IMG/VR virus record: IMGVR_UViG_3300038629_000353 | Coordinates: 1 to 40,134 of that record | Reading direction: 5' to 3' (one strand) | Length of the DNA stretch: 40,134 bases | Source: a virus | In this document: positions 1 through 40,134 of the stretch, in pieces | How the letters are laid out: each line of letters starts with the position of its first letter | Numbering within the stretch: position 1 is the first letter of the stretch | The notes under the pieces: model-generated | The model's database searches: none | Seen by the model: only the letters and a program-made list of their open reading frames with translations | Told to the model about the DNA's origin: nothing | Program-made: the position numbers and the translations under genes

Positions 1-13
1 CGTTGCCGTGTAA

Positions 14-217
14 CTATGCGACGTCGGGCACCTCGATCTCGGTCGCGTCAAAGTAATCAGTGTGCTTTTTCAGCATCGCGTCATACCCGCGCAGCGCCTT
101 CAGGATCTCGGCTTTCGCGTTGTCGCGTGCCTCCTGACTGTCGCCATTCTCGACCACTTCGAGCAGCACGCTACCTGCCCACGTCCACGTTGGATTGCAT
201 TTGATTGCTGTACTCAT
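14..217 (-). CDS. Small phage protein, unknown function
   Basis: A 67-residue soluble protein that I do not recognise. It begins MSTAIKCNPTW and ends in an acidic stretch. The start is supported by the ribosome site AGGAGCAAGGATC just before the ATG. That ATG overlaps the stop of the upstream gene (ATGA), so the two are probably translationally coupled. It is the last complete gene of the leftward operon inside the window; only 13 bases follow its stop. No membrane segment or metal motif is seen. A host-takeover or accessory role would be a guess. Confidence 0.7.
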   Translation of the reverse strand: MSTAIKCNPTWTWAGSVLLEVVENGDSQEARDNAKAEILKALRGYDAMLKKHTDYFDATEIEVPDVA

Positions 218-402
218 GATCCTTGCTCCTGTGTAACTAACTCAATGAATTGATCCCAGTCGTCGCCGCATTGCGGGCACCATGCCTCGTACTCTGCGGG
301 TTCCTCCTGTGTCTGATGAAAGGTGCACTTGGATTCGAGGTCATCTTCGTGACCTATCCATCCGCACCCGGTGCACTGCCACATTTGATTGAAGATACTC
401 AT
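214..402 (-). CDS. Small zinc-ribbon-like protein
   Basis: A 62-residue acidic protein with two Cys pairs, CTGCGW near residues 10-14 and CPQCGD near 42-46. Together with Cys26 and His28 these suggest a zinc ribbon or rubredoxin-like knuckle. A strong site GGAGGAGCTGGC precedes the ATG. The start overlaps the stop of the GP88-like gene, and its own stop overlaps the next ATG, so it sits in a tightly coupled cluster. Zinc binding is inferred from the cysteines only. DNA binding or a protein-protein role are both possible. Confidence 0.72.
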   Translation of the reverse strand: MSIFNQMWQCTGCGWIGHEDDLESKCTFHQTQEEPAEYEAWCPQCGDDWDQFIELVTQEQGS

Positions 403-1217
403 GCCAGCTCCTCCATTCCGATGACGAATCCGCTTGTATCCTTGCGGGCTTTTCCTTTGGCTTTCAGTGCGACCAGCGACCCGGCCCGGTCCAGAAACCT
501 GAGGTCATTTGCGTCGCCATCCACGAACCATTGCTTGCACTCTTCAGCGATCATGCGCGCTTGGCTGATGGCATCCTTGTCGCGGTACACGGTGACCAGC
601 GAGCAGCCTGTTTCCTGTCGCGCTTTCCAGCATCGCGCTGCGTACACTGGCGAGGCTTCCGAGTAGCTCAGGCAGATGTAGTAATTGCTGGGCAGCTCGC
701 GGTAGAAACGCTTGGCGATTTTCGTGTAGTCGTAGAACTGGATCTCCGGAAACACCGCGAAGATATTCGTGAAGATGCAGTGAATGCCGCGCTTGTTGTC
801 CGAGACTTTACACGGCAGCTTTTCCCAAAGGATGTCGCTGGTTCCATTCAGCCGGATGACTGGCGTCAGGTTCATGCGCTCAGCCTTGCGGATGAATGCG
901 CGTATCTCTTGATAGAGTCGGCGAAAGAATTCATCCTGATCATTCACGAACAGCTGCGTGCGTGCGATGCGTGCGCGCTGGATTGCGTTGTCCGGGAGCA
1001 GGCCTGCGGGAGTGCGAAAGCGCTTCGAGCCTTTCGAGATCCCACCGCGACCGGCAGTGTTGAGACATCCTTTCCAGCAGCCTGCAAGCTCAGCCATCGG
1101 GCAGACGTTGAAGCCTGATGACTTGTATGGTGCGAGGTACAACACCGCAGTGAGGAAGCCTTTGATTTGACCTTTGACGGTCTTCGCGTTCTGGTCGATG
1201 TTAAGTAGCTTTTTCAT
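399..1217 (-). CDS. GP88-like phage protein
   Basis: A 272-residue protein matching my memory of the phage 'gene product 88' (GP88/DUF7227) family. The landmarks are a Cys-rich N-terminal signature (Cys39, Cys47, Cys51) followed by CLNTAGRGG, the motif RLNGTSDILWE near residues 122-132, and FYDYTK further on. Its biochemical function is unknown to me; the cysteines could bind a metal or Fe-S centre. The start chosen is MKKLLN, preceded by AGGAGCAAACGAA. A frame extension upstream to 1394 lacks such a site and overlaps other genes. The start overlaps the stop of a 31-residue membrane peptide. Confidence 0.75.
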   Translation of the reverse strand: MKKLLNIDQNAKTVKGQIKGFLTAVLYLAPYKSSGFNVCPMAELAGCWKGCLNTAGRGGISKGSKRFRTPAGLLPDNAIQRARIARTQLFVNDQDEFFRRLYQEIRAFIRKAERMNLTPVIRLNGTSDILWEKLPCKVSDNKRGIHCIFTNIFAVFPEIQFYDYTKIAKRFYRELPSNYYICLSYSEASPVYAARCWKARQETGCSLVTVYRDKDAISQARMIAEECKQWFVDGDANDLRFLDRAGSLVALKAKGKARKDTSGFVIGMEELA

Positions 1218-1309
1218 TTCGTTTGCTCCTGAGTTTTGAACAGCGGGACCAGCATGACGCAGCCCCAATAGATGATGAAGATCAAAGCGCACACGTCGCA
1301 GGCGCTCAT
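1214..1309 (-). CDS. 31-residue single-span membrane peptide
   Basis: A very short gene encoding 31 residues, beginning MSACDVCALIFIIYWG. Residues 7-24 are strongly hydrophobic and form one likely transmembrane helix; the tail KTQEQTK is polar. The ATG overlaps the stop of the upstream gene (ATGA), and its TGA overlaps the ATG of the GP88-like gene, so it fits a coupled three-gene chain exactly. It also carries the ribosome site of the next gene in its last codons. There is no strong site of its own, so translation would rely on coupling. Function unknown. Confidence 0.6.
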   Translation of the reverse strand: MSACDVCALIFIIYWGCVMLVPLFKTQEQTK

Positions 1310-1539
1310 GACTCAAGCACCCAGTGTCCGTAAAAGTTATCGTTGAAAGTGTGCAGCTCCCAGCGGAAGCCGAACTGATTAGCCATCGTGACAAGCCGGG
1401 GATCGATGGGCTCGTGCGTGGCGACGATCATGGTGATGCCGTTGATGATGTCGGCGGGCACCGTGTACGGTGCGTGACCGAGTGCGCGGATTGCGCGGAT
1501 GATGATTTCGTGCGTTGCGAGGGTTCCTAGAATGTTCAT
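1306..1539 (-). CDS. Small phage protein, unknown function
   Basis: A 77-residue protein that I do not recognise, beginning MNILGTLATHE and ending GHWVLES. The start is chosen because GGAAGAAAATT precedes this ATG; a longer frame to 1572 would run into the -10 region of the promoter at 1571-1599. It is the first gene of the transcription unit driven by that promoter, about 30 bases downstream of the -10. The pattern of hydrophobic residues suggests a small folded alpha/beta domain. No catalytic motif is seen. Confidence 0.7.
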   Translation of the reverse strand: MNILGTLATHEIIIRAIRALGHAPYTVPADIINGITMIVATHEPIDPRLVTMANQFGFRWELHTFNDNFYGHWVLES

Positions 1540-1570
1540 AATTTTCTTCCGTTTCTTGACTGTAAAACCC

Positions 1571-1599
1571 ATTATACCACGTTAGCGCTCCTGTGTCAA
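1571..1599 (-). promoter_or_regulatory. Promoter P1 with embedded 18-bp dyad
   Basis: On the minus strand TTGACA (1594-1599), 17 bp spacer, TATAAT (1571-1576): a perfect sigma70 match. The spacer contains CAC-AGG-AGCGCT-AAC-GTG, matching the dyad found in four other leftward promoters, and likely an operator. It drives 1306-1539 and the genes beyond it. Confidence 0.88.
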
Positions 1600-1607
1600 A
1601 TCCGGTG

Positions 1608-1645
1608 ATTATGTTAAATAGAGGGGTCTCTGTATTATGTTAAAT
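1608..1645 (-). promoter_or_regulatory. Two upstream ATTATGTTAAAT boxes of P1
   Basis: Two exact copies of ATTATGTTAAAT (plus-strand sense) at 1608-1619 and 1634-1645, 26 bp apart, start to start. The nearer lies 8 bp upstream of the -35 of P1. The same box occurs singly at the same place upstream of three other promoters. It is likely an activator or UP-element-like site. Confidence 0.65.
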
Positions 1646-1676
1646 GGGAGATCCCTCACGCGCGCGAGCGCCTGAC

Positions 1677-1710
1677 AATAAAAAGGAACGCGCCCTCGCG
1701 AGCGCGTCCC
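1677..1710 (-). terminator. Rho-independent terminator after 1740-2075
   Basis: On the minus strand GGGACGCGC (1710-1702) pairs with GCGCGTTCC (1693-1685, one G-U), followed by TTTTTATT (1684-1677). It lies 30 bp past the stop of the 111-residue gene and just before P1, so it isolates the two units. Confidence 0.85.
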
Positions 1711-1739
1711 GTGTGTGCGTACGTGCGTACGCGGGTGGA

Positions 1740-2075
1740 TCAGTAGCCGTTGGTCTCGGCCCACCTGATGATGGCGTCACGGTGCCGCTCGGGCACGTCG
1801 TACTCGTCACCCGTGTGATAGTCTTCGAGAGTGCCGAAGCCCATCAGCATGCCGAGTGATCCGCCGAACTCAACGCCGCGCACCGTGCGCGTGACGCTGC
1901 AGTCTGAGCGTGGCTCGCCATCCTCCTCGAATAGCTCCAGCTCAACGTCGTAACCGTAGATGGTTTTCTTCAGGCACTTGTCATCGGTGCCGGTCGAGTT
2001 GCTTGCGTTGCTCATAGCTTGTTGCTCCTTTACTTGGCGTTGCAAAACTTCGTACGCGTAGTCGTTCAGGCTCAT
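1740..2075 (-). CDS. Small acidic protein with two possible starts
   Basis: A 111-residue acidic protein that I do not recognise. The first start (MSLNDYAYEV) has AGGAGCAAGAGGC before it and overlaps the stop of the 40-residue coiled-coil gene. A second in-frame ATG at codon 21 (position 2015) has its own strong site AGGAGCAACAAGCT, which would give a 91-residue form. The leading segment LQRQVKEQQ resembles LQRQVDELKQQLKEQ in the gene just upstream, so the N-terminal 20 residues look like a local duplication. It is the last gene before a terminator. Confidence 0.75.
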   Translation of the reverse strand: MSLNDYAYEVLQRQVKEQQAMSNASNSTGTDDKCLKKTIYGYDVELELFEEDGEPRSDCSVTRTVRGVEFGGSLGMLMGFGTLEDYHTGDEYDVPERHRDAIIRWAETNGY

Positions 2076-2194
2076 GCCTCTTGCTCCTTGAGTTGCTGCT
2101 TAAGTTCATCTACCTGACGTTGCAGGTCATCCATCGCAGCCTTGATGTTGCGCTGGATGTTGTTCAGCTCTTGCTGTTGTTGCGGTGTAAACAT
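2072..2194 (-). CDS. 40-residue coiled-coil peptide
   Basis: A 40-residue gene starting MFTPQQQQELNNI. It is almost entirely a predicted amphipathic helix rich in Gln, Glu and Lys (for example DLQRQVDELKQQLKEQEA), so it probably forms a coiled coil. AGGAGTGTGAA precedes the ATG. The start lies 2 bp past the helicase stop, and the TGA overlaps the ATG of the next gene. It may bind a partner or oligomerise. Function unknown. Confidence 0.68.
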   Translation of the reverse strand: MFTPQQQQELNNIQRNIKAAMDDLQRQVDELKQQLKEQEA

Positions 2195-2195
2195 T

Positions 2196-3680
2196 TCACA
2201 CTCCTACGATTTCAATGGGCAGGTAGACCAGAGTCTCAAGGGCTCGCGTCACTGCGACGTACTGCAGGTTGCGCTCTTGCTCTTGCTGCCATGGCTGCGT
2301 TGCCCAGCGTGATGGCATCAGGTCCGGATTGAGAATGAATACTCGCGGAGCTTCGAGGCCTTTCGCCTTGTGCACCGTTGCGAGTGTCGTGCCTTGTGCG
2401 CTATCGCTGAACATGTCCGTGATGTTATCGGTCAGCTCCTTGATGGTGTCGAGGCCTGCAGCCAGCACGTTGATGCAATCGATCTTGTCCTGTATCGCTG
2501 CGATCTTCGCCTCGTTTTTCGCAGCCTTCTTGATCTGCTTCTGCTGCCATGCATCCAGCTTCGGGCGCAGCTCATCGATGGTGCTGATGCGTTTGCCGCC
2601 TGCCTTCTTGATGACGTTGACCAGACCCTTGCCGATCTCGCGTCCCATCACGTGCACCCTGCGACCCTCGCCGATGCACTTGTATGCAAGCTCGATCAGG
2701 GGTGCGGTGTTGCGACAGACTACGAGGTCATCGTCGCTGAATGATTCGATGTCCCAGCTGGTAGGGTTGAGCACCTCGCCATCTTCGGCAGTGTCGCTGC
2801 ACTCGATGTGCGGTACGAACTGCTTCGCGATCTCGACGATCTTGCGCGGGCACCGGTAGCTGATCGAGAGCGGTAGCTCTTCGGCCTTGAACACTCGACC
2901 GATGTTGTTGAGTGAGTTCGAGTCCGCGCCTCGGAATCCGTAGATGGCTTGGTGACTGTCGCCGACTGCGATGAGCCTGCCGCCAGTCTTAAGGAATTTG
3001 CGCAGCAGCGTGCGTTGCACGTGCGACACATCCTGCGCCTCATCGATGATGACCCAGTCGTATCCCCACGCTGCAAGATCAAGTGCGACCGGCATGTAGA
3101 GCTGATCATCGAAGTCCAGTTTGTTCTGCTCTTCGAGTCCAGCCTTGAGCAGGATGTTAGCCCAAGTGATGAACGTCGCTGCGCCGCAGCCGTTGGGGTC
3201 AACGTCGTACTTATCCATCAGCGTATCCCAGCGCTCGTCAGTGGCCTCGTACGTGCCGCTCGGTATGCGCATGCCCTTGGGGATGAGCCCGTGCGCCTTC
3301 GCCTTGCCGATGATGTTGAGCAGCTCAGGCCTGACCTCGCGCGACTCCTCAGGGAGCAGCCTGTCGATCAGGTCGAATGTCTTGTTGCGGTCAACGGTGA
3401 TGTGCTTGCCGAGACGGTAGCGGCAGACTGCCCAGCCCAGTGCGTTGAGTGTCTTCGACTCGACGTGACCGGGGAGCTTGTTGCCCAGCTCAACTGCGAT
3501 GGCTTTGTTGAATGCGAGGAACACTGCCTTGTGTGCTCGCGGGATCAGCTGCGCAGCCTTGACGATGGTGAAGGTCTTGCCGCTGCCTGCGACTGCTTGA
3601 ACGATCAGCGCGCCTGCGGTGTCGATGTGCGCGGTGACCCAGTCGATGATGGCTTGCTGGAATTTGGAAAGTGTAATCAT
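2196..3680 (-). CDS. UvrD/PcrA-like superfamily 1 DNA helicase
   Basis: A 494-residue SF1A helicase expected to unwind DNA with 3'-5' polarity during phage replication or repair. Visible motifs: Walker A AGSGKT (31-36), Walker B IIDEAQD (211-217), FRGADS (249-254), SYRCP (274-278), ATVHKAKGLE (motif V region) and YVAVTRA (motif VI, near 476). The length is shorter than bacterial UvrD (about 720), which suggests reduced 1B/2B domains as in many phage members. GGAGCACCAAC precedes the start. It has its own promoter (P2) 40 bp upstream and is followed directly by two small genes. Confidence 0.93.
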   Translation of the reverse strand: MITLSKFQQAIIDWVTAHIDTAGALIVQAVAGSGKTFTIVKAAQLIPRAHKAVFLAFNKAIAVELGNKLPGHVESKTLNALGWAVCRYRLGKHITVDRNKTFDLIDRLLPEESREVRPELLNIIGKAKAHGLIPKGMRIPSGTYEATDERWDTLMDKYDVDPNGCGAATFITWANILLKAGLEEQNKLDFDDQLYMPVALDLAAWGYDWVIIDEAQDVSHVQRTLLRKFLKTGGRLIAVGDSHQAIYGFRGADSNSLNNIGRVFKAEELPLSISYRCPRKIVEIAKQFVPHIECSDTAEDGEVLNPTSWDIESFSDDDLVVCRNTAPLIELAYKCIGEGRRVHVMGREIGKGLVNVIKKAGGKRISTIDELRPKLDAWQQKQIKKAAKNEAKIAAIQDKIDCINVLAAGLDTIKELTDNITDMFSDSAQGTTLATVHKAKGLEAPRVFILNPDLMPSRWATQPWQQEQERNLQYVAVTRALETLVYLPIEIVGV

Positions 3681-3721
3681 GTTGGTGCTCCGTAGGTGTC
3701 GCGTTTTATGTAAGATGAGTC

Positions 3722-3750
3722 ATTATAGCACGGCAGCGCTACCGTGTCAA
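3722..3750 (-). promoter_or_regulatory. Promoter P2 with embedded 18-bp dyad
   Basis: Minus strand TTGACA (3745-3750), 17 bp, TATAAT (3722-3727). The spacer dyad CAC-GGT-AGCGCT-GCC-GTG is nearly a perfect palindrome and fills the gap between the hexamers. An ATTATGTTAAATA box lies at 3760-3772. It drives the UvrD-like helicase unit. Confidence 0.9.
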
Positions 3751-3797
3751 GTAGGGTATATTATGTTAAATAGCCTTACTCCATCCTCAGGGCGTGA

Positions 3798-3838
3798 AAT
3801 AAAAAAAGCCCCCGTCACCATCTCTGGATCGGGGGGCT
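3798..3838 (-). terminator. Rho-independent terminator after DUF932-like gene
   Basis: On the minus strand GCCCCC (3837-3832) pairs with GGGGGC (3813-3808), followed by TTTTTTTA. The loop contains GATCC-AGAGATGGTGA, nearly identical to that of the terminator at 4725-4762. It sits 15 bp after the stop of 3853-4602. Confidence 0.88.
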
Positions 3839-3852
3839 GCGGAGCGTTGAGG

Positions 3853-4602
3853 TTACGCGGCTAGTGCGTAGTCACTCGCGGATCCGATCAGGTCGTGCAG
3901 CTTCTGGCTGCGCTCGGTGTAGCTGCTGATCGGGGATCCCTTGAACGCTTCGGTCGCTGCGTTGAACAGCGTCCAGTTGGTACGCTCGCCATCGTCGTTG
4001 AGGAACTCAACATGGCTGGGCTCGTAGTACTCGTCAACGACCTTCTGCACCTTGCTGCTGACGATGATGTCTTTGCGCAGCATCTGGATGATGCAATGGT
4101 TCGCGGTCGCATCCTTCAACTGGGCTTGCTTGTAGCGAGCCACCTGTTCGGCGCGGTCCTGAACAGACTGCTCGAACTGGCCCATGAAGTTACCGACCAG
4201 TGTGCGCAGGTCAGCCATCACCATCGATGTCTGCTTGCGTCGCAGGACTACTGAACCGAAGAGGTCGAGGTTGGTGCAGATCGCGAGGGACTCGCCGCCG
4301 CACAACTGCCAGCTGAGTGACTTGTTGATTGAGCTGCGAACGCCGAAGCAGATCTTGCTCTCGTCACTGGTGAAGTTAACCACCTCGATCAGGCCGAACA
4401 ACTGTGTGTCGTTGCGGGCGAGGACGTACTGCTCTTCGCCGAAGCGGAATCCCTTGGACTCGGCGACATCCTGAATCAGGTCAACGCCAGTAGAGAAAGG
4501 AACGGGCTTGTGCGAGCGGGTGTGCAGTGCGAGTGCGGCAGAATCAAACTTGGTGAGATCCTGTCGGCTTACGGTGTTGTCGTCTTTTGAGAACATTAAC
4601 AT
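3853..4602 (-). CDS. DUF932-like phage/plasmid protein
   Basis: A 249-residue protein resembling the DUF932 (phage/plasmid-like, TIGR03299-type) family, whose function is not settled. Family-like parts are the central beta-rich segment around RFGEEQYVLARND, the segment with CTNLDLFGSVVLRRK, and the C-terminal TNWTLFNAATEAFKG. The start at 4602 has AAGGAGCAAGAAA before it; an upstream ATG at 4641 overlaps the -10 region of P3. It forms a transcription unit of its own, with promoter P3 upstream and a strong terminator downstream, which suggests high or separately timed expression. Confidence 0.7.
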   Translation of the reverse strand: MLMFSKDDNTVSRQDLTKFDSAALALHTRSHKPVPFSTGVDLIQDVAESKGFRFGEEQYVLARNDTQLFGLIEVVNFTSDESKICFGVRSSINKSLSWQLCGGESLAICTNLDLFGSVVLRRKQTSMVMADLRTLVGNFMGQFEQSVQDRAEQVARYKQAQLKDATANHCIIQMLRKDIIVSSKVQKVVDEYYEPSHVEFLNDDGERTNWTLFNAATEAFKGSPISSYTERSQKLHDLIGSASDYALAA

Positions 4603-4643
4603 TTTCTTGCTCCTTGTCGTTGAGGAAATCCCAACTTGCAATC

Positions 4644-4672
4644 ATCGTACCACAGCAGCGCTCCTGTGTCAA
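4644..4672 (-). promoter_or_regulatory. Promoter P3 with embedded 18-bp dyad
   Basis: Minus strand TTGACA (4667-4672), 17 bp, TACGAT (4644-4649). The dyad CAC-AGG-AGCGCT-GCT-GTG fills the spacer. A shortened upstream box (ATTATGTTAAG) lies at 4682-4692. It drives the DUF932-like gene. Confidence 0.85.
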
Positions 4673-4724
4673 GTAAGGTATATTATGTTAAGTCGCCTAT
4701 TTTTATTCGATGGCACAGACGTGC

Positions 4725-4762
4725 AATAAAAAACCCCCATCACCATCTCAGGATCAGGGGGC
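4725..4762 (-). terminator. Rho-independent terminator after 4771-5046
   Basis: On the minus strand CCCCC (4761-4757) pairs with GGGGG (4738-4734), followed by TTTTTTATT. The loop GATCC-TGAGATGGTGA is shared with the terminator at 3798-3838. It lies just past the end of the upstream operon. Confidence 0.85.
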
Positions 4763-4770
4763 CGGAGCAT

Positions 4771-5046
4771 TCAGCTGCACTCACGCGTGGGCGCTAGGCA
4801 GACCGGAGTGACTTTCGTAACTTTCTCAGGCTCTTGCTTTTCGCAGAAGAAGCCATCGATGTTAATTTTCTTACGGGGTGTAAACGGGTTAAGACGTTCA
4901 CCATCTTTCGGCGGATCCATCCACGCAGCCTGCGCGGCGTACCTCGTGCCCACGAACATGCACGACGACCGATCATCGTAAGTTTTCTGCTCAACCATCT
5001 CACCGTTGATCACCAGTACGAGCAGCCAGATTTGTATCGTTTCCAT
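4771..5046 (-). CDS. Small protein with hydrophobic N-terminus and four Cys
   Basis: A 91-residue protein that I do not recognise. The N-terminus METIQIWLLVLVING is hydrophobic and could be a short membrane anchor or signal. Four cysteines lie downstream (near residues 29, 68, 83 and 90), which would fit disulfides if it is exported. TGGAGGCCAACA precedes the ATG. The first 47 bp overlap the end of the upstream gene in another frame. An internal ATG at 4997, just past the upstream stop, is an alternative start. It is the last gene before a terminator. Confidence 0.65.
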   Translation of the reverse strand: METIQIWLLVLVINGEMVEQKTYDDRSSCMFVGTRYAAQAAWMDPPKDGERLNPFTPRKKINIDGFFCEKQEPEKVTKVTPVCLAPTRECS

Positions 5047-5380
5047 TGTTGGCCTCCAGTGCGGCACTCAATAGAGTGCTCGCGATTAGGGCAAGATCGT
5101 TCGGTGCCTGCCTGTCCTGACAGTCGCCGATCACTTCGCCGATTGCCTTGACGTCGTCGCCCTTGGACAGGTCGTACTCTCTGCCGTGTATCCACAGCTT
5201 CCTTGGCTGCTTGTCGTGTTCGCGTGCCAGCTCCATGCCATCGCGGCATCCGAGGTAGTACGCCTTGCGTGCGGAATCTTTAATGAGACCCTCGGTGTTG
5301 TTGGTGACGCGTTCGCACGCTTCATCCACCAGCACGCGTAGGTCATCATGCTTGCGCCTGTTGTTGTCGAGATTACTCAT
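5000..5380 (-). CDS. Small phage protein, unknown function
   Basis: A 126-residue charged protein beginning MSNLDNNRRKHDD that I do not recognise. It looks mainly helical, with a segment KLWIHGREYDLSKGDDVKAIGEVI in the middle (residues about 65-88). GGGAGCACACCTA precedes the ATG, which overlaps the stop of the upstream gene (TAATG). An ATG five codons earlier is poorly spaced to that site. The 3' end overlaps the next gene by 47 bp. No membrane segment or catalytic motif is seen. Confidence 0.7.
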   Translation of the reverse strand: MSNLDNNRRKHDDLRVLVDEACERVTNNTEGLIKDSARKAYYLGCRDGMELAREHDKQPRKLWIHGREYDLSKGDDVKAIGEVIGDCQDRQAPNDLALIASTLLSAALEANNGNDTNLAARTGDQR

Positions 5381-5565
5381 TAGGTGTGCTCCCATTTAAC
5401 TAACGTGTTCGAATGATCAACTTTGAAATCCGCGCTTTCGAGGTTGCCTTCGGCCTCCTCTTTTGCGTCTTCGCATAGCGCGGTCTCGTCGTCGAGGTCT
5501 GCAACGTGATCGATAACAATTTCCTGTACGACCACGGTGCAGACTTGTACCGTCAATTTGTTCAT
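5380..5565 (-). CDS. Small acidic protein, unknown function
   Basis: A 61-residue acidic protein with a beta-like N-terminal half (MNKLTVQVCTVVVQE) and an acidic helical middle. The ATG overlaps the stop of the upstream gene (ATGA) and there is no clear ribosome site of its own, so translation is probably coupled. Its stop overlaps the next start (TAATG). The overlaps at both ends are the main evidence that it is real. Function unknown. Confidence 0.6.
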   Translation of the reverse strand: MNKLTVQVCTVVVQEIVIDHVADLDDETALCEDAKEEAEGNLESADFKVDHSNTLVKWEHT

Positions 5566-5714
5566 CTCGGGTACTGGTTTCGGATGACGTTGAAAGCGAA
5601 GTCGATCTCGCCTTCCTCCTCCGCCTCTTGTAACACTGCAAGGATCCGGTCGATTGATTCGTTGTCAACTTCCTCGTCGCCGGTCGTGACTCTGATTGTG
5701 AGTTCGTTACCCAT
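5562..5714 (-). CDS. 50-residue acidic protein
   Basis: Starting at MGNELTIRVTTG, this gene encodes 50 residues rich in Glu and Asp. GAGGTGCCAGACA precedes this ATG, which is why it is preferred to an ATG ten codons upstream. It overlaps both neighbours by a few bases in the usual chain-like way. The N-terminal beta strand pattern resembles that of the next gene (MNKLTVQV), so the two could be distant duplicates; this is a weak impression. Function unknown. Confidence 0.6.
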   Translation of the reverse strand: MGNELTIRVTTGDEEVDNESIDRILAVLQEAEEEGEIDFAFNVIRNQYPR

Positions 5715-5874
5715 TGTCTGGCACCTCGATGTCGGCCTTGACATCCTTCAGGTACTGGATGCAGGTCGTCACGCTGGGACGATACTGGTCTGTCAGTCGT
5801 GGCAGCAGAATCGTAAACTCAGCGATGCAGGCGTCCAGCTTCTGGACATTGGTCGGTTCGGTTTTTGTGCTCAT
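5707..5874 (-). CDS. 55-residue protein, unknown function
   Basis: Starting MSTKTEPTNVQK, this gene encodes 55 residues, probably two short helices. GAAGGAGCAAAAGTA precedes the ATG, which overlaps the stop of the upstream gene (TAATG). A longer frame upstream to 5946 lies inside the neighbouring gene and has no ribosome site. Its last codons overlap the next start. Function unknown. Confidence 0.62.
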   Translation of the reverse strand: MSTKTEPTNVQKLDACIAEFTILLPRLTDQYRPSVTTCIQYLKDVKADIEVPDNG

Positions 5875-6125
5875 TACTTTTGCTCCTTCAACTCGGGAAC
5901 TTCGTCCCGGACTTTTGCCGCGTCGCGCATCGATGACTTGATCCACTCGCGACCGTACTGGTGATGAAATTCCTTCTTGAATTTATCGACAGGAACTCCG
6001 AATGCGTCGAAGACGATTATCTCGCCAAGGTTCTCACTTTCGCCATAGGTGATGACGATGCGCATCTGATACTGGTAGCCAACTACGCGACCGTTCAGAA
6101 ACATTTCAGTGTCGTACTTACTCAT
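5874..6125 (-). CDS. First gene after the structured leader; unknown function
   Basis: An 83-residue protein, MSKYDTEMFLNGRVV to KEQK, with a beta-rich first half and a helical basic C-terminal half. AGGAGCAAGAGC precedes the ATG at 6125, which fixes the start; an upstream in-frame ATG at 6200 lies inside the folded leader. It is the first gene after the candidate structured RNA at 6149-6320, so if that RNA is regulatory this gene and the five smaller genes after it are the targets. I do not recognise the family. Confidence 0.7.
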   Translation of the reverse strand: MSKYDTEMFLNGRVVGYQYQMRIVITYGESENLGEIIVFDAFGVPVDKFKKEFHHQYGREWIKSSMRDAAKVRDEVPELKEQK

Positions 6126-6148
6126 GCTCTTGCTCCTTTGCGTTTGAA

Positions 6149-6320
6149 CACTTTGTGAATCGGTGGGATCAACGGTACCTGTTGGTCCTACCCCGGTCAT
6201 CAGTCCGCAGTGCCTACCCAGTTAGGGTCATGGGCTCCGCTTCTCTCGCGGGATCAACGGCAGGGTCTCTGTAACAGTCAAGAAACGGAAACGAAACCTA
6301 CCCCACCGATTCACAAAATG
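6149..6320 (-). ncRNA. Candidate structured leader RNA (unknown class)
   Basis: On the minus strand the RNA from 6320 to 6149 is closed by a 19-bp stem with a single G-U pair (6302-6320 with 6149-6167). Inside are further possible hairpins: CCGC-loop-GCGG, GCC..ACCC-UAACU-GGGU..GGC, and GGACC-AACA-GGU(A)CC. The motif CCGUUGAUCC occurs twice and GGGUAGG three times. The -10 of P5 predicts a transcript start about 3 nt before the stem, and the ribosome site of 5874-6125 begins about 10 nt after it. I cannot match it to a known riboswitch or ribozyme. Confidence 0.6.
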
Positions 6321-6329
6321 CTCACCTCT

Positions 6330-6358
6330 AGAATTGCACATCAGCGTTCCTGTGTCAA
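6330..6358 (-). promoter_or_regulatory. Promoter P5 with embedded dyad
   Basis: Minus strand TTGACA (6353-6358), 17 bp, AATTCT (6330-6335) with an extended TG just before it. The spacer dyad CAC-AGG-AACGCT-GAT-GTG has one change in the core. It overlaps the 3' end of the gene at 6341-6523 and has no ATTATGTTAAAT box. The -10 is weak. Confidence 0.6.
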
Positions 6359-6523
6359 GCTCTTTCGACGCCTGCAGGTGTGCCAGTCTTCGACGTACAC
6401 CCTGTCTTCGATCTGGATGTGCACGCGCGCCAGTATCGTCTTGACTACTGTGCCGCTGAGCCTGCCAGCACCACGTTCGATGCTGACAGTGTCACCGGGC
6501 TTGAACGGGTTGACGCTGCTCAC
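6341..6523 (-). CDS. Small SH3/KOW-like protein
   Basis: A 60-residue protein beginning at a GTG (MSSVNPFKPGDTV). The pattern PGDTVSIERG..GTVVKTILARVHIQIED looks like a small SH3 or KOW-type beta barrel, as found in many nucleic-acid-binding proteins. AGAGGAGCTAGC precedes the start, which overlaps the upstream stop. The last codons (LTQER and stop) coincide with the -35 and spacer of promoter P5, so coding sequence and promoter share bases. The function is inferred from fold pattern only. Confidence 0.68.
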   Translation of the reverse strand: MSSVNPFKPGDTVSIERGAGRLSGTVVKTILARVHIQIEDRVYVEDWHTCRRRKSLTQER

Positions 6524-6786
6524 GCTAGCTCCTCTCGTGCACGCTGCACGTAGCTATAGTGGTCGCTGGTACCGAAGCCCTCATCCTCTGGGAAGTCTTC
6601 GAGATCGCAGCAGATCCAGTACAGCGTGTCGGCTATCTTGTTGTCGTGGATGTCCACCTCCAACACTCGCGCGACGGTCGCCATGACGTTGCGCACGAGC
6701 AGGGTGGTGTTGAACTTGTTGCGCGTGTAGTCGCTCAGGTCGGCGTGGAAATCTGCGAGCGTGTTCGCTGCGGTCATGATGCTCAT
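6520..6786 (-). CDS. Small phage protein, unknown function
   Basis: An 88-residue protein starting MSIMTAANTLADFHADL, mostly helical and acidic toward the end. GGAGGAACTCGC precedes the ATG; the start overlaps the stop of the upstream gene and the stop overlaps the next GTG. The segment LYWICCDLEDFPEDEGFG (residues about 55-72) has adjacent cysteines and an acidic loop. I do not recognise the family and see no catalytic motif. Confidence 0.7.
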   Translation of the reverse strand: MSIMTAANTLADFHADLSDYTRNKFNTTLLVRNVMATVARVLEVDIHDNKIADTLYWICCDLEDFPEDEGFGTSDHYSYVQRAREELA

Positions 6787-7079
6787 GCGAGTTCCTCCCC
6801 ATCAACCGACGTCACGTTGTAGACGTTGTGCATCTGGTACTCGACCCGGTCACCGTGTGACATGCCTTCGAGGCCGAACGGATCATTGGCGAGTGATGCT
6901 CTGACCTTGTCACCGTCAACCTTGATGACCTTGGTCCAGATGCGTTCGCCTCCACCGTCGAGTATGCAGATCTTCGCGTACACTCCGGGCTTGACGACTT
7001 CGCGTAGGTGGTCGATGTCAGCGACCTCGAATGTATCCGGATGCTGTACTGCCATCCCTTGTGCGCTTTCGATTCTCAT
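6783..7079 (-). CDS. DUF2314-like small protein
   Basis: A 98-residue protein whose middle, PGVYAKICILDGGGERIWTK followed by VDGDKVRASLANDP and HGDRVEYQ, resembles the DUF2314 domain (GERFWVxV...DG...G.L.N.P...GD.V pattern). The function of that domain is not established. CAGGAGCAACTGTA precedes the ATG, which overlaps the stop of the upstream gene. It is in the middle of the operon driven by P4. The family call is from pattern memory only. Confidence 0.62.
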   Translation of the reverse strand: MRIESAQGMAVQHPDTFEVADIDHLREVVKPGVYAKICILDGGGERIWTKVIKVDGDKVRASLANDPFGLEGMSHGDRVEYQMHNVYNVTSVDGEELA

Positions 7080-7339
7080 TACAGTTGCTCCTGATAATTT
7101 TTGAGATTCAGCTCCAGCTGCTTGATGTTGAGACCGTTGATCTCGAACACCTCTTCGCAGTGAATCATGGCGGAGCCAAGTCGGGGAATCACGTACTGGT
7201 CGAGTGACCAGCCGTGGTCATCAACACCGACGATGATCGTGCCGGTGTTGTCAAGCGTGCGACCCAGTACCTTAAAGTTGTTCGGCAGGTACTGGGCAAC
7301 ACTCTTGGATTTGCCAGTGGCAGCTATTGCGATTCTCAC
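7079..7339 (-). CDS. Small phage protein, unknown function
   Basis: An 86-residue protein beginning at a GTG (MRIAIAATGKSKSV). The first strand followed by a glycine loop hints at an alpha/beta fold, and IIVGVDDHGW lies near residues 35-44. GAGGAGTAGCC precedes the start, which overlaps the upstream stop (GTGA). The C-terminal part is a polar helix (LNIKQLELNLKNYQEQ). I do not recognise the family. The ATGA-type overlaps place it in the P4 operon. Confidence 0.68.
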   Translation of the reverse strand: MRIAIAATGKSKSVAQYLPNNFKVLGRTLDNTGTIIVGVDDHGWSLDQYVIPRLGSAMIHCEEVFEINGLNIKQLELNLKNYQEQL

Positions 7340-7638
7340 GCGGCTACTCCTCGGCGGGCGTTAACACGGATAGCGATGACTTCCTTCTCCGTGGTGTGCG
7401 ACGTGACCAGCTGACGGCTGGGCTTCAGCTTCGCAGCTACTGCCTTCCAGTTGATGGTCGTGCGCAGGGACTCTACAACTACTGCGCGGAAGGTGTCACC
7501 CTCCATCGCAGTAATGCCAGCTTCGATGAACGACTCGCGAATGTCAGACTCGCGATCCTTCAGGTCAGCTATCTGTGCGCGGAGGAAGCCAAGTTCGTCG
7601 GCCAGTCCGGGCAGGTCTCTCTTTGCTACTTTACTCAT
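7336..7638 (-). CDS. Coiled-coil phage protein, first gene of P4 operon
   Basis: A 100-residue protein, MSKVAKRDLPGL to RRGVAA. An N-terminal coiled coil (ELGFLRAQIADLKDRESDIR, residues about 14-33) is followed by a small beta-rich domain (GITAMEGDTFRAVVVES, then KPSRQLVTSHTTEKEV). Proteins with this layout are common in phages, but I know no proven function. AGGAGCACGACC fixes the start at 7638; a longer frame to 7707 runs through promoter P4. It is the first gene after P4, about 40 bp from the -10. Confidence 0.72.
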   Translation of the reverse strand: MSKVAKRDLPGLADELGFLRAQIADLKDRESDIRESFIEAGITAMEGDTFRAVVVESLRTTINWKAVAAKLKPSRQLVTSHTTEKEVIAIRVNARRGVAA

Positions 7639-7678
7639 GGTCGTGCTCCTTTCTTCTGCGTATCGTGAATTCACATTC

Positions 7679-7707
7679 ACTATACACGGGAGCGCAGCCG
7701 TTGTCAA
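7679..7707 (-). promoter_or_regulatory. Promoter P4 with embedded dyad
   Basis: Minus strand TTGACA (7702-7707), 17 bp, TATAGT (7679-7684). The spacer holds AAC-GGC-TGCGCT-CCC-GTG, a diverged form of the shared dyad. An ATTATGTCAAATA box lies at 7717-7729. No terminator is seen between this promoter and the primase-polymerase gene upstream. Confidence 0.85.
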
Positions 7708-7742
7708 GTAGGGGTAATTATGTCAAATAGATCAATTACTTA

Positions 7743-9863
7743 CTAGTCGAGAGATTTTTTGAAGTAGCAAGCATTGTTGTAAGCTTCGGTGCTACCTATG
7801 ATATCGGCGTCAAGAAGATCGTTGATGATCGACTCACGTTGGTTTCGTTGCATAGTTCTATTGGTCTGTCGCGTGAGAACCGAAGTAGGCATCATGCCGT
7901 TTTTCAGGCAAAGCTTCTGCTCCGGTGAATTCGATTTTTGATTCATATACTTTTGAGGTTGGCTGATCACTGACTCGACGCGCAGTGCATTCTTCTCAAT
8001 GTAACTTGTGCCAGAAGAAACAAATTGCATTTTGCTTGCCCAGCACTCGTTGCTCCATGACACTAACCTGATTGCCCACCGCGCGATGTCAGGTGTGATG
8101 ACGGGATGGTGCGCATCGACACCGACTGCTGCGACGCCTGCCATGATGAGTGCGTTTTGGTTCGCTCTCGCCCACGTTTCATCTTTGCGTGATCGACGAC
8201 GCGATGACTCTTCATACTCATCGAAACGTGAAAACGTATCCGTGTCTTCAAACATGATCTCAGTGTGGGTATCATGTGGCTCGTGTGCAATAAGTTCGCG
8301 CGCGTGTTTCTTGAGAGCTGACGGGAACACTTTTTTGCGTCGTGTGTTGCGTGGCGGGAAGTAGTCGCCTGTGTCCATCAAAACAAATCGATTGACGAAA
8401 CCAGTCTCGCGTGCAGTACCTGTGATGGCTTCCATGAGTGCTTCGGGTTGTGCGGTAGCGAGAAGAGTGAGGAACGGATGATCGAGAGCAGGAATTGATT
8501 GTCGGCGACCGGGAACACCGGGAACGAATTTACCTGCTGCACCATAGAGTGAAATGACGTGCGTGAGAATTGCAAAGTCCTGTCCGCTACTATTTTTTAC
8601 GTTTGCCATGTAACGTGCAGCTTCATCCCATAGCCAACATGCCATTCCTTCCTCACCTAAAATATCGAGCATCGCATAATAAGATTGAAAGCCTCGAAAG
8701 GCGACATCATCGAGACCTACTCGGTGCGTGAATTCCGTGACTGCAGAAAGTGCTGAGTCCTTCCCTCCCCCTGTCCCTGCGGTCACCAGTAAGTATGGCT
8801 GCAGTGGTGTGTCCCAATGTTGTACGACGTAGTGATTGCAACTCGCTAATGCAGTGCACATGATGCCGGAAGCGAGAGCGAAAATCGGCTGATCAAGATA
8901 CTGTACTCCACGTGCCCATTTTGCACACTCGCCGACAAGTCCCGGCACTTCGAGCAGTTGATCATCGAACGTTATCTTCGCGTTAACTTCTGCTGACGGT
9001 GTATCATCGATAACTGGACGCGTGACGATCTGCCCCTCATGCATTCCGCTTTGCGTCCACCTGCGCAGTGCAGAGATGACTGGCATCGACATCCAGTCCG
9101 ATAGCGTCGTGAATCCTTTTGTGCGATCACCAGCTTCGTGTTTTTCGATGGTGTTGACCACCGCATTCATTCGGTCATCTATCTCGTCTTCTTCGTCTTG
9201 GATGATGGTGAGTACCGCACCCATCACGCGTTTCACTTTTTTAGCAGGCCACCGCTGATGACACAGTGCACCTGTGCAGGCATGGACAAAATCGTGTCGA
9301 GATCCGGCCTCGGGGTAGTAATGAAGAAAAACGGCAGCGACGGCAATTTCATCGCAGAGTCGTTCGAGGTCGAGCTTGGTCAGGGAGATGAATTCGGCAT
9401 CGCTGTCGCTGTTCGTGAAATACTTGCCACCGTCAGGATGACGTGATGGAGGAAGGACAGATTGAGATCCGGTGCTGCGAATTTCGACGATGGTGCCCAG
9501 TTCGGCCACCTGCCATTTTTTAGTCTTCGCACCCGCGACGCGATAAATATAGTGTGAGTATTCTTTGTCGGTGCGACCATAAATGTACGTCTCGGGGAGC
9601 AGCTGCTCAGCTACCCAGACAGCCTCGTCCATGTCCAGATCGACGTCAGTAACGTGCGCAGATGGCTCGCCCCAGAGTGCCCCGATATTGTCACCGGGCT
9701 TAAATGCACCATTTTTTAGATCTTCCTCGACAAGCCGGAGGTGCGGCCAGTTCTTGCCTTTCGGTCTTTTTGACCTCCTCTGGAGCGGAACTGTGTAGAC
9801 ATCCCTCTCCAGCCAGTACAATGCGGTTTGCGTCGCGTTCCAACCTGCTTTATCCTGTGCCAT
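7743..9863 (-). CDS. Primase-polymerase fused to DUF3987-like ATPase
   Basis: A 706-residue replication protein. The N-terminal 170 residues fit a bifunctional primase-polymerase (AEP) domain: VTDVDLD (71-77) supplies the metal-binding acids, SHYIYR (103-108) the conserved His, and VEIRSTGSQSVLPPSRHPDG (126-145) the third motif. The C-terminal half resembles a DUF3987-type helicase-like ATPase, with GTGGGKDS (363-370) as Walker A and WLWDE (410-414) as Walker B. The residue after the Walker A Lys is Asp rather than Ser/Thr, so ATPase activity is uncertain. AGAGGCGAG precedes the ATG. It is divergent from the polymerase gene, with 166 bp between them. Confidence 0.85.
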   Translation of the reverse strand: MAQDKAGWNATQTALYWLERDVYTVPLQRRSKRPKGKNWPHLRLVEEDLKNGAFKPGDNIGALWGEPSAHVTDVDLDMDEAVWVAEQLLPETYIYGRTDKEYSHYIYRVAGAKTKKWQVAELGTIVEIRSTGSQSVLPPSRHPDGGKYFTNSDSDAEFISLTKLDLERLCDEIAVAAVFLHYYPEAGSRHDFVHACTGALCHQRWPAKKVKRVMGAVLTIIQDEEDEIDDRMNAVVNTIEKHEAGDRTKGFTTLSDWMSMPVISALRRWTQSGMHEGQIVTRPVIDDTPSAEVNAKITFDDQLLEVPGLVGECAKWARGVQYLDQPIFALASGIMCTALASCNHYVVQHWDTPLQPYLLVTAGTGGGKDSALSAVTEFTHRVGLDDVAFRGFQSYYAMLDILGEEGMACWLWDEAARYMANVKNSSGQDFAILTHVISLYGAAGKFVPGVPGRRQSIPALDHPFLTLLATAQPEALMEAITGTARETGFVNRFVLMDTGDYFPPRNTRRKKVFPSALKKHARELIAHEPHDTHTEIMFEDTDTFSRFDEYEESSRRRSRKDETWARANQNALIMAGVAAVGVDAHHPVITPDIARWAIRLVSWSNECWASKMQFVSSGTSYIEKNALRVESVISQPQKYMNQKSNSPEQKLCLKNGMMPTSVLTRQTNRTMQRNQRESIINDLLDADIIGSTEAYNNACYFKKSLD

Positions 9864-10029
9864 CTCGCCTCTGCTTGTTGTCGAGTTGAGAACTGGAGAG
9901 AGGGCTGCTCTCTGTTGGGATTGGCCCTCTTCTCCAAATTCATCAAATTATGAGTGTTTATTGTCTGCGGGCTGACCACCTTAGCAGAACAACCGGAGCA
10001 CTGGAAATGGTCCTGACTTTTGCGGGCTC
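9864..10029. other. Divergent intergenic region
   Basis: This 166-bp gap lies between the divergent primase-polymerase and DNA polymerase genes and must hold both promoters, or an origin. I see an AT-rich stretch (about 9939-9960) and a small inverted repeat (AGAGAG-GGCTG-CTCTCT, about 9898-9914). No convincing -35/-10 pair is seen, and the shared dyad is not present. Confidence 0.4.
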
Positions 10030-12534
10030 ATGTCGAGCCTGAACCCGAATTGTACCGACTGCGGCCTACACGCCACCGCTGCGACAGTGTGTATGAGCGG
10101 CTCTGGACCGCGCACCGCTAAAGACATTCAGGTCATGGTGGTTGGCGAAGCACCCAGCGCAATCGAAGACAAACGAGGCGTACCATTCCTCGGAGACGGT
10201 GGCAAGATTCTGCGCACTGAGCTGAACAAAAATAATCTGCTCGACAAAACTTACATCACGCAGCTCGTCAAATGCCATCCACCGAAAGACCGAAAACCAA
10301 CCGCAGCTGAAGTCAAAGCTTGCCGTCCCTACCTCGAACAAGAACTCGCAGAATTAAAGCCGGGGTACGTCGTCACCACGGGCGTTCTCGCGACGAAGAC
10401 GCTCTTCCGGGGAAAGGCGAAGATCACACAATTCCATGGAGAGATCATAGAGAATCCCAAAGTCGAGTTCATCGGGATGCCCCTCTTTGATCCGTCGTAC
10501 ACGCTTCGAGATCCTTCGAAGCTCCCTGCTTTTCAAGATGACATCGCTCGGCTTGCTCGACTCATGAAGGGCGGCTTGCGCAATGACACAGTCAACTGGA
10601 CGGTCGTCAGAAAGGGAAACCTCGACACCTTTATAAGAGAGTTTGAGGATGCATCCGAATTCGCATACGACTGCGAGACATCGGGGCTTTTCCCATTCAA
10701 TGAAGATGGGTACGTCACCGCAATTGCTATAGCCCTCGAACATCGGACTTGGGTTATTCCCGGTTTTATGCATCCTGATTACCAGAGATTTTCGCATAGT
10801 CCCTTTGCGCATGGTAATGCTCTTCGCAAACTTATGCAGCTTCTGTTTTTTCTTGCTCATCGGGATAAAAAGCGCACGTACGCGCAGAATGGAAAATTCG
10901 ATAATAAGTGGATGCGGTGCAAATTCGGAGGGAGCTTCCGGTTGGTCTTCGACGTCATGCTCGCACATCACATGATAGATGAAAACCTCGCGCACGATCT
11001 GACCAGCCTGTGCCGCACCTATCTCGATGAGCCTGAGTACGACATCCCGCTCGCCGAGAAGCAGGGCAAGTCCGAGAAGCCCATGCGCAACTACAAATAC
11101 TGCGGTCAGGACGCCCAGTACACGCTCAGGCTGGGCAAACTGTTCGAGTCGATGCTGCGTGCTGAGCCAGAGCTGCATCGCGTCTTCTGGAAGATTACAA
11201 TGCCCGGTGCGCGCGCAATGGAAGACGCCGAAATGGAAGGCCTCGTGATCAACGCGGAAGGCCGCAAAGAAGTCGGGCTCGACCTGCTATCCAAAATGAT
11301 CACGACGCGTGAAGAACTGAACGACATGGCAGGGAAAGAAGTGAACTGGAACAGCCCAGCGCAGATCGGAAAACTCCTATACGAGGATCTGGGATATCAG
11401 TGCAAAATTTTTACGAAGAAAGGGGCAAACTCCACATCTGAAGAAGCGCTGCTCAGCATCGCAACAAAACCCGTCGTCAAGAAATTACTCGCCTATCGTG
11501 GCGCAGCGAAAATGTTCAACACCTATATTAAAGGATGGCAAAAATATCGTGTCGCAGACAAATACTACTTTGACTACAAAATCCATGGGACGGTTACCGG
11601 AAGATATTCGTCGCCTCTTCACCCAATCCCTCGTGATGGGCAAATCCGGAATCTCATCACCGCGCCAAAAGGTTGGACGTTCGTCGCCATGGATCTCGCC
11701 ACCGCAGAAATGCGTGTCGCAGCGCACCTCTCGAAAGACCCGGAGATGCGTCGTTGTTTCGTAGAAGGCATTGACGTTCACTGGCGCACCATGATCGAGA
11801 ACTTAGCGATCACGACCGAGGGCGACTGGACTGAACGCGTATTTGCGACTGCAGAAAAACTGACAGGCAAAGCGCACTCGTACAGCAAGTCCCTTGAGAT
11901 CATGATGGATGCGGGACCTAAAAAGTGCATCGCAGTCGATAAGAAATGGTACGAAGGCCGAACGCGTGCCAAGGCAATCAATTTCGGTTTCATCTACGGC
12001 ATGTACCCGAAGAAATTCATCCAGCAAGCAACACTCGACTACGGTTGGACGCCGACGCTAACCGAGGCAAAAAATGCGCGCGCAGCGTACTTTCGTCTCT
12101 ACTCTCGACTGGCAGGCTGGCACACACGCACAAAACGATTGGCAAAGACCGACGGGTTTATTCGCTGCCTGACGGGTCGTATGAGACGACTTCCCGGCAT
12201 ACAGGCCAAAGACAAGTACGTCCGCATGGAGAACGAACGTCAGGCAGTGAATAGCCCTGTGCAGGGTCTGATCGGAGATTACAAAGTGATGGTGCTCATC
12301 GAGATCCACGAGACATTCAAACGCAGTCAAGTGCGCGTCGTCGGTGAGCATCACGATGCAGTGCTGACCATTGTGAAAGACGAATGCATTGACGAGTGCG
12401 TACCCACGATGCTAAAAATCGCAGCGCGTCCGAAGTTGATGGACACATTTAAAATAAACCTGAGCGTACCGATGGAAGGCGAAGCCGAACTTGGAGCGTG
12501 GGGTAAGGGAGTCAAATACGATGTCGCAGCCTGA
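10030..12534 (+). CDS. Uracil-DNA-glycosylase-like / DNA polymerase A fusion
   Basis: An 834-residue replicative polymerase. Residues 1-180 resemble family 4 uracil-DNA glycosylase with a likely 4Fe-4S cluster (Cys8, Cys11, Cys82, Cys98); GEAPS is at 39-43 and FDPSYTLR at 153-160, where the family normally has His at the Asp154 position. A 3'-5' exonuclease follows with intact motifs: DCE (214-216), NGKFD (287-291), YCGQD (357-361). The polymerase part has motif A D555...E560, motif B R644/K648/F652/Y656, and motif C HHDAV (774-778), where the usual Glu after the catalytic Asp is Ala. The ATG at 10030 is the only start in frame but has no good ribosome site. Confidence 0.95.
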   Translation: MSSLNPNCTDCGLHATAATVCMSGSGPRTAKDIQVMVVGEAPSAIEDKRGVPFLGDGGKILRTELNKNNLLDKTYITQLVKCHPPKDRKPTAAEVKACRPYLEQELAELKPGYVVTTGVLATKTLFRGKAKITQFHGEIIENPKVEFIGMPLFDPSYTLRDPSKLPAFQDDIARLARLMKGGLRNDTVNWTVVRKGNLDTFIREFEDASEFAYDCETSGLFPFNEDGYVTAIAIALEHRTWVIPGFMHPDYQRFSHSPFAHGNALRKLMQLLFFLAHRDKKRTYAQNGKFDNKWMRCKFGGSFRLVFDVMLAHHMIDENLAHDLTSLCRTYLDEPEYDIPLAEKQGKSEKPMRNYKYCGQDAQYTLRLGKLFESMLRAEPELHRVFWKITMPGARAMEDAEMEGLVINAEGRKEVGLDLLSKMITTREELNDMAGKEVNWNSPAQIGKLLYEDLGYQCKIFTKKGANSTSEEALLSIATKPVVKKLLAYRGAAKMFNTYIKGWQKYRVADKYYFDYKIHGTVTGRYSSPLHPIPRDGQIRNLITAPKGWTFVAMDLATAEMRVAAHLSKDPEMRRCFVEGIDVHWRTMIENLAITTEGDWTERVFATAEKLTGKAHSYSKSLEIMMDAGPKKCIAVDKKWYEGRTRAKAINFGFIYGMYPKKFIQQATLDYGWTPTLTEAKNARAAYFRLYSRLAGWHTRTKRLAKTDGFIRCLTGRMRRLPGIQAKDKYVRMENERQAVNSPVQGLIGDYKVMVLIEIHETFKRSQVRVVGEHHDAVLTIVKDECIDECVPTMLKIAARPKLMDTFKINLSVPMEGEAELGAWGKGVKYDVAA

Positions 12535-12712
12535 AGAAAATCCTAGCGTACTTTTACGTCGCTTTGCTGACAACTTGATTGACAGGATGGAGGAGTTACC
12601 AGAAGACAGCCTTGCGCGTGATCTCTGTCTTGCAGTCGAGGTGGTAGTGCAAGCTGCAGCTGATACAGCCAACCAAATGGAAATATTGGAGGAGAACAAT
12701 GAGTCCGCTTGA
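12521..12712 (+). CDS. Small acidic helical protein
   Basis: A 63-residue acidic, probably all-helical protein starting MSQPEENPSVLLRRF. The ATG lies 14 bp before the polymerase stop, with AAGGGAG upstream, so it is likely coupled to the polymerase. The next gene starts inside its last codons. I see no motif. Its position suggests a small polymerase-associated protein, but nothing in the sequence proves it. Confidence 0.65.
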   Translation: MSQPEENPSVLLRRFADNLIDRMEELPEDSLARDLCLAVEVVVQAAADTANQMEILEENNESA

Positions 12713-12860
12713 AACAGTATTACAACAACAAAAAGGCCTGATCAACAAAGGTTACTCGATACAGGAAATTCAGTGTGCAGCGTTGATGCTGGTGTCGCAA
12801 TATCTGAATATCATCTCTGATTCACTCATAGCGATGGAGCCTAAAGATGGAGCAGATTAG
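12699..12860 (+). CDS. 53-residue helical protein
   Basis: A 53-residue protein, MSPLETVLQQQKGL to EPKDGAD. GGAGGAGAACA precedes the ATG, a very strong site. It overlaps the previous gene by 14 bp and the following nuclease gene by 14 bp. The pattern of hydrophobic residues suggests two helices. Function unknown; the strong site and tight spacing are the evidence that it is real. Confidence 0.65.
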   Translation: MSPLETVLQQQKGLINKGYSIQEIQCAALMLVSQYLNIISDSLIAMEPKDGAD

Positions 12861-13851
12861 CTTCAGCGAGGTCAACTCGTATCGACGATGCCCAAAGGCG
12901 TGGTCGTATCGTTACCTCGAACGTCTCAAGCGCAAATTCAAAGGCGTGCGTTTACTGCGCGGCGAGATCCTGCACGAGATGCTCAACGCATACATCAACA
13001 CCAAGATCCATGGACTGAAATACGAGGGTGAAGATCCGTGGGACGTGCTGGAAGTTTACGCCGAAAAGTACGCTGCCTATTTTGAAGAAGAGCGCGACAT
13101 GCACGGTGACATCATCGGCGACTGCGGCAAGATCTTCGAGGGTTACCTGCGCAAGTACCGTCGCGACCCACTGAAATATGAAGAGACTGAGGTGAAGGTC
13201 GAACTGGACTTGAGCAAGCTGGGCAGCGGTGCGATCAACGTTAAATTCATCGGTTTCATCGACAAGGTTGCTGTGGACCAACAGAAGCGTCGGTGGATTA
13301 TGGACCACAAATTTGTGAAGGGAATTCCAACGGCTGAGGATCGCTTCAGCGAGCTGCAGCTCTTACTCTACGTCTGGGCCTATGGCATGCAGAACCCGAA
13401 GCAGAAGATCGATGGCGTCTGCTGGGACTACGGTAAGGCCAAGGCACCCACCTCGCCTGAAGTGCTCAAGAACGGCTCCCTGAGCAAGCGTAAGAACCTT
13501 GATTGTGACCCGTACACTTATCGTCAGGCAATTCGCAAAAATGGGTTGGTTGAGCAGGACTATGACGATATGCTAGCGCTCCTTAAAGGCAAGGAGGACA
13601 CGTTTTTCGAGCGTGTATTCCTACCAACACCCAACACCGACATGACCGTCGCGGTGGTCAATGACTTCCTGCAAACGACAGCTGAGATTCAGGCCAAGCG
13701 TGATGGCGGACTTTGTACTCGCAACATGTCACCTTTTAACTGCACAACGTGCGAATTCCGCACCCTGTGCGAAGCCGAAATACGCGGTCTCGATGCCGAC
13801 TTCGTGAGGAAAGCTGACTACGTTGCACGAGGACAATCACATGGCGCTTAA
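12847..13851 (+). CDS. RecB/Cas4-like PD-(D/E)XK nuclease with Fe-S cluster motif
   Basis: A 334-residue nuclease of the RecB/Cas4/AddB type. Visible core: His43 (LHEMLNAY), GFIDK with Asp139, MDHK with Asp153 and Lys155, and QLLLYVWAYG with Gln171. Cys15 (RRCPKAW) plus Cys290/299/302/308 near the C-terminus fit a 4Fe-4S cluster. It is expected to resect DNA ends during recombination or replication. TGGAGCCTAAAG precedes the start. It overlaps the Sak4-like gene downstream, as in many phage recombination modules. Confidence 0.88.
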   Translation: MEQISFSEVNSYRRCPKAWSYRYLERLKRKFKGVRLLRGEILHEMLNAYINTKIHGLKYEGEDPWDVLEVYAEKYAAYFEEERDMHGDIIGDCGKIFEGYLRKYRRDPLKYEETEVKVELDLSKLGSGAINVKFIGFIDKVAVDQQKRRWIMDHKFVKGIPTAEDRFSELQLLLYVWAYGMQNPKQKIDGVCWDYGKAKAPTSPEVLKNGSLSKRKNLDCDPYTYRQAIRKNGLVEQDYDDMLALLKGKEDTFFERVFLPTPNTDMTVAVVNDFLQTTAEIQAKRDGGLCTRNMSPFNCTTCEFRTLCEAEIRGLDADFVRKADYVARGQSHGA

Positions 13852-14707
13852 AAAGAAAACACGCAAGAAGCTGGGTAAAAAATTAGGGGCGAAGAAAAAG
13901 ACACCTGCCCCCACGTCTTCGATCCTTGACAAGATCCAGCCAGTCACCGAACTGAAAACGAACACAGTGATGATGGTGTACGGTCGCTCCGGCACCGGTA
14001 AGACGCACTTCGGTTCGACGTTCCCCAAGCCGATCCTGTTCATCGACACCAACGAGCGCGGCACTGAGACCATTGCGTTGGAAGAGGACATCGATGTCGT
14101 GCGTGTCACCGAATGGGCTGAGATCGACGAGCTGTACTGGGCGTTGCTTAACAAAGAGACGGACGTCGCGTACAAGTCCATCGTCATCGATCAGGTGAGC
14201 AACCTGCAGGACATCGGCATGGCTGAGGTGTTACGCAAAGGCCGCAAGGGTCGAGACGAAACATTCACGCAACGTAACTGGGGACAGTTGTCCGGAATGC
14301 TGAAGCAATTCATCAGTGACTTCCGTGACCTGTCTGACCATTACAATCTGCTGCTGATTGCGCACGAGCGTATCAACGAAGCAGGCGACGATGAGGAAGA
14401 GACCATCGAGCCCAGCATCGGTGCACGCGTGATGCCGTCAGTGAGTTCCTTTCTCGACGGTGCTGTCGATGCCATCGGATCCACGTTCATCAAAGAGCGT
14501 TGGGAAACGGAAGATAAAGAAGAAGTTAGGCATGTGGACTACTGTATGCGAATCGGTCCTCACGCGTACTACTCGACAAAGATTCGCAGACCAGTGTCCG
14601 CTGGTCCGATCCCGGAGCTGCTCGTCAACCCGACGTATCAGAAAGTAAAGGATTTAACCACGGGCAAACAGAAACCAAAACGTAAAAAAGTCAGGAGAAA
14701 AAACTAA
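13841..14707 (+). CDS. Sak4-like RecA-family single-strand annealing ATPase
   Basis: A 288-residue protein of the phage Sak4/AAA_24 type (a short RecA core). Walker A GRSGTGKT is at 48-55 and Walker B SIVIDQ at 113-118. Both termini carry Lys/Arg-rich tails (residues 1-20 and the last 20) that probably bind DNA. It is expected to promote annealing or strand exchange with the ssDNA-binding protein encoded next. The start at 13841 is preferred because GAGGACAATCAC precedes it; an ATG six codons upstream has no such site. The stop overlaps the next ATG. Confidence 0.88.
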   Translation: MALKKKTRKKLGKKLGAKKKTPAPTSSILDKIQPVTELKTNTVMMVYGRSGTGKTHFGSTFPKPILFIDTNERGTETIALEEDIDVVRVTEWAEIDELYWALLNKETDVAYKSIVIDQVSNLQDIGMAEVLRKGRKGRDETFTQRNWGQLSGMLKQFISDFRDLSDHYNLLLIAHERINEAGDDEEETIEPSIGARVMPSVSSFLDGAVDAIGSTFIKERWETEDKEEVRHVDYCMRIGPHAYYSTKIRRPVSAGPIPELLVNPTYQKVKDLTTGKQKPKRKKVRRKN

Positions 14708-15495
14708 TGGCAACACGTAAGAAGCGGCCTGCTAAAAAGGCGAGCAAGAAAAAAACGTCACGCGGACGTCGGGGTAAGAACACCATATCGGTCGATTTTA
14801 CGGATGTTGAGTCCGGGGGTGGATCACCCACGCCTGATGGCTACTACGTTGGTGAAATCACCAAGGCGGAACAGGAGGTCAGTCAGAGCGGTAACGACAT
14901 GATCGTTGTGCGTTGGAAGACCAACATCGGTTCTATCGTGTTCGACCGGTTCGTTTTAGTTCCTCAGTCACTCTGGGTGCTGCGTACGGCACTTGAGTCC
15001 ATGGGGTACGACATCCCGGACGGTCCCTTCGATTTTGATCCTGATGATCTGGTCGGTGACAAGTGTGGACTGGAAATCACCAACGAGGAGTACGAAGAAA
15101 AAGATCAGCCTCGGGTAACGGGTTACATGCCTGCTGATGTCGCCGAAGCGGAGATCGAAAAAGCCGGTGGCTACGTTGAGCAGGAGGAAGGCGAAGAAGA
15201 AGAAGGCGAAGAGGAAGAAGGCGAAGAGGAGGAAGGCGAAGAAGAAGAAGGCGAAGAGGAAGAAGAAGAAGCACCTCCCGCTCGCAAAAAAGCCTCGAAG
15301 AAAAAGAAAGCTCCAGCGAAAAAGAAGAAGAGAGCCTCGGGTGCATTACGACCGGGTGCGCGCGTCGTGTTTGAAGACGAAGACGGCGAAGAGTATCAGG
15401 GCGTGATCGAGGGCATCGAAGACGACATCGCAATCGTCGTTGACGATGAAGAAGGTGAATGGGAGATTCCGGTCGGTGAGCTGAAGAAGGCGTGA
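14707..15495 (+). CDS. DUF669-like ssDNA-binding protein with acidic repeat
   Basis: A 262-residue protein in four parts. Residues 1-27 are a Lys/Arg-rich tail. Residues about 30-155 are an OB-fold-like domain similar to DUF669, often the phage SSB next to Sak4 (GYYVGEITKAEQEVSQSGND, then FDRFVLVPQSL). Residues about 159-189 are a Glu-Gly tandem repeat followed by a Lys/Ala-rich linker. A C-terminal SH3/KOW-like beta domain (RPGARVVFEDEDGEEYQGVI) ends the protein. The acidic block may act like the acidic C-tail of bacterial SSB. AGGAGAAAAAACTA precedes the ATG, which overlaps the upstream stop. Confidence 0.78.
   Translation: MATRKKRPAKKASKKKTSRGRRGKNTISVDFTDVESGGGSPTPDGYYVGEITKAEQEVSQSGNDMIVVRWKTNIGSIVFDRFVLVPQSLWVLRTALESMGYDIPDGPFDFDPDDLVGDKCGLEITNEEYEEKDQPRVTGYMPADVAEAEIEKAGGYVEQEEGEEEEGEEEEGEEEEGEEEEGEEEEEEAPPARKKASKKKKAPAKKKKRASGALRPGARVVFEDEDGEEYQGVIEGIEDDIAIVVDDEEGEWEIPVGELKKA
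15184..15275 (+). repeat. 15-bp in-frame tandem repeat encoding Glu-Gly block
   Basis: Five copies of a 15-bp unit (GAAGGCGAAGAGGAA type, GGC at 15190, 15205, 15220, 15235 and 15250) encode EGEEE. The GAA/GAG choice varies between copies. Its length could change by slippage without breaking the frame. Confidence 0.9.
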
Positions 15496-16919
15496 TCCGA
15501 ACTGAACTTCGTTCCTATCAGGCAGAGGCTGTCGCGGCGGCACGTCCGCACGACGGCTTCTGCCTATTTCCAGAGCAACGCACAGGGAAGTGTCTTGTCT
15601 CTCTCGCGATTGTGGATGAGCGCAAGCCCGATGTACTGATCATCCTTTGTCCGAAGAAAGCGGTGCTCACGTGGAACACGGAGATCGATAAGCACCTCGA
15701 CAACGACTGGGACTGTGAAATTTACATCATCACATATCAGGAGCCCGTCAAAAATCTCGACCTGCGCAAGGATTGGTACAAAGAGACGCTGAAGTGGAAA
15801 AAACAAGGCGTCAAGATGATGATCATCGGTGACGAGATCCACTACATCAAAAAGCCGGGAACTGCCCAAGGCAGATTCGCACGCACGTTAGCCAAGCGTT
15901 GCGTCTGGAAACTCGCTCTCAGTGGCACGCCAACTGACACCGGCTTCGAGCAGTACTGGGCAATTTTTGATTTTATCGATCACAAAGAAATTTTTGGCAC
16001 CTACGATAGCTTTAAGGAGGAGTACTGTGTTTATGAAATCAAAAGACGCAAAGACGGACGACAGTACCCCGTGCTCACGGGATATCGAAACGAAGAGCAA
16101 CTGCTCGAAGTCATCCATGAGTACAGTTATCGAATCACGTTTAACGAAGCGCGAGTTGCCATGGGAAAGTCCCCCGTGCGCCTCCGCAGGAAGAAAGTGC
16201 GTTTCGACCTCAGTCGTAAGGCGCGTACGATCTACAACGAATTAGAAAAAGACATGGAAACCACCATAGGCGAGTTAACGGTGGGTGCTCCGCTACCGGT
16301 CACACTGCCGCAGAAATTGCAGCAGGTTTGTGGTGGTTTCCTTTTACATCAGGAGCGTGTTCCGGGACAACGGAAACGCATTCGGACAGTGATCCCATGC
16401 GGCACGGAAAAGCTTGACCAACTCATGGGGCTGTTGTCTGGCTTCGGGCAGGAGAAGGCTGTTATCTGTTGTCGATTTACGCACGAGATCGATGCCATCG
16501 CAGCCCAGTTTGACGAGTTCGGTTGGACGTACAAGATCATCGATGGCAGTCACGAATGGGACGAGAAGTTCGATGTGGACTTCGTCATCTTGCAGGTGAA
16601 GAGCGGTCTTGGGTTCGATCTGTCTGAGGCAAATGTGTACGTGTTTTACAGCTGGGACCAGAGCTGGATCACGTTCGACCAGTCGCGTTTCCGCATCATG
16701 AACATGGAAACTACCAACTGGGTGTACTACTACTTTATGATGGCGAACGACACGATAGAGGACGAATTTTATGAAGCTGTCGCGAAGAAGAAAGAATTCT
16801 CACGGCTCGTGCTCGACAAGTACCGTAAAGAGAAGGTACAAAAGCGTCGAGGAGCAACTCGAAGGGGTGCGCGCAGAATTCGAAAAACCCGTATCCTTGC
16901 AGATGCCCCCTATAGGTGA
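15492..16919 (+). CDS. SNF2-like superfamily 2 helicase
   Basis: A 475-residue SF2 helicase/translocase of the SNF2-like type common in phages. Motifs: SYQAEAV (Q-like, 8-14), EQRTGKC (28-34, Walker A with Cys instead of Thr after Lys), GDEIH (113-117), LSGTPTD (143-149), and a C-terminal SGLGFDLSEA...DQSRFRIMN, which contains the motif V/VI region. It probably remodels replication or recombination intermediates. The start is a GTG overlapping the upstream stop (GTGA), with AAGAAGG before it. The C-terminal 30 residues are very basic. Confidence 0.88.
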   Translation: MIRTELRSYQAEAVAAARPHDGFCLFPEQRTGKCLVSLAIVDERKPDVLIILCPKKAVLTWNTEIDKHLDNDWDCEIYIITYQEPVKNLDLRKDWYKETLKWKKQGVKMMIIGDEIHYIKKPGTAQGRFARTLAKRCVWKLALSGTPTDTGFEQYWAIFDFIDHKEIFGTYDSFKEEYCVYEIKRRKDGRQYPVLTGYRNEEQLLEVIHEYSYRITFNEARVAMGKSPVRLRRKKVRFDLSRKARTIYNELEKDMETTIGELTVGAPLPVTLPQKLQQVCGGFLLHQERVPGQRKRIRTVIPCGTEKLDQLMGLLSGFGQEKAVICCRFTHEIDAIAAQFDEFGWTYKIIDGSHEWDEKFDVDFVILQVKSGLGFDLSEANVYVFYSWDQSWITFDQSRFRIMNMETTNWVYYYFMMANDTIEDEFYEAVAKKKEFSRLVLDKYRKEKVQKRRGATRRGARRIRKTRILADAPYR

Positions 16920-16963
16920 ATCGGTGAAAAAGTAGTGCAATATTTTTGCGGAAATACGGTTTT

Positions 16964-17464
16964 ATGAACGAAGCGAGTTTATGGGAGTGGCTGCGCGATG
17001 TTGCGCTGCCCATAGGACATTACTCCAGAATCGAATCCCCAGACACCGCGCCGGGATTTCCTGACGTATTCTTTTGTGTGGGTCAAGATCCACGTCCTAG
17101 TCGCAGAGATACACTCCCTACTCCGGGCAAAGCTGGCTGCGGCACCATCGAATTGAAAGCGACCGACCGCAGCCTGCGTGTGCCCTTCCCTGATGAGGAG
17201 AAGGGACTGCACCCATCACAGCTGCGATGGATCCGAGAGAACGTAGCTGCAGGTGGAGTCGTTTTGATCATTGCAGAAACTCCCGGTATCATTTACATTA
17301 TCCACGGCAAGGATGCCGCGAAATTTAACGGGGCAAGTCACGAAGACCTGCTTGAGATGTCATGGGATACCCTGAGCAGGAAAGAACCTAAACAAGCTGC
17401 ATCCATACTGGATAAAATGCTTAGAGTGACGGACAACTTCCGTCTTCACGCAGAGTACTACTGA
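16964..17464 (+). CDS. VRR-NUC/Holliday-resolvase-like nuclease
   Basis: A 166-residue nuclease of the PD-(D/E)XK superfamily, nearest to VRR-NUC or Hjr-type enzymes. Key residues: GFPDVFF (Asp34), TIELKA (Glu63, Lys65), and LHPSQLRW (Gln86). An extra loop (residues about 38-58, rich in Pro and Arg) lies between the first and second motif. It would cleave branched DNA during recombination or packaging. The start is uncertain: ATG at 16964 is used; a TTG at 16946 is also in frame, and neither has a good ribosome site. Confidence 0.8.
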   Translation: MNEASLWEWLRDVALPIGHYSRIESPDTAPGFPDVFFCVGQDPRPSRRDTLPTPGKAGCGTIELKATDRSLRVPFPDEEKGLHPSQLRWIRENVAAGGVVLIIAETPGIIYIIHGKDAAKFNGASHEDLLEMSWDTLSRKEPKQAASILDKMLRVTDNFRLHAEYY

Positions 17465-17475
17465 GGAGAATAACA

Positions 17476-17694
17476 ATGTCATTTGGAGATGAAAATGCAG
17501 TTGAAGCAACAGGTGCCGGTCGTCAACTAATGGACCACCGTCCACCCACTGTCAGCGAGAGGCTGCAGCAAGAGAAGAAAGAGTTGGAGCTACGCTTGGA
17601 GGCAATCACGTCGCTGCTCGATGAGCTGAACGAAGCTCCGGGTGTCATGTCCATCCTCGACAAGCTCTCGACGCTGGGTCATAGGGTGTACTGA
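17476..17694 (+). CDS. Small coiled-coil protein
   Basis: A 72-residue protein, MSFGDENAVEATGAG to LGHRVY. Residues about 28-50 (VSERLQQEKKELELRL) form a clear coiled coil. GAGGAGAATAACA precedes the ATG, 12 bp after the nuclease stop. Its TGA overlaps the start of the MazG-like gene. The N-terminal layout is similar to small phage proteins of unknown role. Oligomerisation is likely; no function is inferred. Confidence 0.72.
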   Translation: MSFGDENAVEATGAGRQLMDHRPPTVSERLQQEKKELELRLEAITSLLDELNEAPGVMSILDKLSTLGHRVY

Positions 17695-18110
17695 TGCGCA
17701 GCTGCACCTTCCGAAACAAACATCATGTCGAGTGCTGCACTGAGTGTGGCCTCGGCATTGATTTCTGCCAGTGCGCTGAGCCTGACAACATAGCGGATGA
17801 CCGACTGACCAGTGCAGACGGTCTCATCTTTAGATTGATCCGTGACGAACTGGTAGCTGCGCGCGAAGCATTCCCCGGCAAGACACACATGCTTTGTGCA
17901 CTGGTCGAAGAGGTGGGTGAACTTGCCCAAGCAATGATGCAACACGACCGCAGTGAAGGGACCAGCGTGACTGAGGTCCTGCGTGAAGCAGTGCAGGTAG
18001 CAACGATGGCAATACGCGTCGCAGTCGAAGGGGACGACAACTTCCTGTACGAATTCCCTGCGGTCGAAGATGATTTACCACGCGGACCAGTTGGAGGGCA
18101 ATACCAATGA
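17694..18110 (+). CDS. MazG-like protein with N-terminal Cys cluster
   Basis: A 138-residue protein. The C-terminal part resembles an all-alpha NTP pyrophosphohydrolase (MazG-like): LVEEVGELAQAM supplies Glu72, Glu73 and Glu76, and EAVQVATMAIR supplies Glu98, but the expected Asp of the E-x-x-D pair is Gln101. The N-terminus carries CCTECG and CQC (Cys14, 15, 18, 25, 27), a possible zinc knuckle. If active it would hydrolyse (d)NTPs such as dUTP or alarmone-type nucleotides. The ATG overlaps the upstream stop (TGATG). Confidence 0.7.
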   Translation: MRSCTFRNKHHVECCTECGLGIDFCQCAEPDNIADDRLTSADGLIFRLIRDELVAAREAFPGKTHMLCALVEEVGELAQAMMQHDRSEGTSVTEVLREAVQVATMAIRVAVEGDDNFLYEFPAVEDDLPRGPVGGQYQ

Positions 18111-18361
18111 GATACGACCGCGAACGTGTCACCAAGATCCTCGACAAGATGCTCGACAACGCTCGACGCAAGGGCATCTACCAGATGGATGAATGCACCG
18201 ACGAGCTGGAGAAACTGATCGGGGATGTTCGATCAGAGTCAATCCAGTACACGTGGACCGAGGCCTGCTCACATTATGATCGCGGCATGGACCCGCGCAA
18301 CTACACTATCCCATTGCTGGTGGAGAAAGCACGGAGCGATCTCAACCCGAAGAGAGAGTGA
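18107..18361 (+). CDS. Small helical protein, unknown function
   Basis: An 84-residue, mostly helical protein, MRYDRERVTKILD to NPKRE. GGAGGGCAATACCA precedes the ATG, which overlaps the MazG-like stop (ATGA). The C-terminal segment NYTIPLLVEKARSDLNP has a mixed pattern. It may work with the MazG-like protein given the coupling, but nothing in the sequence shows this. I do not recognise the family. Confidence 0.7.
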   Translation: MRYDRERVTKILDKMLDNARRKGIYQMDECTDELEKLIGDVRSESIQYTWTEACSHYDRGMDPRNYTIPLLVEKARSDLNPKRE

Positions 18362-18362
18362 C

Positions 18363-18530
18363 ATGGTTGCATGGTGGTGGATTCCAATTACGTTATTCAT
18401 CGGAGTAACGATGGGTGTTTTTATAATAGCGCTGTTCGCAGCAAACGATCACAGAGAGAAAAATTATGACTCAAGACCAGAACGGAGAAGACGGAAGCGA
18501 GCCAGAGCAAACCGTGGTAGCAAAGGGTGA
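18363..18530 (+). CDS. Small membrane protein, DUF3789-like
   Basis: A 55-residue protein with one transmembrane helix (WWWIPITLFIGVTMGVFIIA, residues about 4-23) followed by a basic tail (ERRRRKRARANRG). The layout resembles DUF3789-type small phage membrane proteins (LFIGxxxGVFIxAL). The ATG is 1 bp after the previous stop with AAGAGAGAGTGAC upstream. The basic C-terminal half overlaps the next gene by 65 bp in another frame. Topology would place the basic tail in the cytoplasm. Confidence 0.65.
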   Translation: MVAWWWIPITLFIGVTMGVFIIALFAANDHREKNYDSRPERRRRKRARANRGSKG

Positions 18531-18723
18531 GGACGATGGGTCGGAAGACGCTCCTGATCTGGGGATCTCAGTCGGTGTGGAAGACGGCAACGTAATTATT
18601 GTGTTCACTCAACGACTTACAACGCTGGGCATGCCCCCTGAAGCAGCTGAAAAGATGGCGAACGCCCTGCTTAAACACGCTGCTGACGCTCGTGCAATGA
18701 GAGTTAAGCTGGAGAACCCCTAG
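18466..18723 (+). CDS. Small acidic protein, unknown function
   Basis: An 85-residue protein with an acidic, disordered first third (residues 1-30) and an alpha/beta remainder (ISVGVEDGNVIIVFTQRL, then PPEAAEKMANALLKHAADAR). AGAGAGAAAAATT precedes the ATG, inside the previous gene. I do not recognise the family; a MHC-like or dimerising role cannot be told. It ends just before the palindromic promoter at 18728. Confidence 0.7.
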   Translation: MTQDQNGEDGSEPEQTVVAKGEDDGSEDAPDLGISVGVEDGNVIIVFTQRLTTLGMPPEAAEKMANALLKHAADARAMRVKLENP

Positions 18724-18727
18724 TTCC

Positions 18728-18755
18728 TATACACACAAGCGGAAGTGTGTATACT
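18728..18755 (+). promoter_or_regulatory. Palindromic promoter/operator P6
   Basis: A perfect 9-bp inverted repeat, TATACACAC-8-GTGTGTATA (18728-18753). It contains CAC-ACA-AGCGGA-AGT-GTG, close to the dyad of P1-P5, placed between TATACA (18728-18733) and TATACT (18750-18755) with a 16-bp spacer. It lies in a 64-bp gap between genes. A hairpin role in RNA is the alternative. Confidence 0.6.
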
Positions 18756-18787
18756 AGTGGCTAAATCTAACACTGGAGGTAGTCCGC

Positions 18788-18967
18788 ATGGCAATGCAAG
18801 CTCACAGCGACAGCGTTGGCGCACAGATGGCAATGATGCGCAAGCGAGGCTGGAAAAAATGTGCGAACCCGGAATGCAAGAAGCGTTTCGAGGGTCTCAC
18901 CATCACCACATACTGCTCGGACGAGTGTCGTTTCCGGGCAGCTTATCTGCGACGCAAAGGAAAATAA
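18788..18967 (+). CDS. 59-residue zinc-finger protein
   Basis: A 59-residue protein starting MAMQAHSDSVGAQM. Its second half has CANPEC (25-30) and YCSDEC (42-47), a C-x4-C...C-x3-C pattern of the zinc-ribbon/FCS type, flanked by basic residues (RKRGWKK and RRKGK). It may bind DNA or RNA. GGAGGTAGTCCGC precedes the ATG. It is the first gene after the palindromic promoter P6, so it could be a regulator made from that promoter. This is inference. Confidence 0.72.
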   Translation: MAMQAHSDSVGAQMAMMRKRGWKKCANPECKKRFEGLTITTYCSDECRFRAAYLRRKGK

Positions 18968-18970
18968 AAC

Positions 18971-19207
18971 ATGGCGTTTTTAAAACAGCACCGTAAGGCA
19001 GAGCTGCAACTCGAAGGGCGAAAGCTCATCGGTAAGTTTGCCGTGAGCCTGACCAACTCGGGTGACCGCGAGGTAATCCTTGAGTTCATCAATGAGATGC
19101 GCAAGCAGCTCCGCGAGTTCGATCCCAATAAGGGGAAGAAGAAGACAGGCGCGAAGCGACGTACCAAGAAGAAAGCTAAGCGCAAGGTCATCAAGAGACG
19201 CAGGTGA
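18971..19207 (+). CDS. Small protein with very basic C-terminal tail
   Basis: A 78-residue protein. Residues 1-48 form a helical domain (GRKLIGKFAVSLTNSGDREV), and residues about 53-78 are almost all Lys/Arg (KKKTGAKRRTKKKAKRK), which points to nucleic-acid binding. AAAGGAAAATAAAAC precedes the ATG, 3 bp after the zinc-finger gene stop. Similar basic tails occur on the Sak4-like and SSB-like proteins in this operon. Function unknown. Confidence 0.72.
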   Translation: MAFLKQHRKAELQLEGRKLIGKFAVSLTNSGDREVILEFINEMRKQLREFDPNKGKKKTGAKRRTKKKAKRKVIKRRR

Positions 19208-19668
19208 TCATGGTCGATCTAGAGGGCACGCTAAGCGATCACACTGAGCGCTTAGCAACCCTTCTGGAGAACGAAGAGAAGTACCGGAAGCGTGACCGTA
19301 CTGCGTGGAAGACCTACTACGCAGGACTCATTGACGATCCGCCACGCTCACACATCATGGAGCTGGTGCGCGAGTACATCTCGGAAGACATTCGTCCCCT
19401 CATCTACAGCACTCGCTTCATCAACAAGTACAAGCATGAAGAGCAGTGGCTGAGGCTGCACGGACTGTGGGATGAGGTCGATCTCTTGCAACGCGAACCC
19501 CACATGACCAAGATCAAGGGACCTGATCTCGTCACCCAGTGGGTGCGTCAGTACGAGCCGTTACTCCTCGTTGATGACCGGGACGAGGTGCGTGAGTTGG
19601 TGCGTAAACTGCCGGGAAGCTGCGTTGCTTACGCACCCGAAGCGTTCATCAACTTGGAGGGAGTATGA
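19204..19668 (+). CDS. HAD-type phosphatase (PNKP 3'-phosphatase-like)
   Basis: A 154-residue HAD-superfamily protein resembling the 3'-phosphatase half of T4 polynucleotide kinase and its stand-alone phage relatives. Motif I is VDLEGTL (Asp5, Glu7), motif II YSTR (Ser69-Arg71), a Lys near 103-105, and motif IV LLVDDRDE (Asp124, Asp125). The second motif I acid is Glu, where DxD is usual. It could repair 3'-phosphate ends. The start is a GTG overlapping the previous stop (GTGA); an ATG at 19210 with AGGTG before it is an equal candidate. Confidence 0.78.
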   Translation: MIMVDLEGTLSDHTERLATLLENEEKYRKRDRTAWKTYYAGLIDDPPRSHIMELVREYISEDIRPLIYSTRFINKYKHEEQWLRLHGLWDEVDLLQREPHMTKIKGPDLVTQWVRQYEPLLLVDDRDEVRELVRKLPGSCVAYAPEAFINLEGV

Positions 19669-19940
19669 AAATTCACTGCGCAAACGGGTGGCTCTTCCAC
19701 GAATGGAAGAACAACCAGTGCGACCGATGTGGTGTTACCTACCGGGGAACCCTGACCGACGTGACATGGGGGGACGACCCGTCCCTTTTTGGAGTGCCCG
19801 TGCCAGACCCCCTTGTTGGTCCTGCATCCCGACGCGGTTCGGTGCGCCCCCTGCTCCGGCTGGTCCGGGTACACCGCGACGAGCACGATTCATCATCCGC
19901 GAACGCTGCATGTGACCCCGCAAGTTCGGAGGGATCATAG
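19665..19940 (+). CDS. Small Cys-containing protein overlapping a convergent gene
   Basis: A 91-residue reading frame with a strong ribosome site (GGAGGGAGT) and an ATG overlapping the previous stop, so translation start is well supported. The first 30 residues (MKIHCANGWLFHEW, then NNQCDRCG) look like a small zinc-binding module. From about residue 24 the frame runs antisense to the last 206 bp of the convergent virion gene, and it becomes Pro/Arg/Ser-rich. The C-terminal part may be only tolerated read-through. Function unknown. Confidence 0.55.
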   Translation: MKIHCANGWLFHEWKNNQCDRCGVTYRGTLTDVTWGDDPSLFGVPVPDPLVGPASRRGSVRPLLRLVRVHRDEHDSSSANAACDPASSEGS

Positions 19941-21240
19941 GTCCACCGGGCACGCCACCTCCACCACCGGGAACTACACCGGGTCCACCTCTGGGATCTA
20001 CACCCGGTGGTAGTCTCATTCGAGGCGGAGGTGCTCCACGCCATGGTTGCGGAGGCATTGCTCTTGGGTCACCCCTACCACCACCAGCCACACTGGGAGG
20101 TATCATGCGCGGATCTTTACCGGGAGGCGGAGCCATGTTCGGCGGCATAGCTCGTGGATCCATCTGCGGTTTCATACGCGGAGGCACGCCACCTCTGCGG
20201 GGAGACATGTTGCCTTGAATCTGTCGAGGTACGCCACCCATCGGGGGACGCCCAAAGTTTGCTTGCGCAAGTCCACCATACGCATAGCCGTTGATGTAAC
20301 CACCATGTGCTTGTTCCATTTCTTCTAGCTCCCGTTCAGTGCGAGTCTCTGATGCTGTCTTCTTACCCAACAGAGATGCAAGCCAACCAATCTCTTCCTC
20401 CTCTTCTGCAGGAGGTGGGGGTGGAGGTGGATCTACGTGATACTTCCGTTCCCACAAACTATAGCGAGCTGAGCCGCTCGGGTATGGGTTCGCACCCTTC
20501 GCCGCATCTTCTGCGTGAGCAGGCCGCACTGCACCTCCTTCAGCGAAGCCACCCGGTGGCACCATTAATGTTTGTGCCATACGTTCTTTGTGTGCACGTA
20601 AAGCAGCACTGTATTCAGTGTCTCGACCTGCCCTGCGATCCGGTGGCGTGTAGTCCACGGGAGGCACAGCTGGTGGAATGATTCGCGGTGGAGGTTCGCT
20701 TCCAACAGGTACGCACTGTCCACCTCGACGACGGAAACCAGACGGGCAGGTATCGTCCGGGGTAGGACCACCACCTCCGCCTCCGCCTCCACCGCGAGGT
20801 CCACCACCTCCACCTCTACGACCACGGGGTCCTCGGTTCTGTCGAGGACCTTGAGCGATCACTGGGGGAGCATCTTCGGGTGCCTGCGCTGCCAGTATCG
20901 TTGGCTCCGCTTGGTAATAAGTCCCGTCTTCATTTTTGAAATACTCGCCAGCCTCTATTGCCCTCATTGCTCTGAAGTAACCTTTGATGCCACTCCCAAA
21001 CTGACGGGCGAGTTGCTTAAACGACACGTCGCCACCTTCTTGGAAGTTCAGACCCGGCGCATCCAGTCGTTGAATAATATCAGCCATGGGTGCGAGCCCG
21101 CCTTCGTACATGCCGACAGCTTGGTCGGCGTTCATGAATTCTCTTCCGACTGCTCGCGATGGACCTCCGCCCCCCGGCTTCTTCCAGCCGTGAGCAGCGG
21201 CTCTCATTAGTGCGGCTTGCGCGGGTGATCTACTTGGCAT
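19735..21240 (-). CDS. Low-complexity Pro/Gly/Arg-rich virion-type protein
   Basis: A 501-residue protein, last of the late operon. Residues 1-40 (MPSRSPAQAALMRAAAHGWK) resemble a short module common in marine phages (MPSKSxxQxxFM..AHGWKP). Residues about 60-75 have FQEGGDV, the first of several A/E-G-G motifs. Then come long Gly and Pro tracts (GGGGGG near 145-160, seven or more Pro near 285) and a collagen-like C-terminal half of Pro-Arg-Met-Gly repeats. AGGAGTAATC precedes the ATG. It is probably a structural or minor virion component; this is inferred from position. Its 3' end overlaps a convergent gene. Confidence 0.72.
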   Translation of the reverse strand: MPSRSPAQAALMRAAAHGWKKPGGGGPSRAVGREFMNADQAVGMYEGGLAPMADIIQRLDAPGLNFQEGGDVSFKQLARQFGSGIKGYFRAMRAIEAGEYFKNEDGTYYQAEPTILAAQAPEDAPPVIAQGPRQNRGPRGRRGGGGGPRGGGGGGGGGPTPDDTCPSGFRRRGGQCVPVGSEPPPRIIPPAVPPVDYTPPDRRAGRDTEYSAALRAHKERMAQTLMVPPGGFAEGGAVRPAHAEDAAKGANPYPSGSARYSLWERKYHVDPPPPPPPAEEEEEIGWLASLLGKKTASETRTERELEEMEQAHGGYINGYAYGGLAQANFGRPPMGGVPRQIQGNMSPRRGGVPPRMKPQMDPRAMPPNMAPPPGKDPRMIPPSVAGGGRGDPRAMPPQPWRGAPPPRMRLPPGVDPRGGPGVVPGGGGGVPGGPMIPPNLRGHMQRSRMMNRARRGVPGPAGAGGAPNRVGMQDQQGGLARALQKGTGRPPMSRRSGFPGR

Positions 21241-21242
21241 GA

Positions 21243-22547
21243 TTACTCCTGATCCTTTATCTTTTGGATTGCAGTGTTGTACTTATCGATGCTCCAACTG
21301 TGGGAGCGACGTTCCATCTGGTCTGCCTGATCTTTAAGCAGTGTCTCACGGTTGAAAATTCCTTCCCGCTTCATGGGCACAGAACCCTGTTCTTTCCGCG
21401 CGTCCACTTCAGTTCCTAGAAGCGTGTGACGACTGCGTTCAATCTGTTCTTTGAGATCTCGTTCGACATCTTGGTAAGTATTAATGTTGTCGTTATCTGC
21501 CCAACGTCTCCGGTTCCATGTGTACCATCGGCCTACTGCTTCAGCCCATTCGAATGGGGTGTCCGACCGAAAGGCGTCATGAATCAACCGGTACCGTTCG
21601 CTGCCACCCCCTCTCTGGTGGTCGCGTCGATGACCAAACTCGTGAGCCCAAAGCTGATCATTAGCATTCGCAGCACCGACTGCTGCAACAGTGTCTTCTC
21701 CCGGTCCTTCGAGACCTCTCTCCCTTAACTTGTCAGCGATGAGTCCGTACCTACCACCTTCTTCCATGATTGACTCGGCACCGGGAGGTCGATACATACC
21801 CTGCACATTGTAGGTGCCGACAGGTAACATTCGTGCTCGCTCTGCCTCTACTACGCCTTGCAGTTGCGGGCCACCTTGTTTAACGATGTTGCCTTCGAAC
21901 TCCATGTCGATTGCTTGCGCCGCTAAAGCATACGCTGCATCTTCTGCTTCCGTGGAGTCAGGCCAAGGTGCGCTGTCAACGTCACCACCTTCAGCAAATC
22001 CGGGAACGTTAGGTACACGTAAACTACCGGGTACTTGATACTGTTGCTCCAGACCTCCCAGATCAATAGGATCGAATTCTGCGTCAGCCGCACCTGCTCC
22101 TGCACCAACTACTGCAGCTCCACCGGCTTGTGATATAGGTACCGCTGCGGGAGCAGCTGCGGCAAGTGCTCCGCCTGCGTACCAAGATGCAATCGCTGCA
22201 GCTACCTGATGTGCACCGGCACTTGGTCCAGTGTCAATTCCTTTCTCCGCTGCGTCGATGTACGCACCTTTGGATGGACCACCTAGCTGGTTAAGCATTG
22301 GCTCGTAGTCTTTGCCCAAGATCTCGCCGAAGACCTTCGACTGTATAGGGTCAGCACCAAAGATAGGCATCAACAAACGTTCAGGGTCATCCCTGATCGC
22401 GTCCCACCAGTACGACAGATTGTTCTTCTCGAACGCCAGCATGTCATCCAGACCAAGCTTCTTGGAAGCACGCCCAAGCTCCTTCTTAGTCTTCTTCTGG
22501 TGACCGAAGGGATCGTGTACTTTTTTTATGAAGGAACCTAAACCCAT
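21243..22547 (-). CDS. Virion-associated protein with HExxH zinc-protease motif
   Basis: A 434-residue protein. Residues 1-90 are helical; 105-160 are Ala/Gly-rich and hydrophobic, a possible membrane-active segment; FAEGGDV lies at 184-190. Residues 240-350 look like a metallopeptidase domain, with LWAHEFGHRRDH (299-310) giving His302, Glu303 and His306, and WAEAVGRW (334-341), where Glu336 could be the third zinc ligand. It may digest peptidoglycan cross-links or capsid proteins. The start overlaps the TerS stop (TAATG), with GGAAGAG before it. Confidence 0.72.
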   Translation of the reverse strand: MGLGSFIKKVHDPFGHQKKTKKELGRASKKLGLDDMLAFEKNNLSYWWDAIRDDPERLLMPIFGADPIQSKVFGEILGKDYEPMLNQLGGPSKGAYIDAAEKGIDTGPSAGAHQVAAAIASWYAGGALAAAAPAAVPISQAGGAAVVGAGAGAADAEFDPIDLGGLEQQYQVPGSLRVPNVPGFAEGGDVDSAPWPDSTEAEDAAYALAAQAIDMEFEGNIVKQGGPQLQGVVEAERARMLPVGTYNVQGMYRPPGAESIMEEGGRYGLIADKLRERGLEGPGEDTVAAVGAANANDQLWAHEFGHRRDHQRGGGSERYRLIHDAFRSDTPFEWAEAVGRWYTWNRRRWADNDNINTYQDVERDLKEQIERSRHTLLGTEVDARKEQGSVPMKREGIFNRETLLKDQADQMERRSHSWSIDKYNTAIQKIKDQE

Positions 22548-23110
22548 TACTCTTCCACTTCTCCGGTGCGCCCGTCGATCACTGCGTTGTCGGGCTTCGG
22601 TTGAATCAGTGACAGGATGCTGGACATGACTTCCATCTTCGTCTCGTCACGAATACCAATGGGTGCTCCTTCCTTGCCGCTGACTTGAGTCTCTTTACGG
22701 TCGGACCAGTTTTGTTTCTGACGATTGGTCAGCCACAACTTGATCGCTTGCACGTCAGGTTTGTAATGCTTGATGGTGTCGGCACGGATGACTTCACCGT
22801 CCCACATCATTATCTTTTCTTCGTCGTGCGTGTAGCCGGTCGCTGTCTGGAACAGAGCATTCAACACCGCAGCATCTGCATCGGTGTAGCCCTGTTCAAC
22901 AGCCTTCTTGAAGTGTGGGTACTGCGCCTTCCAGATGCCCATCTGCCTGCGACTGATGTCGAACACTTCAGAGATGTCGTCCTCGTCCATGCCATTCATC
23001 ATGATCGCGCGGATCTGATCGGGGAAGTCAGGCAGGAATACACGGGAGCCAGATGGCATTATCTGACCGTGGTTATTCCTTGCCCTGCGATTGATTCGTT
23101 TCGCTGGCAC
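22547..23110 (-). CDS. Terminase small subunit
   Basis: A 187-residue protein that fits phage small terminase subunits. An N-terminal HTH-like part (DDISEVFDISRRQMGIWK, residues about 43-60) should bind the packaging site. The conserved family segment follows: DADAAVLNALFQTATGYTHDEEKI, KHYKPDVQAIKLWLTNRQ and NWSDRKE. It would hand DNA to the large subunit, which is not in this window. The start is a GTG overlapping the upstream stop (TAGTG). It lies between large virion genes rather than beside a large subunit, which is unusual. Confidence 0.88.
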   Translation of the reverse strand: MPAKRINRRARNNHGQIMPSGSRVFLPDFPDQIRAIMMNGMDEDDISEVFDISRRQMGIWKAQYPHFKKAVEQGYTDADAAVLNALFQTATGYTHDEEKIMMWDGEVIRADTIKHYKPDVQAIKLWLTNRQKQNWSDRKETQVSGKEGAPIGIRDETKMEVMSSILSLIQPKPDNAVIDGRTGEVEE

Positions 23111-25776
23111 TACTCTTCTCGCTCCTGTTCCATTCGAATGAACTCCATCGTCTCTTCATCGGTCATGACGGGAGCTGCCTCTTCTCCTTCCTCGTCGTCA
23201 CCGAAACCAATCATGCGTAGCAGCTTGGCAGTCATGCCCTCTTCTTCGTCCTCGGCACCTGCAGCGGTGCGGAGCTGCTCCATGCCTTGGTTGATCATTG
23301 TCTGGTCCCGCATCTCCTGTTCCTCAGCGAATTCATCGGAGACGTACACCATGTCGTGCGGATCGTCTTCGTCCCAGTCCTGAGCCATGGCTCGGCCACC
23401 TGCCATCAGCAGCGGAGTGATCTGCCGCATGATGTCGTCCTTCAGTGCAGGATCGGACTTCACATGGTACAGGCGCAGTAGTAAATTACGGACAGGCCCA
23501 CTCTGGTACGCATTACCAATTCCACCGATGAGTCCTAGCGTGACCAGATTCATTGCGTTCAGGGATTTCTGACCGAAGCCACCGGACGCTGCCATGCCGA
23601 CACCCTTACCGATGTTACCCGCTGCCTCGGTCATCTTGAGGTACTCAGCCATGCCATCCAGCATCTGACGATCCTGTCCGTCCGGGAAGAGACGCCGAAG
23701 CTGCCGCTCAACGCTTGGCTTATTCATCCAACTAAGGAACTTGGCAGGGTGTACTAGAGCCTCTTCTGCTTTTGTTCGACGCCATCCCGCAGCACGCATG
23801 CCATCCTTCAACACCATCTGGCGAGCAGCATTCACACCGTCAGGGGAGAGGTTATCCATCAGCAGACGCACCGTCTGATCGTCGCCTGACATCAGTGCAG
23901 TACGCATCACCTTCTCATCGACTTGGCCTGCCTCGATGAGTGCGCGCAGCGTTTTACTTCCCTGCTCTTTGAGAATTTGATCGACTTCTAAGGTAGATGC
24001 GAGGTAACGAGCACCTGCCTCGCCACCCTCTTCAGTAGCGTGACGTGAGAGATCTCGACGGAGTGCGTCAGCTACTTCACCTATAGCTTGACGGGCTCCC
24101 GGAGGTCCGTTCGCTGATTGCGTGTACAGATACTCCAGCCAGTCATTCATCGTGCCGAAGCCACGTGGGAAAGTTTGTCCCGGTGGCGTCTTAACACCCT
24201 GCCATATTTGGTTGCGTACTTTATCGAGCAGTGCGATGGTGCCCTTGTTGCCCAGATCTCCAAGCTTCGTCTCGGCCTCGATCATGTCGCGAATGGTCAG
24301 ACGGAAGTCACGGAGGATGACGTCGTTACCTTGCATCGCATCGACGGCACTGTTAACTCCAGCGCGTGCTGACTGCATAGCCGCACCCGCGTTGCGGTTA
24401 ACACTGTCAAGCACCTGAGCACCGTAGTTGGTATTCGGATTCAGGTGAAAACGATCAGCCAACCAGCGCAGTGTTTCAACTCGCTCCTCACGTTGTGCAG
24501 TACGCAGTCCACCAGTACCTGTGAGCGGCAGACGCTCGACCATCTTCAAGAGGATCTGACGGAATGGTGTGTGCGCCTCAGGCACTGCGTCCTGCGTCGT
24601 GACGATAGCAGGTCGCTTAGATTGCAGACGAGACGTCATGTCCTTGGCGAAGCCTAAGACCCTCGCTTTGTACTCAGGGATCACCGCTTGGATGCCCTGC
24701 CATTTGGTCTGGAGTCCGAAGAAATTTTCGGGGACGTAACTGCCAATGAACCGACCACTACGCTGCACCAGTCCCATCATTGGACGTGCCACGTCGATCA
24801 AAGGACCGATGCCTGCACTGAGTGCAACATCGAGGTGATCGAACTGACCACCAGCCATCTCCTGACCTTGCTGAATGATTGCTTCGGTTGTACCAGCCGT
24901 CAGCGCACCGACAGTCATGCGTCCTGCTGTCGATGTCATCGCACCCGTTGCGCGACCGGCAGGTGTGAACATCGCAGCGGCACCTGCACCTTGCGCAATA
25001 TCCATCGGGCTCATACCGGGTCGGTTAACGACAGCCTGCGCTCCGTTGATGTTGTTGGAGACAATCATCGTTCCGTCAGGTGCGTGCGTGATTCCAAACT
25101 GCGGCCACCGACGCTCACCTGTCTTAGGATCGACTTGCGTCAGCATCTGTCCAACCTCACCGGGGTCGTACATGGTTAAGGCTGCTGCCGAGATCAAGGC
25201 CTTATCCCCGAAGCTCATCCCCTCGCCCATGCCGGTGCCGATGCGCTCAACCATTCGCCCAGACTGTTGCAACTCCATCAGCTGTTGAGAGAGTGCGGCA
25301 TGAGCCCAGAAGCCTCTATCGGGATCGTCCATTATCGCTCTCTGCTCATCCAGCAAGCGTTTGTACTCATCAGTCGGACCTGAAGTTCCGATGAACATTT
25401 CAGGCAACTGTTTTTGTGCGAGTTCACCCTGCTCATTAAGAATGGGGATCCTGTTCCCCTCCTCATCTAAAGCAAACTCACGTGGCTCTCCCTCCTCACC
25501 AGCCGGGGCAATTTCGTAAGAACCTTCTGCAGCAGCTGACGTACCCGGCGCATCCGGAAACGGAGAGAACGCACCCGCTGGCTGTGGAATCTCAATGCCT
25601 TCAGCCTCACCGCTGCGCACGTACTGGACAGCCTGTTGTGCACTGCCCACAGGATCACGTGTAGCGTCACCGAAGCGACCCGTCTCTAAGGCACGCCCTT
25701 CAAGTACTGCAGCCTCTTCAACAACTTCATCTTCATCGAGCCGAGTGTCGCCGAAACGTGATGTCTGTTCCGCCAT
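23110..25776 (-). CDS. Large internal-virion-type protein
   Basis: An 888-residue protein, the largest complete gene here. Residues 1-130 are acidic and look disordered, with SRFGDTRLDEDE and GRFGDATRD as a near repeat. Residues about 240-330 are Gly/Ala/Met-rich and could insert into a membrane. Residues 350-750 are mainly helical. The C-terminal 130 residues are very acidic. This layout suits an ejected internal virion protein of a short-tailed phage, but I see no enzyme motif such as a transglycosylase. AGAGGAATAAACC precedes the ATG. Confidence 0.7.
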   Translation of the reverse strand: MAEQTSRFGDTRLDEDEVVEEAAVLEGRALETGRFGDATRDPVGSAQQAVQYVRSGEAEGIEIPQPAGAFSPFPDAPGTSAAAEGSYEIAPAGEEGEPREFALDEEGNRIPILNEQGELAQKQLPEMFIGTSGPTDEYKRLLDEQRAIMDDPDRGFWAHAALSQQLMELQQSGRMVERIGTGMGEGMSFGDKALISAAALTMYDPGEVGQMLTQVDPKTGERRWPQFGITHAPDGTMIVSNNINGAQAVVNRPGMSPMDIAQGAGAAAMFTPAGRATGAMTSTAGRMTVGALTAGTTEAIIQQGQEMAGGQFDHLDVALSAGIGPLIDVARPMMGLVQRSGRFIGSYVPENFFGLQTKWQGIQAVIPEYKARVLGFAKDMTSRLQSKRPAIVTTQDAVPEAHTPFRQILLKMVERLPLTGTGGLRTAQREERVETLRWLADRFHLNPNTNYGAQVLDSVNRNAGAAMQSARAGVNSAVDAMQGNDVILRDFRLTIRDMIEAETKLGDLGNKGTIALLDKVRNQIWQGVKTPPGQTFPRGFGTMNDWLEYLYTQSANGPPGARQAIGEVADALRRDLSRHATEEGGEAGARYLASTLEVDQILKEQGSKTLRALIEAGQVDEKVMRTALMSGDDQTVRLLMDNLSPDGVNAARQMVLKDGMRAAGWRRTKAEEALVHPAKFLSWMNKPSVERQLRRLFPDGQDRQMLDGMAEYLKMTEAAGNIGKGVGMAASGGFGQKSLNAMNLVTLGLIGGIGNAYQSGPVRNLLLRLYHVKSDPALKDDIMRQITPLLMAGGRAMAQDWDEDDPHDMVYVSDEFAEEQEMRDQTMINQGMEQLRTAAGAEDEEEGMTAKLLRMIGFGDDEEGEEAAPVMTDEETMEFIRMEQEREE

Positions 25777-25779
25777 GGT

Positions 25780-27057
25780 TTATTCCTCTTCTTCAGCCGG
25801 TGCACGTTTGGTAAACGCTGCGCCACCATAGTCTTCGTAATACATCTGACCAACTTCGAGTTCGTCGTATGCTTTCTGCCCCTTGGACCCTTTGGGGAGG
25901 ACCGGAATCTCTGAGTCGTACCCATCCCACAAGTCGTACACGTAATCCGAGTTGCCACGTTGGTGCGCTTCACGAATGCCGCGCTTGATGATGCGGTTAT
26001 AAACTGCACGCATGCGTACCAACTGTCGGTAGTTTGCTGTGGCATTCTGTCCGATGCCTGCTGAAATACTCTTCATCTCGCGCAGGTCAGTATCGGATGA
26101 CGCGCCTTTCAGATCGGCCAAGCGCTCCATGTAATTTTCAGCGATGATCATCTGCAGCTCGGTAAGATCTGCTGTGTCACCGAAGTCAATGCCGAGGATG
26201 TTAGCGATTCTATTCTTCAGTGCGTTGATGCCACTGGTCGTAATCCTCCCCGGATCTATCTGCTCCAAGATTGCCATGGCGCGTTGGATATCTACCATGC
26301 TGCCCTTGGCAATCAGTGCGTCACCAATTTGGAACTGAGATCTCTGCTCTTCTGCCCCTGCACGTTCTTTAGCACGCTCGATCTCTGCCATGCGGCGAGG
26401 ATCGTTACGCTCGACAGACAAAATCAGTTCGCCATCGTCACCTTTGAGGAAGACCGTCCGGATACCCTCAGGACCCGGTAGCGAAGGATCCTGATACGCC
26501 TGAACCAAAACCATGCGCTGGTTAGCAGGTGAGTTCTTCGTATCCTCAGGATGGACTGCTGCTTCGGGACCACCCACGGTAGTCTGGGTGAATTTCGTTC
26601 TGCCCTGCTTATCCAACGCGATCAACTGATTGAGTGCATCACCTTCAGCTGCGATCTCATCGGCAGTGATCTGCGCTTCTTCGGCGGCGAATCCTGCGCG
26701 CGTATCTGCGCCTTGACTTGACACATCACGCACCGCACCTGCAGCCATGCCGACGCTCTCACCGAAGCCACCCGTCCGCGTAGGTGTGAGCATTGACTGT
26801 GCAATAGCAAGCCACTTGTCCTGCTTCTCCCTTTGCGCGTTTTTGGTTCGACGATCCGCGAGGTTCTCACGCGTAGCTCGCAGCCGTTCAATAGCCGACT
26901 CCTTGCCCTGCAGAATCATTTGCGTAAGACTTTGCCCCGGATCAGGACCACCCGTCGTACGCGCAACGATTTCCTCAGGCGCAATGCCCGGAGAAGGAGG
27001 ACCGTACACCTCTTCCTCTTCCGTTACCGCTGCTAGTCCGCCTTGTATGTCTGCCAT
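25780..27057 (-). CDS. Internal-virion-type protein, unknown function
   Basis: A 425-residue protein starting MADIQGGLAAVTEEEE. Residues 50-90 form a charged coiled coil (AIERLRATRENLADRRTKNA). GGFGESVGMAAGAVRDVSSQG (about 113-133) is a Gly/Ala helix seen in several marine phage virion proteins. The second half is helical, with an acidic end (APAEEEE). The start at 27057 is preferred to a frame extension to 27111, which would overlap the previous gene by 50 bp. AGGACTGAGCTA lies before it. An ejection or capsid-internal role is inferred from neighbours. Confidence 0.68.
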   Translation of the reverse strand: MADIQGGLAAVTEEEEVYGPPSPGIAPEEIVARTTGGPDPGQSLTQMILQGKESAIERLRATRENLADRRTKNAQREKQDKWLAIAQSMLTPTRTGGFGESVGMAAGAVRDVSSQGADTRAGFAAEEAQITADEIAAEGDALNQLIALDKQGRTKFTQTTVGGPEAAVHPEDTKNSPANQRMVLVQAYQDPSLPGPEGIRTVFLKGDDGELILSVERNDPRRMAEIERAKERAGAEEQRSQFQIGDALIAKGSMVDIQRAMAILEQIDPGRITTSGINALKNRIANILGIDFGDTADLTELQMIIAENYMERLADLKGASSDTDLREMKSISAGIGQNATANYRQLVRMRAVYNRIIKRGIREAHQRGNSDYVYDLWDGYDSEIPVLPKGSKGQKAYDELEVGQMYYEDYGGAAFTKRAPAEEEE

Positions 27058-27061
27058 TAGC

Positions 27062-28354
27062 TCAGTCCTGTTTGTCAGCTCGCCAATTGTTCTTGCGGCT
27101 CGTAGATTCATCGTTGGTCGTAAGCTGTTTGCCTCGACTTACTCCGATACTGTCGCCTATATCAGGGTAGCCCCACTTGCCCATCCACTTATTGAAGGTC
27201 GGAAATCTCTTCGCAATTCCTGATCGAATGCTGTCGAGTACCTGCCCACCAAAAGCGTACTCAGCTAGTCCGCCCTGCGCGTATCCTTTTGGGTACGCAT
27301 ACCCACCCTCCGCATAGTCATCAATGTAACCACCTTCCGCGTTGCCGTCTCCTTGGAGTCCACGGTACACACCGTAGCCAGCCACCATCTGTGACAGCGG
27401 TGACGGCTGGTAAATATCTGCCGGTCCCACGTCGGTTCGTGTCTGTGATGTGCTCATCGGCAGTCCGCGTATGGTGTTGGACATGAACGCTAGCCGGTCG
27501 AATGGCAACTGACGTTGTTCGAGGAAGTCGTTGTACGCCATATCGAGGCTTGCCTGATCCAGTCCCTGCTGTTGCGCACCGATGCCTTCCATTGCTGCTG
27601 CATCCGTGAGACCCATGCGTTGAGATGCTTCGCCCATTCGGCCAAGACCTTCGGCTCCGGCGTACATGCTCGCGGCACCAGCTTCTTCGAGTGCTCCTGC
27701 GATGCGTCCCAGCTCGCCTTGTCGCGTCATGTCGGCACCGAAGATGTCTGCACCCTGACCGTACGCTCCGTGAAGTGCTTCGAGCCGCTGGGCTTCGAGG
27801 CCTTCTTGAATGTCGCGTGAGCCACTGATAGCGATGTCTTCCATCGAGCCTGTGCCACCACGAGAACCATACTGACCTGCACCACCGAACATGCCGGAGA
27901 TGCGAGGCATAAATTCTTCTTCCAACGTGCGCGTGGCGAGTGCTTCCTGTCGGTCGAGTACGTTCCCGATGTACGGGCTCATGTAAGAGTCAGCGACGCC
28001 TTCGTCGGTCCACTGTTTTGACCCGGCGTCGAGGTAAGGCTGTGCAGCACCAGAGATGTTCGCAGCACGATTGAGCCCACCCATGTAGCCCGCACCCCCT
28101 GCTTCGAGGTAAGGCTGGTACGCACCGACGTTCTCTTCAACCATGCCGAACGCAGCTTGTTGCTCCGGCGTGAAGCCAGCGATCCTCGGACCACCGTACG
28201 GAATGTAAGGTTCAGCAGCGGCTGCGTTCGCTCGTGCGATCAGTCCCTGCGTGTAATCCGACATCCACTTGGGGATGTTTTCCACCGTCTGCCCGTAGGT
28301 TGTGACAGATTGTGGAGGCTTTCCCTCAAACAGAAAATCTAGGCTGCTTCCCAT
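27062..28354 (-). CDS. Virion protein with clustered A-E-G-G motifs
   Basis: A 430-residue protein. The N-terminus (TVENIPKWMSDYTQGLIARA, then YGGPRIAGFTPEQQAAFG) is a pattern I associate with marine podovirus virion proteins. The middle is Ala/Gly/Gln-rich helix. Near residues 343-380 there is a cluster of four or five short motifs: NAEGGY, YAEGGY, YAQGGL, YAFGGQ. The C-terminus is basic. GGGAGAGCGTA precedes the ATG. It may be an internal or tail-associated protein; no enzymatic motif is seen. Confidence 0.7.
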   Translation of the reverse strand: MGSSLDFLFEGKPPQSVTTYGQTVENIPKWMSDYTQGLIARANAAAAEPYIPYGGPRIAGFTPEQQAAFGMVEENVGAYQPYLEAGGAGYMGGLNRAANISGAAQPYLDAGSKQWTDEGVADSYMSPYIGNVLDRQEALATRTLEEEFMPRISGMFGGAGQYGSRGGTGSMEDIAISGSRDIQEGLEAQRLEALHGAYGQGADIFGADMTRQGELGRIAGALEEAGAASMYAGAEGLGRMGEASQRMGLTDAAAMEGIGAQQQGLDQASLDMAYNDFLEQRQLPFDRLAFMSNTIRGLPMSTSQTRTDVGPADIYQPSPLSQMVAGYGVYRGLQGDGNAEGGYIDDYAEGGYAYPKGYAQGGLAEYAFGGQVLDSIRSGIAKRFPTFNKWMGKWGYPDIGDSIGVSRGKQLTTNDESTSRKNNWRADKQD

Positions 28355-30291
28355 TACGCTCTCCCAGCCGCAGCTCTAAGCCGTGGCATGTAATTCTCAG
28401 GCGACCGCGCTTTGTGACTGAAGCCACCCTTGCTCAGGTTCTTCGCTTTGTGCTTACGCATGTTCTGTCGCATCTCATCCAACCGTTGCGCTCCAGCTTT
28501 GCCGGATCCGTCACCTAAGAGTGCCACCGTTTCTGCGTCTATGACGTACTCACCATCGCTCAGTCGCGCTGGGATGTCGTCGGACCTACCAGTGCCCGGT
28601 CCCTGCGTGTATCCACCAGAAGCGCTCACAGTGGGTATGGCGGACGGTACGTCGGCGTTCTGAGAGAAGTAATCAGCCGCTCCGCCCATGGAGAAGCCAG
28701 TTCCCTGACCCAGCTGTGGAGGAGGTGGCATCCATGTCCCCGTGTTGGGATCGAGATTGTATCCAGCTGCTCGCAGTCGTCCACCGTTACCCCGGACCAT
28801 GTTGGCCGGGACAGGTTGACCTTGTTGCATCAGCGCAGCGATCTGATCCTGTGCACCCAGTCCACCGGTCGGACCTACCGTCGGCGTGCCGGTCTCTCCG
28901 GAGAAAGGATCTGGCGTGACGAAGAGCTGTTCGCCTGACTGTGGTGCTCCCTGCTGCCCGTACCTGTAGTAAGCGTTCGGATCATTGGGACCAATCCACT
29001 GACGATTGCTGTCGTAGATCGGAAGATCTTCCAGCATGCCCGGATCCATCTGCGGAGGTTGACCCTCTTCGTAGTCGCCACTCATTGCACTGGCTCCCAT
29101 CAAGAGAGGCATCCCGTACTTCATCAGTGTGTCCATGCCGCCCGGAGGTGGAGCCGTACCGGGTGCTGGCGTGCCTCCGGCAGGAGTAACAATCGGTGCT
29201 TCCGGAGGACCTGACATCGTAGTGCCGGGTTCACCGTAGCCCGGTGGAGGTGGTGCAGGCGGACCCATCTCACCCGGTGCCAGTCCTTCATCCAGACTCA
29301 CGTTCGCTTGTGCGAGTGCACCCTCGGTGCCCTGCTTTGCGGCTTCACGTGCCATCATAGTTTCTGGCGACGCTTTTTGTGCAAGGATGCCACCCTCAGG
29401 AGGCGCTTCGAGCCCGAACATCTCCTGACCTTTGCCAGCGAGGTTCTCTACCGTCGGCTGCATCATCTGAGTCAGTGCGCCTGACATGGCACCTTCAACG
29501 AAGTCACCACCAGTCAGCTCGGAACCAGCACCACTCGCTAGACTTGAACCAACGATGGCTGCGGTTGAATCAGACAGTCCGGGAGCGATCTCTTTCACCC
29601 AGCCGCCTGCAACGTCACCGAGACCTCCAGCGATAGCACCTGTCATGGCACCGGACATGAAATCACCACCACCGGCAGCGGACATGCCGCCACGCAGCAG
29701 TGCGTTACCTACAATTGCCTGACCAGCACCTGTCACGCCCGGTATCAGACTGCCAACCCACGTGCCGAGTCCGGGAGCGAACATACTCAGTGCGATTGGA
29801 GCAACGATCTGGAAGATCTTGGAACTGAAGACTTTCTTCACTGCCTTCTTCACGCTCTTCCAGATCTTGGAGAAGAATCCGTACTCAGGCATGCCGGTGT
29901 TCGGGTTGATGTCAGCCTTGCCCCACATTCCTTCGAGAACGCCCAACTCTTCAGGCGTCATGTGCACCATCATCGAGTCACCGTTGCGCCCACCTTTACG
30001 TGTCGTCTCGGCAGCTTCTGCCAGACCACCCTCGGCCTTCTCGACGTAGCCACCGATCTCGTAGAGCTTCACCTTCTGAGTTTCTGATGACTTGACGCCA
30101 GCCTTCTTCAACAGTTGTTGCGCAGCGAATGAGTAAAGCAGCTCGGGACCACCCGGCATGGACTCAATCAGCTCCGCAGCATCAACAGTCTCTTGGTCGC
30201 CGCCTTGCTCTGCCAGCATGGAAGCCAGACCTCGTCTTGCACGAATGCCTTCGGCAGCTGTCGGTGCTCTGGAAGTAGTTTCTTTAGCCAT
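28354..30291 (-). CDS. Gly/Ala-rich putative membrane-active virion protein
   Basis: A 645-residue protein. Residues 75-95 hold IGGYVEKAEGGLAE, the shared motif. Residues 135-160 contain a Lys-rich segment (KIWKSVKKAVKKVFSSK). Residues 160-290 are Gly/Ala-rich hydrophobic with repeated G-x3-G and SGAMTGA-like pieces (FMSGAMTGAIAGG, FVEGAMSGALTQ), like tail tape or pore-forming segments. The rest is Pro/Gly-rich, and a C-terminal part has GRSDDIPARLSDGEYVIDAE, which recurs in phage tail proteins. It is likely an ejected pore protein; this is inference. Confidence 0.7.
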   Translation of the reverse strand: MAKETTSRAPTAAEGIRARRGLASMLAEQGGDQETVDAAELIESMPGGPELLYSFAAQQLLKKAGVKSSETQKVKLYEIGGYVEKAEGGLAEAAETTRKGGRNGDSMMVHMTPEELGVLEGMWGKADINPNTGMPEYGFFSKIWKSVKKAVKKVFSSKIFQIVAPIALSMFAPGLGTWVGSLIPGVTGAGQAIVGNALLRGGMSAAGGGDFMSGAMTGAIAGGLGDVAGGWVKEIAPGLSDSTAAIVGSSLASGAGSELTGGDFVEGAMSGALTQMMQPTVENLAGKGQEMFGLEAPPEGGILAQKASPETMMAREAAKQGTEGALAQANVSLDEGLAPGEMGPPAPPPPGYGEPGTTMSGPPEAPIVTPAGGTPAPGTAPPPGGMDTLMKYGMPLLMGASAMSGDYEEGQPPQMDPGMLEDLPIYDSNRQWIGPNDPNAYYRYGQQGAPQSGEQLFVTPDPFSGETGTPTVGPTGGLGAQDQIAALMQQGQPVPANMVRGNGGRLRAAGYNLDPNTGTWMPPPPQLGQGTGFSMGGAADYFSQNADVPSAIPTVSASGGYTQGPGTGRSDDIPARLSDGEYVIDAETVALLGDGSGKAGAQRLDEMRQNMRKHKAKNLSKGGFSHKARSPENYMPRLRAAAGRA

Positions 30292-30295
30292 CGGT

Positions 30296-30562
30296 CTATC
30301 CCGTAAAATTTGTCGTTGAGAACATTCTCATTGCCCATTCTTTCCAGTCGTCATAATCATTTGGATCGGGGACGTCCTGTCCCAATGGATCTGTTCCGCC
30401 GAACACACCGCATGCCCACTCCTGCCACTTCGATGGGTCGTCCAGTCGTTCGAAGTTATCGTCTGAGCCCTGCACTGGATCAGTGAAGAAACCCAGTTGC
30501 CCAGTCATGATGTCAGCCCAGTCGCGTACGTCGTCGAAGCCGCGTGGATCGATGATACTCAT
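30296..30562 (-). CDS. Small acidic virion-region protein
   Basis: An 88-residue acidic protein, Trp- and Asp-rich (MSIIDPRGFDDVRDWAD, DDPSKWQEWACGVFGG, DYDDWKEWAMRMF). The two halves each contain a D-W-x-x-W-A type element, which hints at an internal repeat. Similar short proteins occur next to the propeller protein in marine podoviruses, in my memory. The ATG overlaps the upstream stop (ATGA). No function is known to me. Confidence 0.7.
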   Translation of the reverse strand: MSIIDPRGFDDVRDWADIMTGQLGFFTDPVQGSDDNFERLDDPSKWQEWACGVFGGTDPLGQDVPDPNDYDDWKEWAMRMFSTTNFTG

Positions 30563-32106
30563 GACTCAACCCTGCCGTCGGCTGGCTCGATGTGAGCGTA
30601 GGTCTTACCCAGTTCGAAGTTGCCTCCGCCTGTGTTCGACTCGAACTTGAAGCTCATTAGCCGCCGGATGTCTTTAAATTTAACAGTTTCTTCGTCACTA
30701 CTCGACGGAGTCTCAAATATGGTCTGCGGATCTGAGGTCACGACGGGAGCTTTCGCGTTCGCACGACCCTTCACCTCCACGGTCATGTCACCTGCCTGAA
30801 CGAAGTCAGGTTCGATCCGTGCAATACGCAGAGACTTGTTCGATATGTTCTGGTCGAGCAACGAGAACTCATGCGTTTCGTAGAATGAACGCACTGCACT
30901 GATGTTGCTCAGGCGGATCTTGTCGAACGCCACTTCGTGCTGCCAGAGTGTGCGACCGTTTGCCGTCTCAAAGTTATCGACCATGAAGGGACGCTCGTAC
31001 ACGTCGGCGTAGATGCCTGCGCAGCGTCCTTGATTGAGGTCATCGTTATCAGGCAGCGGTGTGTCGAACCAGTAACCTTCGCGCACGTTGTAAACGATTG
31101 CATGCGTGCACTCGGTCGCACTGCCTCTTGGGTAACACCACCACAGCTCACCGTAGCGTGGGATCTTCATGCCGAAACATTTCTGCCGTGCACTGAAGTT
31201 GATGTTGTCGAAGAACCAGTTCTGATTCATGTTGTTTGGAATCTCTCGCACGACACCGTTGAACATGTACCACCGATCCACTCCGGGCCAGTAATAAATG
31301 CCGTCCATCTCAACGACGCCTTGAGAACTCATGATGGTTGTGCCACGAGCAATAATGTCGTACGCGAAGGCGGGAGTGCTACCTGTCGAAGTGGCACGGA
31401 TGACTGAGTCGAGACCCCAGAACAATGCAGCGGGACCGTTACCCGATCCGCGAAGAGGCATGCCCTTCACGATCTTCTGCGTGCCAATGTTGATAGCAAC
31501 AGGTGCCACAGAAAGATTGTTGGCTTGCGACTGGAGGATGAGTCCGTCACTGCCAAAGGTCCAAATGTACACACCGCTGACCACGAGGCCTCCACTGACA
31601 GGACCCTCAGCACCACCATTCCAATCCGCATGGAGTCCCGTCGTGTTAAGCACGGTGGAAGCTTCGATGGAATCGAGGTACAGAGTTCCCGCTATGGAGT
31701 TGTCGATGTTCGCAGCGTTCGGCGGAGCGAGTGCCATCAGCACGTGGTTACCGGTGCCGCTGGTGTCAGCAAAGATGTCGAACTGCCACAGGTTGTCGAG
31801 GTTTGCCGCGAAGCCTGCCGGTGTCCGATCATTAAACGTGTTCAGTGATCCTTGTGACACTTGGTACTGGCCGAGAGTGTTCGGGTGACCAAGGTGCAGG
31901 TACTGAATGTTGTCAGAAGAAAACGAATGCATACCGCGTGTAATTTCAGGCACGGTGTCGGTGACCTGCTGATAGCCGCCAATCTTTTTCGGTTTGCCAC
32001 GCTGGAACCTGCACCACTGACCATCGAGGTAGTGCTCGCTATCGAAACGCGTCCCGTCCCGTTTAATACCGGGGGCAGACGCTAGCAATGCGGGTTGTTC
32101 AGGCAA
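30559..32106 (-). CDS. Beta-propeller-like tail/stabilisation protein
   Basis: A 515-residue beta-rich protein. The opening SAPGIKRDGTRFDSEHYLDG followed by WCRFQRGKPKKIGGYQ, and repeated W/Y-x-x-F/W blades, resemble phage tail or head-closure beta-propeller proteins (P22 gp10-like packaged-DNA stabilisation type); this is a fold-level guess. The start chosen is a TTG at 32106 because GGAGGAATATC sits exactly before it; a GTG at 32130 is in frame but has no site. Its start overlaps the previous stop by 8 bp. It lies among fibre and internal proteins, as expected for a tail part. Confidence 0.68.
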   Translation of the reverse strand: MPEQPALLASAPGIKRDGTRFDSEHYLDGQWCRFQRGKPKKIGGYQQVTDTVPEITRGMHSFSSDNIQYLHLGHPNTLGQYQVSQGSLNTFNDRTPAGFAANLDNLWQFDIFADTSGTGNHVLMALAPPNAANIDNSIAGTLYLDSIEASTVLNTTGLHADWNGGAEGPVSGGLVVSGVYIWTFGSDGLILQSQANNLSVAPVAINIGTQKIVKGMPLRGSGNGPAALFWGLDSVIRATSTGSTPAFAYDIIARGTTIMSSQGVVEMDGIYYWPGVDRWYMFNGVVREIPNNMNQNWFFDNINFSARQKCFGMKIPRYGELWWCYPRGSATECTHAIVYNVREGYWFDTPLPDNDDLNQGRCAGIYADVYERPFMVDNFETANGRTLWQHEVAFDKIRLSNISAVRSFYETHEFSLLDQNISNKSLRIARIEPDFVQAGDMTVEVKGRANAKAPVVTSDPQTIFETPSSSDEETVKFKDIRRLMSFKFESNTGGGNFELGKTYAHIEPADGRVES

Positions 32107-32476
32107 GATATTCCTCCGGTCGTAAAGCACGCAGCTCGCTCGGATCTTTGAGTACCTGCTTACACGTATCGCACGTGAACAACTGCAAAGGATCTGGGTT
32201 GGTATTGTCTAACAGTTTTGCATGGTAAGCATCCAACACCTCACCATCCTCAGGCCAGTGATCATAGAACAGCGCAATCAGCTCGCAACCTTCTGAACCG
32301 GTGTGCTTGAGCGGCACCATCTCCCTGATGTGCTTCGTAGTAAACACGTTCTCCATCCACGGTTTAATCGTGACTCCCTTCTTCAATTGGGTATCAGACT
32401 CATCGAGAGCACGCTGCATGGTCTCTCGCATTTCTATCGAGATCCCTTTGGGGAGTGCTTTTACAATCGCAACCAT
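32099..32476 (-). CDS. Small protein between fibre and propeller genes
   Basis: A 125-residue protein, MVAIVKALPKGISIE to PEEYLA, with a C-terminal CDTCKQ pair that could be redox-active or part of a half zinc site. The ATG overlaps the fibre stop (TAATG) and has no clear site of its own, so it is probably coupled. Its last codons carry the ribosome site of the next gene. Position suggests a tail or fibre-assembly role. I do not recognise the family. Confidence 0.68.
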   Translation of the reverse strand: MVAIVKALPKGISIEMRETMQRALDESDTQLKKGVTIKPWMENVFTTKHIREMVPLKHTGSEGCELIALFYDHWPEDGEVLDAYHAKLLDNTNPDPLQLFTCDTCKQVLKDPSELRALRPEEYLA

Positions 32477-34842
32477 TATGTATCTGTCCGAGTGAATCGT
32501 AGCCAGCTGTTTTCAGCAAACGATGTCGTACCTGTGGCGACGACCTGAGCCCACTGAGTAGTCAGAGTGATTGGGCTTGTAATAATCTCGCAGTTGCCAT
32601 TGAGCCAACCAACACCTTCTCCAGTGTTGAGTGATGTAATCAATGCTCCAGTTGATCCATCTAGGGTAGTAAAGTATGTGTCCGCATTCGATGGGCTTGT
32701 TCCAGTGTTCGCCCGGTAAGTAAACGTGTAGGGAGCACCTGCAAACGAGCCTCCGGTATCGGTCCAACGGAATTTGAAACCAGCTGAAGCGTTAGTGACT
32801 CCATACTGGAAAAATCCGGAAAGCCCCCAACGACCTACAGCTAATACAATGTTGATCAGGTGGTTGTCGTTCTGGTACGTGGTTGAAGCAACGACATTTT
32901 CATTCGCTGTCTTCACAGCTTGCACAACTGAAGGACTATCGCTGACTGTTAGGACACGTTCGAAGCCTCCACCAGTCAACGTGTTGTTGACCTCGAAGCC
33001 ACCATTAGCTAGTGATGCACTGCGTGCAATCTCACCATCACCTTTCCAGAACAGATGACAACCTGTGTTTGGATTCATCTCCAACATCGAGACGGTAGCG
33101 GTGATGCTATCCTCGCCTTGGAAGGTAATAGTCTGTTGTGCCAGATTCTCAAAGATGAGTTCATCGCTGCCGCCATAGCCAATGGATGCGCGGTTTGCGT
33201 AAGCCGTAGTCGTCAATTGAATGCTTGCGTTGTTATTGGCACTACCACGAACTTGAAGGCCAGACAGAATACGAAGCCTATTGCCTATCAAAATCTCTGC
33301 ACTGGCATGGTTGGTGAAGATCTCGATGGTGCCATCTGCATGGTTGATCGAGTTGGTGATGAACATCTCTTGCGAGAAGGAGTTCCAACCGATGTAACCG
33401 ACGACCGTCTCATCCTGCCACGTGAATTGCAGCCGACGAGGTACTGAGTCCGAGTCACCAACACTGCGTAGCTGTACGTTACTGCTACCAGCAGCAAATA
33501 CTGCAATGTTGCCACCGCTATCGACCAAGCTATCAGGTGAAGGCACCACGTCCTCGATGAGGAACTTACGCATCGCGCCTGCGTCTGCATCCCAGATACC
33601 AACAAAGTCTGCTGCAGTATCGATGACCGTCTCTGCTGTCAGGTTATCGACGTCCAACAAGAGCTGCATATTAGCTGTGAGATCACCACCACCGGCTAGA
33701 CCGGAGAGTGCTTGCGTCTCAATCAAGATGCCGTCGAACGCAGCATTCAAATTCGTACGTGCGCCCGATGCTGTCGTCGCACTCGTACCACCCTGACCGA
33801 TGGTGATCGGGAATGCCACACTGGTAGATGACGTCGCGTTGATTACGTCAGTGCCATCGCAATAAACAATTACGCTCTGCCCTTGTGGGATGGTTATTCC
33901 TGCGCCTGCTGCAGTGACGACCTCCAATGAGAAAGCTCCACTCGTCTGATTATCTGCCCAGTACTGCTGCGTCGTATTGGGTACAACGATGCGTCGGTTA
34001 CCCGTCAGTGCGCCCGTGAATCGATACGAGATCCTGTCGAGGTTTGCACCAGAGAGTACGAAGTCACCAGAGCCCGGTACCGCAAGCGACACGAAGTCGA
34101 ACGCAATGGTCGAGCCGGAGCTAAGCCCGATGGTGTAATAGTCGGTGCCATCCGTGAAGAAGAATGCACTGTCGTTTGGATCGAGGTTAATACTTGCGCC
34201 ACCATCGATCTGACCAGACGGAGGCAACACATTGAGCGTGCCACTACCAGAGTTACGGATCATGCAGAACCAGTTGTTGAAAACTGTTCCTGCTGACGGC
34301 AAGTTCGCGGTACCTGCACCTGCCGTGTAGATCAAGCACTTCGCTCGATCACCGTCAACCACATCAAAAGGTGTCGCAGCTTCTTCATCGGAGTCGATGA
34401 TCTGTTCGAGCAGACCAAAAGCAGCAGCCTGCAAACCTGAACCAGCTAACGCAGCAGCAGACGCCAGTGTTGTGGCTGCTCCCAGTTGAAAGCCCGACCA
34501 TATGCCAGCCTCGGTCGAGTTATCAGTCAGTACGATGACCCACTGCGTGCCGTTCGTTGCGAACTGGATGACACCACCCGTAGCATCACGCAACGTGAAG
34601 TCATCACCTATCGCACTGATGGTTGTCTTGTTGCCTGTGCTCACAGAACGAGCGTCAGGCATGTCGATGTTGAGACCGAGTACCGAAGCATTAATGTCGA
34701 GGAAGTCTGCTACAACATCGTTCCCTTCAATTTGCTGCTCACGCGGCCAGACAAGTTGGACGTCAATAGCCGTTGTGATTTCGAGGTAGCTCGTCTGCGA
34801 GGGGAAGATCAACTCTCCACCAAATACGTTTGTGTAACCCAT
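32476..34842 (-). CDS. Tail fibre / receptor-binding protein
   Basis: A 788-residue beta-rich protein. The N-terminal part (GELIFPSQTSYLEITTAIDV) resembles the start of many phage fibres, followed by Gly/Ser/Thr-rich repeats. GQGGTSATTASGARTNLNAA (about residues 350-369) is the common phage fibre motif (GGTGATTAAGARTNL). The C-terminal half has no recognisable chaperone or hydrolase and probably binds the receptor. AGGGAGAACGTCTG precedes the ATG, which overlaps the upstream stop. It is the longer of two fibre-like genes in the window. Confidence 0.85.
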   Translation of the reverse strand: MGYTNVFGGELIFPSQTSYLEITTAIDVQLVWPREQQIEGNDVVADFLDINASVLGLNIDMPDARSVSTGNKTTISAIGDDFTLRDATGGVIQFATNGTQWVIVLTDNSTEAGIWSGFQLGAATTLASAAALAGSGLQAAAFGLLEQIIDSDEEAATPFDVVDGDRAKCLIYTAGAGTANLPSAGTVFNNWFCMIRNSGSGTLNVLPPSGQIDGGASINLDPNDSAFFFTDGTDYYTIGLSSGSTIAFDFVSLAVPGSGDFVLSGANLDRISYRFTGALTGNRRIVVPNTTQQYWADNQTSGAFSLEVVTAAGAGITIPQGQSVIVYCDGTDVINATSSTSVAFPITIGQGGTSATTASGARTNLNAAFDGILIETQALSGLAGGGDLTANMQLLLDVDNLTAETVIDTAADFVGIWDADAGAMRKFLIEDVVPSPDSLVDSGGNIAVFAAGSSNVQLRSVGDSDSVPRRLQFTWQDETVVGYIGWNSFSQEMFITNSINHADGTIEIFTNHASAEILIGNRLRILSGLQVRGSANNNASIQLTTTAYANRASIGYGGSDELIFENLAQQTITFQGEDSITATVSMLEMNPNTGCHLFWKGDGEIARSASLANGGFEVNNTLTGGGFERVLTVSDSPSVVQAVKTANENVVASTTYQNDNHLINIVLAVGRWGLSGFFQYGVTNASAGFKFRWTDTGGSFAGAPYTFTYRANTGTSPSNADTYFTTLDGSTGALITSLNTGEGVGWLNGNCEIITSPITLTTQWAQVVATGTTSFAENSWLRFTRTDT

Positions 34843-35486
34843 CAGACGTTCTCCCTCGTAACGTTCCTATCGATGATGCGTTTCATGTCTTGCCCTTCAA
34901 GAATCGCAACGTCCTTTTCGTAAATCGCTTCCCACGTTGCGATGCGTTCGTCGTTCTTTAAAAATGGAGTTGCCTGCAGGAGCGCGCCATGAAGTAGGGC
35001 GTTCGGGGCAAAGTCCGACGACCAATTCGTTTGGTTGACGCTATCCAGTAGCGCAGGCAACTCCCAGTAATTGACCTCGAATGGATATGCGAAGTCAGCT
35101 GTCGGAGCGATCAGCCAGTTGAAGTAATCGTAGTCAGCGTAGAACTTCGGCTGAGCAGTCAAATCTTCATCCGGCCAATAGCGCCGACAGTACTCGTAGC
35201 TTCGGGCAAACAAGGGGGTGCGTACCTGTGTTGCGCCCACACCGAAGTTGATGCTGATAGTGTCACGCCAGCGATCAGGCTTAGGTATTACCGATTGTCC
35301 AACACCTAACGTGTCTGTGACCACAGTCACGAAGCCGAGGATCTTCAACCGGTTTGCCAACTCACGCTCAGCCAGATTAATAAGGCTGGGCAGTTGGTCG
35401 AATACGGTTGGATCGACAGCTGTGCCTCGCTCCAGATAGGCCCGAAGGTCTGCCTGTAGTGAGTCGAATGTCATCGAGACCGGCAT
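34842..35486 (-). CDS. Head-tail adaptor-like protein
   Basis: A 214-residue protein similar to podovirus adaptor proteins (P22 gp4/SU10-like). Features: SLQADLRAYLERG at the start, LPSLINLAERELANRL (helix), and the segment YEYCRRYWPDEDLTAQPKFY followed by DYDYFNWLIAPT and YPFEVNYW, which I recall from this family. It would link portal and tail. AGGAGTAGCTA precedes the ATG. Its place between lysis genes and a fibre, without a portal gene nearby, means the head genes are outside the window. Confidence 0.65.
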   Translation of the reverse strand: MPVSMTFDSLQADLRAYLERGTAVDPTVFDQLPSLINLAERELANRLKILGFVTVVTDTLGVGQSVIPKPDRWRDTISINFGVGATQVRTPLFARSYEYCRRYWPDEDLTAQPKFYADYDYFNWLIAPTADFAYPFEVNYWELPALLDSVNQTNWSSDFAPNALLHGALLQATPFLKNDERIATWEAIYEKDVAILEGQDMKRIIDRNVTRENV

Positions 35487-35496
35487 TAGCTACTCC

Positions 35497-35970
35497 TTAC
35501 GCGTTGGGATCGACGACGGGGGCGTCATCATCCGGCAACGTATCTTCTGCGGGTGAAGCTGGTTCAGGGTCAACGGAGTCGGTTGGTACTTCGTCGTCCA
35601 CAGTTTCTTCCGTCTCTGGTTCGAGTGGGTTGCCCCCTCGGTCCACGGGAACAAACTCAGGTTCCTCTTCTTCAAGAAGCTCCTCCTTCGCTGCCTGCAA
35701 ACGTGCATGCGCATCGTCAGATCTGGCACGCATGACGTCCCACTCACCGGCAGTAGGTGCTCTACCTTTTGCAGCCATCTCTTCGATGGTTTCAGTGAAC
35801 GCTTTGAGATCGTCGAGCGCGTCGTCACCCTGTGTAATTAGGGCACCGAGTATGCCGAGTAGCTCGGAGGCTTGGCCTAACCGCACGCTACTGCCACCAC
35901 CCAATGCAGGGTTGGACAACACCGTACTCAGACCGTTGATTGCGAGTATTGCTAGTGAGATTGGATCCAT
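35497..35970 (-). CDS. Acidic-tailed small protein, unknown function
   Basis: A 157-residue protein. The first 45 residues (MDPISLAILAINGLSTVLS, then ELLGILGALI) are hydrophobic and amphipathic, the middle is a helix, and the last 60 residues are Glu/Asp/Pro-rich (EELLEEEEPEF, then DDEVPTDSVDPEP). GGAGCACAATAACA precedes the ATG. It sits between the lysis genes and the adaptor-like gene. It may be a small virion or assembly protein; I do not recognise it. Confidence 0.68.
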   Translation of the reverse strand: MDPISLAILAINGLSTVLSNPALGGGSSVRLGQASELLGILGALITQGDDALDDLKAFTETIEEMAAKGRAPTAGEWDVMRARSDDAHARLQAAKEELLEEEEPEFVPVDRGGNPLEPETEETVDDEVPTDSVDPEPASPAEDTLPDDDAPVVDPNA

Positions 35971-35972
35971 TG

Positions 35973-36380
35973 TTATTGTGCTCCTTTGATGTTACGAATT
36001 ATTTCGTTTATCAGGGGAGCTAACTTTGTAATCCAATCATCAAGTTCCCTCGACGCACTGAGTAAGCGCTGTTCGCTTGTTTCTCCCGCGTCGAATTCGC
36101 CCTTAATAATTAGAAATGCCGTGTAGGCGTCCAACAAACTGTCGGCCACCGGCTTCGCTCGTTCCTCTGCCTGAATGATGCGTAATTTGACACCGCGAGG
36201 GATAGCTGGATCTTCAGCAAGATCAGCCGCCTTTTCTTGTACGATGACAAACGTGCCGTAAGCAGCATACGCTCGCTGCTCAGATGTTTCCGCTGCCGCA
36301 AGAGGGTTCGCGGACTGACATCCTGCAAGAGCAAAGAGCCAGAGCATTAACCATGCGTAGCGGTAGTCGAGTTTCCTCAT
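35973..36380 (-). CDS. Lipoprotein, candidate o-spanin
   Basis: A 135-residue protein with a lipoprotein signal: basic MRKLDYRY, hydrophobic AWLMLWLFALAG, and the lipobox LAGC with Cys at residue 21. The mature part is helical and Ala/Glu-rich. GGAGGTATATAG precedes the chosen ATG at 36380; an ATG five codons earlier is worse placed. Because it follows holin, endolysin and an i-spanin-like gene, an outer-membrane spanin is likely. It is longer than a typical Rz1 (about 60), so another lipoprotein role is possible. Confidence 0.68.
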   Translation of the reverse strand: MRKLDYRYAWLMLWLFALAGCQSANPLAAAETSEQRAYAAYGTFVIVQEKAADLAEDPAIPRGVKLRIIQAEERAKPVADSLLDAYTAFLIIKGEFDAGETSEQRLLSASRELDDWITKLAPLINEIIRNIKGAQ

Positions 36381-36381
36381 T

Positions 36382-36612
36382 CTATATACCTCCATCTCCG
36401 GTGCCGGAAATTTTATTCACCGTACGCCGCACCGTGAGCGCTTGGTAATCTTTCAGAAATGCAATTGCTGCACCACCCAGAAGAGAGACCCACGTTGCCG
36501 TTGATAGATCGGCGAACGTCATGTCTGGGTTGTTAGTGAACAGTGTCACAACGCTTGATCCGAATAGAATCAGCGCTGCAATGAGTGCCCCTGTGAGAGT
36601 GTTAACGTTCAT
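36382..36612 (-). CDS. Holin-like protein, two membrane helices
   Basis: A 76-residue protein with two hydrophobic segments, GALIAALILFGSSVVTLF (residues about 7-24) and STATWVSLLGGAAIAFL (about 36-53), then a basic C-terminal tail (TVRRTVNK). Size, topology and position next to a lysozyme-like gene fit a phage holin. GGAGGAAAGGTC precedes the ATG at 36612, which fixes the start. It overlaps the endolysin gene by 11 bp, so both are probably made together. Confidence 0.78.
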   Translation of the reverse strand: MNVNTLTGALIAALILFGSSVVTLFTNNPDMTFADLSTATWVSLLGGAAIAFLKDYQALTVRRTVNKISGTGDGGI

Positions 36613-37060
36613 GACCTTTCCTCCAGCTATTGATGTACTCGTCCGTCGTGCCACGTCCGAGATCTGTGTTGTAGTGCTCCTTCCAATAAGCAGCCTGATG
36701 TTTCAGGTCTCCTGCTTGCGGGAGTGGAGCGCGCACACGCCTGTAATGCACACGACACATCGCAACTGCGTACTTCAAATTCCAGATCAGCTCTCGCGAA
36801 TCCGGACCTCCGATCTCAGACACAGCTGCTGCCAGTCTGTCACGGTACTGCAGGTAGTTATTCCAGATGTCATCATGCGTTGTGGGCTCCATCTGGCACA
36901 CGCCCAACGCTGGACCGCTGCCCAGTTGCTTGATGTAAATAAGTCTCGACTCTTGAAGACATGTGCCCAGCACCAGCTCGCAAGCTGCTGTCGAATACAA
37001 GCCCAGATCTTCGAGAGTCGGCTCGATGATCAGGTCAATAAATTGTTCGCGATCAATCAT
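36602..37060 (-). CDS. Lysozyme-like endolysin
   Basis: A 152-residue protein resembling a lysozyme or transglycosylase-type endolysin. The segment LVLGTCLQESRL gives a candidate catalytic Glu in the family pattern (E-S at about 37-38), followed by GPALGVCQMEP, the G-x-x-Q-M-E element typical of the lysozyme superfamily. The C-terminal helix bundle is rich in Trp, Tyr and Arg. It would cleave peptidoglycan. It is flanked by a holin-like and an i-spanin-like gene, which supports the role. The start overlaps the previous stop (ATGA); no strong site is visible. Confidence 0.8.
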   Translation of the reverse strand: MIDREQFIDLIIEPTLEDLGLYSTAACELVLGTCLQESRLIYIKQLGSGPALGVCQMEPTTHDDIWNNYLQYRDRLAAAVSEIGGPDSRELIWNLKYAVAMCRVHYRRVRAPLPQAGDLKHQAAYWKEHYNTDLGRGTTDEYINSWRKGHER

Positions 37061-37404
37061 GATGTGTTTTCAGGTTCCAGTTGCTCTTTCGCTTCTTTCA
37101 ATGCTTCCAGCTCGATCTCCAGATCAGTCAGGTACTCCGCATCATCCGAAGTCCAGTCGGTGTCCTGACGTTGCCGGAACTTCAACGCCGCGATCTCTTT
37201 ACGCAGTGAGTTGATGTCACGTGTAAGCAGCACCGAGAACGCAGACTTAATTGGCTGCGCCTGCTGTTGTGCAATCTCCTTGAAGTCTTCAGCCAATGCA
37301 GACGAGATGAGTGGCTTGCCGACGTACCACAGAACGGGGATCACAACCGCGAGAGACGCAACGGTGCTAAAAATTGTGCTTATTGAAACTTCTCTCGCAG
37401 CCAT
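37057..37404 (-). CDS. i-spanin-like membrane/coiled-coil protein
   Basis: A 115-residue protein with one N-terminal membrane segment (IFSTVASLAVVIPVLWYVGK, residues about 11-30) and a long charged coiled coil (residues 65-110, SLRKEIAALKF, then EIELEALKEAKEQLE). This is the layout of an Rz-like inner-membrane spanin. AGGATC precedes the ATG. Together with the lipoprotein at 35973-36380 it could form a two-part spanin. A scaffold-like role cannot be excluded. Confidence 0.7.
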   Translation of the reverse strand: MAAREVSISTIFSTVASLAVVIPVLWYVGKPLISSALAEDFKEIAQQQAQPIKSAFSVLLTRDINSLRKEIAALKFRQRQDTDWTSDDAEYLTDLEIELEALKEAKEQLEPENTS

Positions 37405-37415
37405 GATCCTATCCC

Positions 37416-37718
37416 TTACGCGTCAGCGTCTTCGTTTGCGGCGTTTTCCTCCACCCCGTTTGGCTCTTGGTCCTCTTGGGGTGGGGTTTCCACGGGAGCC
37501 ATGGGAGGGTTTGGTGCACCTCCTCCAATATTTTCCGGCTGTGGCTGTGCGAGTACGACTTCACCGTTCGCTATCGCTTGCAACATACCTTCCAAAACTC
37601 CGAGTGCACCAGACTTCGCTACCTTCAGCGGCACTGGTAGATCATCAACCTGCAGTAGCGTCACACCTGCTGCTGCAGCCATTTGAACTTGAACTGCTGT
37701 TACTTCTTGCTTTGCCAT
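37416..37718 (-). CDS. Small protein with acidic Pro/Asn tail
   Basis: A 100-residue protein, MAKQEVTAVQVQMAAAAG onward. The first 55 residues are an Ala/Val-rich helix region; the last 40 are disordered and rich in Pro, Glu and Asn (PQPENIGGGAPNPP, QEDQEPNG). AGGAGAAGAAAAA precedes the ATG at 37718, which rules out an upstream frame start at 37787. It may be a small capsid decoration or fibre-linked protein, by position only. Confidence 0.68.
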   Translation of the reverse strand: MAKQEVTAVQVQMAAAAGVTLLQVDDLPVPLKVAKSGALGVLEGMLQAIANGEVVLAQPQPENIGGGAPNPPMAPVETPPQEDQEPNGVEENAANEDADA

Positions 37719-37737
37719 TTTTTCTTCTCCTAAGTTA

Positions 37738-37749
37738 GGGCTTTCGCCC
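37738..37749 (-). other. GGGC-GAAA-GCCC hairpin between late genes
   Basis: A 4-bp stem closed by a stable GAAA tetraloop in the 40-bp gap between two late genes. No U-run follows, so it is not a terminator. It could be an RNA processing or stability element. Confidence 0.4.
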
Positions 37750-37758
37750 ACGTAAAAT

Positions 37759-38241
37759 TTATGGTTCGTTATCCGCAACACCCTCATACTGATCTGTGAC
37801 TATGTTAGCCGGGGTTGCAATTTCTCGGACCTCAACCTGTATGATGACACCGATTGAAGACGTTGCAGGAATGTCATTTATATCCGTCCATGCCAAATTC
37901 TGAGTGATGGGTTGCCAATCGTTGTACCCGCTCCATCCGGTGAACTGAGGATTGTTTACACTACCTCCATTGAGTAGAACAAGTTGCGCCTCGAACTGCG
38001 CATTGCTCGCACCACCATCGTCAACCCACTCAGTACCAAAGTTAACGTCCTGCCAGAATGGAGTCCCCGTACCTGCCTCAGCACTGAATTGATAGATACC
38101 TCCGGGCGTAAGTCTGATGCCTATATTGGACAAATCGTTACCGAAATCTTGCACAGTTTGAAAGACGTTGGACAACGCGATATTGCCCGCAGGAATACTG
38201 CTCTTCTGCGCCAATGAAAATTTTCGTTGAAGCAGAGACAT
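37759..38241 (-). CDS. Beta-rich fibre-region protein
   Basis: A 160-residue beta-rich protein with many Asn, Gly, Thr and Trp residues (GIRLTPGGIYQFSAEAG, FTGWSGYNDWQPITQN). It follows the LamG-containing fibre gene and may be a fibre cap, tip or chaperone-like component. The ATG overlaps the fibre stop (TAATG), and a clear ribosome site is missing. I do not recognise the family; no hydrolase motif is seen. Confidence 0.68.
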   Translation of the reverse strand: MSLLQRKFSLAQKSSIPAGNIALSNVFQTVQDFGNDLSNIGIRLTPGGIYQFSAEAGTGTPFWQDVNFGTEWVDDGGASNAQFEAQLVLLNGGSVNNPQFTGWSGYNDWQPITQNLAWTDINDIPATSSIGVIIQVEVREIATPANIVTDQYEGVADNEP

Positions 38242-40134
38242 TAGCTTAGTCCTGCTCCTGCGATCTTCCAGACACCCGCACCTACTAACTGAGCGACCGC
38301 TGCTCCACCTGCTGCCAGCGTTCTTGTTCCTGTTGAATTGTCATCCGCGAAGATCAACGTGTCAGTCGTGATCGCAATGCTGATAGAAACTGATCCGCTG
38401 TTGTCCCACGCGAGGAGCGTACCAATCTGATAAGCGACCGCACCGCTCGCAGGGATGGTCATCGTCTGGGCTACAGTTCCGCCCGTGAAGGCTACCGTCT
38501 TACCCTTGTCAGTCAGGATGCCCGTTCGACTTGCAACCACCGAAATGATTTCAGAGATCGAGGGATCAAGCAGCTGATCAACGTCGGTGTCATCAGTGTA
38601 AGTCGGGCGGCAAGGAGCTGATGAACGTGTCCACCACTGACCTCTACCCGCAATGTTGGGAGCAGGAGCCGCTGCTTCACTCTGACGAATTGAGTCAGCC
38701 TGAACGAAGAAGACAGATGTGCCTCCAACGACCTGCATTCTTATGTCAGTGCCATCGCTGCCTAAACTGCTGCTGACCGAGTCACCGAATCTGTAGAAGT
38801 TTACCGAACCAAGATTTAAGTTCAGATCTCCGTTGTCAATGTTGATGCCTTCATCGAAGGAGTAGACCTCGACGTTAGCAGTCGCGAGAAAGACCAACGC
38901 TTCCGCAGGAGCCATCGTCGTGGAGTTGATCTCTATCGAGACGCTGTCAACATCAGCACCATCGAAGATCGTAAGTGCCGCGCCAGTGATTATCTCTAAG
39001 TCAATCGTCGTGGTAGCACCGATAGCCATCGTTGCCTGAAGGGATTCGCCACCACCTCCTGCGTTCAGTTGGAAGTCTAGACCATCATCATCAGTGAAAA
39101 ATAAGTCTAAAGGCGCGGGAGCACCAGCGTATGGAGTAGTCGGTACAGAGTACGCACCAGTTCCAGCGTATCGGGCAGTGCCGACTGTCATGCGAACATC
39201 GTCAATCCAGCCATCCGTGAATGCATCTGTAGCATCGCGACAACCAATGATGATCGCTGCATCAGGATTACCCAGATCAGCCGGTGAAACACCGAAGTCA
39301 GCAACCTCGTAGAGACCGTTGAAATACGCACGGATATTATTGTCGCCGCCTACATCTCGGGTGACTGCCCAGTGATACCAGACGCCAGTGCTAATGCCAC
39401 CACTGATGGTTCCAACCTCAGCACCCCAGTCTTGACCGACAAGCCTGACGCGGAAGCCAAAGGCATCTTGAATGATGCCGTATTGAACATAGGCACTGCC
39501 GCCTTTTCTCGAATCGTACAAAACGAAGCCGGGACCTGCTGACGTCTGTAGCGGTGGCAGAGTGTTGAATCGAACGAAGCCCTCGATGGTCCAGCTTTGT
39601 GTTCCAAGATCATAAGCCGCAATATCAGGGAAGGTGACCCAGTCACTGTTACCGTCAAGCAGTAGAGATGATACTCCAGAGTTGAACTCCGCAGTGTCTA
39701 GCTCAGCGGTTCCAAAGAACGTTGCGCTAGCTGTATTGACCGAAATCTCGGTGTATGAAGTCGCACCATCAGCACCATCGAAGTCAGCGAGTAACTCAAC
39801 TTCACTCCAGAGTGGGTCACCCGGCACTCCTTCCACCCAGATTTGACCTCGACCAGTAACATCTGGATCAGCCGTAGGTTGCGCGACCAAGAAGACAACA
39901 CCAGCACCCTCCAGATTGAACCCTCCACCATCGATGTCTGATGTCCAAGGTGTAAGTCCCGTATTCAATTGAAAGTCAGTACCATCATCGTCGGTGAATA
40001 TGAGATTGTTCGGCGCATCGTTGCGAACCCAGAGTTGACCCTGACCTGCGATGGGCGTTATTTGTGCTGCGCGTTCACTGAAGTAGAGCGGACGTGGGAA
40101 GCGGATACTGGCGAAGCTGATGCCGAAGGAGTAA
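38241..40134 (-). CDS. LamG-domain tail fibre (5' end cut by window)
   Basis: The frame stays open to the right edge: the first in-frame ATG/GTG/TTG-like codon at 39968 (TTG) is inside a repeat, and 55 more codons lie upstream without a stop. The protein has three copies of a short repeat, G-x-G-Q-x-W-V...FTDDDG-x-DFQLN (near 39960-40052, split at 39828-39860 and 39061-39108, and 38571-38680). A concanavalin/LamG-like domain (about 39115-39800, with SLLLDGNSDWVTFPD and WTIEGFVRF) interrupts the second copy. The rest is beta-rich. It is probably a receptor-binding fibre or spike; the N-terminus is missing. Confidence 0.82.
   Translation of the reverse strand, partial: YSFGISFASIRFPRPLYFSERAAQITPIAGQGQLWVRNDAPNNLIFTDDDGTDFQLNTGLTPWTSDIDGGGFNLEGAGVVFLVAQPTADPDVTGRGQIWVEGVPGDPLWSEVELLADFDGADGATSYTEISVNTASATFFGTAELDTAEFNSGVSSLLLDGNSDWVTFPDIAAYDLGTQSWTIEGFVRFNTLPPLQTSAGPGFVLYDSRKGGSAYVQYGIIQDAFGFRVRLVGQDWGAEVGTISGGISTGVWYHWAVTRDVGGDNNIRAYFNGLYEVADFGVSPADLGNPDAAIIIGCRDATDAFTDGWIDDVRMTVGTARYAGTGAYSVPTTPYAGAPAPLDLFFTDDDGLDFQLNAGGGGESLQATMAIGATTTIDLEIITGAALTIFDGADVDSVSIEINSTTMAPAEALVFLATANVEVYSFDEGINIDNGDLNLNLGSVNFYRFGDSVSSSLGSDGTDIRMQVVGGTSVFFVQADSIRQSEAAAPAPNIAGRGQWWTRSSAPCRPTYTDDTDVDQLLDPSISEIISVVASRTGILTDKGKTVAFTGGTVAQTMTIPASGAVAYQIGTLLAWDNSGSVSISIAITTDTLIFADDNSTGTRTLAAGGAAVAQLVGAGVWKIAGAGLS

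Follow-up and report, generated by a model that had tools for sequence, protein, structure and literature searches.

In anti-CRISPR operons, repressors of the Aca type bind to an inverted repeat that lies inside the core promoter, and an early burst of expression is followed by shut-off (PMC9410906). In the early regulon of the archaeal SIRV2, to which Aca8 belongs, one regulatory sequence stands before many small early genes (PMC11065993). In plasmid p576, the establishment regulon governed by Reg has shared operators at several promoters, and its variable accessory genes are expressed rapidly and transiently once the plasmid has entered (PMC8708921), and the Phi29 proteins p4 and p6 bind near early promoters and turn several of them off jointly (PMC3100819). 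Here, we describe a stretch of viral DNA of 40,134 nucleotides (IMG/VR record IMGVR_UViG_3300038629_000353; hereafter the window), in which several early promoters share a dyad that probably serves as an operator.

As in the Aca systems, strong sigma-70 phage promoters carry an inverted repeat inside their core, both in the window and in its relatives; a small repressor is bound to it in Aca, and is only proposed here. Aca proteins are HTH proteins and usually serve a single acr-aca operon, whereas five to nine promoters share one putative operator in the present case. The HTH repressor of Aca is encoded in the operon that it controls, and its place could be taken here by a zinc-ribbon gene behind a sixth promoter, P6; no HTH gene was recognized by Pfam among the small ORFs scanned, a subset of all ORFs. 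The window fits the Aca plan and is a possible member of the group. The likeness to SIRV2 and Aca8 is that the motif is always found at the gene for the putative repressor, as it is at gene 18788 here, and that the early genes are small and mostly without known function; the promoter elements of SIRV2, in contrast, are archaeal and its protein is a predicted wHTH one, and there is no sequence relation to this system. As in p576, variable accessory genes have the same operator-like dyad at several of their early promoters. Reg, however, belongs to the ribbon-helix-helix proteins and its operators lie at the flanks of the promoter, whereas the dyad lies over the promoter here. In Phi29, early and late promoters are paired and p4 and p6 bend the DNA across them, whereas each of the window promoters has one small dyad. 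The literature searched contains no description of this dyad: the operator plan is already known from the Aca systems, and the operator sequence and its regulator are undescribed there.

The dyad and the early transcription units

The five leftward promoters of the initial annotation, each consisting of TTGACA, a 17-bp spacer and a -10 element, were all recovered on the minus strand at unchanged coordinates. P1 (1571-1599) and P2 (3722-3750) both read TTGACA-N17-TATAAT and carry exact dyads at 1578-1595 and 3729-3746, and P3 (4644-4672; TTGACA-N17-TACGAT) carries a third exact dyad at 4651-4668. The dyad is diverged, as had been described, at P4 (7679-7707; TTGACA-N17-TATAGT), where it has two mismatches (7685-7702) and is placed 1 bp further downstream than in the other window promoters, and at P5 (6330-6358; TTGACA-N17-AATTCT, a poor -10), where it has one (6337-6354). 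P2 drives a UvrD-like helicase gene (2196-3680), P3 drives gene 3853-4602, the product of which weakly matches DUF932, P4 drives gene 7336-7638, and P5 precedes a structured RNA. Orthologues of the P1 promoter are found in G015, in G016 and in a contig from a MAG.

The ten arms of the five promoters yield the half-site CACRGNAGC as an inverted pair, the full 18-letter dyad being CACRGNAGCGCTNCYGTG. The three-base segments of the arms had been taken as free; in fact they take part in the half-site, positions 4 and 15 having R/Y symmetry. This half-site contains neither CTGT-N8-ACAG nor GTTC-N7-GTTC, in agreement with the earlier statement that it is not a LexA box. Its placement inside the spacer needs amendment: it lies between the hexamers, but its outer CA is also the end of TTGACA and its outer TG is, in four of the five promoters (P1, P2, P3 and P5), the TGn of an extended -10. 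Since these outer bases belong partly to the -35 end and the extended -10, only the inner RG-N-AGC needs another cause; by the same overlap, the dyad covers the core promoter and not the spacer alone. Three exact dyads in the window compare with a single one in 300 Markov-1 windows matched to it in length and nearest-neighbour composition (0.003 per window). Compared pairwise, the five 13-bp spacer cores give 69 agreements, where the best of 200,000 random sets gave 62. The loose form of the pattern, with three mismatches allowed, was found 21 times in the window against 24 expected; being at chance level, this count was left out of the evidence. A long promoter pattern matched nothing in the window, since it fixed bases that vary.

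A second element, the box ATTTAACATAAT, precedes TTGACA by 8-9 bp at four of the five window promoters, singly or in tandem. It is present on the minus strand in two copies at P1 (1608-1619 and 1634-1645), in one at P2 (3760-3771), as ACTTAACATAAT at P3 (4682-4693) and as ATTTGACATAAT at P4 (7717-7728), and is missing from P5. This box may be an UP-like element or an activator site. Pairs of the box and TTGACA that occur elsewhere in viral contigs, mostly AT-rich ones, have no dyad, and these served as a control for the scoring.

On the same strand, an intrinsic terminator lies just upstream of the P1 unit (1685-1710), and terminator-like hairpins followed by a T-run lie between gene 3853-4602 and P2 (3800-3840) and upstream of P3 (4726-4763). 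Because P1, P2 and P3 directly follow these hairpins, they appear to head separate promoter-operator-gene-terminator units. The first genes behind dyad promoters differ between relatives. The P5 transcript contains a conserved structured RNA (6144-6318, minus strand), which is 147-175 nt long in seven genomes, namely the window, G001, G005, G015, G017, G018 and G020. Its core is strongly conserved, its long closing stem shows compensatory changes in four of the pairs, and it contains two GTTGATCCC repeats; it precedes a different gene in G017, G018 and G020. It has no match in Rfam, and is possibly a new RNA family.

The regulon had been regarded as a leftward one. Its five leftward promoters do share the dyad, but the putative regulon is not limited to them and extends to a rightward promoter, P6 (18728-18755, plus strand; TATACA-N16-TATACT). 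The related dyad of P6, CACACAAGCGGAAGTGTG at 18732-18749, has a variant right arm within a spacer of 16 bp. A dyad matching at least 12 of 16 positions is present upstream of the orthologues of gene 18788 in all 21 of 21 cases, as against 4.3% of random stretches. The operon behind P6 encodes, on the plus strand, a 59-aa zinc-ribbon protein (18788-18967) and a 78-aa protein with a basic tail (18971-19207). A further gene of this operon (19204-19668, plus strand) encodes a protein that matches the PNKP phosphatase domain (Pfam E 3e-6).

Conservation of the dyad among relatives

Relatives were found in IMG/VR through the primase, helicase, DUF932-like and zinc-ribbon proteins, and were joined by one contig in a MAG labelled Acidithiobacillales; G-numbers refer to genomes or viral records and L-numbers to loci. 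In a motif-blind test, orthologues were selected solely on protein homology and the 160 bp before each were examined: a dyad matching at least 13 of 16 positions was found before 11 of 14 orthologues of gene 7336, 6 of 11 of gene 2196 and 5 of 8 of gene 3853, compared with 1.6% of random stretches. The dyad is confined to these promoters: in the replication and structural arms, no gene has an upstream dyad at the same threshold, except 17694 with 3 of 25, and these matches, about 140 bp before the gene, probably fall inside the preceding gene. The records of four more distant relatives, G010, G011, G013 and G014 (primase 43-45% identical), contain no dyad at all when up to one mismatch is allowed. 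Among 50,697 records of isolated phages, neither the P2 promoter region nor the zinc-ribbon protein has a match. A profile of 66 sites is symmetric, with a purine at position 4 mirrored by a pyrimidine at position 15 and with positions 6 and 13 free; these sites were picked partly by score, which biases the heights of the profile and its symmetry less so.

The sequence around the dyad is far from constant. Consensus hexamers, presented in the initial annotation as a common feature, are not what the relatives have in common; in these, the -35 next to the dyad is TTGACA, TTTACA or TTGCAA; G445 has nine early promoters with the dyad, and their -35s are TACATA in several cases or TTTACA. The annotation had named, as evidence against a regulatory dyad, relatives that keep the hexamers and lose the dyad, and the opposite is seen: the -35 differs among the relatives and the dyad, which is independent of the -35 type, is retained. 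Three promoters in G016, G017 and G018 have the dyad 4 bp further upstream with the hexamers still 17 bp apart, a distance also left intact by the 1-bp downstream shift at P4. The dyad is conserved even between orthologues with 41-46% protein identity. Being kept while the promoter context is rebuilt, it is best read as a protein-binding site.

The upstream element is exchanged as well. The box ATTTAACATAAT is kept in close relatives, and a CACTTACAAA-like sequence takes its place in G445 and G452. In G019, two promoters without a good -35 have TGTGA-N6-TCACA, a site expected 0.04 times in the contig, with the same dyad behind it. CRP-like TGTGA-N6-TCAC sites adjoin dyads at 31927, 33856-33871 and 35472-35487 of this contig (L077). 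By our count, the centre of the site in two promoters is at about -41.5 from the start site, which is the position of class II CRP sites. CRP activation of early phage promoters in G019 is possible, and a lineage-specific upstream element, be it ATTTAACATAAT, CACTTACAAA or a CRP-like site, probably helps to activate these promoters.

Similar dyads are also found outside this lineage. Near-identical promoter dyads occur in contigs of apparently unrelated phages: the promoter at 1013-1030 of L097 is identical to P2 (TTGACACGGTAGCGCTGCCGTGCTATAAT), L092 has another such dyad, and that of L090 is a perfect palindrome. The L097 contig carries PurZ-like, MazG-like and HD-phosphohydrolase ORFs, and possibly comes from a 2-aminoadenine phage. 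C103 (G021), a structurally unrelated second phage contig of the same MAG, has six upstream boxes together with weaker dyads near its end (L140/L141, 20585-20839). Directly behind one C103 dyad lies a wHTH-like ORF of 90 aa (L138, 1316-1588, minus strand), which was rejected as the regulator of the present lineage as it has no relative there.

Candidate regulators and other readings of the dyad

Where would the regulator be encoded? The initial annotation, seeing no repressor gene, had looked outside the window or in the host. A candidate gene does lie in the window, and no host regulon came to light in the genomes searched; a phage-encoded regulator is more likely than a host one. Genes 7079, 7336, 18788, 18971 and 19204 occur in the dyad-bearing relatives examined and are absent from those without the dyad, several of the contigs being incomplete. 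The last three all sit behind P6. The products of this operon are the leading candidates, with the zinc-ribbon protein in front and the basic-tail protein second. Four cysteines of the zinc ribbon are invariant and its helices are basic, and there is a weak match to the zinc finger of an HNH family; no relative with proven DNA binding was found. For both proteins, searches by Pfam, PHROGs, PDB sequence, AlphaFold2 and Foldseek gave no informative relative, and their AlphaFold2 models were poor and of low confidence. Neither a ribbon-helix-helix protein (by Pfam) nor a LacI-type gene was recognized among the ORFs scanned. Contig G019, which is perhaps incomplete, has dyads and lacks all the candidate genes. 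That the zinc ribbon represents a new, non-HTH class of repressor, controlling itself and the early promoters while the upstream element is freely exchanged, is a doubtful proposal at present.

A host dimeric repressor is also conceivable, if somewhat improbable; phages would carry its operator and thereby couple early expression to the state of the host. The sharing of the dyad by L097, L092 and L090 would suit such a regulator, as would the box and weaker dyads of C103 in the same MAG. The even palindrome with its AGCGCT core and central CG presumably resembles LacI-type operators, a likeness that serves as a lead only. However, among 57 genomes of the order of the MAG, CACNGNAGCGCTNCNGTG occurs solely in the phage contig and in one chance match, and among 369 of its class the promoter-linked form is restricted to the phage contig. 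No host regulon was found in these two sets, with the host assignment resting on one binned contig. The nearly fixed register of the dyad between the hexamers in most promoters, and the poor -35s of some G445 promoters (TACATA), might instead point to activation, either by a MerR-like or other dimeric activator bound between the hexamers or by a host polymerase or special sigma factor that reads the dyad. This is unlikely: MerR-type activation requires a spacer of 19-20 bp and those found here span 16-18 bp, the position of the dyad with respect to the hexamers changes by 4 and 1 bp, and the perfect hexamers of P1 and P2 need no help.

The box, spacing, leader length and terminators common to the promoters make copying of a cassette likely, and the dyads might resemble one another merely as the trace of a recent duplication; yet positions 6 and 13 and the immediate flanks vary while the dyad stays, and its retention between such diverged orthologues and across promoter rebuilding makes a dyad devoid of its own function very unlikely. 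An inverted repeat in early promoters also recalls the hairpins that are read in single-stranded form, such as those of the N4 virion polymerase or of plasmid ssDNA promoters. N4-type hairpin promoters have a stem with a short loop and no sigma-70 hexamers, whereas the palindrome here is loopless and lies between normal sigma-70 hexamers, and the CGCG/GCGC region at its centre belongs to the best conserved positions, so that this reading is scarcely credible.

A proposed operator of the early genes

We consider it likely that the dyad is an operator, on which a homodimeric protein bound to the inverted half-sites blocks RNA polymerase at the early promoters. The annotation had proposed one dimeric regulator, probably a repressor; a symmetric dyad conserved over several early promoters is in keeping with this proposal, in which binding is inferred and repression is deduced from the overlap with the core. 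In each of its registers the dyad lies over part of the core promoter, so that the simplest action would be to exclude polymerase. The homodimer would recognize the two CACRGNAGC half-sites over the core promoter, from the -35 end to the extended -10. On entry of the phage, the promoters would be free and the early genes strongly transcribed by the host polymerase; as the regulator builds up, the early promoters and P6 at 18728 would be turned down jointly. If the regulator is a product of the operon behind P6, it would regulate its own synthesis. This timing, like the identity of the regulator, is an inference.

An early regulon of an uncultured phage lineage can in this way be defined from sequence alone. 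If the proposal for the zinc ribbon is true, this repressor would control up to nine early promoters in relatives. With the putative operator retained, the upstream element has been exchanged, a CRP-like site standing in for a phage-specific box, and this would be an unusually clear case of modular promoter evolution. The dyad also provides a handle of 16 positions for finding the small, mosaic early genes under its control, which perhaps function in host takeover or anti-defence, as the archaeal precedent suggests.
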